From: Streptomyces sp. 6-11-2
Lineage (GTDB): Bacteria > Actinomycetota > Actinomycetes > Streptomycetales > Streptomycetaceae
DNA: 64,000 nt
Assembly (NCBI RefSeq): GCF_006540305.1
Contig: NZ_BJOR01000001.1
Span: forward strand, 6,758,001 to 6,822,000
Direction: 5' to 3'
Position numbers and translations under genes: made by a program
In this document: positions 1 through 64,000 of the stretch, piece by piece
Position numbering within the stretch: position 1 is the stretch's first letter
Layout of the letters: every line of letters begins with the position of its first letter
The notes under the pieces: model-generated
Seen by the model: only the letters and a program-made list of their open reading frames with translations
Told to the model about the DNA's origin: nothing
The model's database searches: none

Positions 1-297
1 GGCGCCGGACGCGCCCGGGTGCTGTGGTCGCTGCGGTTCCCGGCGGCACTCCCGTACGTCTTCGCCGGACTGCGGCTCGCCGCCACCGCGAGTGTGGTGG
101 GCGCCATCGTGGGCGAGTTGTCGGCCGGCACCGGCCGCGGCATCGGCCGCGCGATCCTCACCTCCGCCTACTACTACTCGAACGGGCCGGAGAAGCTGTA
201 CGCCGCCGTCCTCGTCGCCGCGATCGCCGGAATCCTCTTCGTGCAGGTCCTCGCTCTGCTGGAGCGGTTCGCCCTCCGCCACCGGCACGCCCGTTAG
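1..297 (+). CDS. ABC transporter permease, C-terminal part (cut by window edge)
   Basis: The frame is open from base 1 and ends in TAG at 295-297, so only the last ~98 residues of a binding-protein-dependent inner-membrane permease are seen. The segment LRFPAALPYVFAGLRLA is the end of the cytoplasmic EAA loop that docks on the ATPase. It is followed by hydrophobic helices and an LLERFALRHRH tail that closely resembles the end of the second permease at 1118-1936. Two different permeases around one ATPase are usual in NMT1/THI5-like (pyrimidine, riboflavin, taurine/nitrate-type) importers. The ATPase begins 29 bp downstream. Confidence 0.85.
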   Translation, partial: GAGRARVLWSLRFPAALPYVFAGLRLAATASVVGAIVGELSAGTGRGIGRAILTSAYYYSNGPEKLYAAVLVAAIAGILFVQVLALLERFALRHRHAR

Positions 298-326
298 TCG
301 AGAACCCACAACCCTTGGAGCCCCTG

Positions 327-1121
327 ATGGCCGAGCCCGCAATCATCTCCGTGCGCGGAGTCAACAAAGTCTTCAACGGCGGTTCCGACCGTGCGGTCAC
401 CGCTCTGGAGGACATCGACCTGACCATCGGGCGGGGCGAGTTCATCTCCCTGCTCGGGCCCAGCGGCTGCGGCAAGTCCACCCTGCTGCGGGTGATGGCG
501 GACCTCACCACACCCACGAGCGGCACCGTCATCGTCAACGGCAAGGCACCGGGTGCGGCACGCGCCGACCGCGACTACGGCATGGTCTTCCAGCAGGCCG
601 GCCTGTTCGAGTGGCGCAGTGTCCTGCGCAACGTCGAACTCCCGCTCCAGGTGGCAGGGGCGAAGAAGGAGGTACACCGGGCCAAGGCCATGGAGATGCT
701 GGAACTGGTCCGCCTCAGCGAGTTCGCCGGGCACTACCCCTGGCAGCTCTCCGGCGGCATGCAGCAGCGCGTGGCGATCGCCCGCGCTCTCTCCGCCGAT
801 CCCGAGATCCTCTTCATGGACGAACCGCTGGGCGCCCTCGACGAGATGAACCGCGAACGGCTCCAGGGCGAGCTGTTGCGCATCTGGGGCGACACCCGCA
901 CCACCGTCGTGTTCGTCACGCACAGCATCTCCGAGGCGGTGTTCCTCTCCTCGCGGGTGGTGGTGATGTCCGCGCGGCCCGGCCGCGTCGCGGCCTGCAT
1001 CGACGTGGACCTGCCCCATCCCAGGACCGCCGAGACGCGCACCACGCCGGAGTTCTTCGAGAAGGTCAAGGAAGTCCGCCAGGCCCTGCACGAGGCGCCC
1101 AGCGAGCGGGCGGCGGCATGA
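327..1121 (+). CDS. ABC transporter ATP-binding protein (nitrate/sulfonate/taurine-type)
   Basis: This 264-residue ATPase should energise the importer formed with the permeases on either side. Walker A is GPSGCGKST, the Q-loop lies in MVFQQAGLFEW, the signature is LSGGMQQRVAIARAL, Walker B is ILFMDEPLGALDE and the switch His is in VTHS. The ATG at 327 was chosen because homologues start near MAEPAIISVRGVNKVF; the open frame runs upstream but overlaps the preceding gene without homology. Its TGA overlaps the ATG of the next permease (ATGA at 1118-1121), which implies translational coupling. Confidence 0.92.
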   Translation: MAEPAIISVRGVNKVFNGGSDRAVTALEDIDLTIGRGEFISLLGPSGCGKSTLLRVMADLTTPTSGTVIVNGKAPGAARADRDYGMVFQQAGLFEWRSVLRNVELPLQVAGAKKEVHRAKAMEMLELVRLSEFAGHYPWQLSGGMQQRVAIARALSADPEILFMDEPLGALDEMNRERLQGELLRIWGDTRTTVVFVTHSISEAVFLSSRVVVMSARPGRVAACIDVDLPHPRTAETRTTPEFFEKVKEVRQALHEAPSERAAA

Positions 1122-1936
1122 GCACCCTCCGGCTCTCCCGGCCCGCCGGTGCCTCCGCTCTCAAGGCACGCGCCCTGCGGTTCACGCCGGTCGCGCTGAC
1201 CGCCGTGATTCTGCTCGGCCTGTGGCAGTCGGCCGTGACCCTGTTCGACGTGCCCGTGTTCATCATGCCGACCCCGGTCATGATCGCGGAGGCGTTCCGG
1301 CACGATTTCGGGACGATCATGTCCGCGTCCCTGTCCACCGTCGAGCCCGTCCTGCTGGGCCTGGTCATGGGGTCGCTCGGGGGGATCTGCGTGGCCCTCG
1401 TCGTCAGCCGCTTCCCCCGGCTGTCGGGCCCGGTGCTCAACGCCGCCGTGCTGATCAACTGCGCGCCGATCGTCGCCCTGGCCCCGATCTTCAACAACTG
1501 GTTCGGTGTGACCAGCCTGCTCTCCAAGGCCGGCGTCGCCGCCGTCATGGTGTTCTTCCCGGTCTTCGTCAACACCACCCGGGGCCTGCTCCAGATCGAG
1601 CCCCTGCACCTGGAGATCATGGAGTCCCTCGCGGCCCGTCCGCGCCAGGTGGCCCTCCTGCTGCGGCTTCCCAACGCGCTCCCGTTCGTCTTCACCGCGC
1701 TGAAACTCGGCACCACCCTCGCCGTCATCGGCGTGATCGTCAGCGAGTACTTCGGTGGGAGCACCGAGGCGCTCGGCGTGTACATCGCCTATCAGGCGGC
1801 CCTTCCCCGATTCGACTACGCCTGGGCCGGAATTCTCGTATCCGGTGCGCTCGGACTCGGTCTGTTCGGAGCCGTGACTCTTCTGGAGAGATTCCTCATG
1901 CCCTGGCACGAGTCGCTGCACGAGGAAAGAGCCTGA
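1118..1936 (+). CDS. ABC transporter permease
   Basis: A 272-residue integral membrane permease with about six hydrophobic segments. The EAA-loop region (EIMESLAARPRQVALLLRLP) lies at roughly residues 165-185 and is the ATPase-docking loop of the BPD-transport family. The start overlaps the ATPase stop by four bases. It is distinct in sequence from the truncated permease at the left edge, so the transporter is probably a heterodimer of permeases. The substrate is not readable from this subunit. Confidence 0.9.
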   Translation: MSTLRLSRPAGASALKARALRFTPVALTAVILLGLWQSAVTLFDVPVFIMPTPVMIAEAFRHDFGTIMSASLSTVEPVLLGLVMGSLGGICVALVVSRFPRLSGPVLNAAVLINCAPIVALAPIFNNWFGVTSLLSKAGVAAVMVFFPVFVNTTRGLLQIEPLHLEIMESLAARPRQVALLLRLPNALPFVFTALKLGTTLAVIGVIVSEYFGGSTEALGVYIAYQAALPRFDYAWAGILVSGALGLGLFGAVTLLERFLMPWHESLHEERA

Positions 1937-2046
1937 CGGCAGCGGTCCGCCGGCCCGGCCTTTCCCGCATTGACTTCCCGCCTGCTTTCCGTCTTCCATT
2001 CCTCGGTTCTTTCCACCCGCCCTCTTTCCTTCCCCGCGGAGGTAAC

Positions 2047-3213
2047 GTGTCCAGAAACCGAGCACCACTCCCCAGATCCGGCCGCCGCCCCGTCCGGGTG
2101 GCCGCAGGTCTCTCGGCCGCCGTGATGCTGCTCTCCGCCTGCGGAGGCATGTCCGACTCGACCAGCCAGGCCGCCGCCGAGGCCGGCAAGGACTGCAAGT
2201 CCAGAACGAAGGTCCGCGTCGTCCTCCAGTGGGTCGCCCAGGCCCAGTTCGCCGGGTACTACGCGGCGAAGGAGAAGGGCTTCTACGACAAGGCGTGCCT
2301 CGACGTGACGATCCAGGAAGGCGGGGTGAACATCGTGCCTCAGCAGGTCCTGTCGGCGGGCAACGCCGAGTTCGCCGTCTCCCATGTCACCAAGACCATG
2401 GTCACCCGCGAGCAGGGCGCGGACCTGGTCAACATCGGCCAGGAGTTCCAGCGCGGCGCCTACCTCCAGGTCGCCTGGGCCGACTCCGGCATCAAGACCC
2501 TCGCCGACCTCAAGGGCAAGCGGGTCGGGAGCTGGGGTTACGGCAACGAGCTGACCCTCTTCGCGGCGATGCGCGGATCCGGGGTCGACCCCAAGAAGGA
2601 CGCCAAGATCATCCAGCAGCCGTTCGACATGTCGCTGCTGCTCAAGCACGAGGTCGACGCGGCCCAGGCCAAGACCTTCAACGAGTACGCACAGCTCCTG
2701 GAGACCACGAACCCCAAGACCGGAAAGCTCTACCAGCCCTCGGACTTCGTCGCGATCAACCTCCAGGACGCCGGATACCAGACACTGGAGGACGGCGTCT
2801 ACGCCCAGGAGAGCTGGCTGGCGAAGAAGGAGAACCAGGAGACCGCGGTCAAGTTCCTCAAGGCCACGTACGAGGGCTGGGGGTACTGCCGCGACGAGCT
2901 CGAGGGCTGTGTCGACATCGTCCTGAAGAACGGCAGCGCGCTCGGCAAGGGCCACCAGACGTGGATGCTCAACGAGGTCAACAAGCTGGTCTGGCCTGCC
3001 GAGAAGGGCATCGGCACGATGGACAAGGCCGCCTGGGACCAGACCATCGACATCGCCGTGAAGGCCGGCCTGCTCAAGGCACGGCCCACGGCCGGGGCAT
3101 ACCGCACCGACCTGACCGAGCGGGCGCTCAAGGAACTGAAGGCCGAGGGATTCGACGTCACCGGTGAGTCGTACCGGCCGGAAACGGTCACGGTCACGGC
3201 CGGCGGCAAATAG
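2047..3213 (+). CDS. ABC transporter substrate-binding lipoprotein, NMT1/THI5-like
   Basis: A 388-residue lipoprotein. The GTG start has a good Shine-Dalgarno (GCGGAGG at about 2036-2042). An Arg-rich N-terminus and hydrophobic stretch end in the lipobox LLSAC near residue 32. The mature part (VVLQWVAQAQFAGYYAAKEKGFY, NIVPQQVLSAGNAEFAV) is typical of NMT1/THI5-like binding proteins, which bind pyrimidine, riboflavin-like or sulfonate ligands. It follows the two permeases and ATPase at about 110 bp and should deliver ligand to them. The ligand is unknown; the downstream amidohydrolase and NCS1 permease hint at an N-containing small molecule. Confidence 0.88.
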   Translation: MSRNRAPLPRSGRRPVRVAAGLSAAVMLLSACGGMSDSTSQAAAEAGKDCKSRTKVRVVLQWVAQAQFAGYYAAKEKGFYDKACLDVTIQEGGVNIVPQQVLSAGNAEFAVSHVTKTMVTREQGADLVNIGQEFQRGAYLQVAWADSGIKTLADLKGKRVGSWGYGNELTLFAAMRGSGVDPKKDAKIIQQPFDMSLLLKHEVDAAQAKTFNEYAQLLETTNPKTGKLYQPSDFVAINLQDAGYQTLEDGVYAQESWLAKKENQETAVKFLKATYEGWGYCRDELEGCVDIVLKNGSALGKGHQTWMLNEVNKLVWPAEKGIGTMDKAAWDQTIDIAVKAGLLKARPTAGAYRTDLTERALKELKAEGFDVTGESYRPETVTVTAGGK

Positions 3214-3327
3214 TGGGGACACCCCCGCCGTCCGCCGGGTCGGGCGGTACGGCGCAGCCGGGCCGGGCTCGCCTGCCAGGATGGTCGTACCGCCCGCAGT
3301 GATCTCGACGTTACAGACGGAGGAACA

Positions 3328-4119
3328 ATGGCACCCAGTGAAGCAGGGCTCGTCCGCAGGACGATCTGGCTGCTGCGCACGGTCGCGGCGCACCCGGAGG
3401 GGGTCGGACTCAGCGAAATCGCCAGGGAGTCCGGTATTCCCAAGGCCACCTGCTACAGGGTCCTCACCGTCCTCGAACGTGAGAGCTGGCTGAACCTGGA
3501 CCCGGTCACCCGCCGCTACCGCGTCTCGCTGGGGCTGCTGTCCATCGTCGGCGGGCTGCTGGACGGCGGCGGCGCCTACGGGCACATGCGGGACGTGCTG
3601 CGGGACCTGGCCAAGGAGACCAAGGAGACCGCCGGCTTCGACGTCCTGCTCGCGCCCAAGGTCATGGTCGTCGCGCAGGTTCCCGGCCCGTCCCTGATCG
3701 GGCAGACGCTCAAACCCGTACCGAGGACCCAGCCCGTCTGGGCCACCTCCACCGGCAAGGTCCTGCTCAGCGCTCTCGACCCGGAGACCGTCCGCGCCGA
3801 GTTCGGTGAGGAGTTCGAGACCAACGCGCCGGAGCAGCTGGGCGGGCTCGACGCGTTCATCGACTCCATGGCCGAGGTGCGGACCCGAGGCTATGCCGTC
3901 GCCTACGACGAACTGGAGCTGGGCGCGGCCTCCGTCGCCGCCCCGGTCCGTGTCGGTCAGGCCACCACCTATGCCGTCTGGATCGGCGGTCCCACCTACC
4001 GGCTGACCCGCTCGCGCATCGACGAGGTCGCCGAGTCCGTGATGAAGGCGGCTCGCCAGCTCGGCGACCTGCTGAGCGTCACCGGCATCGAACTGCCCAC
4101 GACACTCACCGAGTTCTAG
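3328..4119 (+). CDS. IclR-family transcriptional regulator
   Basis: A 263-residue regulator with an N-terminal winged helix-turn-helix (LLRTVAAHPEGVGLSEIARESG followed by IPKATCYRVLTVLERE, about residues 13-55) and a C-terminal IclR effector domain. The effector-domain end is visible as TRGYAVAYDELELGAASVAAPV. GACGGAGGAACA gives a strong ribosome site just before the ATG. It lies between the importer and the dehydrogenase/amidohydrolase block, all on one strand, so it is the likely local regulator, responding to the imported compound or a breakdown product. Confidence 0.9.
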   Translation: MAPSEAGLVRRTIWLLRTVAAHPEGVGLSEIARESGIPKATCYRVLTVLERESWLNLDPVTRRYRVSLGLLSIVGGLLDGGGAYGHMRDVLRDLAKETKETAGFDVLLAPKVMVVAQVPGPSLIGQTLKPVPRTQPVWATSTGKVLLSALDPETVRAEFGEEFETNAPEQLGGLDAFIDSMAEVRTRGYAVAYDELELGAASVAAPVRVGQATTYAVWIGGPTYRLTRSRIDEVAESVMKAARQLGDLLSVTGIELPTTLTEF

Positions 4120-4127
4120 GACCGCTC

Positions 4128-4184
4128 GTTTGGATCACGCCGGGCTCGCGGGCGCTTGGCACCCTGATCCGGCCTGATCCAAAC
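4128..4184. terminator. Hairpin after the IclR gene (terminator or operator)
   Basis: Arms 4128-4143 and 4169-4184 pair over 16 bp with one mismatch; the outer ten bases, GTTTGGATCA against TGATCCAAAC, are perfect. The loop is 25 nt. It begins 9 bp after the IclR stop and ~100 bp before the aldehyde dehydrogenase start. There is no T-tract, so it may be a Streptomyces-type terminator. Because the outer arm is a clean palindrome, it could also serve as an IclR operator for the next operon. Confidence 0.55.
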
Positions 4185-4286
4185 GCAAGACCCCAGCTCC
4201 GGTGCCTTTGCCGGAGTCCGCGTGTACGAGGACCACCCCAGCCACCACCGCCCGGCGCGGCGGCGGCACGATCGAGGAGGAAGCGA

Positions 4287-5771
4287 ATGGCTGCACTTCA
4301 GGCGCGGCTCCAAGCCGCTCGTGAGGTTGCGGATCGGATACCCAAGGGCCTGTACATCGACGGCGAATGGCGTGCGCCCCGCAGCGGTGCGACCGTCGCC
4401 GTGGAGGACCCGGGCACCGGCACGATGGTCGCCGAGGTCGCCGACGCGGGCGCGGCGGACGCCACGGACGCCCTCGACGCCGCCGTGCGGGCCCAGGCGT
4501 CCTGGGCGGCGACGCCTCCACGCGAGCGCGGCGAGGTGCTGCGCCGGGCCTTCGAGACGATCATCGCCCGCAAGGACGACCTGGCCGCGCTGATGACCCT
4601 GGAGATGGGCAAGCCGTTCGCGGAGTCCCAGGCGGAGGTGGTCTACGCCGCCGAGTTCCTGCGCTGGTTCTCCGAGGAGGCCGTGCGTATCGACGGCGGG
4701 TACATGACCGCCCCGGGCGGCGGATCCCGAGTGGTGACGATGCGTCAGCCGGTGGGTCCCTGCCTACTCGTCACCCCGTGGAACTTCCCCATGGCGATGG
4801 GCACCCGGAAGATCGGTCCGGCGCTCGCGGCCGGATGCACCGTCGTCGTCAAACCGGCCAAGCAGACGCCGCTGTCGATGCTGGCCCTGGTGGACATCCT
4901 GCGGGAGGCGGGAGCACCCGCCGGTGTGGTGAACGTCTTCACCACCAACCGCTCGGGTGAGGTCACCGACCACCTGCTGAACGACCCCCGGCTGCGGAAG
5001 CTCTCCTTCACCGGGTCCACCGAGGTCGGCCGCGCGTTGCTCGCCAAGTCGTCGCGGAACGTGCTGCGCACCTCCATGGAACTCGGCGGCAACGCCCCCT
5101 TCCTGGTCTTCGCCGACGCCGACCTCGACGCTGCGGTGGAAGGCGCCTTCCAGGCGAAGATGCGCAACACCGGTGAGGCGTGTACGGCCGCCAACCGGTT
5201 CTACGCGCACTCCTCGGTCGCCGACGAGTTCGGCCGCCGGCTGGCCGACCGGCTGTCCGCCCTGCCCGTCGGACACGGACTGGACCCGGCCACTCAGGTC
5301 GGTCCGCTGATCGACGCGAACGCGGTGAAGAACGTCACCGCCCTGATCGCCGATGCCACCTCGGCCGGCGCCGGCGTACTCACCGGGGGCGGACCCGTTC
5401 CGTCGGACGGCCACTTCCTCGCACCGACCGTGCTGGGTGGCGTGCCGCTCGGGGCTCGCGCCCTCACGGAGGAGATCTTCGGCCCGGTCGCGCCGATCGT
5501 CGCCTTCGACGACGAGGACACGGCGGTGGCCCTGGCGAACGACTCCGAGTACGGGCTGGCGGGCTATCTGTTCACCGAGAGCCTGAGCCGCGGCCTTCGG
5601 GTGAGCGAGCGGCTGGAGTGCGGCATGGTCGGGCTCAACCAGGGGATCATCTCCAACCCTGCCGCGCCCTTCGGCGGAGTCAAGCAGTCCGGGCTCGGCC
5701 GGGAGGGCGGGACGGTGGGCATCGACGAATACCTGAGCATCAAGTACCTGGCGATCAAGGCGGCACCGTGA
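4287..5771 (+). CDS. NAD(P)-dependent aldehyde dehydrogenase (succinate-semialdehyde type)
   Basis: A 494-residue ALDH-superfamily enzyme that oxidises an aldehyde to a carboxylate. Visible motifs are the cofactor region TPWNFPMA (about 163-170), FTGSTEVG (241-248), the general base E265 in MELGGNAP and the nucleophile C299 in GEACTAANR. The order and the FGGVKQSGLGREGG end fit the GabD-like succinate-semialdehyde dehydrogenase group. GAGGAGG precedes the ATG. The TGA overlaps the GTG of the nitrilase gene, tying the two enzymes together. The actual aldehyde is unknown. Confidence 0.88.
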   Translation: MAALQARLQAAREVADRIPKGLYIDGEWRAPRSGATVAVEDPGTGTMVAEVADAGAADATDALDAAVRAQASWAATPPRERGEVLRRAFETIIARKDDLAALMTLEMGKPFAESQAEVVYAAEFLRWFSEEAVRIDGGYMTAPGGGSRVVTMRQPVGPCLLVTPWNFPMAMGTRKIGPALAAGCTVVVKPAKQTPLSMLALVDILREAGAPAGVVNVFTTNRSGEVTDHLLNDPRLRKLSFTGSTEVGRALLAKSSRNVLRTSMELGGNAPFLVFADADLDAAVEGAFQAKMRNTGEACTAANRFYAHSSVADEFGRRLADRLSALPVGHGLDPATQVGPLIDANAVKNVTALIADATSAGAGVLTGGGPVPSDGHFLAPTVLGGVPLGARALTEEIFGPVAPIVAFDDEDTAVALANDSEYGLAGYLFTESLSRGLRVSERLECGMVGLNQGIISNPAAPFGGVKQSGLGREGGTVGIDEYLSIKYLAIKAAP

Positions 5772-6631
5772 CGGGCTTCATTCTGGCGGGCATCCAGTTC
5801 GAACCCGTCCTCGGCGACCCCGCGGCGAACATCGAGACGTCCTCACGGCTCATCCGCGAGGCGGCGGCCGGCGGGGCGCGGCTGGTCGTCCTGCCTGAGG
5901 CGGCCTCGGCCGGATACATGTTCACCGACCGGGCGGACGCCCGCAGGAACGCCGAGCCCGTCCCGGGTGGGCCGGTCTCCTCCGCCTGGACCGCGCTCGC
6001 CGCCGAACTGGATCTGTGGATCGTCGCCGGGATCACCGAGCTGGCGGGCGAGAAGGTGTACAACTCGGCGGTCCTGATCGGCCCCGAAGGGCACGCGGGG
6101 ACGTTCCGCAAGGCGCACCTGTGGAACTTCGAGAAGGAACTGTACGACCGTCAGGAGGACGGCTTCCCCGTCTTCCGCACCCCGCTCGGCAACATCGGCA
6201 TCGGCATCTGCTACGACGCCTGGTTCCCGGAGACCTTCCGCAGCGCGGCGCTCGGCGGCGCCGACCTGCTGGCCCTCCCCTCGAACTGGGTGCCCGTACC
6301 CGGGCAGCCGAAGGACACCCCGGTGATGGCCAACCTGATGTGCATCACCGGGGCGCACAGCAACCAGTTCTTCGTCGCCGGGGTCAGCCGCATCGGCAGC
6401 GAACGCGACCAGCCCTTCATCGGCCGGTCGCTGATCGTGGGCCCGGACGGCTGGCTGCTCGCCGGGCCGGCCGACGAGGGCCAAGAGGCCGTCCTCCTCG
6501 CGGAGGTGGACCTGATCGGCTCCCGCAAGGAGCGGCTCGGAAATCCCTTCAACCAGCCGCTCGCCGACCGGCGCACCGACGTCTACCGCACCGGCGACTT
6601 CACCTCCGTCCCACCCGACGACACCGTCTGA
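5768..6631 (+). CDS. Nitrilase-superfamily carbon-nitrogen hydrolase (amidase / N-carbamoyl amidohydrolase-like)
   Basis: A 287-residue CN-hydrolase with the complete catalytic triad: E44 (VVLPEAASAGY), K115 (FRKAHLW) and C148 (GICYDAWFPE). Such enzymes hydrolyse amides, N-carbamoyl compounds or nitriles. The GTG start overlaps the stop of the aldehyde dehydrogenase (GTGA at 5768-5771). Placed before an NCS1 permease, it could act in breakdown of a hydantoin-, ureide- or pyrimidine-like compound, but neither a hydantoinase nor a dihydropyrimidinase is present in the window, so this stays open. Confidence 0.88.
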   Translation: MTGFILAGIQFEPVLGDPAANIETSSRLIREAAAGGARLVVLPEAASAGYMFTDRADARRNAEPVPGGPVSSAWTALAAELDLWIVAGITELAGEKVYNSAVLIGPEGHAGTFRKAHLWNFEKELYDRQEDGFPVFRTPLGNIGIGICYDAWFPETFRSAALGGADLLALPSNWVPVPGQPKDTPVMANLMCITGAHSNQFFVAGVSRIGSERDQPFIGRSLIVGPDGWLLAGPADEGQEAVLLAEVDLIGSRKERLGNPFNQPLADRRTDVYRTGDFTSVPPDDTV

Positions 6632-6747
6632 GTGCCTCCCCGGGCCCTCCGGCGGTGCCCGGCAAACCCTCCCAGGTGCCTCCTGGCGGACAACATCCGC
6701 ATCCATTGACACATGGACGGCCTTCACCGGAGACTTCTTCCCACTGC

Positions 6748-8316
6748 ATGAACCTCTGGTTCACTGAATGGACCCCGGCTATGCGAGCGATCGAGCGCAC
6801 CAACGAACAAGTGGAGCTCATCGACCCGAGCAGCATCGAGGCGAGCCCGCTCAGCAACGAGGACCTGGCGCCCGTACCCCTGTCCCGCAGGACCTGGACC
6901 ACGTACAACTACGCGGCGCTGTGGATGGGCATCGCCCACGGAATCCCCACGTACTACCTGGCCAGTGGCCTCATCAACCTGGGGATGAGCTGGTATCAGG
7001 CGGTCATGACCATCGCCCTGGGCAACCTGATCGTCCTGGTTCCCATCCTGCTCAACAGCCATGGCGGCGCCAAGTACGGCATCCCCTATCCCGTGTTCTC
7101 CCGCGCCGCCTTCGGCACCCTCGGCGCCAACGTGCCTGCGGTGCTGCGCGCCCTGTCCGCATGCGGCTGGTTCGGCATCCAGACGTGGGTCGGCGGCGAG
7201 GCCATCTACACCATCACCGGTGCCTTCGCCGGTGACTCCTGGATCCACGCGGGCGAGATGTGGGGTCACCCGAAGACGCTGTGGCTGTCCTTCGCGGTCT
7301 TCTGGCTCCTGCAGATCGCGCTCATCGTCCGCGGCGTCGAATCCATCCGCCGCTTCGAGAACTGGTCCGCGCCGCTCATCCTGATCGTCGCCGCGTTCCT
7401 TCTGGTCTGGATGGTCGTACGGGCGGACGGCTTCGGCCCGCTCGCCGGTGAGCCGTCCCAGTTGGGCTGGGGCGCCGACTTCTGGATGCTGTTCGCGCCT
7501 TCCCTGATGGGGATGATCGCGTACTTCGCCACGATGTCCGTGAACATCGCGGACTTCACCCGCTTCGCCAAGGGGCAGCGGGACCAGATCGTCGGCCAGA
7601 CACTGGGCCTGCCGACCACGATGACCCTGTTCTCCATGATCGGCGCTCTCACCACGTCGGCCACCATCGCCGTCTACGGGCACGCGATCTGGGACCCGAT
7701 CGACCTGGTCAGCCGTTTCTCCAACCCGTTCGTCGTCCTGTTCGCGCTGCTGAGCGTCGTCGTGGCCACCGTCGCCGTCAACGTCGCGGCCAACACCGTG
7801 GGCCCGGCGTACGACTTCTCCAATGTCTTCCCACGCCTCATCAGCTTCCGCACCGGCGGGATCATCGCCGGCGTCATCGGCATCCTGATGCAGCCCTGGC
7901 GGCTGCTGTCCTCGCCCGAGCTGTACATCTTCACCTGGCTCGGGGTGACCGGCGCCTTCCTCGGCGGCGTCGCCGGGATCCTGACCGCGGACTACTGGCT
8001 GCTGCGCAGGCGTGAACTCGACCTCGTCGGGCTGTACACGCGCGGCGGGCCGTACGAGTACGCGAAGGGCTTCAACTGGCGCCCGCTCGCAGCCCTCGCG
8101 ATCGTTGTGTTCCTCTCCCTCGGCGGCGCGTACTCCGAGAACGGCGAGGGCCCCTTCCCGGCCGATGGGTACGTCCCGTTCCTCAAGCCGCTGTTCGACT
8201 ACAACTGGGCCGTCGCCTTCCTCGGCGGCATCGCCCTGCACGCCGTCTTCAGCAAGCTCTTCCCGCCCCGCCGACCGCTCCCGGCGGCCCAGGAGGCCGA
8301 GCGGATCGCGGCCTGA
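6748..8316 (+). CDS. NCS1-family permease (nucleobase/hydantoin/allantoin-type)
   Basis: About 522 residues with ~12 membrane segments. Family features are the N-terminal PLSRRTWTTYNYAALWMGI, a GIPYPVFSRAAFG stretch and a SVNIADFTRFAKGQRDQI motif. NCS1 carriers import nucleobases, hydantoins, allantoin or thiamine precursors with a cation. The start is uncertain: ATG 6748 is taken, but ATG 6781 (MRAIERTNEQ) is nearly as likely, and neither has a clear ribosome site. With the ABC importer it gives this locus two independent uptake systems. Confidence 0.88.
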   Translation: MNLWFTEWTPAMRAIERTNEQVELIDPSSIEASPLSNEDLAPVPLSRRTWTTYNYAALWMGIAHGIPTYYLASGLINLGMSWYQAVMTIALGNLIVLVPILLNSHGGAKYGIPYPVFSRAAFGTLGANVPAVLRALSACGWFGIQTWVGGEAIYTITGAFAGDSWIHAGEMWGHPKTLWLSFAVFWLLQIALIVRGVESIRRFENWSAPLILIVAAFLLVWMVVRADGFGPLAGEPSQLGWGADFWMLFAPSLMGMIAYFATMSVNIADFTRFAKGQRDQIVGQTLGLPTTMTLFSMIGALTTSATIAVYGHAIWDPIDLVSRFSNPFVVLFALLSVVVATVAVNVAANTVGPAYDFSNVFPRLISFRTGGIIAGVIGILMQPWRLLSSPELYIFTWLGVTGAFLGGVAGILTADYWLLRRRELDLVGLYTRGGPYEYAKGFNWRPLAALAIVVFLSLGGAYSENGEGPFPADGYVPFLKPLFDYNWAVAFLGGIALHAVFSKLFPPRRPLPAAQEAERIAA

Positions 8317-8434
8317 ACCGAAGGCGCCGGAGCGCACCGAGGCACGCCTGCCGCTCCGCTCCGGCGATGTCATGCGAAGTGGCCGTCGAGCCCCCGCCGC
8401 ATCCTTGTCGCAGTCTCCCTCCCGGAGGACCCTG

Positions 8435-9556
8435 ATGAAGACCCGTGCCGCCGTCATGACCGCCCCCGGCAAGGACTGGGAGATCACCGAACTCGAACTC
8501 GCCCCGCCCCAGGCGGGTGAGGTCCTGGTCCGCTTCACCCACGCCGGGCTCTGCTATTCCGACGAGCACGTGCGCACCGGCAACATGGCGCCGCTGCCCA
8601 TCATCGGCGGCCACGAGGGATCCGGCATCGTCGAGGCCGTCGGCGACGGTGTCTCCAAGCTGGCCCCCGGCGATCACGTGGCCGCCTCTTTCAAACCGTC
8701 CTGCGGGCACTGCCGTTGGTGCGCCGGCGGCCGGTCCAACCTGTGCGACGCCGCGGCGTACGGCCCCGAGGGCAAACTCCCGGACGGGACCTACCGGTTC
8801 ACCGGTCCCGACGGGCCGATCGGCGCCAACTGCGCGCTGGGCACCTTCGCCGAGCACTCCGTCGTCTCCCAGGACTCGCTGGTACGCGTCGGCCCCGACC
8901 TGCCGCTCTCGGTGGTCGCACTGGTGAGCTGCGGCGTACTCACCGGCTGGGGCGCGGCCGTGTACGCGGCCGAACCGGAGCCCGGTGACACCGTCATCGT
9001 CGTCGGCGCCGGCGGCGTCGGCATCAACGCCATCCAGGGAGCCCGGTTCTCCGGCGCCGGAAGCGTCATCCTGGTCGATCCGAACGAGGCCAAGCACGCC
9101 GTCGCGCGCGACCTCGGAGCCTCACATGTCTGCCGCACCCTCGACGAGGCGGCGGCCTTCGCCGCGGAGCTCAACCCGAGCGCGATGGGTGCCGACTCCA
9201 CCCTCGTCTGCACCGGCGACACCACGGCCGAGGTCGTACGCGCCTCGTTCGAGGCCACCGGCAAGGGCGGCACCATCGTCCTCGCCGGAATGTCCGAGGA
9301 CGTCCACGACATCAACATCCAACTCCCCGGAACTCAGCTCGTCTTCGCCGAGAAGCGCCTTCAGGGCACGATCTTCGGCTCTTGCAGCCCGGCGCGGGAC
9401 GTGCCCCGCGTGCTGTCCCTGTACCGGCAGGGCCTGATCAAGCTCGACGAGCTGGTCAGCCGTACCTACGCCCTCGACGAGATCAACCAGGGGTTCGAGG
9501 ACCTGCGGTCCGGACGGAACCTGCGGGGCATCGTCGCCCACCGCCCCGCGCACTGA
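8435..9556 (+). CDS. Zinc-dependent medium-chain alcohol dehydrogenase (class III / NDMA-dependent type)
   Basis: A 373-residue MDR dehydrogenase oxidising an alcohol to an aldehyde. The catalytic-zinc site is C40 and H60-E61 (GGHEGSG). The structural zinc lobe is C90, C93, C96 and C104. The nucleotide fold shows VVGAGGVGINAIQGA. Overall it resembles the actinobacterial NDMA-dependent (Rxyl_3153-type) alcohol dehydrogenases, in which NAD is tightly bound; that subgroup assignment is from memory of the family. CCCGGAGG sits before the ATG. With aldehyde dehydrogenases on both sides, an alcohol-aldehyde-acid route is likely. Confidence 0.9.
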   Translation: MKTRAAVMTAPGKDWEITELELAPPQAGEVLVRFTHAGLCYSDEHVRTGNMAPLPIIGGHEGSGIVEAVGDGVSKLAPGDHVAASFKPSCGHCRWCAGGRSNLCDAAAYGPEGKLPDGTYRFTGPDGPIGANCALGTFAEHSVVSQDSLVRVGPDLPLSVVALVSCGVLTGWGAAVYAAEPEPGDTVIVVGAGGVGINAIQGARFSGAGSVILVDPNEAKHAVARDLGASHVCRTLDEAAAFAAELNPSAMGADSTLVCTGDTTAEVVRASFEATGKGGTIVLAGMSEDVHDINIQLPGTQLVFAEKRLQGTIFGSCSPARDVPRVLSLYRQGLIKLDELVSRTYALDEINQGFEDLRSGRNLRGIVAHRPAH

Positions 9557-9571
9557 GCCGACGGGAACAAG

Positions 9572-9616
9572 CCAGAAGGACCAGAAGGACCAGAAGGACC
9601 AGAAGGAACAGAAGGA
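9572..9616 (+). repeat. 9-bp tandem repeat of Shine-Dalgarno-like units
   Basis: Five consecutive 9-bp units, four CCAGAAGGA and one ACAGAAGGA, fill most of the 70-bp gap between the alcohol and aldehyde dehydrogenase genes. Each unit carries AGAAGGA, which resembles a ribosome-binding site. The last, extended to GAAGGAG, lies at the proper distance for the ATG at 9627. Confidence 0.9.
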
Positions 9617-9626
9617 GCACTCCGGC

Positions 9627-11081
9627 ATGTCCCATGGGACCGATCGCGACGCCCTCTACATCGACGGTGACTGGCGCAAACCCTCGACCGCACGCACCTT
9701 CACCTCGATCAGCGCCGCGACCGAGGAACCCCTCGGCAGCTTTCCCGAAGCCGACCGCGCCGACGTGGACGCCGCTGTCACCGCCGCGCGCCGCGCCCTC
9801 GGGGGCCACCGCGGGTGGGGCTCGGCACAGGAACGCGCCGCGGCGATGGAACGCCTGGCCCGCGCCCTGGAATCCCGCACGGATGCCCTCGGCACCCTGA
9901 TCGCGCAGGAGGTCGGTACACCTCTGGCCCGCGCCATCGAGGCCAACGTCGGCGCCGCGACAGGCCTGCTCCGGTTCTACGCCCCGCTCGCCGAGGTCAT
10001 GTACGCGGAAGACCTGCGTCCCGCCCTTCTGGGCCACAGCCTGGTCCGCCGCGAGCCCGTCGGTGTGGTCGCCATGATCGTGCCGTGGAACTACCCGCTC
10101 AGCACCCTCTTCTTCAAGCTGGCGCCCGCGCTGGCGATGGGCTGCACCGCCGTGGTCAAACCCTCGCCCGCCACCGGCCTGGACTCGTTCCTTGTCGCCG
10201 ACGCGGTCCACGAGGCCGGGTTCCCGCCCGGAGTGATCAACTTCCTGCCCGCCGAACGCGAGGTGGGGGAGTACCTGGTCACCCACCCCGGAGTGGACAA
10301 GGTCGCCTTCACCGGCTCCACCGCCGCCGGACGCCGTATCGGAGGGCTCTGCGGCGAACTGCTGCGTCCCGTCACCCTGGAACTGGGCGGCAAGTCCGCT
10401 GCCATCCTGCTGGAGGACGCCCCGCTGCCGCTCTTCCTCGACCACCTGCTCGACCTGTCGTTCAACAACAACGGCCAGACCTGCACCAACAACACACGGC
10501 TGCTGGTGCCCCGTTCACGCTACGAGGAGATCGTGGACGCCGTCACCGCGACGGTCGAGGGATGGCCGGTGGGTGACCCGCTGGCTCCGTCCACGGTGAT
10601 CGGCCCGGTCGCCGGCGCCGCCGCCCGTGACCGTATCGAGGGCTATGTCCGCAAGGGCAGGCAGGAGGGGGCACGCGTCACCACCGGCGGCGGCCGTTCC
10701 GCAGGCCAGGACCGGGGGTTCTATGTCGAGCCCACGGTCTTCGCCGACGTGGACCCAGCGATGGTCGTGGCCCGTGAGGAGATCTTCGGCCCGGTGGTGA
10801 CCGTCTCCGCCCACGACGGCTCGGTCGAGGGCGCCGTCGCCATGGCCAACGACTCGGCCTACGGTCTGGCCGGCAGTGTCTGGACGGCGGACGAGACGCT
10901 CGGCCGAGAGGTGGCCCGCGCGGTGGACACCGGCACCTTCAGCGTCAATCACGCCAACTTCGACATCGGCGCACCCTTCGGCGGACGGCGGGACAGCGGT
11001 CTGGGCTCCGAACTGGGCGCTGAAGGGATCGAGGCGTACCTCCAGTACAAGACGATCTTCGTGACCCAGCAGCCGAAGTGA
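9627..11081 (+). CDS. NAD-dependent aldehyde dehydrogenase
   Basis: A 484-residue ALDH. Motifs are VPWNYPLS (about 152-159), FTGSTAAGRR (228-237), the general base E252 in LELGGKSA and the nucleophile C286 in NNNGQTCTNNTR. The end, APFGGRRDSGLGSELG, is typical. It resembles the aldehyde dehydrogenases that cluster with NDMA-type alcohol dehydrogenases and differs clearly from the one at 4287, so the two are not a recent duplication. It is the last gene before a strong terminator. Confidence 0.9.
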   Translation: MSHGTDRDALYIDGDWRKPSTARTFTSISAATEEPLGSFPEADRADVDAAVTAARRALGGHRGWGSAQERAAAMERLARALESRTDALGTLIAQEVGTPLARAIEANVGAATGLLRFYAPLAEVMYAEDLRPALLGHSLVRREPVGVVAMIVPWNYPLSTLFFKLAPALAMGCTAVVKPSPATGLDSFLVADAVHEAGFPPGVINFLPAEREVGEYLVTHPGVDKVAFTGSTAAGRRIGGLCGELLRPVTLELGGKSAAILLEDAPLPLFLDHLLDLSFNNNGQTCTNNTRLLVPRSRYEEIVDAVTATVEGWPVGDPLAPSTVIGPVAGAAARDRIEGYVRKGRQEGARVTTGGGRSAGQDRGFYVEPTVFADVDPAMVVAREEIFGPVVTVSAHDGSVEGAVAMANDSAYGLAGSVWTADETLGREVARAVDTGTFSVNHANFDIGAPFGGRRDSGLGSELGAEGIEAYLQYKTIFVTQQPK

Positions 11082-11090
11082 GACCTGTGT

Positions 11091-11122
11091 CGTCCCCCAG
11101 GCCGCCATGGTCCTGGGGGACG
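11091..11122 (+). terminator. Rho-independent-type hairpin ending the catabolic operon
   Basis: Perfect 11-bp arms CGTCCCCCAGG (11091-11101) and CCTGGGGGACG (11112-11122) around a 10-nt loop, nine bases after the aldehyde dehydrogenase stop. No T-run follows, as is common in streptomycetes. The rest of the gap to 11366 shows no gene. Confidence 0.85.
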
Positions 11123-11365
11123 GGTGGACCGCGCCCTGCGCGGCGGGCGGCCGGCGGGGTACGCCGGTGACGTCTGGTATCCGCAGCCGGCCCTCGCCGA
11201 CCACCCCTGGCGCACCATGCCGCACCACGTGGCCCGCGACCGCCGTCGCGGATTGACTGGGAGGGCGCCTGGCCCGCACACGAGTCCGGACCGAGACCGT
11301 ACGGAACTCGACTCTTTCCCCAGGCAGACCCAACTCTCGGAGTAAGCATCCGAGGGGGAGCCGGA

Positions 11366-11938
11366 ATGAGACGTGTGTGCGGTGCGGTGTGCCTGGCGTT
11401 GGGTCTCACCATGGTGAGTGGGTGCAGTCCCCCTGACCTGCCGCTCGTAGCGGTGCGAAACGGGGACGACGGGCAGCCGGTGGCCGAACTGCGGCCGTGC
11501 GAAGGGAGCGAGACCCTCTCGGGGATGGGCCTGGAGAGCTGGACCTTCGAGGAAGGCGAAGCCGCGATCGAGGAGACATCATTTGGCTCGGTCGGCACTT
11601 CGTCCGCCTCCCCACCCGCACAGGCCGGCCCTGATGATCCGGACGAGGGCCGGGCGCACCAGGACAGCGGGTGGGAGGCGTGGGGAGCGACGAACCACGG
11701 AGGTGTCGTCTTCCCGCTCTTCTCCCCACCACCCGAATGGCGCGCGCAAACCTTCGGCAGGCAGGCACTGCTGCCCGGCCGGACCTACGCGCTGACCTTC
11801 CACGGGTCCGGCAGTTACCTGGCACACGTCTACTTCACCGCCGACGACCTCGCCTCTCTCCGGCCGGGCCAGGTCTGGGCCGACAACCGGGTTATGAGCG
11901 CCAAGGACTTCGACGAACTCGTCGACGACAAGTGCTGA
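11366..11938 (+). CDS. Hypothetical lipoprotein
   Basis: A 190-residue secreted lipoprotein of unknown function. A basic MRRVCGAVC start and hydrophobic stretch end at the lipobox MVSGC (about residue 20). The mature part is acidic and rich in Ser, Pro and Gly up to ~105. It then carries a compact stretch (LLPGRTYALTFHGSGSYLAHVYFTA) and a C-terminal Cys. GAGGGGGAG gives a good ribosome site. It lies alone between the catabolic operon and a FUSC protein. I recognise no catalytic domain. Confidence 0.8.
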   Translation: MRRVCGAVCLALGLTMVSGCSPPDLPLVAVRNGDDGQPVAELRPCEGSETLSGMGLESWTFEEGEAAIEETSFGSVGTSSASPPAQAGPDDPDEGRAHQDSGWEAWGATNHGGVVFPLFSPPPEWRAQTFGRQALLPGRTYALTFHGSGSYLAHVYFTADDLASLRPGQVWADNRVMSAKDFDELVDDKC

Positions 11939-12002
11939 CGGCCATCACGGTCGCCACCGGCACTTCAGCAGCACAGCTCGTCGGGCAGGGCGGCGCCGAG
12001 CC

Positions 12003-12168
12003 GCTCAAGGCGCGCTGACCGCAGTTGACGCCGCGAAGGCGAAGTCGTAAACCTCTCGGATCCAGAACGACGTCATCGACGCCTGTGTCCAACTGCACGG
12101 CGGCCCGGCTTCGACGCGATCATGAAGGAGGTCATCGGACGTTGCCTCGGATGCGGCGACCCCGCGTA
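12003..12168 (+). pseudogene. Remnant of an acyl-CoA dehydrogenase C-terminus
   Basis: Read in frame from 12015, the DNA gives LTAVDAAKAKS, a TAA stop, then TSRIQNDVIDACVQLHGG. This is the AKWWTS-NDVIDxCVQLHGGYGY region near the end of acyl-CoA dehydrogenases, with a stop where the family has tryptophans. Shortly after, in another frame, FDAIMKEVIGRCL matches the EIMKEIIGR end of the same family. The section between is deleted and no upstream part survives. The tail overlaps the 3' end of the opposing FUSC gene. This is a decayed relic. Confidence 0.7.
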
Positions 12169-13886
12169 GGGGTGTGCGCGCTGGTTCGCTGTCCTGGGAG
12201 GCGGTCCAAGAGGGAGCGGATCTCCTCACTGCGTGTGGCGGTGTCCAGCTGATCGGGTTCCGCGTGCCAGCCGGCCGCGAGCGCCGCGTGGGCCTGCTGT
12301 TGGACTCCGTCGACGAGGTCCTGACACTGTCCCAGGTTTCGGTCGTCGGCGCCGAGCCGGGGCAGCAGGTCGGCACAGGCGAGCAGCTCGAAGCGCAGAT
12401 CACGGCGGGCCTTCCAGCCGTCCTCGGTGAAGGACGTGCCGGCGGCAGCGTGATCCAGTACCTCGGTCGTTGCCCGCAGCGTGCGGATGAGTAGCCGCTG
12501 CGTCGTCCGGCGCGGCATGCGGCGGCCCGTGCACACCAGCACGACAAGAGCCGCGGCCACTCCGATCAGGGTGGCCAGCAGCCGCTGCCCCACCAGGTGA
12601 GGTGTGGCGTCCACCGAGGTGATGGCGATGTTGGCCTGAAGGGTCATCACCGTGATGAAGGATGCGGCGAGTGCGTAGTTGCGTGGGAGGAACAGGTTCA
12701 TGCCCCATACGGAAACGATGATGATGGAGATGTGGACGGCCGCTGGAGGCTGAAGCGGTTCCACGGCGCTGACCACCAGCACGCCCGCCACTGTGCCGGC
12801 CAGCCGGTGGGCCGCTCGTAGGACGGTGGAGTTTCGGTCAAGGCCACCGTGCAGCACGATGGTCGCCGACAGCACCGCCCAGTACGCGTGCCCGACGTGC
12901 AGGACGAGGGCGAGTGTTCCGGCCGCCAGACCGGCGCATGCACAACGAAGACCGACCAGTACGGGCAGACGCACGGGATCCCGACCGAAAGTGCGTCGCA
13001 GCAGATAGCGCGCGGACGGCTGCCCGAGGGGGCCGGGATGAGGGGCGCTCCCCACCTGCGCGGTGGCGCCCGGACAGTCCCGCGTGAGCGCGCCGGCGCC
13101 CAGCAGACCGTCCAACCTGTGCAGCTCTTGGCCGAGTTGATGGCGGACGGGGCCGGGGCGGGCGCGCGGTGAGCGCGCGGAACCGAGCACGGACGCGGCG
13201 TGGTCGACGGCGGCGGTGGCGGCGGTCCGCAGCCGGCGGATCCGCTGCTCGTGGTGCGCGCGAGATTCGCCTTCCTCTGCCGCGGCGTGAAGGAAGGCAT
13301 GGACGGCTGCTCGGGCGGCCGCGACGGCCTTGCGTTCCGCGTGGTGGCCGCGGACCAGCAGGTCGCTGAGGCTGAGGACGGCGGTGAGCGCAGTGGACAC
13401 CGCCGTCACCGCCACGATCGGCCACCCGATGTCGGTGCTGCCGCCGAGATATGTCCCCACAGCACAGGCATAGAACAGGTGAATGGGTCCTGGCCCGGGT
13501 CCCACGAAGAAGACGTGGTAGCCGACGGCCATCAGGAAGATGACGAGTGCCTCGGTGCTGATGGCGAGCCACGGAATGGGGCCGACCCATACGCCCAGAG
13601 CCATGGAGGCGGGAAATATCGGGGCGACCGCCGCGTACCTGCGCAGCCGGGAGCGCAGCGATTGGTTGGTGTTCCACAGTGAGATGAGCGAGCCGAACAG
13701 CGCCATGGCGCCAGGGTGGGTGTCCGCGAACACCGTGATGAGGAGGAGGGACGCGGCCATGGGTGCGGTGGTCAGGGTGCCTTGCAGCCACGCGCCGGGC
13801 GAGGGGGAGAGGTGAAGGAACCGGCGGATGTGCGGGACGATCCGGCAACGCCATGCCCTGGGAATGTCAGAGACGACGAGCGGCAT
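12132..13886 (-). CDS. FUSC-family inner-membrane protein
   Basis: A 584-residue protein with two blocks of hydrophobic helices (about 38-185 and 335-445) separated by a basic cytoplasmic region with HAERKAVAAARAAV, and a soluble C-terminal part. The second block matches the fusaric-acid-resistance-protein-like (FUSC) domain (GLAAGTLALVLHVGHAYWAV). Such proteins are thought to be membrane components of small-acid efflux. It runs convergently toward the lipoprotein gene; the last ~35 bases overlap the acyl-CoA dehydrogenase remnant. No partner periplasmic adaptor is nearby. Confidence 0.82.
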   Translation of the reverse strand: MPLVVSDIPRAWRCRIVPHIRRFLHLSPSPGAWLQGTLTTAPMAASLLLITVFADTHPGAMALFGSLISLWNTNQSLRSRLRRYAAVAPIFPASMALGVWVGPIPWLAISTEALVIFLMAVGYHVFFVGPGPGPIHLFYACAVGTYLGGSTDIGWPIVAVTAVSTALTAVLSLSDLLVRGHHAERKAVAAARAAVHAFLHAAAEEGESRAHHEQRIRRLRTAATAAVDHAASVLGSARSPRARPGPVRHQLGQELHRLDGLLGAGALTRDCPGATAQVGSAPHPGPLGQPSARYLLRRTFGRDPVRLPVLVGLRCACAGLAAGTLALVLHVGHAYWAVLSATIVLHGGLDRNSTVLRAAHRLAGTVAGVLVVSAVEPLQPPAAVHISIIIVSVWGMNLFLPRNYALAASFITVMTLQANIAITSVDATPHLVGQRLLATLIGVAAALVVLVCTGRRMPRRTTQRLLIRTLRATTEVLDHAAAGTSFTEDGWKARRDLRFELLACADLLPRLGADDRNLGQCQDLVDGVQQQAHAALAAGWHAEPDQLDTATRSEEIRSLLDRLPGQRTSAHTPTRGRRIRGNVR

Positions 13887-13942
13887 ACCCTGACTTTCCG
13901 AACCGTGTGAAGACCCCCGCTGCCGTGTGGGACGAGTGCATC

Positions 13943-14729
13943 TCAGGCCTCTGATTCCAGCAGTCCACGTGCTTGGAGGATCTCCTGTTCGACGTCTCCG
14001 CTGAGATCCGTGGCCGGGAGTGAGCCGATTTCGCCGCGGAGCAGCCCCACATCCTTGAGCAGCAGGTCGTACTGCACTTCGCTGAAGTTGTCGCTCATCC
14101 AGCTCTGTCCGGATGACACGCGGATCACTTCGAGGAATTCCTTGGCAGGTATTCCGATCCGTGCTGCCAGATTAAGAATGTGTGCGGTGGAGAGCAGATT
14201 GAATGTGCCCAGGGTGTTGTTGAGGAGTTTCACCGTGGCTGCCTCACCGTAGTTTCGCATGCGAAAGACGCGGCCGGAGATGTCGGCCAGCAGCCTTTCC
14301 TCCGCGTCGGTGGGGGCGGGGCCGCTGAGAAAGGTGGTCAGCGTGCCGTCGCGTGCACCGCGAGGGCCACCCGACACCGGTGCCTCGAACACCCGCCAGG
14401 AGTCGGGTGCGGACGGAAGAATCCTGCGGGCGTCCTCCGCGGCGAGGGTGGTGACCACGAAGGCGGTCAACGGCCCCTTGACGCAGTGGTCTTGAAGCGA
14501 CCCGAACACCGCGCTGACCTGGTCCGCCGTGCGGACCGCAACGATGACGCTGTCCACGGCCGACCAGTCGACCGCCGCGAGGTCGGAGCCGGCCGGCGCG
14601 TTTGTGGCCGCCGCCCACTCGTGGACGCGGGCGGGGGGCGAGATCGAAGCCGAAGACCTCGCGGTCCAGTTCGGCGAGCCGTTCGCCGATGTTTCCGCCG
14701 ATGGGGCCGAGGCCGAATATCAGATGCAT
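13943..14729 (-). pseudogene. Beta-hydroxyacid dehydrogenase / imine-reductase-type NADP oxidoreductase, frameshifted
   Basis: The N-terminus MHLIFGLGPIGGNIGERL (Rossmann GxGxxG) starts at ATG 14729 and runs through EVFGFDLAP. The frame then breaks at a run of six G (plus strand 14633-14638). Removing one base restores ARVHEWAAATNAPAGSDL and joins the rest of the protein (DSVIVAVRTADQV, FEAPVSGGP, the conserved Lys/Asn of VKLLNN). The intact product would be ~262 residues. Either a genuine one-base insertion has killed the gene or this is a homopolymer sequencing error. A decayed transposase sits immediately upstream. Confidence 0.8.
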
Positions 14730-14807
14730 GCTTGTTCTCCCAGATGGTCGGGGGTCCAAGGCCCGCCGGTCTCTTTTCACAGCGGGCCACTGCCCCTAAG
14801 TTGAAAC

Positions 14808-15332
14808 GGTAGGTATGTCCCTCGGCGGGTGCCACTTGGCCGGAAAGCGGCTCGGACCGGGCCCAGGCCCGGCAGTCGTTGCGGTTGCCGGGCAGCGGCT
14901 TGCCGATGGCGACGACGAGGCGGGTGTCGGCGTCGATGACGACCTGGTGGTTGGTGCTATAGCGGTAGTTCTTGCTGGAGGCGGCCACGGTCCGGTCGCG
15001 GGTGGGGACCAGCGTGCCGTCCACGATGAGCACGGTGTCCTTGCGGAACCGCCGCCGGGGCTGGAGGGCGAGTGCCGGTCCGAGGTGGTCGACGATCCGG
15101 TCGGCCGCCGACTTGGAGATGCCGAACAGCGGGGCGAGTTGGCGCAGGGTGAGGTTGGTGCGCCACTACGCGGCCACCAGCAGCACCCGGTCCTCCAGCG
15201 GCAGCGACCACGGCCGGCCCTTGCGGACCGGATCGGCCCCCTCACGCCGCAGCGCGGTGATCAGCTTGGCGAACTGCCGCGGGCTCAGCCCGGTGAATGG
15301 ACCTATCCACGAGGGCTCCGACGCCGTGATCA
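14808..15332 (-). pseudogene. IS5-type DDE transposase, truncated and interrupted by an amber codon
   Basis: Reading from GTG 15332, the frame gives VITASEPSWIGPFTGLSPRQ, LRREGADPVRKGRPWSLPL and then an in-frame TAG at 15166-15168, where Tyr is expected before WRTNLTLRQLAPLFGISKSA. It continues to VDGTLVPTRDRTVAASSKNY and NRNDCRAWARS. Homology stops near 14808 and the last ~60 residues of a typical transposase of this type are absent. The element is therefore dead. Its loss point lies ~80 bp before the start of the frameshifted oxidoreductase gene. Confidence 0.8.
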
Positions 15333-15407
15333 CACCAGCCACAGCAAGATCATCTCACCCCTGACCGGCGGTTACGGGACAACCTCTAGCGGTGTTAACG
15401 TCGCGCC

Positions 15408-15806
15408 ATGTCCAAGATCGAGATTGACGCGATAGCCGCCGAGTTCTTCGGAGCCTTCGACAACCGCGGCGGCAAGGCCGCGGACGTGGCCCGGATCCGC
15501 CGGCTGGTCATTCCGGGTGGTGTGATCGTGCTGACCGGGCCGAAGTACACGGTCTACACCGTGGACGAGTTCATCGAGCCGCGCGAACGCTTGCTCGCCG
15601 ACGGCCGGTTGGTCGAGTTCTCGGAGTGGGAGACCTCCGAGCGAACCGAGATCGCGGGCGACATCGCGTCGCGCTTCGGCGAGTATCGGAAGGCCGGCAT
15701 CCTGGACGGCGAGCCGTTCGAGGGCGGCGGGACCAAGACCATCCAGTTCGTCCGCACCCTGGAGGGCTGGCGGATCGCGGCGTTCTCCTGGTACGACCAG
15801 CCCTGA
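15408..15806 (+). CDS. NTF2-like / SnoaL-type small protein
   Basis: A 132-residue protein with the cone-shaped NTF2-like pattern: an N-terminal helix pair (IAAEFFGAFDNRGG), a central strand region (VIVLTGPKYTVYTVDEFIEPR) and a final strand GWRIAAFSWYDQP. Such proteins are small enzymes (isomerases, cyclases) or ligand binders. It lies isolated between two insertion sequences, so its context says little. The ATG is preceded by a weak ribosome site. Confidence 0.7.
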   Translation: MSKIEIDAIAAEFFGAFDNRGGKAADVARIRRLVIPGGVIVLTGPKYTVYTVDEFIEPRERLLADGRLVEFSEWETSERTEIAGDIASRFGEYRKAGILDGEPFEGGGTKTIQFVRTLEGWRIAAFSWYDQP

Positions 15807-15861
15807 GGGTCCGCAGGTCGCGGCGGCCCAAGGAGCGCGGGCTGGGACGTCACGCACGCAG

Positions 15862-15919
15862 CGAAGCTCCGGTTGAACGGGGTGACCTTCCCAAGTCGCC
15901 TCGCACCACCGGAGCTTCG
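15862..15919 (+). promoter_or_regulatory. Hairpin sequestering the transposase ribosome site
   Basis: Perfect 12-bp inverted repeats CGAAGCTCCGGT (15862-15873) and ACCGGAGCTTCG (15908-15919) end exactly at the base before the ATG. The GGAG ribosome site of the transposase (15911-15914) lies inside the right arm. Transcripts entering from outside the element would fold this stem and mask translation, as is known for IS10 and IS50. Confidence 0.7.
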
Positions 15920-17071
15920 ATGTGTCGTCAGTCTGCCACCGTCTGCCTGATCAAGTCGCCCGCTCTGGAGGACACTGCGGGGTTGTCGCTGGTGGAGCGG
16001 TTGCGGCTGTTGCCGGATCCGCGTCGACGTCGAGGGGTGCGTCACCCGTTCGTGGCGGTGCTGCTGGTTGCCGCCTCCGCGGTTGTCGCCGGCGCACGCT
16101 CGTATACGGCTATCGGCCAGTGGTCCGCCAACGCGCCGCAGCACGCCCTGGCCCGCCTGGGTGCCCGGGTCGTAGGGTCGTTGAGCGTGCGCGTCGCGCC
16201 GAGTGCCGCCACGATTCGGCGGATTGTCGGCCTGGTCTGCCCCGGCGGACTGGCCGATCTGACCGGCGCTGATCCTGCCGGCTCGGACTCGGTGGCGCTC
16301 GACGGCAAGGCTGCCCGCGGCTCCCGACACGGCCAGACGCCCGCTGCCCACCTGCTGGCCGCGATGACCGGCGACGGCCGAACCGTCACCCAGCTGCGGA
16401 TCCCCGACAAGACCAACGAAATCACCTGCTTCGCCGCGCTACTGGCGCCCTTCGACCTGACCGGGGTCACCGTCACGGCCGACGCCCTGCACACCCAGCG
16501 CGCGCATGCGCGCTTCCTGGTGGACGAGAAGAAGGCGCACTACCTCTTGGTGGTCAAGGCCAACCAGCCCGAACTGCACCGCAGGCTGCGATCACTGCCG
16601 TGGAAGGACGTCACCGCCCGCCGCTACGACCGGGAGATCGGCCACGGCCGCCGGGAGACCCGAGTGACCAGGGCCCTCACCGTGACCGACCTCGGCCTCG
16701 ACTTCCCCCACGCCGCCCAGGCTGTACGCATCCTGCGCCACCGCACCGACCGCACGACCGGAACCGTCAGCCGCCAGACCGTCTACGCGATCACAGACCT
16801 GAGCTCGCATCAGGCATCGCCCCAGCGGCTGGGCCAACTCGCCAGGTCGCAGTGGACCATCGAGAATCGGCTCCACTTCGTCCGCGACACCACCTTCGCC
16901 GAGGACGCCTCGAAGATTCGCACCGGCCATGGCCCCGAAAACATGTCGACCCTACGCAACCTGGCGATCAACGCGCTCCGCGCCGCCGGACACCGCAACA
17001 TCGCGGCCGGCATCCGGCACGTCTCCTACGAGCCCTTCACCCGCCCGCTCGACCTACTGGGCATCGTCTGA
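15920..17071 (+). CDS. ISAs1-family transposase
   Basis: A 383-residue DDE transposase with no internal stop. Markers are LPDPRRRRGVRHPFVAVLLV near the N-terminus, the first-Asp region DSVALDGKAARGSR, VTADALHTQRAHA and VKANQPELHRRL, and the C-terminal RSQWTIENRLHFVRDTTFAEDASKIRTG, all hallmarks of the H-repeat/ISAs1 group. The ATG at 15920 has GGAG five bases upstream. This copy looks functional, in contrast to the two IS5-type relics on either side. Confidence 0.92.
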   Translation: MCRQSATVCLIKSPALEDTAGLSLVERLRLLPDPRRRRGVRHPFVAVLLVAASAVVAGARSYTAIGQWSANAPQHALARLGARVVGSLSVRVAPSAATIRRIVGLVCPGGLADLTGADPAGSDSVALDGKAARGSRHGQTPAAHLLAAMTGDGRTVTQLRIPDKTNEITCFAALLAPFDLTGVTVTADALHTQRAHARFLVDEKKAHYLLVVKANQPELHRRLRSLPWKDVTARRYDREIGHGRRETRVTRALTVTDLGLDFPHAAQAVRILRHRTDRTTGTVSRQTVYAITDLSSHQASPQRLGQLARSQWTIENRLHFVRDTTFAEDASKIRTGHGPENMSTLRNLAINALRAAGHRNIAAGIRHVSYEPFTRPLDLLGIV

Positions 17072-17301
17072 CCAGCGCGACTACAAGATCACCGCACTTT
17101 GCAACGGCCCTGCACCCACCCCTGGAAGGAAAGCGGTGATAATTGGATGTAAGAGGTGAAAAAAACCTCTAAGAGCCTCTAAGAGGTCGTTTCTTATGGA
17201 TGGCTGTCACCAGCACCGGAGGAAGCGAGCGCTGGAAAGAAGTGGCCCGTTGAGGGCTGGCTCAGTGCGGTCGCCTGGTGTGCCTCTATGCCATCACCTC
17301 C

Positions 17302-17371
17302 TACAAGCTGCACTACGCGTGCGTGTCGTGTCAGCTTCAAGCGGCATTCCGATCCGGAGCGCGAACGCGTC
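17302..17371 (+). pseudogene. N-terminal scrap of a small Cys-rich (zinc-ribbon-like) protein
   Basis: The codons from 17302 give YKLHYACVSC. After a small deletion and frame change, the next frame gives VSFKRHSDPERERV. Together these match the start of a family of ~120-residue actinobacterial proteins of unknown function (HYACxxCRVSFKR, then CPRCG). The rest of the 17112-17690 stretch contains no convincing gene. The C-terminal half of what looks like the same family lies at 18850-19110. Confidence 0.45.
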
Positions 17372-17699
17372 GCCGGGACGGATACCGACCATCGGGCCGC
17401 CACCCTTCGCACGATGAAAGCCAGGGATCATGCGTTCACCGTACGAGCGAGCACCGACATCCTCCAGCAGGGGCGCGAACTTCACGCTCCTGCGACCTTT
17501 CGAGGTAGATGACACCCGCTCTTCAGCGCGACTTGGACTACGGGAGCGGACGCCCGAACGGCCTCCGCGCGCACTCGCCGTGCGCAGAATCAGGGCCTGA
17601 GCAACACCTTGATCGCGGTGATCATCGACTGTCCGGTACCGACGCACGAACGGCGCGCCACAGGTCGGAGCCACAGATGCAGGAGGCAACGACCTTAAG

Positions 17700-18254
17700 T
17701 CAGGCCGGCACCGGCGCGGGCTGGATCCGCTTCGCGTCCCAGGCCAGCCACACGCAGGCGGCCGCGAGCAGTACGCCGTGCGCGATCCGCAGCGCGGGCG
17801 GACCGAAGAACTGCGGCAGGAACAGCCCGAACCCGACCGCGAACAGGATCGCCGGCACCGTGCGCATCCGGGCTGCGACGAGGATTGCGCCCGCCGCCAT
17901 GGTCAGCAGCCCGAGCCCGAACATCGTCATCGCGAACGGGTTGTAGCGCACGTCCTCGGCCAGGTCGAGGACGTTCGACTGGTTGGCCATCGCATGCAGG
18001 CCGAAGTCCTCGGCGCCGTAGTACGGCAGCGTCAGGCCGGCGCCGATCCAGAACACGATCGCCGCCACGCGGTTGATCGGCAGCAGTGCAATCGCGACCA
18101 GGATGAACCCGATCATCGCGCACAGGTGCGCGACGATCCACGCGGTGGAGCCCATCGCGGCGGCGGCACCCGAGGTGGTGGACTCGTCCTCCCAAGGGCG
18201 GAGGGCGGGGTAGAGCAGGAACAGTACGCCTGCGACGGACAGCGGGATCCTCAT
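17700..18254 (-). CDS. Small integral membrane protein
   Basis: A 184-residue protein with about five to six hydrophobic helices (IPLSVAGVLFLLYPALRP, IVAHLCAMIGFILVAIALL, AAIVFWIGAGLTLPYYGAE and others). No catalytic motif is recognised. Its ATG overlaps the TetR stop (ATGA), so it is co-transcribed with and very probably controlled by that repressor, which usually means a small transporter or stress-related membrane protein. Confidence 0.8.
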   Translation of the reverse strand: MRIPLSVAGVLFLLYPALRPWEDESTTSGAAAAMGSTAWIVAHLCAMIGFILVAIALLPINRVAAIVFWIGAGLTLPYYGAEDFGLHAMANQSNVLDLAEDVRYNPFAMTMFGLGLLTMAAGAILVAARMRTVPAILFAVGFGLFLPQFFGPPALRIAHGVLLAAACVWLAWDAKRIQPAPVPA

Positions 18255-18814
18255 GATTCGTTCCTCAGGCTGGCGAGATACATCTGGATGAGCTGGTCGT
18301 AGGTGTCGTCGAGGTCTTCCGGCAGGCCGAAGCCGCCCGCGGATTCGATGGACGCGAAGCCGTGCAGGAGCACCCGCAGGCGCCGGGTCGCGTGCACGGC
18401 CGCCGAGCCCTCGAGTCCGTAGCCGCGCAGCGTGGCGTACATGACGCCGACGAGCTTCGCGCCGGCCGCCTCCTGGATCGGGTCGTGCAGCGGGTCCATC
18501 GGCAGCGCGGCGTACCGCTTCGGGTGCGCGGCGACGTACGCACGGTAGGCGTGCATCAACCCAGTGACCGCCTCATTGCCGCCGATGCCCAAGACGGTCG
18601 TCGTGAACCGGTCGGTCATATCCTCCAGCACCCGCACTCCGACGAGCGTCTTCAGCTCGCCGAGGCTCGCCACGTGCTTGTAGAGCGACGGCGTGGCGAC
18701 CCCGCAGCCGTGCGCCACGGCGGCGAGCGTGAGGCCGTCCGGCCCGTGCTCGTCCACGATGCCGAGCGCCACATCGACCACGGCGGCCGGCGTCAGCGAC
18801 CTCTTAGCAACCAT
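18251..18814 (-). CDS. TetR-family transcriptional repressor
   Basis: A 187-residue repressor. The N-terminal helix-turn-helix is visible in LTPAAVVDVALGIVDEHG and LAAVAHGCGVATPSLYKHV, and the C-terminal part fits the WHG-type ligand domain. I take ATG 18814 (MVAKRSLTP) as the start: the longer TTG-initiated frame at 18850 would translate through a palindromic operator. It is coupled to the downstream membrane protein by a four-base overlap. The ligand is unknown. Confidence 0.85.
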   Translation of the reverse strand: MVAKRSLTPAAVVDVALGIVDEHGPDGLTLAAVAHGCGVATPSLYKHVASLGELKTLVGVRVLEDMTDRFTTTVLGIGGNEAVTGLMHAYRAYVAAHPKRYAALPMDPLHDPIQEAAGAKLVGVMYATLRGYGLEGSAAVHATRRLRVLLHGFASIESAGGFGLPEDLDDTYDQLIQMYLASLRNES

Positions 18815-18822
18815 AGCCCAGA

Positions 18823-18839
18823 GGCTATTGCCATTAGCC
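18823..18839. promoter_or_regulatory. Candidate TetR operator
   Basis: The 17-bp sequence GGCTATTGCCATTAGCC is a near-perfect palindrome (GGCTA/TAGCC ends) located 9 bp before the TetR start codon. It is the only clear dyad in the promoter region and fits autoregulation of the TetR/membrane-protein pair. Confidence 0.6.
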
Positions 18840-18849
18840 AAGGACGTCA

Positions 18850-19110
18850 ATCGGCACCGGAGCCGGCGAGTGGATGATTCAGACCGTGGCGTCGAGGCGG
18901 GACGTTCGCAGGTGGTCTGTGGTGGCCGCAGCCCTGGGTGAAGGTCTCCGTTACGAGGGGCGACCGGCCTGCGGGTGCGGCAGGGAGCCGAAGTTCCGTC
19001 CGCGTACGCGTGCCGAACTGCGAGCGCGTCGGCTCGTTGCTTCCAGGGACGGACTTTCGCTGTCCGAGATGTTGTCCCGTGCCGACCCGCTGATTCCAGC
19101 AGGCGACTGA
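18850..19110 (+). pseudogene. C-terminal part of a small Cys-containing protein (5' truncated)
   Basis: The frame ending in TGA at 19108-19110 encodes RRDVRRWSVVAAALGEGLRY, PACGCGREPKFRPRTRAEL and a Ser/Leu-rich end. This matches the second half of the actinobacterial zinc-ribbon-like family whose first half appears at 17302-17371. An ATG exists at 18874 but lies inside the family's conserved region, so this is more likely a fragment than a complete gene. The TetR operon lies between the two halves in opposite orientation. Confidence 0.5.
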
Positions 19111-19114
19111 GCTC

Positions 19115-19800
19115 ATGTCTTATCGGGTGAGTCGGCGGTGGCAGATGAGGGCTGCGGCGATGCCGACGAAGGCGAGGAAGTGCTCAGCCTTGCGTTCGTG
19201 GCGGCGGTGCAGGCGCCGACATCCGGACAGTCACGAGACCGTTCTCTCAACGACCCAGCGGTGGCGGCCGAGTCGGGTGGAGGACTCGATGCCCTTGCGG
19301 GCGATGCGGTGGCGGATGCGACGTTTGCGCAGCCACCGGCGCAGGTGGTCGTAGTCGTATCCCTTGTCGGCGTGGAGCTTGGCCGGGCGCCAGCGGCGTG
19401 GGCCGCGTCGAGAGCGGATGGGCGGGATCCCGCGCACGAGTGGTTGCAGGCCGAGGCTGTCGTGCATGTTGGCACCGGAGATGCCCAGCGACAGGGGCAG
19501 CCCGTTCCGATCCGTGATCAGGTGGATTTTCGATCCCGGCTTGCCACGGTCGGTCGGATTCGGTCCGGTCAGTGGGCCCCTTTGCCGCCCTGACGCTGAC
19601 GGAGTCGATCGCGCACCGCGACCAGTCCAGCTCCCCTCGGGCGCCAAGTTCGTCGAGGGTGACCCGGTGGAGCCTGGCCCAAACCCTCTCCCGGCTCCAC
19701 TGGGCGAAGCGCCGGTAGACCGTGGGCCAAGCCGGCCCGAACACCGGCGGCAGTTGCCGCCAGGTACACCCCGAGGCGGCCACGAAGATGATTGCCGCTA
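19115..19800 (-). pseudogene. IS5/IS427-type transposase, 5' truncated, with frame break and internal stop
   Basis: The first frame reads LAAIIFVAASGCTWRQLPPV to WSRCAIDSVSVRAAKG. The frame then changes near 19585 and continues LTGPNPTDRGKPGSKIH, LSLGISGANMHDS, KLHADKGYDYDHLRRWL and RHRWVVERTVS. A TGA follows at 19231-19233 where Trp is expected, then LSGCRRLHRRHERKAEHFLA to TAA 19120-19122. The frame change could be the family's programmed ORFA/ORFB shift, but the nonsense codon and the missing first ~45 residues make the copy dead. The 5' loss is exactly at the CTAG of the adjoining palindromic element. Confidence 0.85.
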
Positions 19801-19993
19801 GTGCTGTGGCCGGAAAGGTTTGCCGGGAAGCTCGCGGCGTCCGGTGCGGTACATCGCAAGGCGGAGCATCACCCGCGTACTGGATGTACTCGGGTGATGC
19901 GACAACGCGGCGTGGGGGTACCCCCGGCCGAAGGCTGGGGGAGTGCCGTGCCGGACGCCGCGAGCCGGTGAACCTTTCCGGTCACAGCACTAG
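19798..19993. repeat. MITE-like long palindromic element with CTAG ends
   Basis: A 196-bp non-coding palindrome. The outer arms 19798-19820 and 19971-19993 pair over 23 bp with one mismatch, starting CTAGTGCTGTG and ending CACAGCACTAG. Inner arms (GCTCGCGGCGTCCGG and its complement, around 19830-19845 and 19950-19965) extend the stem. The centre holds a GGGTACCCCC-rich hairpin and the inverted pair GCATCACCCG/CGGGTGATGC. CTAG ends are the classic target of IS427-type IS5 elements, so the element is probably mobilised by such a transposase. It carries no gene. Confidence 0.8.
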
Positions 19994-20330
19994 GCATGCC
20001 GTGTCGTGTGACGGCATCTATCCGGATGACGCGGTGCCGAGGTGGGAGACCCTGCTGACGGGCGCGGAGAGCCCCCTCCGAGACGTGGTGCCCATGGCCA
20101 ACGACGGCCTCACCGTCTTCGCTGTTCCGGAGCCGCTGTGCACGGCTCTGGCCGGTGCGGGGAGGGATCGACTCCACACCGCAGCCGCTGCGTGGGCTGA
20201 GAGCGCCTCAGCGCCGGACGATGTGATTGCGCCACGTAGGGCGCTGGACCTCCTTGAGCGCCTGTCAGCGCCGGCCGGCAGTGGTGCGGAGAGAGGCATG
20301 GGCCTGTACTGCTGGTACTTCGCGCCCTGA
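19994..20330 (+). pseudogene. 5'-truncated hypothetical gene cut by the palindromic element
   Basis: An open frame continues straight out of the palindrome and encodes HAVSCDGIYPDDAV, RWETLLTGAESPLRDVV, LTVFAVPEPLCTALAGAG and a GLYCWYFAP end. The pattern, with a terminal LYCW, matches the C-terminal two-thirds of a streptomycete family of unknown function (~150-170 residues). No start codon with a ribosome site exists after the element, so I treat it as a gene decapitated by insertion or deletion at the CTAG site. Confidence 0.55.
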
Positions 20331-20438
20331 CAGGCGCGGCCTGGAGTGCGCCATCCACGGGGTCGCGCCACCGCCGGACATGGGCGCGCTGTTCACCCTG
20401 GCGCTGACACGTCAGCGGCACTCGCTATCGTCCGTGCC

Positions 20439-21020
20439 GTGACCTCGAGTGATCATCTGCTTGACCTGATCCAGACCACCCCGAAGATCGATCTGCTGCT
20501 GCGGTCATCGTTCGGCTTCGACATCCACCGAAAGCACTATGGCGATGGCTTGAGGCTTGCCTCCGGTGCGCCGCTGGAGGTGATCGCCGGGGAGTCCGCT
20601 GGTGGGGCGTACTTCCTGTGTGCCGAACAAAACGGCCGCCGGCCGGTGGTGTTCGCGAGTTCCGAAGGTCAAGGCGGGCTCCTCGCCGATGACCTGGCGG
20701 ACGCGCTGGAGATCATCATCGGGCTGGAGTGGCAGGACTGCCTCTCATTCTCGGGCGGTGGCGATGTGGAGGTCATGCAGATCTCCGCTCAACACCTCGA
20801 ACGGTCCCGTGACAAGTGCAACCCGGATATCGACAACGAAGCTGCCCGGGTGGCCGCAGCCCTGTCGCTGCGTATCGTGCCTGTCCCTGACCTCGTCACC
20901 CGGTTGCAAGCGGCCGCCTCGAAGACCGAACCGCACTACGTCGTGACCGACGACGACGGGCAGGCGTTCGACCCACCGTTCGGCGAACACGTGGAGCCTC
21001 GCCACGGTGGCTGGCGCTGA
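20439..21020 (+). CDS. Hypothetical protein
   Basis: A 193-residue protein starting at GTG 20439 (VTSSDHLLDLIQTTP). Its composition and the pattern GLRLASGAPLEVIAGESAGGAYFL followed by VVFASSEGQGGLLADDLADALEI are reminiscent of SUKH/SMI1-like proteins often used as toxin immunity proteins, but I cannot confirm that. It stands beside the truncated LYCW gene, a pairing also typical of small accessory loci. No membrane segment or signal peptide is visible. Confidence 0.65.
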   Translation: MTSSDHLLDLIQTTPKIDLLLRSSFGFDIHRKHYGDGLRLASGAPLEVIAGESAGGAYFLCAEQNGRRPVVFASSEGQGGLLADDLADALEIIIGLEWQDCLSFSGGGDVEVMQISAQHLERSRDKCNPDIDNEAARVAAALSLRIVPVPDLVTRLQAAASKTEPHYVVTDDDGQAFDPPFGEHVEPRHGGWR

Positions 21021-21297
21021 CCCCGACCGGCTGCTGCCGCCTGTCGCATCGACACCGGTATCCCGGCCAATATCTGACAACGCGTCGGGCAGCCGGCCCC
21101 CGCCCGTCCGAGCAGGGACCGCGAAGTCCGTCAGGGGCGGTCGTGGGGCCCATTCGGGCTGATGGCACCGTCGGCCGGGCGTGGCCGCGTGGCACGGGAT
21201 CTTTGTGCCCCTACTCTCCGGCTGACCGACCAGCAGCATGCGGATCTCCGGCCGGACGTCCCCGGTCGGGGCCCGCCCGTTTTCCTGGGGGAGACAA

Positions 21298-22794
21298 GTG
21301 ACCCGGCCCACCACGCGTTGTTCCTCGCCGTCCCGCATCGTCGCCGGTCTGCTCCTCGCCGCGCTCTGGCTCGTCGGCTGCGCGGGGAGTGCACCGAGCG
21401 AGCGCTCCAGCGACACGCAGGGGTCCGTGGTCGAGGGCGGGCCCACACCGCCGGGCGCGGGGCCGCGGCTCCAGGATCCTCCGGAGGTGGTGAGCCGCGA
21501 CGGCTTCCTCAGGACCACGATCGTGGTGGAACGGCGAAAGGTCCGCGTCGGCAACCGCCAGTTGTACGCGACGACCTACAACGGGGCCTATATGCCGCCC
21601 ACGTTGCGCGTGTGGCCCGGCGACCGTATCGACCTGACCATGATCAACAAAACCGACAAGTACACCAATCTGCACACGCACGGTCTCTTCGTGTCGCCGC
21701 GTGCTCCCTCCGACGACATCTTCATCTCCATCGAGTACGGGCAGTCGTACCACTACACCTATCAACTGCCGCTCAGTCACCCCACTGGCACCTTCTGGTA
21801 CCACTCACACGCGGACATGCTGTCCGCCCCGCAGGTCGCGGGTGGTGAGTCGGGCATCCTCGTCGTCGAAGGCCTGAAGCAGCACCTGCCTCCGTCGTTG
21901 CGGAACATCACCGAGCACACCATCGCGCTCAAGGACTTCCAGGTCCAGGGCGACGCGATCAAGACCCATCCCCTGAGTATCGGCGCGTCCACCCACCGCA
22001 CCGTCAACGGCCAGCAGAACCCGGCGATCCACATCCGGCCGGGAGAGACCCAGTTGTGGAGGCTGGCCAACATCGGCGCCAACATCTACTACAAGCTGCA
22101 CCTTCCGGGCGCCCGCTTCCACGTGATCGCTCAGGACGGCGTTCCCGTGGGCAGGGTCTACGCCGAGGACACACTGCTCGTTCCCGCCGCCGCTCGCTTC
22201 GATGTCCTGGTCCAGGGCGGCGCTCCCGGCACCACTCGGCTGGAGACACTGCCGTACAACACCGGTCCGGCCGGGAACCAGTTCCCCCGGGCCGACCTCG
22301 CCACTGTTGTCACCAGTGGCACGCCCATGACGCGGGCCGCGCTCCCGACCGACCTCGGCCCTTACGAGGACTTGAGCCACGCGACGATCGCGGACCGCAA
22401 GACCGTCGTCTTCACGGAGAACAAGGCCGGCACGGTCTTCTACATCAACGGCCGGACGTACGCCCCGGACCGGACCGACTTCGTCTCCACCCTCGGCACC
22501 GTCGAGGAGTGGACCGTCCGCAATGACTCGGACGAGGACCACAGCTTCCACCTGCACACCAACCACTTCCAGTTGATGAGCACCAACGGGAAGGCCCACG
22601 ACCCCACCCACGGCGTGTACGACACGGTGAATGTGCCGAAACGTGGTGCGATCGTCGTTCGCATCCACTTCCGGGACTTCACCGGCAGGACCGTGTATCA
22701 CTGCCACATCCTCAATCACGAAGACATGGGCATGATGGCCGTCCTGGACATCGTTCCGCCCGGCGCGCGGCCCCGGGCCACCCACAGCCAATGA
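21298..22794 (+). CDS. Multicopper oxidase (three-domain, lipoprotein)
   Basis: A 498-residue laccase-like/CueO-like oxidase exported as a lipoprotein: GTG start with GGGGGAG upstream and lipobox WLVGC near residue 27. All four copper motifs are present: NLHTHGL, FWYHSHADM, DHSFHLHTNHF and VYHCHILNHEDMGMM (the last contains the type-1 Cys and the axial Met). It should oxidise phenols, metals or Cu(I) with O2 at the cell surface. It stands alone; no copper chaperone or exporter is adjacent. Confidence 0.92.
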   Translation: MTRPTTRCSSPSRIVAGLLLAALWLVGCAGSAPSERSSDTQGSVVEGGPTPPGAGPRLQDPPEVVSRDGFLRTTIVVERRKVRVGNRQLYATTYNGAYMPPTLRVWPGDRIDLTMINKTDKYTNLHTHGLFVSPRAPSDDIFISIEYGQSYHYTYQLPLSHPTGTFWYHSHADMLSAPQVAGGESGILVVEGLKQHLPPSLRNITEHTIALKDFQVQGDAIKTHPLSIGASTHRTVNGQQNPAIHIRPGETQLWRLANIGANIYYKLHLPGARFHVIAQDGVPVGRVYAEDTLLVPAAARFDVLVQGGAPGTTRLETLPYNTGPAGNQFPRADLATVVTSGTPMTRAALPTDLGPYEDLSHATIADRKTVVFTENKAGTVFYINGRTYAPDRTDFVSTLGTVEEWTVRNDSDEDHSFHLHTNHFQLMSTNGKAHDPTHGVYDTVNVPKRGAIVVRIHFRDFTGRTVYHCHILNHEDMGMMAVLDIVPPGARPRATHSQ

Positions 22795-22980
22795 CCGCCG
22801 ACACGCGGTGCGACCGCCCACCTAGCCGCTGCCCGTGATGCCTCTTCGGTGCGATGCCCGCCAGAGGGCCTCGCACGGGTGTGGTTGGCTCATGCTCTGC
22901 CGGACGGTTCGAGCCCTCGAGGGCTGCCGACGCTGAGAGCCGCCGGAATCCGACATGAGCCAAGTACCTCAGGAGCCAGC

Positions 22981-23682
22981 TTGTCCCGGAGCCACTCGCG
23001 CAGGTTCTCTCGTTCTGAGACCACACGGGCCGAGGCCTTCAGCGACGGTGTGTTCGCCATTGCCGTCACGCTTTTGGCCCTCAACCTCGCCGATCCGCCG
23101 CACAGGCCGGGCGGCCTTGGCCGGGCTTTGCTGGCTCAGTGGCCCGCCTACCTCGGCTACCTGGCGTCCTTCGGGTACGTTTCGGTGATCTGGCTCAACC
23201 ACCACCAGGCCTTCGTGCGCATCAGGGCCATGGACCGCGGACTGCATGCCGCCAACCTGTTTCTCCTGCTCACCACGGCGGCGCTTTCCTTCCCCACCGC
23301 GGTGGTCGCGGACGCACTGCAGGCCGACCCCACGGGCTCCGACGCGCGGGTGGCCGTCGCTCTCTATGCCGGCCTCGCCGCAGCGATGTGCCTGAGCTGG
23401 GTGGCCTTCTACCAGCAGATCGCCCGGCGGCCCGAGCTGCTGGACCCCGACGTGGAGGACACGTACGTACGGCACGGACAGCTTCGTTCCTGGACCGGAG
23501 CCGTTGCCTACATCGTCGCCGGCCTCCTTGGGGTGTTCGTCGCACCGTTGCTGGCGATCGCGGTGTTCGTCATGCTCCCGGTCTTCTACTTCGTCACCAG
23601 CGAAGGTCTGCCCGGCGGCCGGGACGGCTCTCCTGATACGGGACCCCATGCCGACGAGGGAGGCCGGGGAGGTGCGGTCTGA
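22981..23682 (+). CDS. TMEM175-family (DUF1211) membrane protein, putative K+ channel
   Basis: About 233 residues with six hydrophobic helices. The family signature RAEAFSDGVFAIAVTLL lies at the first helix; bacterial TMEM175 proteins with this FSD motif form tetrameric K+-selective leak channels. The TTG at 22981 is chosen because AGGAG lies five bases upstream; longer readings add a low-complexity extension without homology. The Gly/Asp-rich C-terminus is cytoplasmic. A strong terminator follows. Confidence 0.82.
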   Translation: MSRSHSRRFSRSETTRAEAFSDGVFAIAVTLLALNLADPPHRPGGLGRALLAQWPAYLGYLASFGYVSVIWLNHHQAFVRIRAMDRGLHAANLFLLLTTAALSFPTAVVADALQADPTGSDARVAVALYAGLAAAMCLSWVAFYQQIARRPELLDPDVEDTYVRHGQLRSWTGAVAYIVAGLLGVFVAPLLAIAVFVMLPVFYFVTSEGLPGGRDGSPDTGPHADEGGRGGAV

Positions 23683-23724
23683 CGCATCCTGACACCCGCC
23701 GGGTGTCCTGGGGGTGTGAGGCCG

Positions 23725-23757
23725 GAACCCCGGCCCGATTACGGCGGGCCGGGGTTC
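23725..23757. terminator. Bidirectional terminator hairpin
   Basis: Perfect 13-bp arms GAACCCCGGCCCG (23725-23737) and CGGGCCGGGGTTC (23745-23757) with a 7-nt loop lie between two convergent genes ending at 23682 (+) and 23785 (-). Confidence 0.9.
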
Positions 23758-23784
23758 TACGTGGTGCTCATGGTGTGGTTGGGT

Positions 23785-24345
23785 TCAGAAGTCGAAGTCT
23801 TCACCGTGGTGGCGCTTGACCACCCGGAAGCTGCCCACCACTCCGTCCTTGACGTGGATGCCCTCGGTGTGGTGCACCTTGACGCCGTTGGCTTCGCTGT
23901 GGGGGCCGACGGTGGCGACGGGGGCGCCGTTGTCGCAGGTCGCGCCGCGGAAGAACTCGACGGCCCGCTTGCTGTCGTTGCGGATGTTGAAGCTCTTGGA
24001 GCCCAGGCCGCTCACCACGGTGATGCAGCCGTCTGGCTGCGCGGAGAACGACCGCTCGTTGATGAAGATCCTGCCGATCTCGTGGTGGCGACGCTTGCCG
24101 TGCTCGCCGCCCTGGCCACCCTCGCCGCGCTCGCCGCCTTCGCCGCCACGGCCGCCGCCCTCGTTGCCCTTGCCCTGTCCGGACTCGCCGCCCAACGGGG
24201 CGTAGGCCGGGGCGGGGGCCTGCTGGACGACGGCCGGAGCCGCCTCGGGTGCGGGGGCGGCCGTGGCGTAGGTGATGCCGGTCGCGACGAGTGCTGCCGC
24301 GGCGGCGACGGCCGCGGGGATGACGTGGGAACGGGTCATGATCAT
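23785..24345 (-). CDS. Secreted Gly-rich protein of unknown function
   Basis: A 186-residue exported protein with a signal peptide (MTRSHVIPAAVAAAAALVAT, cleavage likely after ITYATAAPA). A low-complexity linker rich in Gly, Glu, Arg and His (about 55-88, EGGGRGGEGGERGEGGQGG) follows. The C-terminal domain has two Cys (GCITVV, GATCDNGAP) that could form a disulfide. No known catalytic motif. It ends against the bidirectional terminator, so it is a monocistronic unit. Confidence 0.75.
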   Translation of the reverse strand: MIMTRSHVIPAAVAAAAALVATGITYATAAPAPEAAPAVVQQAPAPAYAPLGGESGQGKGNEGGGRGGEGGERGEGGQGGEHGKRRHHEIGRIFINERSFSAQPDGCITVVSGLGSKSFNIRNDSKRAVEFFRGATCDNGAPVATVGPHSEANGVKVHHTEGIHVKDGVVGSFRVVKRHHGEDFDF

Positions 24346-24879
24346 GGCGCTTCTGCTCCTGTCTCAAAGTGGCCGGCTTTGGCAGTCGGCATATGAATGA
24401 ACGTAATGAAAGCCTCACGGGCTGTCATTTCGGACCATTGGGAGGGGGTGGCCCTGTGGGGCCGAACGGGGTACCCGGAGCACCCTCACGTCCGGCTCGC
24501 CGCCTTCTGACGGCACGTCAATCTCCGTTGGATGTTCGGCGGGTCGGTGATCGACTAGGCCTTCAAGGTGATCTCTGACACCTGCTCACCCATGCGGCAG
24601 CGCGTCGCCTGGAAATGCCGGCGCGAAAGGGCCAAGGACAACGAGACCGCCCTGACGCACCGCCACGCTCACGGACAGGCCGGCCGAAGGCACCCCTGCC
24701 GGTCCCAAGCCTGTTCTCACAGGCGTTTCCTGACTGCCGGCGCGGGCGTGGGTGCGGTCGTCGCCGCCCGTCGCCTGACGGACCCCCAGCCCGAGCGGGG
24801 CGAGGGCACCGGGAGGGCCAACTCATCACATGCGACCAGCAGGCCTTCGCCGGCTGAACTGATGGCCTGCGACCGGGTG
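24346..24879. other. Intergenic stretch without a recognisable gene
   Basis: These 534 bp separate two minus-strand genes. Short open frames exist in both strands but none has a ribosome site or family motif. The end near 24346 must carry the promoter of the secreted protein; nothing else could be supported. Confidence 0.6.
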
Positions 24880-26169
24880 TCAGTGGGCCGGGGCGGGGCG
24901 CAGGGCGAGGAGGGCGGCGTCGTCGGTGCTGTCGGCGGCCAGTCCACCGAGCAGTTCGTCGCAGAAGACGTCCAGGGGTTCGCGGGACAGCGCGGCGGTG
25001 TGCTGGCGCAGCCGGGCGAACCCGCGGTCCAGGGATTCGGCGCGGCGCTCGATCAGTCCGTCGGTGTAGAGCAGCACGGTGGAGTACGGCGGCAGCTCGT
25101 CGATGGCGGTCGGGCGCTGGTGTCCGGGGTCGAGGCCGATCAGCAGTCCGGCGCCCGTCTCCAGATAGCGGGTGTCGCCCTCGGCGGTGGTCAGCAGCGG
25201 TGGCAGGTGTCCTGCGCAGGAGTGATGCAGGCCCCAGGGGCCGCTCTTCTCAGGGGGGTCCTTGACGAGCGCGTAGATGCACGTGGCGGTCGCCTCGTGC
25301 TGCAGCGTGTGGCTGGCGATGTCCAGGCGGCGCAGGACCTCGCCGGGGGGCTCCTGGCGGTCCACGGCGATACCGCGCAGCATGTTGCGCAGGGCGCTCA
25401 TGTCGATGGCCGCTTGCAGGTCGTGGCCGGTCACGTCGCCGATGACCAGGGCGGTGTTTCCACGGGGCAGGACGAACGCGTCGTACCAGTCGCCGCCGAC
25501 CTGTGCGACGGTCTGCGCGGAGGCGTAGCGGGCGGCGATCTGGAGGTCGCGGACCTGCGGCAGCTCGGGCAGCAGGGCGCGCTGGAACCGCTCGGCGATG
25601 CGCTGGGTCTGCTGGTACAGCCGCGCGTTGTCCACTTGCACCGCCAGGCCGCGGACCAGGTCCTCGACGAGTGGGAGATCGTCCTCGGTGAACGGGTGGC
25701 CGGGGTCGGTGCGCGCCACGGTCAGGGCGCCGAGGACCTCCCGCCGGGCCCGTAGCGGGGTGATGACGGCGCTGTGCGCGGCCAGCTGCTCGAACAGTTC
25801 CAGCTGCCGCGCGTGCAGCGGGTTCACCGCCAGACTCGGCGGGGACATGGGGGCGATCAGCAGCGGACCCGCCCCGCGCAGTACCCGCGGCAGCGGCCCG
25901 TCCGCATCCTCGGGCACCGGCGGAAGCGGCCCTTCGTGGCCACCCGGAATCAGCGCCTCGGGCGTGCGGTGCACCACGACGGCCCGCTCCAGCCGGCCGC
26001 ATTCGTCGAGCAGGTCGACCACGCACCAGTCGCCCAGCCGTCCGGTCAACACGCGGCACGCACGTCGCAGCCCGTCCAGCAGGTTCAGCGTGCTGGCCAG
26101 CGCCGCCTCGGCGTCCGCCAGCAACGTCAGACGGTCCAGCCGCGCCTTGTCGTCCGCGTCCTTGCCCAT
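24880..26169 (-). CDS. GAF-domain SpoIIE/PP2C-type protein phosphatase
   Basis: A 429-residue soluble regulator: a GAF sensor domain (about 20-190, with HSAVITPLRARREVLGALTV) and a C-terminal PPM/SpoIIE Ser/Thr phosphatase. The metal-binding motifs are QVGGDWYDAF, LVIGDVTGHDLQAA, TYALVKDP-type strand residues, SCAGHLPP, LLYTDGLIERR and a final DDAALL. Such proteins dephosphorylate anti-anti-sigma factors and so steer stress sigma factors. No sigma or anti-sigma gene is adjacent. It is the first of three SpoIIE-domain proteins in the window. Confidence 0.88.
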   Translation of the reverse strand: MGKDADDKARLDRLTLLADAEAALASTLNLLDGLRRACRVLTGRLGDWCVVDLLDECGRLERAVVVHRTPEALIPGGHEGPLPPVPEDADGPLPRVLRGAGPLLIAPMSPPSLAVNPLHARQLELFEQLAAHSAVITPLRARREVLGALTVARTDPGHPFTEDDLPLVEDLVRGLAVQVDNARLYQQTQRIAERFQRALLPELPQVRDLQIAARYASAQTVAQVGGDWYDAFVLPRGNTALVIGDVTGHDLQAAIDMSALRNMLRGIAVDRQEPPGEVLRRLDIASHTLQHEATATCIYALVKDPPEKSGPWGLHHSCAGHLPPLLTTAEGDTRYLETGAGLLIGLDPGHQRPTAIDELPPYSTVLLYTDGLIERRAESLDRGFARLRQHTAALSREPLDVFCDELLGGLAADSTDDAALLALRPAPAH

Positions 26170-26380
26170 GCCCTACTTGTTCCCCGCCCTGGTCCTGCCA
26201 CGACAGGACTGTTTTCCACATGTGGAGCGGCGACCGTGCCGTGCGCACCGGCAGCTTCCAGGGCCGGGCGGCCACCAGGCGCGCCTGACGATCACGGAAG
26301 GGGGCGCGCTGACCTCACGCCGACCGTGCGCTCCACCACGGCGCACAGCGGGGTGGACGTCCTCGCCGTGGTCTGTTCGG

Positions 26381-26713
26381 TCAAGTCCGGATCCGCAGAA
26401 CCCTCACCTGGTCCGCATCGAACTGTTCGAAGTGGAACTTCAGGCCGGCGAAGGGACTGCCCGGGAAATCCCCCGTGACCGTGCAGGTCACGACCGTCTC
26501 ATCGTCGACTGGTTCGATGCCGGTGATCGTGTACTCGACGAGGGGGACCTCGGTACGCCACGCTCGAATGGAGGCGATGCCCCTGTACTCCTTGCCTTCG
26601 TCCTCGACGAGGGCGTCGTCCGTGAACAGGTCGAAGTATCCCTCCGTGTCCCGCGAGGAGGCGAGCGCGAAGTAGCGCCGGATGATCGGGAGAGCGGCCG
26701 CGGTGGTTGTCAT
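26381..26713 (-). CDS. SnoaL-like / NTF2-like small protein
   Basis: A 110-residue protein with the SnoaL-type pattern: a leading helix (LPIIRRYFALASSRDTEGYF), DLFTDDALVEDEGKEYRGI and alternating strands. It may be a small isomerase/cyclase or binding protein. It lies 38 bp downstream of the SDR gene on the same strand, so both form an operon divergent from the AraC regulator. Confidence 0.78.
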   Translation of the reverse strand: MTTTAAALPIIRRYFALASSRDTEGYFDLFTDDALVEDEGKEYRGIASIRAWRTEVPLVEYTITGIEPVDDETVVTCTVTGDFPGSPFAGLKFHFEQFDADQVRVLRIRT

Positions 26714-26751
26714 ATGTGTTCTCCTGTTCGTGTTCGTGGTGGTTTCGGTGG

Positions 26752-27549
26752 TCAGACGGTGGGCTTGCTGCCGCCGTCGACGACGTGCTCGGCGCCCACG
26801 ATCGCCGAGGCACGGTCGGACACCAGGAAGGCGACCAGCTCGGCGACCTCCTCCGGACGGACCGGCCGGCCCAGTGGGATCCCGATGTCGGCCATCAGTC
26901 GTGTGCGTGCCTCGTCGTAGCCGGTGCCCGCGCGCTCGGCGAGCGCCTGGACGAACGAGCGGCCCCAGGAGCTCTCCGTGAACCCGGGGGTGACGCTGTT
27001 GACCCGCATGCCGAAGGGCGCCACCTCGTTGGCCAGGCCTTTGCTGTAGTGGCTCAGCGCCGCCTTGGCGGCTCCGTAGGGCACCCGGTATGGGTTCGGT
27101 ACGGAGCGGGAGAGCGACGAGACATGGACGACGTTCCCGGTGCCGCGCTCGACCATGCCGGGAACCAGGGCCCGGTCGAGCCGTGCGGCGGCGAAGACGT
27201 TGACGTCCATCACCAGCTGCCAGATGTCGTCGCTCTGCTGGAGGAGCGGCACATGCTGCTCGCCGTCCGCGCCCACGGTGTGGACGAGGATGTCGACGCC
27301 GCCGAGCCGGTCGTGGACATGTTGAGCGACTGCCTCGACGCCCGCGGCCGTGCCGACGTCGGCCTGGACGAACAGCTCGGTCGCGTGTCCGGGCGGCGGG
27401 GCGGTGCGGGCGCTGTAGGCCACCGTCGCGCCGGCGCGGGTGAGCCGGTCGACCATCGCCTCGCCGATTCCACGGGTGCCTCCGGTGACCAGGGCGCGCC
27501 GGCCGCTGAGCTCGTCGGGGCCGCTTCGATCGGCGGTGTCGGCTGACAT
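26752..27549 (-). CDS. Short-chain dehydrogenase/reductase
   Basis: A 265-residue classical SDR. The cofactor loop is TGGTRGIG (about residues 22-29), the structural Asn lies in MDVNVFAA, and the catalytic residues are Ser in VVHVSSLS and Tyr/Lys in VPYGAAK. SARTAPPP after the second strand suggests NADP preference. The C-terminus IVGAEHVVDGGS is standard. It sits at the head of a two-gene operon whose promoter faces the AraC regulator across about 120 bp. Confidence 0.9.
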   Translation of the reverse strand: MSADTADRSGPDELSGRRALVTGGTRGIGEAMVDRLTRAGATVAYSARTAPPPGHATELFVQADVGTAAGVEAVAQHVHDRLGGVDILVHTVGADGEQHVPLLQQSDDIWQLVMDVNVFAAARLDRALVPGMVERGTGNVVHVSSLSRSVPNPYRVPYGAAKAALSHYSKGLANEVAPFGMRVNSVTPGFTESSWGRSFVQALAERAGTGYDEARTRLMADIGIPLGRPVRPEEVAELVAFLVSDRASAIVGAEHVVDGGSKPTV

Positions 27550-27671
27550 GGGTTTCCTCCGTGCTGGTCGGACCGGGTCCTGCCTGCCTTGCAGCCTATG
27601 AAGATCACAGTGGACGGCCCATGACTGAGAGAGCCGGAAATTTGTCCGTTCGTCTTCAGACTGGGGGAGCT

Positions 27672-28607
27672 GTGTACGATCGGATGGTGGACGTAGTCAG
27701 CGATGCGATCGCCGCCATCCGTACCGGGCGGCCGCACGCGGCGCGCACCCGCCGGACCGCGCCGTGGGGGCTGCGGTTCCCGGCCGCCCGTGGGACCGGC
27801 TTCCACGTCGTCCTGCAGGGGCAGTGCCGGCTGATGGTCGAGGGCCACGATCCGGTGCCACTGGGTGCGGGGGACGTCGTACTGGTTCCGCACGGTCAGG
27901 AGATCGCTCTCGCCGACTCGCCCGACAGCGAACTCGTCGACGTGGCACGGGAGATGGACGACTCCTGGACGCCGGCGCCCGATCCCGTCGGCGCCGCCGG
28001 CGAGCTCACCGTCCTGATGTGCGGCGCGTACCAGCTCGACCGGGCCGGCGCCCACCCGTTGCTCGCCGAACTCCCCGCCGTCATCCACCTTCCGCGGAGG
28101 GTGGGCCGGCGCGAGGCGCTCAACGCCGTCGTCGACCTGCTCGGGGACGAGCTCGATCAGCGCAGACCCGGCACCGACGCGGCGATTCCCGCGCTGCTCG
28201 ACGCCATGCTGCTCTACATCCTGCGGACCTGGTACGAGGACCACGCCCCCCGCAGCGCCGGGGGCTGGGCAGCGGCGCTCGCCGACCCGGCCGTCGGTTC
28301 CGCGCTCCAGCACATGCATGCCGAGCCCGCGACGCCCTGGACCGTCGAGCGGCTGAGCCGGCGGGCCGGCATGTCCCGGGCCGCGTTCTCCCGGCGCTTC
28401 ACCGAACTCGTCGGGCGCCCGCCGATGGCGTACCTGACCTGGTGGCGGATGACCACGGCCGGACGGATCCTCCGGGGCGGCGACGCGCCGCTCCAAACCG
28501 TCGCCGAACGAGTGGGGTATCGCTCCGAGTTCGCCTTCAACCGTGCCTTCAAGCGCGAGTTCGGCGTCAGTCCAGGCGCCTACCGGCGGCGGGACACCGG
28601 CTCGTAA
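27672..28607 (+). CDS. AraC-family transcriptional regulator with cupin domain
   Basis: About 311 residues: an N-terminal cupin ligand domain (WGLRFPAARGTGFHVVLQGQ, then LGAGDVVLVPHGQ) and a C-terminal pair of helix-turn-helices (WTVERLSRRAGMSRAAFSRR; LQTVAERVGYRSEFAFNRAF, KREFGVSPGAYRR). The start is uncertain: GTG 27672 sits close behind GGGGGAG, and ATG 27684 is the alternative. Divergent from the SDR/SnoaL operon, it is its likely activator. Confidence 0.85.
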   Translation: MYDRMVDVVSDAIAAIRTGRPHAARTRRTAPWGLRFPAARGTGFHVVLQGQCRLMVEGHDPVPLGAGDVVLVPHGQEIALADSPDSELVDVAREMDDSWTPAPDPVGAAGELTVLMCGAYQLDRAGAHPLLAELPAVIHLPRRVGRREALNAVVDLLGDELDQRRPGTDAAIPALLDAMLLYILRTWYEDHAPRSAGGWAAALADPAVGSALQHMHAEPATPWTVERLSRRAGMSRAAFSRRFTELVGRPPMAYLTWWRMTTAGRILRGGDAPLQTVAERVGYRSEFAFNRAFKREFGVSPGAYRRRDTGS

Positions 28608-28795
28608 GACCCTGCCCGGCGATGGACGACGATGGACCACGACAGCCGAGACGGCCGTGCGGCCCGGATGAAGGCGCGTACGGCACGAAAGGCCTCCGGC
28701 CGTCCCCCGTACGGCGGGACGGCCCAAGGCCTCGAGTCGGTGGCGAGGAAAGCGAGAAGGCTGGATTCAAGGAGTGGTGAGAAGGAAGCTCCCCC

Positions 28796-28981
28796 CACGG
28801 ACAGCCCGGACAGACGCTCCAGCAGCTCCGCCGAGAGCTTGAAGCCCACGGACATCAACGCAGCGTCGAACTGCAGCGCCGCGACACCGCCGTCCCCGAC
28901 GGGGCCCGCGGGGAAGGGGATGCGGTGGGTGCGCCGGATGACCAGAGGGTCGAGTCGGTGGACCATTCCGGCATGCTCCAA
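28796..28981 (-). pseudogene. N-terminal fragment of a hypothetical gene
   Basis: Read on the minus strand, MVHRLDPLVIRRTHRIPFP, then AALQFDAALMSVGFKLS and ELLERLSGLS resemble the start of a longer streptomycete protein of unknown function. After SGLS the sequence changes to a low-quality frame without homology, so the gene seems cut. The remaining part of 28608-29092 shows no other gene. Confidence 0.4.
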
Positions 28982-29092
28982 GGCCGAGCAGCGGTCGCAC
29001 CCGGTTTTCGCGGGGGAGCCGGGTCACTGGCCGATGCGCAGCCGCGGCCGGTGCCCGGTCCGCCGGCGCCCGCCGCCGACTTCGCGTCAAGG

Positions 29093-29121
29093 TTAATTTA
29101 GGTTAGGCTAACCTAAATTAA
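29093..29121. promoter_or_regulatory. Iron box (DmdR/IdeR operator)
   Basis: A 29-bp perfect palindrome centred on G29107 contains the core TTAGGTTAGGCTAACCTAA (29098-29116), which matches the consensus iron box of Streptomyces DmdR1 and mycobacterial IdeR. It ends 14 bp before the GTG of the penicillin-acylase-like gene, so Fe(II)-loaded repressor would block this operon and iron starvation would open it. Confidence 0.93.
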
Positions 29122-29135
29122 ACGAAGGGTGCAGG

Positions 29136-31232
29136 GTGGCGACCGAGATCTACCGCGATGACTGGGGCATCCCCCACCTGCGTGCGGACGGCGCGGTGCA
29201 ACTGGCCCGTGCCCAGGGCCGCGTCACCGCCCTGGACCGGGCCTGGCAGCTGGAGGTGGAGCGGCACCGCGCACAGGGCACCTCGGCGTCCTTCCTCGGC
29301 CCGTCGGCCCTGCCCTGGGACCGGTTCGCGCGCCGTGCCCGCCTGGACGACACCGCCCGCCGCTGCTTCACGGCCCTGGAGCGGCGTGACGTGGAGACGG
29401 CGGACTGGGTCCGGGCGTACGCCGACGGCGTCAACGCGGGACTGGCGGCCGCCACGGCCCCGGAGTTCGCCCGTGCCGGCCTCACGCCCGGCAGCTGGGA
29501 GCCCTGGACGCCCCTGGGCGTCTGGCTCGCCACCCACATCCTCTTCTCGGGCTTCCCCGCCAAGCTGTGGCGCGAGCAGGTGGTGACCCGTCTCGGCGCG
29601 GACGCGGTGGGCCTGTTCGCCACCGACGGCCCCGGCACTCTGGGCAGCAACGGCTGGCTTGTCGCCGGCGAGCGGACCGTCACCGGGCAGCCGCTCGTCG
29701 CGGGCGACCCGCACCGCTTCGTCGAGGACCCGGGCGTCTACCAGCAGATCCGCCTGGCGTGCCCCGAGTTCGACGTCGTCGGCCTCGCCGTGCCCGGCGT
29801 CCCCGGCATCGCCCACTTCGGCCACACCGGCACGGTCGCCTGGGCCATCACCAACGCCATGGCCGACTACCAGGACCTGTACCGGGAGCGGCTGCGGCGT
29901 ACCGGTGCCGGCGTCGAGGCGCTCGGTCCGGACGGCGTATGGCGGCGGGCCGCCCGGCACACCGAGACGATTGAGGTGGCCGGAGAGGAACCGGTCGAGG
30001 TGGAGGTGCTCGAGACGGAGCGGGGGCCCGTCGTCATCGGCGGACCCGAGGGGCTGGACGACGGCGCGGACGAGTCCGGCGCGATCCCGGTCGCGATCAG
30101 TCTGCGCTACCCGCCCCGTGTCACCGGCGATCTGGGCTTCGAAGCCCTGCTGCCCCTGCTGCGGGCCCGCCGGGTGGCCGATGTGGACGGGGCCCTGGAC
30201 CGGTGGGCCGAGCCGGTCAACGTCGTGCAGGCCGCCGACACCGAGGGCGGGCTGCTGCACCGCGTGGCCGGCCGGGTGCCGGTGCGGGCCGAGGCCAACC
30301 GGATCCGCGTGGTGCCCGCCTGGGAGCCCGGCCACGACTGGCGGGGATGGCACGAGCCACCACGCGCCGGACTGACCGACGGCGTCGCCGTCATGGCCAA
30401 TCAGCGCGGCCCGGCCGCCCCCCTGGGCGTCGAGTTCGCCCCGCCGCACCGCGCCGACCGCATCAGGGCGCTGCTCGACGAGCGCCGGCACTGGTCGGCC
30501 GCCGACGTGTCCGTGCTCCACACCGACACCCAACTCGCCTCCGCCACGCCCCTGCTGGAACACCTCGCCACCCTCGACGGACTCAGCGTCGGGGCCGCCG
30601 CCCTGCGGGACCGGCTCCTGCGGTGGGACCGCCGCATGGACGCCGGCAGCGCCGACGCGGCCCTCTTCGCGACCGTACGCACGGCGGTCGTACGACGACT
30701 CGCGGCCCACCCCGCCTTCGCCGTGCTGGCCGCCCCACCCGCGTACCCCGAGGTCTTCCTGCCCTGGCTGGCCCTGACTCCGCGCATCGGCTACGCCCTG
30801 GAACACCTCCTGAGCACCGAGGAGTTGTTCGGGATCGACCGGCCGTCCACCGTCCGCGAGGCGGTGGAGGAGGCGGCCGCCCGGCCACCCGCGGGCACCT
30901 GGGGGGACACCCACCGTCTCGCCCCCTGGCGGGCGATGCCCACGGAGACGCCGTACGACGAACCCGGACTGTCCGGCGACCACGACTGCGTGCTGTGCAC
31001 CTCCGCCGTCCCCGGCCTCACCGACCTCGCCGCGCGCGGCCCGGCCGCCCGGTACGTGTGGGACCTGGACCGCCGCGAGAACAGCCGATGGGTGGTCCCC
31101 TTCGGCGCGTCCGGGATCCCCGGCTCGCCCCACCACCGCGACCAACTGCCCCTGTGGCTCGCGGGAAAGCTCCTCCCGGTCGTCACCGACTGGGAGCGGA
31201 TGAAGAAGGAGAACGAGGAGACCGATGTCTGA
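29136..31232 (+). CDS. Penicillin-acylase-family Ntn hydrolase, iron-regulated
   Basis: A 698-residue S45-family amide hydrolase. EIYRDDWGIPHLRADGAVQLARAQG is the typical start and GTLGSNGW holds the autoproteolytic nucleophile Ser171, which would become the N-terminus of the beta chain. GHTGTVAWAITNAMADYQDLY is the conserved segment after it. No signal peptide is visible, so it is probably cytoplasmic, unlike secreted penicillin acylases. The adjacent iron box and the overlapping siderophore-type acyltransferase suggest it trims or exchanges acyl groups on a hydroxamate siderophore. Penicillin-amidase-like genes are known near some desferrioxamine loci (desG). The substrate is inferred. Confidence 0.88.
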   Translation: MATEIYRDDWGIPHLRADGAVQLARAQGRVTALDRAWQLEVERHRAQGTSASFLGPSALPWDRFARRARLDDTARRCFTALERRDVETADWVRAYADGVNAGLAAATAPEFARAGLTPGSWEPWTPLGVWLATHILFSGFPAKLWREQVVTRLGADAVGLFATDGPGTLGSNGWLVAGERTVTGQPLVAGDPHRFVEDPGVYQQIRLACPEFDVVGLAVPGVPGIAHFGHTGTVAWAITNAMADYQDLYRERLRRTGAGVEALGPDGVWRRAARHTETIEVAGEEPVEVEVLETERGPVVIGGPEGLDDGADESGAIPVAISLRYPPRVTGDLGFEALLPLLRARRVADVDGALDRWAEPVNVVQAADTEGGLLHRVAGRVPVRAEANRIRVVPAWEPGHDWRGWHEPPRAGLTDGVAVMANQRGPAAPLGVEFAPPHRADRIRALLDERRHWSAADVSVLHTDTQLASATPLLEHLATLDGLSVGAAALRDRLLRWDRRMDAGSADAALFATVRTAVVRRLAAHPAFAVLAAPPAYPEVFLPWLALTPRIGYALEHLLSTEELFGIDRPSTVREAVEEAAARPPAGTWGDTHRLAPWRAMPTETPYDEPGLSGDHDCVLCTSAVPGLTDLAARGPAARYVWDLDRRENSRWVVPFGASGIPGSPHHRDQLPLWLAGKLLPVVTDWERMKKENEETDV

Positions 31233-31860
31233 CGCGCACACCGTGAACACCGCGCATGCCCCGCACCGCCCGTACGCCTCCCGAGAGGCCGTGCACGAGG
31301 TGCGCGTCGACGGCTTCGGCACCGTTCGCGTCCTGCCGCTGGACGCATGGGCCGACGCCGGGGCGGTCCACCGCTGGGTGAGTGAGGAACGGGCCGCGTT
31401 CTGGGGCATGACCGGTCTCACCGAGGAGCAGGTGGCCGAGGTCTACGCCCACATGGCCACCCTCGACACCCACCACGCCTTCCTCGTCCTGAAGGACGGC
31501 GAACCCGTCGCCCTGCTCCAGACCTACGAACCGTCCGCCGACCGCGTCGGCGAGTGCTACCCCGTCGAACCCGGAGACATCGGCATCCACCTGCTCCTGG
31601 CCCCTGCCGCGCCGGGCGCCGCGCGGTCCGGCTGGACCTCCCGGCTGATGGCCGCCCTGCTGTCGTACGTCCTGCCGGGCCTGGACCGCACCCGCGTGGT
31701 GGTCGACCCGGACGTGCGCAACGACAAGGCCGTTACCCGCTTCCTCCGCGAGGGCTTCACGGCCGGTCCCGTCGTCACCCTGCCCGAAGTGGACCTGCCG
31801 GACGTGTACTTGCCGGAGAAGAAGGCCCAACTGGCTTTCTTCGTGCCGAGGTGCAGATGA
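31225..31860 (+). CDS. GNAT acetyltransferase, siderophore (IucB/AlcB/RhbD) type
   Basis: A 211-residue acyltransferase. HHAFLVLKDGEPVALLQTYEP, DIGIHLLLAP and TRVVVDPDVRNDKAVTRFLREGF match the GNAT subfamily that acylates N-hydroxy-lysine or N-hydroxy-cadaverine in hydroxamate siderophore synthesis. The ATG overlaps the previous gene by 8 bp, so both are under the iron box. No hydroxylase or NIS synthetase is nearby, so the pair must act together with a siderophore pathway elsewhere. The 295 bp after it hold no recognisable gene. Confidence 0.85.
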   Translation: MSDAHTVNTAHAPHRPYASREAVHEVRVDGFGTVRVLPLDAWADAGAVHRWVSEERAAFWGMTGLTEEQVAEVYAHMATLDTHHAFLVLKDGEPVALLQTYEPSADRVGECYPVEPGDIGIHLLLAPAAPGAARSGWTSRLMAALLSYVLPGLDRTRVVVDPDVRNDKAVTRFLREGFTAGPVVTLPEVDLPDVYLPEKKAQLAFFVPRCR

Positions 31861-32155
31861 GGGGCGTAACAGGCGGCGCGCAGCCCACCGTCGCCGGCCG
31901 GCGCTCCGAGAGCGGCGTCCCAGTCCTCGGCCGGCGCCTCGGCGGCGCCGGTCAGGGTGCCCGCCTCGGCCGTGTACCGGTAACAACGAACTCCGTGCAC
32001 ACCGGTGATCACCGTGTCCCCCCGGTACGACGTCGGATCCGCGCCGAGGGAAGCCCAGGGCACCGCCGAACGCCGCCACCCGAAAACCCGGCGACGGCCG
32101 ACGGCAAGAACATCCGGTGGCCGTGCCGTCCTGACGCCCGCGAGCTCGGTGGGGC

Positions 32156-34243
32156 TCAGCGGCGGGAGGTGTGGCGGGCTCGGGCCATCAGCAGGGCGAC
32201 GTCGTCGTGGGCCTCGGGGTGGCGCAGGGCGTTCAGCAGCAGGTCGCAGGTGTCCTCCAGAGGGGGCTGGGGGCCGGCCAGCAGGTCGAGCAGCGTCTCC
32301 AGCCGGGTGTCGAGAGCCTGGTCGCGGACCTCGACCAGGCCGTCGGTGTAGAGCGCCAGCCGGTCGCCGGGGGACAGCGCGACGCAGGTGGATTTGAAGG
32401 GGACGCCCCCGACCCCGAGGGGCGCGCCGGTGGGCAGGTTCAGCAGGGTGGAGGTCCCGCGGTCCGGGCGGACCAGGACCGGTGGCAGGTGGCCGGCGGA
32501 GGAGAGGCGGCAGCTGGACCGGTGTGGGTCGTGCACGGCGTAGATGCAGGTGGCGAAGCGGTGGTTGAGGTCTGCGGTGATGTGGTCCAGATGCTGCAGG
32601 ACGGCGGCGGGGTCGAGGTCGAGCGTGGCCAGGGTGCGGGTGGCGGTGCGCAGTTGGCCCATGGTGGCGGCGGCGTTGATGCCGCTCCCCATGACGTCGC
32701 CGATGACCAGGGCGGTCTTTCCGCCGGGCAGCGGGACGACGTCGTACCAGTCGCCGCCGACTTCGCAGGCGGCTCCGGCGGCCTGGTAGCGGCAGGCGAT
32801 CTCCAGGCCGGGCCGGTGGGGTGGTCGAAGGGGCAGCAGGCTGCGTTGGAGGGTCTCGGCGGTCTGCCGCTGCTGCTGGTACCACAGGGCGTGGTCGATG
32901 CACACGGCGGCGCGGGCGGCCAGTTCCACGGCCAGCAGGACGTCGTCGCCGTCGAAGGGGACGGGGTTGCGGGCACGCGCCAGGTCCAGCACGCCGAGTA
33001 CCCGGCCGCGCACGGTCATGGGCACCGCCAGGTAGGAGTGCACCCCGGCGCGGGCCAGAACCGTGGCCGCGTCCTGGTGGGCGGCGATGCGGGCCAGGTC
33101 CGTGCTGTCCACGTGGGGGACCAGGAGGGGGCGCCCGGAGACCGCGCACTGGGTGACCAGGCGGTCGGGGCCGTAACGGGCGATCTCGCCGGCGCGGTCG
33201 GCGGCGCCGGTGGCGGGTGTGGGATAGGCCGCGGCCACCGAGAGCGCACGGAAGAGGACGCCGGGGCCCGAGAGCGCCATGTCGGGGCGTTCGCCCTCCA
33301 GAACGGCGTCGAGCACATCGACCGCGGCCAGGTCCGCCAGGGACGGCACGCACATCTCGGCCAGCTCTCCGGCCGTGGTGTCCAGATCGAGGGTGGTGCC
33401 GATGCGCGCGGAGGCATCGGCGATACGGGCCAGGCGCTGCCTCGCTGCGATGGCCTCGGTGGCCGCGAGATGCTGCTCGGTGATGTCCACCAGCGACACG
33501 GCCAGGCCCAGCACTCGCCCGGCGGCGTCCTCCATCCGGTAGTACGAGACCGACCACGAGTGGTCGCGGCCGGGGTCGGAAGGGGTGGGGGTGACGATGA
33601 CCTGGGCCAGCACCGGTGTGCCGGTGGTCAGAACCTGCCGCATGGCGGACTCGATGGGGTCCACGTCCAGGAAGGTGAGGACCTGACGGACGGTCCGGCC
33701 GACATGGTCCCGAGCGGGCACTCCGTTGATGCGCTCCAGCGCCGGATTGACCACGATGTACCGCAGATCGGCGTCCAGGACCGCCAGCCCGATCGGGGAC
33801 TGGGAGATCAGCTGCGCGGAGAGGGCGAGATCCCGCTGCACGCGTTGCAGAACCTCGTGCTCGGTGATCACGCCCAGCAGGCACTGTCCTCCGTGCTCCC
33901 CCTGGAGCCGCACGCTGTGGCACTCCATCAGCCGCGTGCTGCCGTCCTTGTGCCGGGCGGGGAAGACCCCCGCCGCCCCCTCCTGAGCCTTCACCCGGGC
34001 GAACACGCCCGTCACCTGTCCCAGGTGCTTCTCGTCGACCAGCAGCCGGCGCGCGGACCGGCCCAGGGCCTCATCCTCGGTGTAGCCGAACAACTGCCGT
34101 GCCTGCGGGCTCCACCAGGCGATCTTCCCGTCCTCGTCCAGGACCACCGCGGCGAGATTCAGGACCTCCAGGAGCGCGCCCGGCAGTGAGGGAAAGCCCC
34201 CGACGGGTCCGAGGCCGGCCCGGACGGATTCGGCCACACCCAT
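32156..34243 (-). CDS. PAS-PAS-GAF-SpoIIE protein phosphatase
   Basis: A 695-residue multidomain regulator: PAS (about 25-125, VVLDEDGKIAWWSPQARQLF), a second PAS (about 150-270, LAVLDADLRYIVVNPALERI), GAF (about 290-450) and a C-terminal PPM/SpoIIE phosphatase (EVGGDWYDVVPL, LVIGDVMGSGINAA, SSAGHLPPVL, LYTDGLVEVRD, HDDVALL). ATG 34243 is chosen because GGAAGGAG lies 7 bases before it. It is a relative of the phosphatase at 24880. It should integrate redox or small-molecule signals to control an anti-anti-sigma factor. No cognate partner is adjacent. Confidence 0.88.
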   Translation of the reverse strand: MGVAESVRAGLGPVGGFPSLPGALLEVLNLAAVVLDEDGKIAWWSPQARQLFGYTEDEALGRSARRLLVDEKHLGQVTGVFARVKAQEGAAGVFPARHKDGSTRLMECHSVRLQGEHGGQCLLGVITEHEVLQRVQRDLALSAQLISQSPIGLAVLDADLRYIVVNPALERINGVPARDHVGRTVRQVLTFLDVDPIESAMRQVLTTGTPVLAQVIVTPTPSDPGRDHSWSVSYYRMEDAAGRVLGLAVSLVDITEQHLAATEAIAARQRLARIADASARIGTTLDLDTTAGELAEMCVPSLADLAAVDVLDAVLEGERPDMALSGPGVLFRALSVAAAYPTPATGAADRAGEIARYGPDRLVTQCAVSGRPLLVPHVDSTDLARIAAHQDAATVLARAGVHSYLAVPMTVRGRVLGVLDLARARNPVPFDGDDVLLAVELAARAAVCIDHALWYQQQRQTAETLQRSLLPLRPPHRPGLEIACRYQAAGAACEVGGDWYDVVPLPGGKTALVIGDVMGSGINAAATMGQLRTATRTLATLDLDPAAVLQHLDHITADLNHRFATCIYAVHDPHRSSCRLSSAGHLPPVLVRPDRGTSTLLNLPTGAPLGVGGVPFKSTCVALSPGDRLALYTDGLVEVRDQALDTRLETLLDLLAGPQPPLEDTCDLLLNALRHPEAHDDVALLMARARHTSRR

Positions 34244-34509
34244 GCCACCACTCCTTCCGCCCACCGCGGCGGGGGCTCTCGTGCTGGTCCGGCTCGTCCC
34301 GACCCGTCACCACCCATCATCCCTCCGGACCAGTTGCCCCGCAGCTTCCCGCGACGCGGTTCCGCGACCGCCACACGCCCCCCGGACTCCTCGCCATCAG
34401 GCCGCTGACCAGGGCGGAACCGGTCGGCACCCCGTCGCGCACATACGGCCGGCCAACATCGCCGACGCGCACAACGCGCTGCTGCCGGACACGCCACGAC
34501 GGGCCCCGC

Positions 34510-35109
34510 TCAGTCGCCCGGCCGCTCGACGGAGCGGGAGCGCCGGTGGGCCGCGACCCGTTCGCGGGTGGCGCACCGCCGGGAGCAGTAGCGGCGTTCG
34601 GGGCCGCTGCCCTGGGTGACGAAGACGTTCCGGCAGCTGGGAGAGGCACAGATCCTGCCGGGCGGGCGCTGACGGTCCCAGAGCAGGACGGTCAGGGCCA
34701 TGCAGGACGAGGCGAGGAGCCACTCGTCCCAGGGGGCGTCGTCGTCGTGGTCGAGGTGGGGGTGCCAGGGGGTGCCGCCGCCGTGCGAGGTCAGGCGGAG
34801 CGGTCCGGTGTGTTCCCGCAGGAGGCGGTTGAGGACGGCGGCGGCGCCGTCGGCGTGCTCGGCGGCGAAGACCTCCCGCAGCCGGCCGGCAGCCACGCGC
34901 ATGCCGCGGACATCCCCGGCGGTGAGATCGACGGGCTCCGCCTCACCGTAGGCGCGGAGCACGTCGGCGACGTCGGCCGGGTCGGGGGATTCTTCGGCGA
35001 GGGCGTTGAGCAGGGCGGCGGTTCGACGAGCCGTGGTCAGCACGGAGTGCCGAGTCGACCAGTCGCCGGGGGTGTCGAGGGCGGGGGACACCCGTGCAAT
35101 GTAACGCAT
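34510..35109 (-). CDS. CGNR zinc-finger (ABATE-domain) transcriptional regulator
   Basis: A 199-residue protein: an N-terminal ABATE-like helical domain and a C-terminal zinc finger RICASPSCRNVFVTQG and RRYCSRRCATRERVAAHRRR with four Cys. Such proteins are presumed transcription factors in actinobacteria. It diverges from an MFS exporter 38 bp away, and the shared gap contains GTAAC/GTTAC dyad elements around 35100-35140 that could be its operator. It probably regulates that exporter. Confidence 0.83.
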   Translation of the reverse strand: MRYIARVSPALDTPGDWSTRHSVLTTARRTAALLNALAEESPDPADVADVLRAYGEAEPVDLTAGDVRGMRVAAGRLREVFAAEHADGAAAVLNRLLREHTGPLRLTSHGGGTPWHPHLDHDDDAPWDEWLLASSCMALTVLLWDRQRPPGRICASPSCRNVFVTQGSGPERRYCSRRCATRERVAAHRRSRSVERPGD

Positions 35110-35147
35110 ATTGCTGAGTTTTGAGTTACCTCCGTAACGTCACGTCG

Positions 35148-36401
35148 GTGAAGAAGCGTTACTCGATGGGTTTCTATCTCGCCGGAGCGGTCGCGGCCCG
35201 TGCCGGGGACGAGATGTCGGGACCGGCGCTGATGCTGGCGGGATTCGCCCTGGCCGGGTCGACCGCTGACGCGTCGTCGCTGCTCGCGGGTGTCACGGTC
35301 TCCGCCGCGGCAGGAGGGCCGGTGCTCGGGGTGCTCCTCGACAGGGCCGGACGGCCGGGCCGCCTGGTGGCCGCAGCCCTCGTCCTGTACGCGGCGGGCC
35401 TGGGTCTGATCGTTGTGGGGCTCGACCGGTTGCCGTTCGCCGCCACCGTCCTGATCGCCGTGGTGACGGGGCTGCTGGGGCCGGCCCTGTCGGGTGGTTG
35501 GACCGCCCAGCTTCCTCGGGCGGTGCCCGGCGACCGCCTGCCCCGGGCGATCGCGCTCGACGCCATGACGTTCAGCGCGGCGAGCCTGGCGGGTCCGGCA
35601 CTCGCGGGCGTCGTGGCGGAGGCGCTGGGAGCCCCGTCGGCGGTGGTGGTCGCCGCGGCGCTCATCGTCTCGGCACTGCCCGCCGCGTGGCTGCTGCCCG
35701 CTGGCCTCGGTGGGACGCGGGGCGCTGGCCTCGGTGGGACGCGGGATGCGCGCCCCGGTCGGACGCGGGACGCTCGGGCCGCCTCGGTGATCGGCGACCT
35801 CGCCGCCGGAACGCGGGTCATCGTCGGAAGACCGCCGTTGGCCCGAGCGACCCTCACCTCGATCGTCACCTGTGTCGCCCAGGGCATGCTGACGGCCTGC
35901 CTCCCGCTCCTGGGCGAACGTGCCCTGGGCGGAGCCGGCCGTGGCGCGGTGCTGCTCTCCTGCGCGGCGATCTCCGCCCTGGTGGCCAACGCGGTCCTCG
36001 CCCGGTTCCCGCGCTCGATCGCCCCCGACACCGTCATCTGGGCCGGTGCGCTCGTCCAGGCCGCCGCGTTGGCCCTGTGCGTGTCGGGACGACCGGCCGT
36101 GCTCGTCGTGGCCGTCCTCATCCTCGGAGCAGGTGAAGGACCCCAGCTGGCCGCCTTGTTCGCGGTCCGCCACCGGGAGGCCCCAGAACACCTGCGCGGC
36201 CAGATCTTCACCACCGGCGCCAGCCTGAAGATCACCGGATTCGCCCTGGGAGCGGCGGTCGCCGGACCGGCCGCGAACTGGTCCCTCCCAGGTGCTTCGG
36301 CGCTCGCGGCGACCGTGGCGGCCCTCGCGGCGCTGGTCTTCTTCGCCGTCCCGTCGACGAAGGTCGCCCCGTCCGCGGGCCGGGCCGGGCCCCACTCCTG
36401 A
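35148..36401 (+). CDS. MFS transporter
   Basis: About 417 residues with ~12 hydrophobic helices. The A-motif-like GVLLDRAGRPGRL follows helix 2. A tandem octapeptide repeat lies in the central cytoplasmic loop. The start is uncertain (GTG 35148, ATG 35166 or TTG 35121); none has a strong ribosome site. Divergent arrangement with the CGNR regulator points to regulated efflux. The substrate is unknown. Confidence 0.82.
   Translation: MKKRYSMGFYLAGAVAARAGDEMSGPALMLAGFALAGSTADASSLLAGVTVSAAAGGPVLGVLLDRAGRPGRLVAAALVLYAAGLGLIVVGLDRLPFAATVLIAVVTGLLGPALSGGWTAQLPRAVPGDRLPRAIALDAMTFSAASLAGPALAGVVAEALGAPSAVVVAAALIVSALPAAWLLPAGLGGTRGAGLGGTRDARPGRTRDARAASVIGDLAAGTRVIVGRPPLARATLTSIVTCVAQGMLTACLPLLGERALGGAGRGAVLLSCAAISALVANAVLARFPRSIAPDTVIWAGALVQAAALALCVSGRPAVLVVAVLILGAGEGPQLAALFAVRHREAPEHLRGQIFTTGASLKITGFALGAAVAGPAANWSLPGASALAATVAALAALVFFAVPSTKVAPSAGRAGPHS
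35700..35771 (+). repeat. Three 24-bp tandem repeats inside an MFS gene
   Basis: Units begin at 35700, 35724 and 35748; the first two are almost identical and the third has diverged. They encode AGLGGTRG, AGLGGTRD and ARPGRTRD, an Arg/Gly-rich insert in the loop between the two halves of the transporter, without a frame change. Confidence 0.85.
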
Positions 36402-36421
36402 GCGAACTCGGCCGACGCTCG

Positions 36422-37147
36422 TCAGTCCGACTCCGCTCCACCCTCTCTCTGCTCCGGAGCCGTCTTCTTCCGGTCGCCCCGCTCCGGCCCCGTGTGCTCC
36501 TCCTGACCGGCCGCGGCCGCCGGGAACATGCGCCCGGACTTGTCCTCCTGGGCGAGGCGGCGCATGGCGAGCAGGGCGGGCTCCAGGAGGACGGACACCA
36601 CCACGGCGCGCTCGGCCCGCTCCAGCGGGCCGGACATGCCGTTGAGCTGTTCCAGGTCCAACGTCGACATTTTGTCGACGAGTTCGGCGTAGGGCAGCAG
36701 CGTCCGCCAGTCGATGCCCGCGCCGAGGTCGGCGAGGGCGTCCAGGATGCCGCCCAACTCCCCGATCGCGGACGTTTCCTCGTTCACGTCCCACCCCATC
36801 TCCGCCACCAGTCGGAGCGCGTCGGCGGCGCCGGGAGGTGTGGCCTCCTGCGACTGCTTCTCCTTGGCCTTGAGGTCGGCGGGGCGGGCGTTGATCACGA
36901 TGCCCAGGATCTGATGCAGGTCGCCCTCGTGCGTGACCGCGGAGAGGATCTCCTTCGTCGCGCCGACCGACAGCTGCCGCACGCTGATGAGGGTGCGGAT
37001 CAGCCGGAGCCGGCGCAGGTGGTCCTCGTCGTAGACGGCCTGGTTGGCTGCCGTCGCGTGCCCCGGGGGCAGCAGCCCGTCCCGCAGGTAGTACTTGATC
37101 GTGGGGATGGGCACCCCACTGCGTCGGCTGAGTTCCGAGATCTTCAT
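36422..37147 (-). CDS. MerR-family transcriptional regulator
   Basis: About 241 residues. The winged helix MKISELSRRSGVPIPTIKYY, LRDGLLPPG and LRRLRLIRTLI are typical of MerR-type activators. The C-terminal part is long, helical and ends in a charged tail; no metal-binding Cys set is seen, so a drug-like ligand is more likely than a metal. GTG 37159 is an alternative start. It faces a small ORF and a 14-helix MFS pump. Confidence 0.85.
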   Translation of the reverse strand: MKISELSRRSGVPIPTIKYYLRDGLLPPGHATAANQAVYDEDHLRRLRLIRTLISVRQLSVGATKEILSAVTHEGDLHQILGIVINARPADLKAKEKQSQEATPPGAADALRLVAEMGWDVNEETSAIGELGGILDALADLGAGIDWRTLLPYAELVDKMSTLDLEQLNGMSGPLERAERAVVVSVLLEPALLAMRRLAQEDKSGRMFPAAAAGQEEHTGPERGDRKKTAPEQREGGAESD

Positions 37148-37170
37148 CGAGCCACTCACTTACAAATAAC

Positions 37171-37201
37171 GGATAACGGATCGCGCTACTATCTATTATC
37201 C
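37171..37201. promoter_or_regulatory. Candidate MerR operator / divergent promoter
   Basis: GGATAACGGAT (37171-37181) and ATCTATTATCC (37191-37201) form an interrupted dyad with GGATAA/TTATCC ends in the AT-rich gap just before the MerR gene. It fits the long-spacer dyads bound by MerR-type activators. Confidence 0.45.
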
Positions 37202-37297
37202 TTGCCGAAGGTCTTCTTCTGGAAGGTGGGCGCCGTTGTGCCTGCTCTCGGGTGGTTCACTCCTCGTCCTGTTCCCCCGCACTCCCGCGTCATCGTC

Positions 37298-37459
37298 ATG
37301 GCATCCCGCTTCGAGCCGAAGTTGCTGTCGGACGTGCCGCGGTTGTCTCCCTGGTTCTTCGCGCTCGCCGCCTGGGAAGACCGTAACGGCCTGTACACCT
37401 GGGCCGAGCGCCGGCTGGCCGAGAAGGCGCGCCTGGACGCCGAGGGTCGCGCGGCCTGA
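37298..37459 (+). CDS. Small ORF, possible 53-residue protein
   Basis: The frame encodes MASRFEPKLLSDVPRLSPWF, an aromatic-rich middle and a charged C-terminal helix (RRLAEKARLDAEG). Codon use is streptomycete-like. There is no clear ribosome site and no family is recognised. It may be a real leader gene of the MFS operon or the tail of a lost gene. Confidence 0.35.
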   Translation: MASRFEPKLLSDVPRLSPWFFALAAWEDRNGLYTWAERRLAEKARLDAEGRAA

Positions 37460-37520
37460 CCGTACCCGGGTCGCCGCGCGCCGAGGTGCGCCGTCGTTGC
37501 CCGCGCGCCGCCCCGCTTTC

Positions 37521-37546
37521 GTCATCTGTTCTCGTCATCTGTTCTC
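37521..37546 (+). repeat. 13-bp tandem direct repeat before an MFS gene
   Basis: GTCATCTGTTCTC is repeated twice without spacer, 15 bp before the GGAGG ribosome site of the MFS gene. It could be a direct-repeat operator or a small slippage duplication. Confidence 0.7.
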
Positions 37547-37573
37547 GTCGTCCCGCACCATGGAGGATTTGTC

Positions 37574-39040
37574 ATGAGCACGCTCAATATTCCGGTGGGG
37601 AACTCGACTGGGCGCCGCCGATATCCACTGGCGTTCGTCGTCCTCGCCTCCGGCCTGCCCATGTTCATGGTGGCGCTCGACAACCTGGTCGTCTCCACGG
37701 CGCTGCGCACCATGGCCGTCGACCTCGGCGCGACCACGACCCAACTGCAGTGGTTCGTCAACGCCTACGTCCTCAGCTTCGCCTGCCTGCTGCTGACCGG
37801 CGCCGCGCTGGGCGACCGGTTCGGCCGGCGTCGGGTGTTCGTGACCGGTATCGCGCTGTTCACCCTCGCCTCGATGGGCTGCGGCCTCGCCGACAGCAGC
37901 GGCCGACTCATCGTCATGCGCGCTCTTCAGGGCCTCGGCGCAGCCGCGGTGATGCCACTGTCGCTGACGCTGCTGGCCGAGGAGGTGCCGGAGCGCAAGC
38001 GCAACCTGGCGCTCGGACTGTGGTCGGCGGTCAGCGGTCTGGCGGTGGCGCTCGGGCCCGTGGTCGGCGGCGCGGTCGTCGACGGCCTGGACTGGCAGTG
38101 GATCTTCTGGATCAACGTCCCGGTCTGCGTGGTCGCCGTCCCGCTGGCGCTCGTGGTCCTCGGCGAGAGCTCGCTGCCCCGAACCCGGCTGGACCTGCCC
38201 GGCATGCTGCTCGCCACCGCCGGACTGGTCGCGATCGTCTGGGGGATCGTCAACGGCGAGCCGGAGGGGTGGAGTTCGGCCAGGATTCTGTCGGCGTTCA
38301 TCGGCGGCGCAATGCTCCTGGCCCTGTTCGTGCTGTGGGAGCGGCGTGCCGAACACCCGCTGCTGCCGCTGTCCTTCTACCGCGACCGCGCCTTCGTGTT
38401 CTCCAACATCGTCTCTGCGGCCATGTACTTCGGCGTCTTCGGCTCGATCTTCCTGCTCGCCCAGTTCTTCCAGATCGCACCCGTGCGCACCCCGCTGGAG
38501 GCCGGTGTGCTGACCCTGGCCTGGACCCTGATGCCGATGTTCGTCGCACCGGTGGCGGGCGCCCTGACCGACAGGGCGGGCGGCGGCCGGCTGATGGCCC
38601 TCGGTCTGCTTCTCCAGGGCGTCGGACTGGCCTGGATCGACCTGGTCGCCACCGCCGACACTCCCTACTCGCACGTCGTCGGCGCCATGATCATCGCGGG
38701 TACGGGGATGGGCCTGGTCTTCGCGCCGACGGCGGCGGTCGTACTCGGCTCGGTGGACGCGCGCCACCGGGGCAAGGCCTCCGGAGCCAACAACACCGTC
38801 CGCGAGATCGGGGGCGCCCTCGGCATCGCTGTACTGGGCAGCGTCTTCGTCCACTACGGCAGCCCCCGCAGCGCCCAGGACTTCGTCGACGGCATGCGCC
38901 CGGCGATCTGGATCGGCGTCGCCGTGGTGCTCGTCGGCGCACTGTGCGCTCTGGCCATCCCCCGGGCGGTGACGGCGAAGAGGACCCCCGCCGCCGAGGA
39001 ACGGGAGAGCGAGCGGACTCCGAGCCCCACCGGAGCGTGA
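37574..39040 (+). CDS. DHA2-type (QacA/EmrB-like) MFS drug exporter
   Basis: A 488-residue pump with about 14 hydrophobic helices. Family markers are helix 1 with MVALDNLVVSTALRTM (the D1 motif), TGAALGDRFGRRRVF (motif A), RALQGLGAAAVMP (motif B) and GLWSAVSGLAVALGPVVGG (motif C, antiporter). GGAGGATTTGTC precedes the ATG. The divergent MerR protein is the likely ligand-responsive activator. It should export cationic or hydrophobic drugs in exchange for protons. Confidence 0.9.
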   Translation: MSTLNIPVGNSTGRRRYPLAFVVLASGLPMFMVALDNLVVSTALRTMAVDLGATTTQLQWFVNAYVLSFACLLLTGAALGDRFGRRRVFVTGIALFTLASMGCGLADSSGRLIVMRALQGLGAAAVMPLSLTLLAEEVPERKRNLALGLWSAVSGLAVALGPVVGGAVVDGLDWQWIFWINVPVCVVAVPLALVVLGESSLPRTRLDLPGMLLATAGLVAIVWGIVNGEPEGWSSARILSAFIGGAMLLALFVLWERRAEHPLLPLSFYRDRAFVFSNIVSAAMYFGVFGSIFLLAQFFQIAPVRTPLEAGVLTLAWTLMPMFVAPVAGALTDRAGGGRLMALGLLLQGVGLAWIDLVATADTPYSHVVGAMIIAGTGMGLVFAPTAAVVLGSVDARHRGKASGANNTVREIGGALGIAVLGSVFVHYGSPRSAQDFVDGMRPAIWIGVAVVLVGALCALAIPRAVTAKRTPAAEERESERTPSPTGA

Positions 39041-39216
39041 ACTCAAGCGCTGCTCACCGGACTTGGCGTGCTCAACGGGCGTCCGCAGGGGAGACCCGCT
39101 CAAGATCGACGAGCGCCGTGGGGCGCTGTGTGCGCACGGTGGAAGTACCGGCGGGTGACTGTCCCGGTGCGGGGCCGCCGAGCCGCGCGCACCGTTACGC
39201 ACATGGGGAAAGCATC

Positions 39217-40890
39217 ATGACCAAGAGCACCGTGCGGACTTCCGCCCCTCCGAGCGCCCTGGCGGATCCGCTGCTGAACCACGGGGTGGCGTTCACCCAG
39301 GCGGAGCGGGACGAGCTGGGCCTGACCGGGCGGCTGCCGTCGGGGGTGCTGACACTCGAGCAGCAGGCGCGGCGCGCCTACGACCAGTTGCAGGCCCAGG
39401 GCGGCGACTTGGCCAAGAACGTGTTCCTGGAGCAGCTCCACGACCGCAACGAGACCCTGTACTACCGGGTGCTCACCGATCACCTGGTGGATCTGTTGCC
39501 CATCGTGTACGACCCCACGGTCGGCGAGGCGATCGAGAAGTACTCCCACGAGTACCGCCGCCCCCGGGGTGTCTTCCTGTCCGTCGACCGCCCGGAGGAC
39601 ATCGAGAAGGCCTTCGCCACGCTTCGGCTCGGGCCCGAGGACGTGGACCTGATCGTGTGCACGGACGCGGAGGAGATCCTGGGCATCGGCGACTGGGGCG
39701 TGGGCGGCATCCAGATCTCGGTCGGCAAGCTGGCCGTGTACACGGCGGCCGCCGGCATCGACCCGCGCCGCGTCATCCCCGTGTCGCTGGACGTGGGCAC
39801 GGACCGGGCGTCCCTGCTGGACGACCCGCTGTACCTGGGCAACCGGCACCACAGGGTGCGCGGCGCCGGCTACGACGCGTTCATCGAGAGGTACCTGCGG
39901 ACCGCGTCGTCGATGTTCCCCGGCGCGCTGCTGCACTTCGAGGACTTCGGCCCCAGCAACGCCCGGCGGATCCTGGAGGCCTACGGCGGCACCTACCGGA
40001 TCTTCAACGACGACATGCAGGGCACCGGGGCGATCACCCTGGCCGCGGCGCTGTCGGCCGTCAAGGTCAGCGGTGTGCCGATGCGTGAGCAGAAGCTCGT
40101 GGTCTTCGGTGCCGGCACCGCCGGTGTCGGTATCGCCGACCAGTTGCGCGACGCCATGATCCGTGACGGCGCGAGCCGCGAGCAGGCCACCGCACAGGTG
40201 TGGCTGATCGACAAACAGGGCCTGCTCACCCGTGACATGGCCGATCTGCGCGACTACCAGCGGCCGTACGCGCGCGATCCGGCGGAGGTCGCGGGCTGGG
40301 CGGGTGACGGCGGCGCGATCTCCCTGCTGGAGACCGTGCGCCGGGTCGAACCGACCATCCTGCTGGGCACCTCCACCGTGCACGGGGCGTTCACCCGCGA
40401 GGTCGTCGAGGCCATGGCCGCCGGCACCGAGCGGCCGGTCATCTTCCCGATCTCCAACCCCACGTCGCGCATCGAGGCCGTGCCCGCCGACGTCATCGCC
40501 TGGTCCAAGGGCAAGGCCCTGGTCGCCGTCGGCATCCCCGCCGCGCCCGTGGACTACGGCGGAGTGACCTACCGGATCGCCCAGGCCAACAACGCGCTGC
40601 TGTATCCCGGCCTGGGTCTGGGCACGATCGTCTCCCGCGCTTCGCACGTGACCGCCGGCATGCTGCTCGCGGCGGCGCAGGCGGTGGCCGACCAGGTCGA
40701 CGTCTCCGCGCCCGGAGCCTCGCTGCTCCCGCCGGTGGAGAACCTGCGCGAGTCGTCGGCGCTCACCGCGGCGGCCGTGGTCCGCGCGGCCGTCGGCGAG
40801 GGCGTCGCCGCCCACCAGCCCGCCGACCCCGACCGGGCGGTCCGCCACGCCATGTGGCAGCCCGTCTACGCGGGCGGAGCGGATTCATGA
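39217..40890 (+). CDS. maeA: NAD-dependent malic enzyme (malate dehydrogenase, oxaloacetate-decarboxylating)
   Basis: A 557-residue malic enzyme of the long MaeA/SfcA group, converting malate to pyruvate, CO2 and NADH. Visible are NETLYYRVL and [20 protein letters not shown], the catalytic stretch [46 protein letters not shown] and the NAD fold [16 protein letters not shown], then [12 protein letters not shown]. The gene overlaps fumC by four bases, so fumarate and malate turnover are coupled. The long gap before it (39041-39216) probably contains the promoter. Confidence 0.92.
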
Positions 40891-42380
40891 CACCGCCCGG
40901 CGCCGGCGCGACCCCGGACGGCGACGCCCGGGACGACCCCGCCCCGAAGATCCGCGACATACCCGTCGGACTGCACGCGACCGGCACTCGGCGGGAGACC
41001 GACTCGATGGGCGCCGTCGACGTCCCGGCCGACCGCTACTGGGGTGCGCAGACCCAGCGCTCGCTGATCCACTTCTCCATCGGGGACGACCGGATGCCCA
41101 AGGCCGTCTACCACGCCTACGGCTACGTCAAGAAGGCCGCCGCGATCGTCAACGGGCGGGCCGGACGGCTGCCGGCCTGGAAGGCCCGCCTGATCGAGAA
41201 GGTGGCGGACGAGGTCATCGCCGGCGAACTCGACGACCACTTCCCGCTGTACGTGTGGCAGACCGGGTCGGGGACGCAGTCCAACATGAACACCAACGAG
41301 GTGATCGGCAACCGCGCCATCCAACTCGTCGGCGGCGAACTGGGCAGCAAGACACCCGTCCACCCCAACGACCACGTCAACATGGGGCAGTCCTCCAACG
41401 ACACCTTCCCCACCGCCATGCACATCGCCGCGATCAAGGCCGTCCGCGAGCGCCTGCTGCCCAGCGTGCGGGAACTCCGGCAGGCGATCGAGGCCAAGGC
41501 CGAGCAGTGGCACGACGTGGTCAAGACCGGCCGCACCCATCTGGAGGACGCCGTGCCGCTCACCGCCGGACAGGAGTGGTCCGGCTACGCCCACCAGCTC
41601 GAGCAGGCGGCCGGCCGGCTCACCGGATCCGCGGAGGGGCTGTACGAGCTGGCCATGGGCGGCACCGCGGTCGGGACCGGGCTCAACGCCCCGCCCGGAT
41701 TCGGCGAGCGGGTCGCCGCCGAGATCGCCTCCGCGACCGGCCTCCCGTTCACCACGGCCGAGAACAAGTTCGCGGCCCAAGGCGGTCTGGACGCCATGGT
41801 CGGCGCCTCGGCCGGGCTGAGGGCGCTGGCCGTGCCGTTGATGAAGATCGCCAACGATATCCGCTGGCTGGCCTCCGGACCCCGCTGCGGCCTGGCGGAA
41901 CTGAGCCTCCCGGCGAACGAGCCGGGCTCCTCGATCATGCCGGGCAAGGTCAATCCGACCCAGTGCGAGGCGATGGTCATGGTCTGCATCCAGGTGCTGG
42001 CCGAGGACACCGCCGTCGCCTTCGCCGGCTCACAGGGCAACTTCGAGCTCAACGCCATGCGCCCGGTCGTCATCAACAACTTCCTGCACGCGGCCACCAT
42101 CCTCGCCGACGCCTGCACCAAGCTGCGCCAGTACTGCGTCGAGGGCACGCGGCTCAACCGCGACCAGATCGACAGGTACGTCGACCGGTCACTGATGCTC
42201 GTCACCGCGCTCTCACCGGTCATCGGCTACGACAAGGCCTCGGCCATCGCCCACAGAGCCGACGACGAGGGCACCACCCTGCGCGAGGCCGCACTGGCCT
42301 CCGGCTACGTCACCGCCGAGGAATTCGACCGCGTCGTCGACCCGGCCGCCATGGTCGGCGCGGCCGGGCGGCACGGGTGA
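40887..42380 (+). CDS. fumC: Class II fumarate hydratase
   Basis: A 497-residue class II fumarase (fumarate to malate). Signatures are [65 protein letters not shown] and the mobile catalytic loop [16 protein letters not shown]. The N-terminal ~40 residues are an extra low-complexity extension. The ATG overlaps the malic enzyme stop (ATGA at 40887-40890). Streptomycetes usually carry another fumarase, so this may be a dedicated partner of the malic enzyme. Confidence 0.92.
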
Positions 42381-42461
42381 ACACGCCGTCACGCTTCGGA
42401 CCCGCCCGCCGGACGGGAGATCGCCGGGCCAGGTTTCGCTCGGCTGGGGCACATTGGAACC

Positions 42462-43616
42462 ATGCACATACGGCAGCGCCTCGACCGGCCGCGGCAGCTG
42501 TGGCGCTCGCGCCACGCGCTGGTGGCGATTCCACTGGTGCTGATCGTCGCGATCACCCTGGGGGACATCCACTCGCCGGAATCCGTCCACCTCGGCCCGC
42601 TGCTCGTCGTGGCCCCCGCCATCACCACCTCGTTCGGCGGTTACCTGCTGACCGGACTGATCGGGGCGCTGGCGGTGGGAGCGGAGGTGATCATCGCGGT
42701 GGTCCAGGGCGGAGTGGGCAGCACCAACCACATCTCGCAGCTCGTCGCGCTCGCGATCCTCTCGGTCTTCGCCATGGTGGTGTGCTTCTTCCGGGACCGG
42801 CAGAAGGCGGAGCTGGCCCAGGTGCGGTCCGTGTCCGAGGCCGCCCAGAGAGCTTTGCTGCGCCCGCTGCCCGACCACCTCGGCGACCTGCACATCGCCT
42901 CCTCGTACCTGGCGGCCGAGAAGGAGGCGTGCATCGGCGGCGACCTGTACGCGGTGACGCGCACCGGAGACCGTACACGGGTGATCGTCGGCGACGTGCG
43001 GGGAAAGGGGCTGGCCGCGATCGGGGAGGCGGCCACGCTGCTCGGCTCGTTCCGGGAGGCCGCGCACCACCACGCCACGCTGCCCGCCCTCGCGGAGGCC
43101 CTGGACCGCAGCGTCTGCCGCTACCTCACCGAATTCCCGGAAGCGGACGGGGAGGCCCAGGAGCACTTCATCACGGCGCTGCTGCTGGAGATCCCCGAGC
43201 ACAGCCCCGTGGCACGGGTCGTCCACTGCGGGCACCCGCCGCCTTTCCTGATCAGGCACGGTGACGTCATCTCCGTGACGAGTCCCCGCCCGGCGCCTCC
43301 GCTGGGCATGTCGGGACTCCGGCCGGACGCCTACGACACGCATGCCTTCTCGTTCCACCCCGGTGACACCCTGCTCCTCTACACCGACGGCGTCGTGGAG
43401 GCCCGCGACCGCGGCCGGGTCTTCTACCCGCTGCGGGAACGGGTCGCGCAGTGGACCAAGTGCGGACCCAGGACACTGGTGCAGCGCGTGGAACAGGATC
43501 TTCTCGCCCACACCGACGGGGCTCTCGGTGACGACGCCGCCATCCTCGCCATCCGGCGCGCGCCCGTGCCGCACACCGGCCTCCACCTCAGTCATCGGGT
43601 GCACGAAGCAGTCTGA
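42462..43616 (+). CDS. Membrane-anchored SpoIIE/PP2C-type phosphatase
   Basis: A 384-residue protein with three to four N-terminal membrane helices (about 20-115) and a cytoplasmic SpoIIE phosphatase domain: CIGGDLYAV, VIVGDVRGKGLAAI, VVHCGHPPPFLI, LLLYTDGVVEARDRGR and DDAAIL. This architecture (short membrane region plus phosphatase, no GAF) is abundant in streptomycetes. Its 3' end overlaps the convergent LysR gene by 29 bp. Confidence 0.88.
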   Translation: MHIRQRLDRPRQLWRSRHALVAIPLVLIVAITLGDIHSPESVHLGPLLVVAPAITTSFGGYLLTGLIGALAVGAEVIIAVVQGGVGSTNHISQLVALAILSVFAMVVCFFRDRQKAELAQVRSVSEAAQRALLRPLPDHLGDLHIASSYLAAEKEACIGGDLYAVTRTGDRTRVIVGDVRGKGLAAIGEAATLLGSFREAAHHHATLPALAEALDRSVCRYLTEFPEADGEAQEHFITALLLEIPEHSPVARVVHCGHPPPFLIRHGDVISVTSPRPAPPLGMSGLRPDAYDTHAFSFHPGDTLLLYTDGVVEARDRGRVFYPLRERVAQWTKCGPRTLVQRVEQDLLAHTDGALGDDAAILAIRRAPVPHTGLHLSHRVHEAV

Positions 43617-44472
43617 CGTGGCGCAGGAACGCGGCGACCGCGGGAGACAGGTCGCCGCGCGGATGGACGACTCCGACGGTCCAGGCCGGCGCGTGCGCGG
43701 TGAAGGGGCGGACCGGGAGTTCCGGGAACCGGGCCGCGAGCGACGGGGGCATGATGCACACACCGAGGCCCTGACGGACGAGATCGGCGGCCGCGAGCAG
43801 GTCGTTCACCTCGAACGTGACGGTGCGTTCCAGGGACGCCGCCCGGAAGGCCCTGTCGACCTCGTGCCGCACCGCCCAGCCCGGAGAGAAGTCCACCAGC
43901 GGCAGCCCGGCGGCCTCGGCCAGGGTCACCGGACCCTCGGACGGCAGACCGTCCGGCGTCGGCGCCGTCACCAGGACCATCTCCTCCCGTGACAGCAGCC
44001 GGGTCGAAAGACCACGCGGCACCGGGGTGTCCAGAGCGGTCACGGCCAGGTCGACGGCACCGTCGCGCAGCGCCCGCGGGATGTCCGCGGCCGGGGCCTG
44101 GCGCAGCCGCACCACCACGCCCGGATGCTCCCGGTGGAAGTCCGCCAGTGCCGTCGCGAGGCCGCCGTGCAGCCCTTGCATCACACCGATCGTGATCTCC
44201 CCGTGCAACTCGCCCTGCGCGAGGTCGACGGCGGCCCTGGCCTCCTCGGCAGCGCGCAGGGCGGCGCGCGCGGCCGGCAGGAAGGCGCGCCCCGCGGGGG
44301 TCAGCGACACCCGGTGGGTGGTGCGGTGGAACAGCGCCGCGCCCAGTTCGCGTTCCAGGGCGCGGACCGCGCTGGAGACCGCTGACTGCGCGACGTGCAG
44401 CCGCCGGGCCGCGGCGCTGAACCCGCCTTCTTCGGCGACCGCGACGACGACCTTCATCTCCCGAAGATCCAT
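43588..44472 (-). CDS. LysR-family transcriptional regulator
   Basis: A 294-residue regulator with the N-terminal winged helix-turn-helix (FSAAARRLHVAQSAVSSAVR, ALERELGAALFHRTTHRVSL) and a periplasmic-binding-protein-like effector domain (GEITIGVMQG to VTLAEAAGLPLVDFSPGW). ATG 44472 (MDLREMKVVVAV) is preferred over an upstream start. It is divergent from the MFS gene at 44661 and close to aromatic-catabolism remnants at 46180, which suggests a regulator of aromatic compound use. Confidence 0.88.
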   Translation of the reverse strand: MDLREMKVVVAVAEEGGFSAAARRLHVAQSAVSSAVRALERELGAALFHRTTHRVSLTPAGRAFLPAARAALRAAEEARAAVDLAQGELHGEITIGVMQGLHGGLATALADFHREHPGVVVRLRQAPAADIPRALRDGAVDLAVTALDTPVPRGLSTRLLSREEMVLVTAPTPDGLPSEGPVTLAEAAGLPLVDFSPGWAVRHEVDRAFRAASLERTVTFEVNDLLAAADLVRQGLGVCIMPPSLAARFPELPVRPFTAHAPAWTVGVVHPRGDLSPAVAAFLRHVRLLRAPDD

Positions 44473-44502
44473 GGCCGGCCTTCCCTTGGCCATCTCCCGC
44501 AC

Positions 44503-44527
44503 AGATAACCATCATCTTGGATTATCT
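44503..44527. promoter_or_regulatory. Candidate LysR operator
   Basis: AGATAA (44503-44508) and TTATCT (44522-44527) form an interrupted 25-bp dyad in the AT-richer gap between the divergent LysR and MFS genes, a typical place and shape for a LysR recognition site. Confidence 0.45.
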
Positions 44528-44660
44528 CCGCACAACGGGAAAAAAAGGATCCGCCGGGTCGTTGGCATCAGAAGGCGGTGAACGACGCGAACGAAGGACC
44601 GAGGCCGTTCCACCGCCACCGGAATCCACCGTCGAGACAGTCGAGGACGGGAGTGCTCTC

Positions 44661-45956
44661 ATGCCGCCGACGTCGGCCACGGGTCCGCGTACGGACCGCG
44701 CGTCCGCCCCGAAGACCCGGGCGCCCGAGCGTCCGGACACCGTGTTCCGGTACGGCGCGGGGTTCTGGACGGTCGCCGCGGTGTTCGTGACCGCGATGGC
44801 GTTCTCCACCGTTCCCACACCGCTTTATCCCCTGTACGAGGCCCATGACGGGTTCTCCACGTTCACGGTCACGGTCGTGTTCGCCGTCTACGCGGTCGGA
44901 GTGCTGATCAGCCTGCTGCTCGCCGGGCACGTCTCGGACTGGCTGGGCCGCAAGAAGGTCATGACGTCGGCCCTGGCATTGGAACTGCTCGCCGCCGCCC
45001 TGTTCCTGTCCGCGCCGGCCCTGCCGGTACTGGTCGTCGCCCGGCTGGTCACCGGTCTCGGCGTCGGCATACTGACGGCGACCGCCACCGCCTATCTTCA
45101 GGAGCTGCACAGCGCCCACCGGCCCGGCGCCTCGGCACGGCGGTTCGAGATCGTGTCGACCGCGGCCAACATCGGCGGACTCGGCCTCGGACCCATCGCC
45201 GCCGGAGCGCTCGCCCAGTACCTGGGCGCGCCGCTCCGGCTGCCGTACGCGGTCTTCTTCGTGCTGCTGCTGACCGGCGCGGCCGCCATAGCGCTGATGC
45301 CCGAGACCGTCGACAAGCCCGCGGTCAGGCCGGCCTACCGCCCGCAGCGAGCCGGGATCGCCCTCGGCGACCCCGGATTCCTCGCCGCCGCGGCGGCCGG
45401 GTTCACCTCCATGGCCGTGTTCGGCCTGTTCACCTCCGTGGTCCCCGGATTCGTCGGCGGGACCCTGCACCACCCGTCCCGGGCGCTCGCCGGACTGGTC
45501 GTGTCCGCGGTGTTCGCAGCCGCGGCGGCGGCCCAGACGGGCACCGGCCGGCTCGGCGCCCGGGCGCGTTGGCGCATCGGGCTGCTCGCCCAGGCCGTGG
45601 GCATGGCCGTCCTCACGGTCGGCATCCGCCTCGCCAGCCTGCCCGTGTTCCTGCTCGCCGGGATCATCGCCGGGGCCGGCGCGGGCGTCCTGTTCAAGTC
45701 CGCCGTCGGGCAGGTGGCCGGCACGGCGGCGCCGGCTCGGCGCGGCGAGGCCCTCGCCGGTCTGTTCCTCGCCTCCTACCTCGGTCTGGCACTGCTTCCC
45801 GTCGGCCTCGGCGCGGCCAGCCGCACCATGAGCCTGTCCGACGCGACGACGTGGTTCACCGTCGTCGTCCTCGCGCTGCTCGTCGCCGTCGCCGTACGCG
45901 GTCGCCGCCAGGAACCCACCGCGGCCGGCGAGCCCGCTCCACGGAACGGGCGATGA
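44661..45956 (+). CDS. MFS transporter
   Basis: About 431 residues with 12 hydrophobic helices; motif A is visible as GHVSDWLGRKKVM. ATG 44661 is supported by GGGAG seven bases upstream; the longer open frame lacks homology. The divergent LysR regulator is its likely controller. Whether it imports an aromatic acid or exports a compound cannot be told from sequence. The gene is followed by remnants of a hydroxyquinol/maleylacetate pathway, so it may be a surviving uptake gene of that pathway. Confidence 0.85.
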   Translation: MPPTSATGPRTDRASAPKTRAPERPDTVFRYGAGFWTVAAVFVTAMAFSTVPTPLYPLYEAHDGFSTFTVTVVFAVYAVGVLISLLLAGHVSDWLGRKKVMTSALALELLAAALFLSAPALPVLVVARLVTGLGVGILTATATAYLQELHSAHRPGASARRFEIVSTAANIGGLGLGPIAAGALAQYLGAPLRLPYAVFFVLLLTGAAAIALMPETVDKPAVRPAYRPQRAGIALGDPGFLAAAAAGFTSMAVFGLFTSVVPGFVGGTLHHPSRALAGLVVSAVFAAAAAAQTGTGRLGARARWRIGLLAQAVGMAVLTVGIRLASLPVFLLAGIIAGAGAGVLFKSAVGQVAGTAAPARRGEALAGLFLASYLGLALLPVGLGAASRTMSLSDATTWFTVVVLALLVAVAVRGRRQEPTAAGEPAPRNGR

Positions 45957-46179
45957 ACCCTGCCGGGCAGCGCCCATGGGCCCCCTCGGCTCCGGACCGT
46001 CGGCCACGACCGGGCACACGGCAACCACCGCCCGGACGGCGCCGAGCAACGGGCCCGCGACACGGCTCGGACACGGAACCGGACGACATGCTCACCGCGC
46101 GGTGGTGACGTGTGCCGAGCCCGTGCGAAAGCCTGTGAGGGAGCCCTGTGTGAGACCCCTCGAGAGACGAGAACGTGCC

Positions 46180-46389
46180 ATGGAGTTCATTCACGAGACG
46201 CTGCCGCAGCGAGTGGTGTTCGCACCGGGTGGGGCGGCGGGCGCGGTGGCCGGCGAGGTCGCGGCGCTGGGGGCGCGGAAGGCCATGCTGATCGCTTCCG
46301 ACCGCGAGGCGGCCCTGGTCGACCCGATCGCGCGGGAGATCCCGGTCGCCGTGCGCCACGACGAGGTCGTGATGCACGTGCCGGTCGAG
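46180..46389 (+). pseudogene. Maleylacetate reductase, N-terminal fragment
   Basis: MEFIHETLPQRVVFAPGG, LGARKAMLIASDREAALVDP and VRHDEVVMHVPVE match the first ~70 residues of maleylacetate reductase (iron-alcohol-dehydrogenase fold), the last enzyme of the hydroxyquinol branch. After VPVE the frame runs into unrelated DNA encoding a dioxygenase tail in a different frame. The metal-binding C-terminal domain is missing, so the gene is dead. Confidence 0.8.
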
Positions 46390-46502
46390 GCAAGGACTTC
46401 GAGCAGCAGGCCCCGGGCACCGCCACCCCGGACGGCCGCAGGATCGGGGGCACCTGGTCGAAGGTGCGCTTCGACATCGTCCTGGCAACCGCCGACGCCT
46501 GA
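46390..46502 (+). pseudogene. Intradiol (hydroxyquinol 1,2-)dioxygenase, C-terminal fragment
   Basis: In a different frame directly after the maleylacetate reductase fragment, KDFEQQAPGTATPDGRRI, GTWSKVRFDIVLATADA and TGA resemble the last ~37 residues of hydroxyquinol/catechol-type dioxygenases. Both enzymes belong to the same resorcinol/hydroxyquinol route and are usually neighbours, so a single deletion between them explains the junction at about 46390. Confidence 0.6.
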
Positions 46503-46547
46503 GCGAAGCTCAAGCAGCATTTCACAGAAGGTATTTGACGAACCATC

Positions 46548-46932
46548 ATGTCTGCCAGGGCGGCCTCGGCGCGCCAGGCGGCGAGGGAGACACCGACGAC
46601 GGCGTTGGCGCTCAGCCGTGACTTGGTGCCGGTGCCGTCCAGTTCGATCAGTGCCCGGTCGACGTCGCGGCCGAGGCGAAGCCGCGGCCGGTCAGGGCCT
46701 GGGCGATCTCGTCGTTGACGTGCCCGACCGCCCCCAGAACGCCCTGCCCGCCGTATCGGAACCGGTCGCCGTCGCGCAGTTCGACGGCCTCCCGGGTGCC
46801 GGTGGACGCACCGGAGGGGACGCCGGCCCGGACCCGGGTCCCGTCGCCCGCGGTGAGGGTGACGGCGAGGGTGGGGCGGGCGCGGGAGTCGAGGATCTCC
46901 ACGGCGTGCAGCCGACTGATCCGCAAGGTCAT
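46548..46932 (-). pseudogene. Enolase, N-terminal fragment with frameshift
   Basis: From ATG 46932 the frame reads [40 protein letters not shown] and [18 protein letters not shown]. The frame then shifts near 46675 and continues [20 protein letters not shown] and NAVVGVSLAAWRAEAALA before homology ends at about 46548. This covers the enolase N-terminal domain only, without the catalytic barrel. It is a second, decayed enolase copy (a functional one must exist elsewhere) on the same strand as the pyrophosphatase gene. Confidence 0.85.
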
Positions 46933-46978
46933 GGCCTTGTTCCCTTCGGATCCTTCGGGAACGGTCCCGGAACGTTCC

Positions 46979-47479
46979 TCAGCCGTGGACGGGCGCCTGC
47001 TCGCCGCCGGCACGGGCGCGGGAGGCTTCGATCTCCGCGTAGGCCTGCTCGCGGCCCTCCCAGTGCGAGCCCTCGACGGACTTGCCGGGTTCCAGGTCCT
47101 TGTACACCTCGAAGAAGTGGGTGATCTCCAGCCGGTCGAAGAGGGGGATGTCGTCGATGTCCTGCACGTCCGCGTACCGCGGATCGTGCGCGGGGACGCA
47201 GAGGATCTTCTCGTCCGGGCCGCGTTCGTCCTTCATGGCGAACATGCCCACCGCCCGGCACTCGATGGTGCAGCCGGGGAACGTCGGCTCGCCGGTCAGC
47301 ACCAGCGCGTCCAGCGGGTCGCCGTCGCGGCCCAGCGTGCCGTCGATGTAGCCGTAGTCCGCCGGATACTGGGTGGAGGTGAACAGCAGCCGGTCGAGCC
47401 GGATGCGGTGCAGTTCGTGGTCCATCTCGTACTTGTTCCGGGACCCCTGGGGGATCTCAACGATCACGTCGAACTCCAT
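46979..47479 (-). CDS. ppa: Inorganic pyrophosphatase
   Basis: A 166-residue family I soluble pyrophosphatase. [18 protein letters not shown] is the canonical start, and the active-site segment [20 protein letters not shown] carries the Mg-binding Asp cluster. [20 protein letters not shown] is also conserved. CCAGGAGG precedes the ATG. It looks intact even though the DNA on both sides is full of gene fragments. It may be an additional copy; an essential ppa is expected elsewhere. Confidence 0.93.
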
Positions 47480-48028
47480 GGTGTCCTCCTGGTGGCGGAA
47501 GCCGTCTCGCCGTGCGGCACCAGGGCGTGCGGCCGTACGTGCCGGGCGGGCATGGGCGGACCGGGCCGTGGCCGGGGAGCGAGGGCCGGTCGGAGTGGGC
47601 ATCGTTCCTCCTGGTCACATCCGTTGGACCAGGGACCGTCAGCGGCGTCATGCCGCGGTTTCGGTGAGCCCCATCACCGACGCTCGGCGCGTTCTGCGGG
47701 TGCCCGGCGGATCGCCGTGGCCGGCATCCAGCGTACGTCGCACAGGCCTCGTCGACACCGCGACCAGGTCGGCGACGCCGTGCGTCACGCCGGGCACGCG
47801 TTCCCGAGCGCCCTCCATGGCGTAGCCCCGACCCCGGGCGGCGGCGATCCTCTTCATCGGCGGCCCGTCCCTCCACCGGCCATCGGCCGCGCCGCCCCGC
47901 ACAATGCTCCCGATCACGCCGGTCCGGGTTCCCGCCACCCCTGGATGCGCATCGCGGTCCGCGTGGCGCGCGGAAGGCCGCTGCGGGCGGCCGGGGGCGG
48001 CCTACCCCTCGCCGGTCTTGGGTCGGGG

Positions 48029-48151
48029 GATTGTCCTGGACGAACTCACCCGGCAACTGGTCGGTGACCGCGTCCAGTTCGGTCCCGATCCGTCGACGCA
48101 CACCTACTGCGCGCCGGGCGGCATGATCGGCAACAACTTCTGCGGGGCGTC
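48029..48151 (+). pseudogene. FAD-linked oxidase fragment
   Basis: LDELTRQLVGDRVQFGPDPS followed by THTYCAPGGMIGNNFCGASA matches the FAD-binding region of D-lactate/glycolate-oxidase-type flavoproteins (FGPDPSTHxRCTLGGMIGNNSCG). Nothing of the remaining ~900 residues of such proteins is present. The other parts of 47480-48374 show only weak open frames, without a gene I can support. Confidence 0.7.
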
Positions 48152-48374
48152 CGCCGAGGTGCAGGAGTTCCTGCCCGTCGACCGTGTCCGCGGGACCGGC
48201 CCCCGCACACGGCGGGTGGTGACGGCACCACCCCCGACCCGTCGGCCGGCGCGGTCCGGCGTGAGTGCCGTGACGCGTCGGCCGACGTGGCCGCCGAGGG
48301 GGGGCGGAAGAGCGGCGTCTAACGCCGACCGGCCATGGCGGCCGGGAGCGCCGCTCGCGCCGTCTCGGCGCAGG

Positions 48375-49148
48375 TCACCGGGCGGCTCCGAACTCCTGGG
48401 TCCAGTAGTTGCCGGGCTGGGCGAGACCGACGCCGATCTCCTTGAAGGAGCAGTTGAGGATGTTCGCCTTGTGGCCGGCGCTGGACATCCAGCCCGCCAT
48501 GACCTGCTCGGGAGTGGCGTAGCCGTAGGCGACGTTCTCGCCGTAGGTCTGCCAGCTGTAGCCGGCGCGCGTGATGCGGTCGCCCGGGGCGGAGCCGTCG
48601 GACCCGGTGTGCGACATGTTCTGGTGGGCCGCCATGTCCTCGCTGTGTGCCTGGGCGGCCTTGGTCAGCTTCTCGTTCACGGTCAGCGCCGAGCAACCGA
48701 CCTTGGAACGCTCGGCGTTGACGAGTTCCACGACGCGAGCCGTGGCCCCGGACGACGTGCTGGTGTCATTGGACGCACTCGGTTCGGCGGGCGCACTGGC
48801 CTCCGGCGCACTCGGCTCGGCGGGCGCACTGGCCTCCGGCGCACTCGGCTCGGCGGGCGCACTGGCCTCCGGCGCACTCGGTTGGCTGGGGGCGGCCGGC
48901 TCGGCCGGGGACTCCGGCGAAACGGGGCCGACCGGGGAGACGGGGTTGCCCTGCCGGTTCCAGCCCGGGTGGCCCTGCCGGTTCCAGCCGTGGTTGCCCT
49001 GCTGGTTCCCGGCGCCGTAGGAGGGGCGCTCTCCGGGGGCGGACGGCTGGTTGCAGGCCAGTGCGGTGGAAGGTATGGCGACGGCGCCCGTGGCGACGGC
49101 GGCGACGACTATGCGCCGGTAGTGCTGCTTCTTGCGGTGCGTGCCCAT
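48375..49148 (-). CDS. Secreted CAP-domain (SCP/PR-1-like) protein
   Basis: A 257-residue exported protein: signal peptide (RRIVVAAVATGAVAIPSTALA), an Asn/Gln/Gly-rich stretch, a Pro/Ala/Glu/Ser tandem repeat linker (about 95-130) and a C-terminal CAP domain. Domain motifs are VVELVNAERSKVGCSALTVN, AAQAHSEDMAAHQNMSHTGS, YGENVAYGYATPEQVMAGW, GHKANILNCSFKEIGVG and YWTQEFG. ATG 49148 (MGTHRKKQHYRR) is chosen since it gives a proper signal peptide. Extracellular CAP proteins bind lipids or act on the cell wall; the exact role is unknown. Confidence 0.88.
   Translation of the reverse strand: MGTHRKKQHYRRIVVAAVATGAVAIPSTALACNQPSAPGERPSYGAGNQQGNHGWNRQGHPGWNRQGNPVSPVGPVSPESPAEPAAPSQPSAPEASAPAEPSAPEASAPAEPSAPEASAPAEPSASNDTSTSSGATARVVELVNAERSKVGCSALTVNEKLTKAAQAHSEDMAAHQNMSHTGSDGSAPGDRITRAGYSWQTYGENVAYGYATPEQVMAGWMSSAGHKANILNCSFKEIGVGLAQPGNYWTQEFGAAR
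48793..48891 (-). repeat. 33-bp tandem repeats coding the CAP-protein linker
   Basis: Three 33-bp units begin at 48793, 48826 and 48859 and are near-identical. They encode the 11-residue unit PSAPEASAPAE, a flexible Pro/Ala/Glu wall-spanning linker whose length probably varies between strains. Confidence 0.85.
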
Positions 49149-49437
49149 TGCGTGACCTCGCTCGGGGTGGGGGGTCGTCATTCTCTGGACGGCTCCGCAA
49201 AGGGCGCAAAGGGCCCTTGTTACTACTTGACCTCGTACTTTCGCGAAACCCTTGCGAAAGCGAATGCAGGCGTGCTGCTCCCGGCCACCGTGGCCGCCGG
49301 ATTCCTGGCACGCCGTCAGAAGGCCCCGGGCGGCGCGGGACGAGCGAGGGTGGCGGGGGAGGGGGGTGCCGCCGGGCCCGTAATGACGCGCTCTGCACGA
49401 AGACGGACAAATCCCATATGTCGCCGGAGCGGCATCT

Positions 49438-49456
49438 ACTAAGCGGCCCGCTTAGT
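49438..49456. promoter_or_regulatory. Palindromic operator-like site
   Basis: ACTAAGCG (49438-49445) and CGCTTAGT (49449-49456) form a perfect 8-bp dyad with a 3-nt centre in the AT-richer part of the gap between the CAP gene and furA. No matching regulator was recognised in the window. Confidence 0.5.
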
Positions 49457-49468
49457 TACGGGAATGAT

Positions 49469-49482
49469 GTGATGGATGTCAC
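49469..49482. promoter_or_regulatory. CRP-like site GTGA-N6-TCAC
   Basis: GTGATGGATGTCAC, preceded by T and followed by G, has the form of the GTGA-N6-TCAC half-site pair bound by Streptomyces Crp and other CRP/FNR proteins. It lies about 135 bp before furA. Position and match are suggestive only. Confidence 0.45.
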
Positions 49483-49617
49483 GGAATAACGGTTTCGTGA
49501 CCATGTTCCACGTGATGCGTCGCCGGGTCCCGCGTGATGCGAGGGGGCGCGGCGACACGCTGGACCTTCACCCCTCGTTTTCTTGAGTCGTTCGTGTTTA
49601 CGGCGTAGGTTCGGCGC

Positions 49618-52319
<2,702 letters not shown>

Positions 52320-52377
52320 TCGCGCATGGCCACAACTGAACACGCCTGATCACGCCTGACTTCGGCTGATCATGGCA

Positions 52378-52411
52378 TCGAGGCCGGCCGGCCCGCTCCG
52401 GCCGGCCTCGA
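52378..52411 (+). terminator. Terminator of furA-katG
   Basis: Perfect 14-bp arms TCGAGGCCGGCCGG (52378-52391) and CCGGCCGGCCTCGA (52398-52411) with a 6-nt loop, 59 bases after the katG stop. Confidence 0.9.
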
Positions 52412-52441
52412 CATGTTTCCGCCTCCCCGCGTACCAGAATC

Positions 52442-52485
52442 TTGTTTCGTCCTACATCCAAGTGCATAATGCACTTATGCATAAG
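52442..52485 (+). promoter_or_regulatory. Promoter and overlapping operators of the MarR gene
   Basis: A -35 TTGTTT (52442-52447) and a -10 CATAAT (52465-52470) are spaced by 17 bp. The -10 lies inside a perfect palindrome AAGTGCATAATGCACTT (52460-52476). A second perfect palindrome, CTTATGCATAAG (52474-52485), follows and spans the ATG at 52477. Transcription would begin at or next to this ATG. The layout fits a tightly autoregulated, leaderless repressor gene. Confidence 0.75.
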
Positions 52486-52935
52486 CGGGTTATGGACCCA
52501 GTGGGTTCCGAGGCGTCGCCCGAGGACCTGATGATCGCCGTCGAGCAGATGGTGCGCTACGTACGCCGCAGCGCCACCTCCGGCGGACTGAGCACGGCCG
52601 CCTCCTCGGCACTGTCCCGGCTGGGCCGCGAGGGCCCCTACCGGCTGACCGAGCTGGCGCGGGCGGAGAGCGTGTCCCAGCCCAACATGACCCAGCTCGT
52701 GACCCGGCTGGAGCGGGCGGGCCTGGTACGGCGCACCGCCGACCACAGCGACGGCCGGGGCGTGCTGGTGGAGGCCACCGACGCCGGTCTCGAACTCTTC
52801 CGGCAGCGCCGCGCCGAACGCGCCCGGGCCCTGCAGCAGCTCGTGGAGGAACTGCCCGAGGCCGAGCAGCGGGCGGTGCGGGTCGCGCTGCCGGCCCTGG
52901 CCCGCGTCATCGAGGACCGCCAGGCGCGCTCCTGA
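52477..52935 (+). CDS. MarR-family transcriptional repressor
   Basis: A 152-residue winged-helix repressor: GPYRLTELARAESVSQPNMT and QLVTRLERAGLVRRTADHSD contain the recognition helix and wing, with DGRGVLVEATDAGLELF following. The start ATG 52477 coincides with the predicted transcription start, so no ribosome site is needed; ATG 52492 is the alternative. It precedes an MFS exporter by 51 bp and should repress it until a ligand binds. Confidence 0.9.
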   Translation: MHKRVMDPVGSEASPEDLMIAVEQMVRYVRRSATSGGLSTAASSALSRLGREGPYRLTELARAESVSQPNMTQLVTRLERAGLVRRTADHSDGRGVLVEATDAGLELFRQRRAERARALQQLVEELPEAEQRAVRVALPALARVIEDRQARS

Positions 52936-52986
52936 CCCGCCGCGCCACCACCGCTCACCTCAGCCCACCTCACAGGAGAGGCGCAC

Positions 52987-54726
52987 ATGAGTGCACCGCA
53001 CGGAAAGGCCGCCGGTCATGGAAAGGCCGCCAGCCCTTTCAAACAACCCAAGGCCGTCTGGGCCGTCGCGTTCGCCTGCGTCATCTCGTTCATGGGCATC
53101 GGCCTGGTCGACCCGATCCTGCCCGCCCTGGCCGAGAGCCTGCACGCCACGCCCAGCCAGGTCTCCCTGCTGTTCAGCAGCTACCTGATCGTCACCGCGG
53201 TCGCGATGCTGATCGTCGGCTGGTTCTCCAGCCGCTTCGGAGCCAAGCGCACCCTCGTCACCGGCCTGGCCGTCATCGTCGTCTTCGCCGCCCTGGCCGG
53301 CTCCTCGGGCTCCATCAACGGCATCGTCGGCTTCCGCGCCGGCTGGGGGCTGGGCAACGCCCTGTTCATCGCCACCTCGCTGGCCGTCATCGTCGCCTCG
53401 GCCAGCGGCGGCTTCGGCGGCGCGATCATCCTCTACGAGACCGCGCTCGGCCTCGGCATCGCCGTGGGCCCGCTGCTCGGCGGCGAACTGGGCGCCATCA
53501 GCTGGCGCGGCCCCTTCTTCGGCGTCGCCATCCTCATGGCCGTCGCGCTCATAGCCACCCTGGCCTTCGTCCCGAACCTGCCGAAACCGGAACGCCGCAC
53601 CTCGCCCCTCGCCCCCCTCAAGGCACTGCGCCACCGCGGCCTGCTGACCATGGGCATCATGGCCCTGCTGTACAACTGGGGCTTCTTCACCATGCTCGGC
53701 TACGCGCCGTACCCGATGGAGCTCGGCGCCCACCAGCTCGGGCTGGTCTTCACCTGCTGGGGCCTGCTCGTGGCCGCCTTCAGCGTCTTCTTCGCCCCGC
53801 GCCTTCAGGCCCGCTACGGCACCGCCCCCGTCCTCTACGCCAACCTGCTCGGCCTGAGCATCGTGATGGCCGTCATCGCGGCCGGGGTCGCCAGCCCCAC
53901 CGTGGTCATCGTGGCGGTCATCGTCAGCGGCGCGTTCATCGGCATCAACAACACCCTGACCACCCAGGCCGTCATGCTCGTCTCCCCGGTCGAGCGGCCC
54001 GTCGCCTCCTCCGCGTACGGCTTCCTGCGGTTCATCGGCGGCGGCCTGGCACCCTACGTCGCCGGCAAGCTCGCCGACGCCACCGACCTCAGTGTCCCGT
54101 TCTACCTCGGCGCCGCCACCTTCCTCCTCGCCATTCCGGTGCTGGCCTTCGGCCACCGGCTGCTGCGGGAGGCCGAGACGCGCACCGGTGAAGGGGAGCC
54201 CGTCACACCGACGTTCACGTCCGTCGGCACCGCGGCGCCCACCGGCACGCCGCCCGTGATCGTCGCCGTCGGCGCCCACGAAGGGGCAGCCGTGATCGTC
54301 GACGCCGCGGCACGGCTCGCCCGGGACACCGGCAGCCCCCTGGAGGTCGTGCACGTCCAGCAGACCGCCGTCGTCGAGGAACAGGCGGCCGACGCCGAGG
54401 ACTTCGCGCAGGCCCACGCCACCGTCACCGCCCACCTCGACCGGCTCGCCGCCCATGGCGTCGTCGCGCGGGGCCAGATCCTCGGCAGCGTCGGCGACCA
54501 CGCGGCGGCCGGCCGCGCCCTGGCCCGGCACGCCGCCGAGGTGGGCGCGCGTGCCGTGGCGGTGGGCCGTTCGCCGCGCGGCCCGCTCGCTCAGTTCGCC
54601 GACGGCAGTTTCACCGCGGCCCTGACCCACGCCGCCACCTGCACCGTGGTCCTCGTCGACCCCGGCAGCGAGCCGCGGCCGCTGACCGCGGCCATGTTGC
54701 CGGAACTCCGGGGCGCGGCGGGCTGA
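52987..54726 (+). CDS. MFS exporter with C-terminal universal-stress-like domain
   Basis: A 579-residue protein. Residues ~20-395 form a 12-helix drug:H+ antiporter domain (MGIGLVDPILPALAESLHA, FSSRFGAKRTLV, GLGIAVGPLLGGELG). After a Thr/Pro linker, residues ~425-560 form a soluble alpha/beta domain (PPVIVAVGAHEGAAVIVDAA, HAAEVGARAVAVGRS, GSFTAALTHAATCTVVLVDP) with the strand order and terminal nucleotide-loop pattern of universal stress proteins. Such a fusion could couple efflux to nucleotide or stress state. It lies next to and converges on the diaminopropionate/NRPS operon and may export its product. Confidence 0.85.
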   Translation: MSAPHGKAAGHGKAASPFKQPKAVWAVAFACVISFMGIGLVDPILPALAESLHATPSQVSLLFSSYLIVTAVAMLIVGWFSSRFGAKRTLVTGLAVIVVFAALAGSSGSINGIVGFRAGWGLGNALFIATSLAVIVASASGGFGGAIILYETALGLGIAVGPLLGGELGAISWRGPFFGVAILMAVALIATLAFVPNLPKPERRTSPLAPLKALRHRGLLTMGIMALLYNWGFFTMLGYAPYPMELGAHQLGLVFTCWGLLVAAFSVFFAPRLQARYGTAPVLYANLLGLSIVMAVIAAGVASPTVVIVAVIVSGAFIGINNTLTTQAVMLVSPVERPVASSAYGFLRFIGGGLAPYVAGKLADATDLSVPFYLGAATFLLAIPVLAFGHRLLREAETRTGEGEPVTPTFTSVGTAAPTGTPPVIVAVGAHEGAAVIVDAAARLARDTGSPLEVVHVQQTAVVEEQAADAEDFAQAHATVTAHLDRLAAHGVVARGQILGSVGDHAAAGRALARHAAEVGARAVAVGRSPRGPLAQFADGSFTAALTHAATCTVVLVDPGSEPRPLTAAMLPELRGAAG

Positions 54727-54741
54727 CCGGCGCCGGATCCC

Positions 54742-54787
54742 CGGACGGGGACCGCGAGGCGGCCGTCCGCCGCGCGGTCCCCGTCCG
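54742..54787. terminator. Long bidirectional terminator
   Basis: Perfect 15-bp arms CGGACGGGGACCGCG (54742-54756) and CGCGGTCCCCGTCCG (54773-54787). The 16-nt loop itself contains GGCGG/CCGCC and extends the stem. It separates the convergent exporter gene and the NRPS operon. Confidence 0.9.
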
Positions 54788-54798
54788 CGGGGCGGACG

Positions 54799-55851
54799 TC
54801 ACCGGTCGTGTGGCGCGCGCCGCGTGCGTGAGCGGGGGTCGACGGCCAGGGAGCCCGCGGTGACCTCCTCGGGGCCGGATTCCGGCCGGTCGTGCCGGTC
54901 GCCGAGGAACGCGTCGCCGTACAGGTCCTCGAGCCAGGAGGACTGGTAGATTGTGTCGAGGTAGCGCTCCCCGAGGTCCGGGGCGATGGCCACGGCGGTC
55001 AGGGCGCGGGCGTCGTTGCGCGACAGCCAGTCCATCGCGCCGCTGACCACCGTCCCGGTGGACCCGCCGAACAGGAAGCCGCGCCGGGCCAGTCGGTGGC
55101 AGGCGCGAATGGTGTCCGCCTCCTCGACCCGGACCACCTCGTCGACGAAGGACTCGTCGAGCAGCGGCGGGCGCATGCTCATGCCCAGGCCGGGGATCAT
55201 CCGCCGGCCCGGCTTGCCGCCGAAGGCCACCGAGCCGACGGTGTCCACCGCAACGATCCGCACCGGCCGGTGCCACTCGCGGAAGAAGCGGGCACAGCCC
55301 ATCAGCGTGCCCGTGGTGCCCGAGCCGACGAACAGCACGTCGAGACGGGGGAACTGGAGGGCGATCTCCGGCGCGGTCTTGCGGTAGTGGGCCCCCCAGT
55401 TGTTCGGGTTGGTGTACTGGCTGAGCCAGACGTACCGCTCGTCGGAGGCGCACAGCGCGCGGACGTAGTCGATCCGCGCGCCGAGGAAGCCGCCGTTGGC
55501 ATCCAGGTCGGCGATGACGTGCACCTCGCTGCCCAGCGCCTCCATCAGCAGCCGTGCGGACAGGTTGCAGCGGGAGTCCGTCACGCAGAGGAACCGGTAG
55601 CCCTTGCTGGCGGCGATCATGCTGAGCGCCACACCGAGGTTGCCCGACGAGGACTCGATGAGGATCGAGCGGGGCGTCAGGAGGCCGTCCCGTTCCGCGG
55701 CCTCCACCATCTCTGTCGCGGCCTTCATCTTGATCGAGCCGGCGAAGTTGAAGCCCTCGCACTTCAGGTAGAGCGAGCGCCCGAATGTCGGCCGGAGATC
55801 AACATAGAGTTGGCCTTCGTTGAAGGCGTGGGGGGCTGAGATGACGGGCAC
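54799..55851 (-). CDS. SbnA/VioB-like PLP enzyme, 2,3-diaminopropionate synthase subunit
   Basis: A 350-residue cysteine-synthase-fold enzyme. LYLKCEGFNFAGSIKMKAA has the PLP Lys, ILIESSSGNLGVALSMIA the substrate/PLP-binding loop, and VLFVGSGTTGTLMGCARFF the phosphate loop. In staphyloferrin B (SbnA) and viomycin (VioB) such enzymes join O-phospho-serine with glutamate to form ACEGA, the precursor of L-2,3-diaminopropionate. GTG 55851 has GGAGG six bases upstream. It lies 37 bp after the SbnB-like gene and is the last gene of the operon. The ~40-residue C-terminal tail is not conserved. Confidence 0.9.
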   Translation of the reverse strand: MPVISAPHAFNEGQLYVDLRPTFGRSLYLKCEGFNFAGSIKMKAATEMVEAAERDGLLTPRSILIESSSGNLGVALSMIAASKGYRFLCVTDSRCNLSARLLMEALGSEVHVIADLDANGGFLGARIDYVRALCASDERYVWLSQYTNPNNWGAHYRKTAPEIALQFPRLDVLFVGSGTTGTLMGCARFFREWHRPVRIVAVDTVGSVAFGGKPGRRMIPGLGMSMRPPLLDESFVDEVVRVEEADTIRACHRLARRGFLFGGSTGTVVSGAMDWLSRNDARALTAVAIAPDLGERYLDTIYQSSWLEDLYGDAFLGDRHDRPESGPEEVTAGSLAVDPRSRTRRAPHDR

Positions 55852-55888
55852 GCTGGCCTCCTGATGCCTGGGCCGAGGGTAGGAACGT

Positions 55889-56968
55889 TCAGCCGTATCG
55901 GCGCAGCTCATGGAAGAAGTCGTCGATGACGTGCAGGTTTCCGGCGCGGGCCACCTCGTCGTAGACGTACTTGCCGACGGCGAGGTCGAGGATCCCCAGG
56001 CCGAACGGCGAGAAGATCACCGGCCGGTCGGTGGGCGGATCCACCCGCCCGGTCATGACGTCGTCGAGGGTGCCGTGCAGGAAGTCCCGGCCGCCGGTGA
56101 GCTGCTCGGTCAGGTGCGGCGAGGTGCCGGCCTTCAGGCAGTGCTCGACGTCGTCGACGAAGTTGGCCGCGGAGAGCAGCACCTGGGGGGCGAGATCGCG
56201 CAGCGACACGTGCAGGACGACCGGATGGTGGGTGAACCAGGCCGGGTCGGTGACGTGCGGCTCGCCGGCGATCGTCGCGAAGACCACCAGGTCGCTGGAG
56301 CGGATCAGGTCCTCGGCGCTCTCGTGGACGGTGACCTCGGGGGCGTGCCCGGGGGCACCGGTCTGGCGCAGGTAGCCGCAGAACCCGGCGGAGCTGTCGG
56401 CGGACACGTCGTACACGCCGACGCTGTCGAAGCTGAAGCCGGTGCCGGTCAGGAAGGTGTGGATGTAGCGCGCGATCAGGCCGGTGCCGAAGAAGCCGAC
56501 CCGGGTGGGGCGGGGCCGGTTGCGGGTGAGCCAGTCGGCGGCCAGCGCCGCGGACGCGGCGGTCCTGGTGGCGCTGATGATGGAGCTCTCCAGGCAGGCG
56601 AACGGGTAGCCGGTGTCGTGGTCGTTGAGGACCAGGACCGCCGAGGCCCGGGGCAGGCCGGCGCCGACGTTGGCCGGGAAGCTGGAGATCCACTTCAGTC
56701 CGTCCACGCCCGCCGACCCGCCGACGGAGGCCGGCAGCGCGATGATCCGCGCCGTGGGACGGTCGGTGAAGCGCAGGAAGTACGACGGCGGGTTCACCGT
56801 GCTGCCGGAGCCGTGCAGCCGGTACGTCGCCTCGACCAGCTCCGTGAGCTGCTTCTCACGCCCTTCGAGCGCTTGCCGGACCTGGGCGCCGGAGATCACG
56901 GCGAAGGTCGGCACCGGGGTGGGCCGGGAGGTGGTCGGGTCGGTGGCGGGGGAGGTCACGGGGGTCAT
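55889..56968 (-). CDS. SbnB/VioK-like N-(1-amino-1-carboxyethyl)-glutamate dehydrogenase (ornithine cyclodeaminase family)
   Basis: A 359-residue member of the ornithine cyclodeaminase/mu-crystallin family. VDGLKWISSFPANVGAGLPR binds substrate and VGFFGTGLIARYIHTFL is the NAD-binding Rossmann loop. SbnB-type enzymes oxidatively split ACEGA into L-2,3-diaminopropionate and 2-oxoglutarate. The adjacency of an SbnA homologue makes this assignment firm at pathway level. The ATG overlaps the stop of the oxygenase gene (ATGA at 56965-56968). Confidence 0.9.
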   Translation of the reverse strand: MTPVTSPATDPTTSRPTPVPTFAVISGAQVRQALEGREKQLTELVEATYRLHGSGSTVNPPSYFLRFTDRPTARIIALPASVGGSAGVDGLKWISSFPANVGAGLPRASAVLVLNDHDTGYPFACLESSIISATRTAASAALAADWLTRNRPRPTRVGFFGTGLIARYIHTFLTGTGFSFDSVGVYDVSADSSAGFCGYLRQTGAPGHAPEVTVHESAEDLIRSSDLVVFATIAGEPHVTDPAWFTHHPVVLHVSLRDLAPQVLLSAANFVDDVEHCLKAGTSPHLTEQLTGGRDFLHGTLDDVMTGRVDPPTDRPVIFSPFGLGILDLAVGKYVYDEVARAGNLHVIDDFFHELRRYG

Positions 56969-57969
56969 CGCCGGATTCCCTTCGGGGTCGGGCCGTACTC
57001 GGCCAGGCGCTGGGGCTCGGCCATGGCGACGAGTACCTGTCGGTCACCGGTGAAGGCCTCCCTGCTGTGCGCGGTGCGGATGTTGTCGACCAGCATCAGG
57101 TCGCCGGACTGCCAGGGCTCGCGTTGGGTGTGTGCCTCGTAGGTCTCGTTGAGCAGCTGCACGACCTCCTCGCCGATCGGTGCGCCGTCGCCGAAGAGGG
57201 TGTTGAACGGCAGCCCGTCCGCGCCGTACTCGTCCACCAGGTACTCGCGCACCTCCGGGGCCAGCGTCCACTCGTTGAGGAAGGCGATCTGGTTGAACCA
57301 GCAGCGCCGGCCGGTGACCGGGTGCCGGACCACGGCGCAGCGCCGCTGCCGGGTGCGCAGGCCGCCGTCCGGCTGCCAGGCGAACTCGATGGCATGGGCG
57401 CGGCAGTAGTTCTCGACGGTCTCGCGGTCGTCGGTGCCGAACGACTCCGCCAGGGACGCCCCGATCTCGTCGTTGTAGCTGCGGGTGAGCAGCCAGCCCT
57501 CACGCTCGAAGCGCTCGGTCAGCTCCGCGGGCAGCGCGTTCAGCACCGCCTCCGCGTCGGCCACCGCGGTCGCCCCGCCCCCGGCGGGCGCGGTCGGGCA
57601 CGCGAACAGCATCAGCCCGGGCACCTTCAGCGCGTAACTCAGCTCGTGGTGCATGCACATGGGCTGGTTGGCGGGCCAGGCGGTGGAGGAGTACAGACCG
57701 GGGCCGTAGGACTCGCGGGGGGCGAAGGCCTCCCGTTCCGGCATCAGCGGGCCGGCCAGTTCCGTGAAGACGGCGGAGATCTGCTCGGGCTCCCGCAGTC
57801 CCAGGCCGCGTACGAGCACGGCTCCGTGCTCGGCGACCCGGGCCCGCAGTGTCTCGCGGTGCTCGGCCGCCCATCCGGTCGCGTCCGCAGAGGTCTCGAC
57901 ACGCAGGACGGGCGGTCTGTCCGGTCGCAGCTCCACCTCCAGTACCGAAGCCGGGGACGAGAACGACAT
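56965..57969 (-). CDS. TauD/TfdA-family Fe(II)/2-oxoglutarate oxygenase, SyrP-like
   Basis: A 334-residue non-haem iron oxygenase. The facial triad is H107-x-E109 (MCMHHELSY, Glu in place of the more usual Asp) plus the distal His of DNIRTAHSRE near residue 308; the conserved Arg is in the following MAEPQR. Similarity is to the SyrP-like group that beta-hydroxylates amino acids held on NRPS carrier domains. It sits directly downstream of an A-T-TE protein, so the amino acid loaded there is the obvious substrate. It uses 2-oxoglutarate, which the SbnB-like enzyme releases. Confidence 0.87.
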   Translation of the reverse strand: MSFSSPASVLEVELRPDRPPVLRVETSADATGWAAEHRETLRARVAEHGAVLVRGLGLREPEQISAVFTELAGPLMPEREAFAPRESYGPGLYSSTAWPANQPMCMHHELSYALKVPGLMLFACPTAPAGGGATAVADAEAVLNALPAELTERFEREGWLLTRSYNDEIGASLAESFGTDDRETVENYCRAHAIEFAWQPDGGLRTRQRRCAVVRHPVTGRRCWFNQIAFLNEWTLAPEVREYLVDEYGADGLPFNTLFGDGAPIGEEVVQLLNETYEAHTQREPWQSGDLMLVDNIRTAHSREAFTGDRQVLVAMAEPQRLAEYGPTPKGIRR

Positions 57970-58022
57970 CTCGGTTTCCTTTCGTTCGTCACCAACGAGG
58001 CCGGGGTGGTCCTCAGCGGTGT

Positions 58023-61000
58023 TCAGGAGGAGGCCAGCAGGTCGGCGGCGTCCAGTACGGCCGCCGCCACCGCGGCCGGGCGGGTGCGTGGGAAGTAGTG
58101 GCCGCCGTCGGTGAGTTCACGCAGCGCCACCTGCTCGGCCAGGAACTCCCAGTCCCGCCAGTGGTCCTGGAAGCCCGCGGTGCTCGGGTCATCGGCGGCG
58201 ACGACCACGGTGACCGGCGCGGCCAGTCTCACCGCCGGCGGCCTGTCCAGGGCGTCGGCGAAGCAGCGGTGCGCCAACACGCAGTCGTGCCGGTAGGCGG
58301 CCCCGACGCGCTCGGCGTGCTCCGCGTTCAGCTCGCCGAGTTCCAGGTGGCCGCCGTCCGCACCGAGCCGGGCGGCGATCTCGGCGTCGCCGCGCTCGGT
58401 CAACTCGGTGGCTGCGGCGCGTCGTTCGGCGGCCGTGCCGAGCAACTGCGCGCCGAGGAACACCCGGGTCACCTCCACTCCGAGCGCGGAGAGCCTCCGG
58501 GCGGTCAGCAGGGCGGGCGCGGTGCCGGAGGAGTGGCCCCAGAGCATGACCCGCTTCAGGCCGCGCCCGGCGATCTCCGTGGCGACCCGCTCCACCACCT
58601 GTTCCAACGGCGCGAACGGCTCCTCGCCTGCGGCCAGGTCGTGTCCGGGCAGGTCCACCGCGTGGACGGCGACGCCGCTGCCGGCCAGGGCGCTCGCCAG
58701 CGGCTGGAAGTTGACCGCGTTGCCGCCCGCGTGGGGGAAGCACACCAGCGCGCACTCGGGGGAATCCTCGCCCGCCGACAGCGGCTGGAGCAGCTCCGGC
58801 CGCTGCCGGGCCGTGCCGTCGAGGCACGCCGCGAGTTCGGCGAGCACCGGGTGCCGGGTGATGTCCTTGAGGGACACCGCGCGGTTCAGGGCGATGGTGA
58901 GCTTCACCGCCGACAGGGAGGTCCCGCCGCGGTCGAAGAAGTGGTCCCGTCGGCCGATCGTCTGCCCGGGCAGGCCCAGCAGTTCCGCCCAGGCGGCCGC
59001 CAGCCTCCGCTCGGTCGGGGTGCGCGGGGCGTCGTCGGACTCGCCGGAACCGGCTTCCTCCGCCGTCTGCTCGCCCCGTTCGGCCAGCGCGGTCAGCGCC
59101 TTGCGGTCGATCTTGCCGTTGGCGGTCAGGGGCAGCCCGTCCTGCCAGTGGAAGGCCGACGGGACCATGTACGCGGGGAGCACGGCACCGAGCGCGTCGC
59201 GCAACTCCTCCGGATCGAGTCGCCGGCCGGTGTGGAAGGCGATCAGATGCGTGCTGCGGCCCGCGAGTTCGGCGACGACCACCGCGCCGTCCCGGACCCC
59301 GGGAACGCGCAGCAGGGTGTTCTCGATCTCCCCGATCTCGATGCGGAACCCGCGGATCTTGACCTGGCTGTCCCGGCGGCCGAGGAACTCCAGCTTCCCG
59401 CCGGGGTGCCAGCGGCCCCAGTCGCCCGCCAGGTACAGCCGCTCGCCCGGCCGGTGCGGGTCCTCGCGGTAGGCCTCACGGGTCCGCTCGGGGTCGTTGA
59501 CGTATCCGCGTCCCACGCACACGCCGGAGAAGGCGATCAGCCCGGGTGCGCCGAGCGGCACGGGCGAAAGGTGCTCGTCGACCACGTAGACGCGCACGTT
59601 GCCGACCGGGCGCCCCAGCAGCACCCGTTCCGGAACCGCGTCCATGACCTCGTGGTTGGTGTCGTCCGAAGTCTCCGTCAGCCCGTAGGCGTTGACCAGC
59701 TTGATGCCGGGCTGGAGGGCGAACCAGCGCTGGACGAGTTCCCGCTTCAGCGCTTCGCCGGTCACCGACACGCAGGCCAGGTCGGGCAGTTCGCGCGGGT
59801 GCCGCTCCAGGTACGAGGCCACCACCTCCAGATAGGAGGGCACGACCTGCGCCACGGCGACCCGGCCGCGCACCAGCGTGTCGACGAACCGCTCCACGTC
59901 CACGACGGCGTCCTGCTCGACCAGCAGGGTCCGCCCGCCCACCAGCAGCGCGGCCAGCAGTTGCCACAGGGAGATGTCGAAGCACTGCGGAGCCGTCTGT
60001 GCCACCACCCGCCCGGGACCGATCCCCAGATCGTCGATCTTGGCGTACAGGTGGTTGAGCATGCCGGCGTGCTCGCACATCGCTCCCTTGGGCTCGCCGG
60101 TGGAGCCCGAGGTGAAGTAGATGTACGCCAACTGGCCCGGGGAGACCTCCACTCGGAGGTCGTCGTCCGCGTGCTCCTGCGCGTACGCCGTTTCGATCAG
60201 CAGCTTCTCGGTCCCCGGCGGCAGCGCGGCCAGCGCCTCGTCCAGGGTGCCGGTGCTGCCCGGCTCGGTCAGCACCAGCCGGCAGCCGGCCCGGGCGAGC
60301 GTCGCCTTGATGCGCCCGGCCGGGAAGTGCGGCTCGATCGGCAGATAGGCACCGCCGGCCTTGAACACCGCTAGTACCGCCGCCAGCCAGTCGAGGTTGC
60401 GTGCGGTGACCACGGCCACCACGTCCTCCCGGCCCAGACCGCGCTCCAGCAGCGCGCGGGCCAGCCGGTTGGCCCGCGCGTTCAGCTCCCCGTACGTCCA
60501 CGAGCGCTCGCCGTGCACCGCGGCCACCGCTTCGGGGTGGGCCCGTGCCCGCTCCTCGAAGAGCTCGTGCGCCCGCGCGGACGGCAGTTCCCGATGGGGT
60601 CCGGCCAGCCCCTCCAGCTGGTCGCGCGTCTCCTCGGGCGACAGCAGGCTCTGCCGGGTGTGCTCGGCGTCCACGTCGGCGGTCATCAGGCGCAGCGCGG
60701 TCAGGTGATAACCGCAGACCCGGGCCGCGGCCTCGGCGTCCAGCACGTCCGTGCGGTACCGCAACCGTGCCGTCAGCAGCCCGTCCCGCTCGCCGAAGGC
60801 CATCCGCAGCACCGCCCCGGCGGGCAGGGCGCCGCCCCCGGTGTCCGCCGGGTCGAAGACGGCCTCGAACAACGGTCCTGGGAGTCCCAGCTCCCGGCGC
60901 AGCTCGTCCACGGGGAAGTCCCGGTGCGCGAGCAGGGCCGCCGCGACACGGTGGGTGTCGAGCACCAGCCGGCGCCAGGACCCCGGCGCGACGGCCGGCC

Positions 61001-61292
61001 GGCAGGGCAGCGGGCCGGCGTCGGGGCCCGTGACACAGCCCGTCACCACGTCCTGCTCACCGGACAGCGCGGCCAGCACCTTGGCGTGCGCGGCCAGCAG
61101 GACCGTGCTGGACGGCACCCCCAGCTCCGCCGCGAGGGCGCGCACCGCCCGGGCCGTCCCGGCCGGCACGGTCTCCTCGTGTTCGGCGTCACCGGCCACC
61201 GGCTCGCGTGCCCACCGCGGAACGGCGGTGAACCCGCCTGCGGTGAGCACCTCGCTCCAGAACTCCCTGTCCGCTGCCACGAGCGCTCCCAT
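58023..61292 (-). CDS. NRPS: half-condensation / adenylation / carrier / thioesterase
   Basis: A 1089-residue synthetase. Residues 1-225 resemble only the second half of a condensation domain; no HHxxxDG motif is present. The A domain (~235-735) shows A3 YIYFTSGSTGEPKG (391-403), A5 NAYGLTE, A7 YLAGDWGRW, A8 SQVKIRGFRIEIGEIE and A10 LPLTANGKIDRKAL. My hand-read specificity residues are D439 I440 W443 Q482 S509 T511 A535 D543 D544 K727; the two acidic residues suggest a basic amino acid such as diaminopropionate or Arg. The carrier Ser is S792 (FFDRGGTSLSA). A type II-like TE (CFPHAGG, GHSSG 919-923) ends it. ATG 61292 has AGGAAGG upstream. Confidence 0.9.
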   Translation of the reverse strand: MGALVAADREFWSEVLTAGGFTAVPRWAREPVAGDAEHEETVPAGTARAVRALAAELGVPSSTVLLAAHAKVLAALSGEQDVVTGCVTGPDAGPLPCRPAVAPGSWRRLVLDTHRVAAALLAHRDFPVDELRRELGLPGPLFEAVFDPADTGGGALPAGAVLRMAFGERDGLLTARLRYRTDVLDAEAAARVCGYHLTALRLMTADVDAEHTRQSLLSPEETRDQLEGLAGPHRELPSARAHELFEERARAHPEAVAAVHGERSWTYGELNARANRLARALLERGLGREDVVAVVTARNLDWLAAVLAVFKAGGAYLPIEPHFPAGRIKATLARAGCRLVLTEPGSTGTLDEALAALPPGTEKLLIETAYAQEHADDDLRVEVSPGQLAYIYFTSGSTGEPKGAMCEHAGMLNHLYAKIDDLGIGPGRVVAQTAPQCFDISLWQLLAALLVGGRTLLVEQDAVVDVERFVDTLVRGRVAVAQVVPSYLEVVASYLERHPRELPDLACVSVTGEALKRELVQRWFALQPGIKLVNAYGLTETSDDTNHEVMDAVPERVLLGRPVGNVRVYVVDEHLSPVPLGAPGLIAFSGVCVGRGYVNDPERTREAYREDPHRPGERLYLAGDWGRWHPGGKLEFLGRRDSQVKIRGFRIEIGEIENTLLRVPGVRDGAVVVAELAGRSTHLIAFHTGRRLDPEELRDALGAVLPAYMVPSAFHWQDGLPLTANGKIDRKALTALAERGEQTAEEAGSGESDDAPRTPTERRLAAAWAELLGLPGQTIGRRDHFFDRGGTSLSAVKLTIALNRAVSLKDITRHPVLAELAACLDGTARQRPELLQPLSAGEDSPECALVCFPHAGGNAVNFQPLASALAGSGVAVHAVDLPGHDLAAGEEPFAPLEQVVERVATEIAGRGLKRVMLWGHSSGTAPALLTARRLSALGVEVTRVFLGAQLLGTAAERRAAATELTERGDAEIAARLGADGGHLELGELNAEHAERVGAAYRHDCVLAHRCFADALDRPPAVRLAAPVTVVVAADDPSTAGFQDHWRDWEFLAEQVALRELTDGGHYFPRTRPAAVAAAVLDAADLLASS

Positions 61293-61306
61293 TGAATGGC
61301 CCTTCC

Positions 61307-63835
61307 TCATTTCGCCGTCGGCGCGGCGGGGTTTCCGCCCCATTCCGCCTTCGCGGGGACTTCCTCGCCCTTCATGAGGAAGGAATCGGGCGCCAGTACG
61401 GCCCCGTCGCCCACCGTCACGCCGTAGTGCACGTGTGCGCCGACCCCGAGGGTGCAGTCGGATCCGAGCCTGGTGTGGTCCGACTTGAAGGTGCCGTCCT
61501 CCTGCGAGTGGCACTGGATCTTGCTGCCCACGTTCAGCGTGCAGTCGTCCCCGATGACGGTGAGCGTCCGTTCCGTGATGTAGCAGCCGTCGTCGAAGAC
61601 CCTGCGGCCGATGCGCACGCCCATCAGGCGCCAGACCAGACGCTTGAAGGGGGTCCCGTTGAACAGCTCGAGCCACTCGTCCGGCACCTTCCACAGCCGC
61701 TCGTGCCACCAGAAGTACGGGTCGTAGATGGAGCACAGGCGGGGGCGCAGGGAGCGGAAGACGGCGATGGCCCGTTCCACCAGGATGAAGTAGCCGGCCG
61801 TGATGGCGACGGTCAGGGCCAGATAGCCACCGATCACCACGTGACCCAGCGTGCCGTACAGGTCGACGCAGGCCAGACCGACTCCCGTGAGCACGGCGGC
61901 GAGCACCCAGCGCAGCAGCAGGAAGAGTGCGATGGAGCGGAGGTTGTAACGGTTCTTGGCGGCGAGGTTGCGGCGCAGGGCGTCGCCCGTCCTGAGGTGG
62001 TCGAAGCGGGTGTCGCGCTCCACCGAGCGGGGGATCTCGAAGGACGGTGAGCCGAGCAGCCCGACCCCTTCGCGCAGTTCGCCGTCGAGGGGGACCATCA
62101 CCTTCGTCGCGAGCAGGCAGTTGTCGCCCGTTCTGGCTCCCGCCGGATAGGCGATGTTGTTGCCGAGGAAGTTGTGCGCGCCGATCGTCGCCCGGCTCAC
62201 CCTGAAGGAGGTGCTGGAGTAGTCGGCGTTGATGACGGAGAGCCCGTCGGCCACCATCGTCCCGCTGCCGACGGACACCAGGTACGGCGTCTCGTGCTGC
62301 ACCTCGGTGCCGAAGTTCGAGCCGGTCTGCTCCACCTGGGACAGGTCGTATCCGAGGCGGCGCAGATAGGGGACGATGTAGGAGCTGTCGCCGAAGAGCC
62401 AGGGGAAGAACTTGAGGTTCGTCAGGCCGGCCACTGCCCGGTGCATCGCGTACTGGAAGCCGTAGAGCGGGTAGACCCGGTCGGGCTTGACGGCCAGGCT
62501 CAGCAGCCGGGGCACCGCGAACATCAGGGCCAGGCCCACGACGACCCCGCCGAAGAACAGCACGGCGGACACGACCAGGGTGTCGGTGAGGAACTCCGGC
62601 ACCGTGGACAGGGTCGTCCCCGCGTCCAGCCGGCCGCGCAGCGCCGGTACCTCCGCGAACAGCATGTAGACGCCGCCGACGCCGAACGGCAGGTACAGCA
62701 GGAACAGCTGGAGCAGGGAGGACACCCCGAAGACGGCCCGCCGCAGCGTGCCGCACCGGGTCGGCTCGACCCTGATGTGGTCGACCGACGTGGGCTGTGC
62801 CGGGGAGCCGTGCCGGCGTTCGCCGGCCGGCACGTGCTGGCCCCGGTACAGTGCGGAGGCGTGGCCGAGCTGTGAGCCGTCGCCCATCGAGGTGTCGATG
62901 TCGAGCACCGACTTCTCGCCGACGAAGGCGTCCCGGCCGATGTCGATCCGGCCGGTCTGGATGCGCCCGGCGTGCGCCCGGTAGCACAGGAAGAACGCGT
63001 CCTTGCGGATCACCGTGCCCGCGCCGATGGTGAGCAGGTCGGTGCAGACCGGCACGGAGTGGGAGAGGATCGTGACGTCCTTGCCGATCCGCGCGCCCAG
63101 GGCCCGCAGGTACAACACGTACACGGGGTTTCCGATGAAGAGGATCATCGGATTCGCGTGCAGGAGCACCTTGACGATCCAGAAGCGGAGATAGGCCGCA
63201 CCCCACACCGGGAACTCGCCCGGCTTCCAGCGGCCGACGAGAATCCACTTCGCCGCGATCGGGAAGACGCACAGGAGGAGAAAACCGCCGGTCCCGAACA
63301 ACAGGGACCGGAGATAGATGTCGGCGAGGCCCGATGCCGAGCCGACCCACTCGTAGGCCCGTGCGGTGGCCATTCCGGCGACGAACGAATATCCGAGGAA
63401 AATGAGCAACTGAGCCGTGCCGCACAGCACGTAGCGAGCCGTGCTCGGTGTCGTCGCGGCCGGTGCCGGCGCCTCGTCCGCGGGTGCCGCCGGGGCCGCC
63501 GGAGCGGGTGCGCCGGCGAGGGGTGGAGCGAGCTCCGCGAGGGCTTCCGCCAGGCTGCGGACCGTGGGGTTGCGGTAGATGTCCTTCATGGACACCGGCG
63601 GCAGATCTGATCTCTTCCGGACCCGCGCGCAGAACTGCGCCATGACCAGGGAGTTGGCGCCCAGGTCGTCGAAGAAATGACTTTCGGGCGGAACGTGTTC
63701 GGCCTGTACGACGTCCGCCAGGATTCCGGCGAGCTCCCTCTCGGTGTCCGCCGTCGCCGGGAGGGAGCGTGCCTGCCCGGCGATCACGGGCTCGTCCGGC
63801 CCGGGCATCAAGATGTCGGCAGACTTCTCCACCAT
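61307..63835 (-). CDS. Carrier protein fused to a membrane hexapeptide acyltransferase-like domain (Pls-type NRPS terminal domain)
   Basis: About 842 residues starting at ATG 63835 (AGGGAG five bases upstream; a TTG at 63874 is less likely). Residues ~30-105 are a carrier domain with S62 in FFDDLGANSLVMAQF. After an Ala/Pro linker come three pairs of membrane helices alternating with soluble parts that carry left-handed beta-helix (hexapeptide) repeats, e.g. ALGARIGKDVTILSHSVPV, AGTVIRKDAFF and IGDDCTLNVGSKIQCHS. This is the layout of the C-terminal half of epsilon-poly-lysine synthetase (NRPS terminal domain, TIGR02353-like), which strings amino acids into isopeptides. Unlike Pls it has no adenylation domain of its own; the next gene must supply one. 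Confidence 0.85.
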   Translation of the reverse strand: MVEKSADILMPGPDEPVIAGQARSLPATADTERELAGILADVVQAEHVPPESHFFDDLGANSLVMAQFCARVRKRSDLPPVSMKDIYRNPTVRSLAEALAELAPPLAGAPAPAAPAAPADEAPAPAATTPSTARYVLCGTAQLLIFLGYSFVAGMATARAYEWVGSASGLADIYLRSLLFGTGGFLLLCVFPIAAKWILVGRWKPGEFPVWGAAYLRFWIVKVLLHANPMILFIGNPVYVLYLRALGARIGKDVTILSHSVPVCTDLLTIGAGTVIRKDAFFLCYRAHAGRIQTGRIDIGRDAFVGEKSVLDIDTSMGDGSQLGHASALYRGQHVPAGERRHGSPAQPTSVDHIRVEPTRCGTLRRAVFGVSSLLQLFLLYLPFGVGGVYMLFAEVPALRGRLDAGTTLSTVPEFLTDTLVVSAVLFFGGVVVGLALMFAVPRLLSLAVKPDRVYPLYGFQYAMHRAVAGLTNLKFFPWLFGDSSYIVPYLRRLGYDLSQVEQTGSNFGTEVQHETPYLVSVGSGTMVADGLSVINADYSSTSFRVSRATIGAHNFLGNNIAYPAGARTGDNCLLATKVMVPLDGELREGVGLLGSPSFEIPRSVERDTRFDHLRTGDALRRNLAAKNRYNLRSIALFLLLRWVLAAVLTGVGLACVDLYGTLGHVVIGGYLALTVAITAGYFILVERAIAVFRSLRPRLCSIYDPYFWWHERLWKVPDEWLELFNGTPFKRLVWRLMGVRIGRRVFDDGCYITERTLTVIGDDCTLNVGSKIQCHSQEDGTFKSDHTRLGSDCTLGVGAHVHYGVTVGDGAVLAPDSFLMKGEEVPAKAEWGGNPAAPTAK

Positions 63836-64000
63836 GCCAGCTCCCTGAAGGAAAGGTCGAAAACCATCGGCCAACGGTGCCCGGTCTCCGGGACCGTGCG
63901 TTTTCGCCTGATCACGAAACCACTGATCAGTCTTGTTCGGTCATCGCTCGGATGCCACTTGGATCCACTCGCGCCGAGGCAACCGGAGTGTTCGACGCGC
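63836..64000. other. Upstream region of the NRPS operon
   Basis: These 165 bp contain no recognisable gene and should carry the promoter of the minus-strand operon that starts at 63835. Whether another cluster gene begins just outside the window cannot be seen. Confidence 0.5.

Follow-up and report, generated by a model that had tools for sequence, protein, structure and literature searches.

What do five tightly packed genes of Streptomyces sp. 6-11-2 make, and do they belong together? They lie at positions 54799–63835 of the window, by which we mean the whole stretch analysed here, 64,000 nt in length (assembly GCF_006540305.1, contig NZ_BJOR01000001.1, 6,758,001–6,822,000 of the forward strand). 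We give somewhat better than an even chance to the view that they form a self-contained cassette making and joining oxidised diaminopropionate (Dap).

Organisation of the five genes

All five genes are on the minus strand. The gene called E here (61307–63835, 842 aa) encodes a carrier (T) domain and a full-length Pls/PosA terminal membrane domain (TIGR02353), without an adenylation (A) domain. D (58023–61292, 1089 aa) combines a half condensation (C) domain with an A domain, a carrier and a thioesterase (TE), the last of which, with its Ser nucleophile in GHSSG, occupies 58023–58790. Then come a TauD-family Fe(II)/2-oxoglutarate oxygenase (56965–57969, 334 aa), which passes PF02668 with 148.3 bits, and the two enzymes assigned to Dap synthesis, an SbnB-type dehydrogenase (55889–56968; TIGR03944, 403.8 bits against a cut-off of 326.9) and an SbnA-type PLP beta-replacement enzyme (54799–55911; TIGR03945, 381.6 bits against 349.95). 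E and D are separated by 14 nt and D and TauD by 53 nt, while TauD and SbnB overlap by 4 nt and SbnB and SbnA by 23 nt. Checked against Pfam and the curated profile cut-offs, the coordinates, strand and domain calls of the original prediction all hold. The start codon of sbnA is uncertain, and so is its overlap with sbnB.

Beyond E, the host genome carries genes for an MIP channel, a lamin-tail protein, oxidoreductases, a LacI regulator and others. No sigma-70-type promoter was found at the cassette, and the sigma-70 pattern is uninformative for Streptomyces. In addition, there is a second five-gene cassette in the host genome, on another contig, and two host genes pass the SbnA cut-off, one per cassette.

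The cassette recurs as an intact unit

We have compared 82 loci, namely the window, the second host cassette, and the best 80 of 213 public relatives. The genome search for co-occurrence of the five families, which had been proposed as a check, found the complete set in 79 of the 82, and the remaining three are cut by contig ends. Gene order is the same, and intergenic distances run from -60 to 600 nt, in 74 of the 79 complete loci. The dN/dS ratios (five genes against six hand-picked comparison loci, by the simple NG86 method) range from 0.20 to 0.56 in all 30 values, and the cassette genes are under purifying selection. That is, a relic or a chance grouping is ruled out by the recurrence in 79/82 loci together with 30/30 values below 0.6. 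In one copy (L086), both D and SbnB are short, at 401 and 182 aa, and TauD has an altered His.

The surroundings are not conserved. In a flank survey of 80 loci (up to 10 kb on each flank, shorter at contig ends; our own codon-position gene caller, grouping at 45% identity), no flanking gene family occurs in more than 10 of the 80, which rules out a fragment of a larger cluster, and no conserved exporter, transporter, regulator or resistance gene was seen. It had been feared that the locus might be a piece of a viomycin- or alanosine-type cluster; by this comparison of flank families the fear is not borne out, as the set turns up repeatedly as a unit whose neighbours are not conserved.

The set is also not unique; it appears to be a common cassette of the genus Streptomyces. 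Of 101 sampled Streptomyces genomes, searched by identity to this TauD, 30 (the host counted, two with partial matches) have a TauD at 64% identity or more, 12 have one at 54–60% (four of them examined), and 47 have no match at E <= 1e-60. Four loci from three of the 30 genomes (G033, G068, and G040 twice) were examined, and all four carry the five genes. On two Streptomyces plasmids, the roughly 9 kb around E-type genes contain neither D nor TauD nor Sbn genes. TauD genes adjoin Pls genes in both Pseudonocardia plasmid loci examined, and some plasmid-borne Pls genes occur close to genes for copper or other metals.

A polymerase domain separated from its adenylation domain

The Pls/PosA domain of E scores 818.6 bits against a cut-off of 423.1 and covers profile positions 1–695 of 695. 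By its domain content, E appears as a Pls polymerase domain minus its A domain: it has only a T domain, the A domain sits in D, and its length stays within 814–887 aa in 82/82 loci. Hydropathy gives three paired regions and one weak segment. The predicted structure has a mean pLDDT of 52, with usable structural matches only for residues 198–354; the first soluble domain matches hexapeptide acetyltransferases, the remaining model being of low confidence.

In D, Pfam finds partial C, A, T and TE domains, and the Condensation score of 26.1 is below the Pfam cut-off of 30.6 and covers only profile positions 192–278 of 456. HHxxxDG is absent from D, and HHxxxD occurs within the first 300 residues of just one of 82 orthologues. 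Because this half C lacks the catalytic motif, E is left as the one protein of the set likely to form peptide bonds. A half-C domain may serve the oxygenase as a docking platform, an idea that comes from studies of siderophore hydroxylases.

Across the 80 of 82 D sequences that could be aligned (L071 and L086 were too short), the ten-residue specificity code DIWQSTADDK is identical, and so is the carrier Ser792. The TE is missing from eight of the 80; the other 72 keep Ser921, at the GHSSG column, and His1065. The nearest PDB sequences of the TE are ObiF1 (95.9 bits), 6vap (52.2), an NRPS thioesterase 8w2c (50.2) and RifR (44.9), followed by 3qmw and the surfactin thioesterase subunit 2k2q.

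The oxygenase and the Dap enzymes

An HxD/E...H iron site and an Arg for 2-oxoglutarate form the motif of SyrP-like TauD-type hydroxylases, and this predicted site is present in TauD. In the alignment (79 of 81 sequences; two cut by contig ends were left out), H107, E109 and R310 are kept in 79/79 and H301 in 78/79. For TauD, the closest chains in the PDB are At3g21360 (1y0z) and 9yut. Beta-hydroxy-Dap with a free amine would be an unstable carbinolamine and should lose ammonia.

SbnB is nearest to 4m54, a 'putative ornithine cyclodeaminase', then to alanine dehydrogenase 1omo and CmnK; SbnA is nearest to SbnA itself (5d87/5d84) and then to CmnB (8if7). Among 79 of 80 SbnA sequences (one cut sequence was left out), the PLP Lys61 is invariant. 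Arg132, Tyr152 and Ser185 are named as the phosphoserine-selecting residues of SbnA in the accessible text of PMC12414870; the Arg132 equivalent is kept in 79/79 and the Tyr152 equivalent in 77/79, and the Ser185 equivalent is Gly in 79/79. For S. albulus NjxA/NjxB, the available part of PMC4668381 reports that Dap is formed from serine and ornithine and not from phosphoserine and glutamate. Since Ser185 is replaced by Gly and NjxA/NjxB show this substrate preference, 2-oxoglutarate release by SbnB is not assured.

The specificity code travels with the Dap genes

Inside other NRPS clusters, we have found D, TauD, SbnB and SbnA as a unit without E or any other Pls. All four such Pls-free loci examined carry DIWQSTADDK, in A domains 65–69% identical to that of D, and three of the four lack the TE. 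In L111, one of the loci compared, a phosphoglycerate dehydrogenase gene adjoins sbnA. When 32 A-domain rows, each spanning over 380 residues, are compared, eight have DIWQSTADDK (the four Pls-free loci and four further five-gene cassettes) and 24 have other codes, one of which, in a Kitasatospora cluster with an SbnA-like fusion scoring below the SbnA cut-off, is the near code DIWQATCDDK. Another of the 24, the L113 row at 16122, is probably no real A domain. The sequences themselves show which genes are present, that the set recurs and is intact, and that the code is invariant and linked to the Sbn genes.

Because the code recurs in 4/4 Pls-free D/TauD/SbnB/SbnA loci, the A domain of D very probably activates Dap, and TauD probably acts on the carrier of D. 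In the gene trees, five-gene copies stand apart from the four-gene loci with support of 0.44 (A domain) and 0.84 (TauD); the SbnB (0.73) and SbnA (0.94) trees show the same separation but are rooted on the four-gene loci and so are less informative. The trees are consistent with a single joining of Pls to a pre-existing four-gene unit.

None of the five ten- or eight-letter code strings searched for was found in the open-licence literature. A 2025 survey (PMC12283262, in the portion available) gives DVWQMIGDDK for beta-OH-modified diaminobutyrate, which agrees with DIWQSTADDK at six of ten positions. On the other hand, known polyamino-acid synthetases conserve Asp at code position 1 and Glu at position 3, according to the text available of PMC10522769, while position 3 of the D code is Trp, after Asp at position 1, in 80/80.

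Proposed pathway and competing explanations

We infer the chemical steps, the chain length and the oxidation site as follows. SbnA and SbnB would make L-Dap, which the A domain of D would activate and load on its own carrier and probably, in trans, on that of E. TauD would oxidise carrier-bound Dap on D, probably at C-beta, with 2-oxoglutarate that might come from SbnB itself, if SbnB works as in S. aureus. E would then take units through its own carrier and link them at the membrane by isopeptide bonds, so that a short oligomer, polycationic or mixed, would result. The TE may edit or release units and should not be essential, as it is missing from some complete cassettes. The most likely product is an isopeptide-linked oligomer, or a short amide, of oxidised Dap. 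Several points count against this reading: Trp instead of Glu at code position 3; Gly for Ser185 in SbnA, together with the NjxA/NjxB preference; the ammonia that free-amine C-beta-hydroxylated Dap should shed; and the want of a conserved exporter, regulator or resistance gene, with E-type genes standing alone on plasmids. The original prediction is supported in part, in that the product would be based on Dap, probably oxygenated, and joined through the membrane domain; the oxidation may be a beta-hydroxylation, and the product may be an oligomer or a single amide.

It is unlikely, in our estimate, that D, TauD and the TE release free oxidised Dap, which E then adds once elsewhere as a single amide or ester with no oligomer formed. 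Quinoxaline-type pathways do beta-hydroxylate an amino acid on its carrier and free it with a type II thioesterase, the oxygenase being a P450 (PMC4052310, as excerpted), and ObiF1, type II and 8w2c thioesterases, to which the TE of D is nearest, fall into one group in the part available of the SulM paper (PMC11298585), which names accession 8w2c. The four-gene units inside other NRPS clusters fit such a release, and recombinant Pls is described as also forming chain-end esters (PMC9606270, accessible text). Against it, E keeps a full polymerase-type domain, and the TE is missing from 8/80 alignable D proteins and from 3/4 Pls-free units. We find it improbable that the A domain activates another amino acid, hydroxylated by TauD, with Dap only as the partner in a mixed Dap-X peptide. 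TauD relatives (46–47% identity) do stand beside A domains with DAQDLGLVDK or DAQDFGLVDK, presumably a glutamine-type code, in L113–L116, whose 20-kb stretches hold no SbnA or SbnB match; yet, across two kinds of cluster, DIWQSTADDK is identical in the copies linked to SbnA/SbnB (above cut-off or at 62–73% identity), and the five-gene set has no second A domain.

The chance is small that SbnA and SbnB, like DabA/DabB, make 2,3-diaminobutyrate from threonine and that the product is built on it. DabA/DabB homologues serve the friulimicin, laspartomycin and mureidomycin pathways (PMC4052310, same excerpt), but both enzymes here score above the NCBIfam cut-offs of models that take their names from Dap synthesis (and that may also admit DabA/DabB), the Arg132 and Tyr152 equivalents are kept, and in L111 it is a phosphoglycerate dehydrogenase gene that lies next to sbnA. 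A Dap-containing metallophore is very improbable: SbnA/SbnB are familiar from staphyloferrin B and some plasmid Pls genes have copper or other metal genes nearby, but the set holds no siderophore synthetase family, the Fur-family gene of the window (49618–50055) is about 4.7 kb off, and no receptor or metal transporter is common to more than 10 of 80 cassettes, since no flanking family is.

Relation to known systems

The cassette is a new variant within the Pls/PosA polyamino-acid synthetase theme. A close parallel is the poly(L-diaminopropionic acid) synthetase of S. albulus PD-1 with NjxA/NjxB, where Dap likewise comes from SbnA-/SbnB-like enzymes and a Pls-type terminal membrane domain is proposed to join it. 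There, A, T and Pls are in one protein, the Dap genes do not lie near the synthetase, and the available text (PMC4668381) mentions neither an oxygenase nor a half C nor a thioesterase. Here, A-T(-TE) is one protein and T-Pls another, and the TauD gene belongs to the set. Like Pls/PosA synthetases in general (PMC10522769, in part), E has the full TIGR02353 terminal domain after a carrier, but in those the A domain is fused and has Glu at code position 3, not unfused with Trp. A further trait of that family is three pairs of helices combined with three domains of left-handed beta-helix. The comb-like polymer that Takehara 2021 (doi 10.1007/s00253-021-11257-3, as cited in PMC10522769 and PMC9606270) describes from a Streptomyces sp. 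is Dap-only, and the passages citing it mention no oxidation.

An A domain on one protein that extends isopeptide units on the carrier of another, as proposed here, is known from streptothricin ORF19/ORF18, though with beta-lysine, a stand-alone A domain forming the bond, and no Pls domain mentioned in the accessible text (PMC9606270). The SbnA/SbnB-type pair is shared with the Dap subclusters of viomycin, capreomycin, staphyloferrin B and Bacteroidetes lipopeptides (PMC9248904, partial text), and the solved structures closest to the cassette enzymes include CmnB and CmnK; unlike those subclusters, the conserved five-gene unit has no multimodular NRPS or siderophore synthetase. SulM and ObiF1 are among the nearest solved relatives of the TE, and SulM acts on a Dap-ended peptide, but both use a catalytic Cys (PMC11298585, in the part available) where D has the Ser in GHSSG. 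No paper or product tied to the five-gene set was found in the open-licence literature.

Overall, with a close TauD in 30 of 101 genomes, the cassette may be a common small biosynthetic unit. It is possible, though doubtful, that it represents a new polyamino-acid class, an oxidised-Dap isopeptide oligomer (with beta-hydroxy, dehydro or aldehyde-type units) made by a split polymerase. A single A domain would then supply the carriers of two proteins, and an oxygenase would modify the monomer ahead of its polymerisation. If true, it would be the first case of a Pls-type polymerase that receives its units in trans and works with an oxygenase, as far as the open-licence literature shows, and would offer a route to tailored polyamino acids; known polyamino acids are described as antimicrobial, and some as entering cells (PMC9606270, in part). 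The four-gene unit, in addition, suggests a testable rule for several unrelated peptide clusters: where DIWQSTADDK goes together with SbnA/SbnB and TauD, the peptide should contain an oxidised Dap residue.

The five-gene cassette and its recurrence

The original prediction placed a compact Dap operon, for a possibly beta-hydroxylated peptide or amide, on five minus-strand genes, and we have confirmed their coordinates and strand (window 54799–63835; the window is G000:C1:6758001–6822000 of the 8.73 Mb, three-contig host genome). Transcription runs from E, with a carrier domain followed by a full Pls/PosA terminal domain, to D (half condensation, adenylation, carrier and thioesterase domains), a TauD-family oxygenase, SbnB and SbnA, the last two both above their family cut-offs in profile searches. 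The neighbouring genes look unrelated to the cassette. On one side lie a MarR gene and an MFS transporter that is convergent with the cassette and carries a universal stress domain; the other side has a MIP channel, an alcohol dehydrogenase and further genes. That transporter–stress protein fusion (window 52987–54726) is outside the flanking families common to at least eight loci.

The cassette is a recurring, self-contained unit. The closest named relatives of E are from Streptomyces, and from a public-genome scan with E we kept the best 80 of 213 relatives, 79 from Streptomyces and one from Kutzneria. Together with the window and a second cassette of the host genome (L005, on contig C2), the complete five-gene set is present in 79 of 82 loci; the three others (L014, L070 and L071) all end at contig ends. 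In 74 of the complete loci the five genes are collinear and closely spaced. Four others are spaced more widely, and the fifth, L005, has a divergent sbnA; it also lacks a thioesterase and lies near an IS256-type transposase gene. Of 80 loci, at most 10 share any one flanking gene family. When TauD instead of E was searched in a drawn sample of the genus, 30 of 101 genomes (host counted) carried it with an identity of at least 64%. In six comparisons for each gene, all five appear to evolve under purifying selection.

Substrate and supply

The ten specificity positions of D read DIWQSTADDK in all 80 alignable D proteins, a count leaving out two short sequences of the 82 (L071, at a contig end, and L086). 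Twelve genomes have more distant TauD relatives (54–60%), and in the four loci examined from them (L109–L112) D, TauD, SbnB and SbnA stand in cassette order among other NRPS genes or regulators, with no Pls match. Nearby are an A-KR-T protein (L109), an NRPS with two methyltransferases (L110), and a tryptophan halogenase and P450 (L112), while a phosphoglycerate dehydrogenase gene adjoins sbnA in L111. Their A domains are 65–69% identical to that of D, yet all four carry DIWQSTADDK. Among 32 compared A domains covering more than 380 residues, eight show this code and 24 show others. In addition, the only two host SbnA genes above the family cut-off lie in its cassettes. This linkage of code and Sbn genes makes Dap the most probable substrate of D. 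Counting against this reading, position 3 is Trp in D but Glu in known Pls-type A domains (PMC10522769). A published survey assigns DVWQMIGDDK, which agrees with the D code at 6 of 10 positions, to beta-OH-modified diaminobutyrate, and treats Dap and diaminobutyrate codes as alike (PMC12283262).

Of the three phosphoserine-selecting residues of SbnA, two are kept in the cassettes and one is changed. The S. aureus SbnA/SbnB pair converts phosphoserine and glutamate to Dap and 2-oxoglutarate. NjxA/NjxB of S. albulus are reported to be active with serine and ornithine and inactive with phosphoserine and glutamate (PMC4668381). Whether TauD is fed with 2-oxoglutarate thus depends on the Dap route that SbnA/SbnB use.

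Predicted roles of D and TauD

The half condensation domain of D matches its profile only from position 192, and a search of D for HHxxxDG found none, so that this domain should not form peptide bonds. Since the thioesterase residue is Ser rather than Cys, and the domain is missing from 8 of 80 aligned D proteins, a ring-forming role shared by every copy appears less likely than editing or unit release. Its nearest solved relatives are ObiF1, then 6vap, 8w2c and RifR; this group is stated to fall with type II editing enzymes (PMC11298585).

TauD keeps its iron- and co-substrate-binding residues. It accompanies D both with E in the cassettes and without E in L109–L112, so its substrate probably sits on D. 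In both Pseudonocardia plasmid loci examined, TauD genes adjoin Pls genes without a D gene, and in the more remote loci L113–L116 TauD stands beside A domains of a different code type. C-beta hydroxylation is the expected reaction of the family; on Dap it would give a carbinolamine, which may lose ammonia or water, so the resulting unit could be an aldehyde, imine or enamine.

Two of the four Pls-free loci have a second TauD-family gene directly 3' of sbnA (L109, 12641–13639; L112, 6287–7786). In the NRPS loci L113–L115, two consecutive A domains sharing one code (DALQYGGGFK or DALQSGGGYK) lie beside the TauD relative.

Other Pls-type genes

The host genome has a third Pls-type gene (G000:C2:236738–239041; open frame of 1445 aa, 31–37% identity in three pieces). 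E-type genes also occur on plasmids of Streptomyces sp. CdTB01 (L097, 9001–11541), near copC, DUF305 and cation transporter genes, and of S. mirabilis (L094, 8794–11529); A, TauD and Sbn genes are not among the annotations within about 9 kb of either. Fused A-T-Pls genes with the code DFECLSVVTK are found on a Paenarthrobacter plasmid (L092), near DUF305 and CcdA genes, and on a Skermanella plasmid (L093), with a multicopper oxidase nearby and ectB just upstream, which would be a source of 2,4-diaminobutyrate. A Pseudonocardia Pls protein (L095, 7210–11463) apparently has three carrier domains in tandem, together with an A domain that has diverged; the TauD gene that follows it shares 55% identity with that of the window.

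History of the cassette

Searches of an open-licence library brought up no description of the five-gene set or its product, and we rate the cassette as a variant of the Pls/PosA kind. That it lacks common flanks and has a second copy in the host, on contig C2, suggests that it may have moved. In the gene trees the five-gene copies separate, with modest support, from the four-gene loci, which suggests that a Pls protein joined an already existing Dap-loading and oxidising unit.
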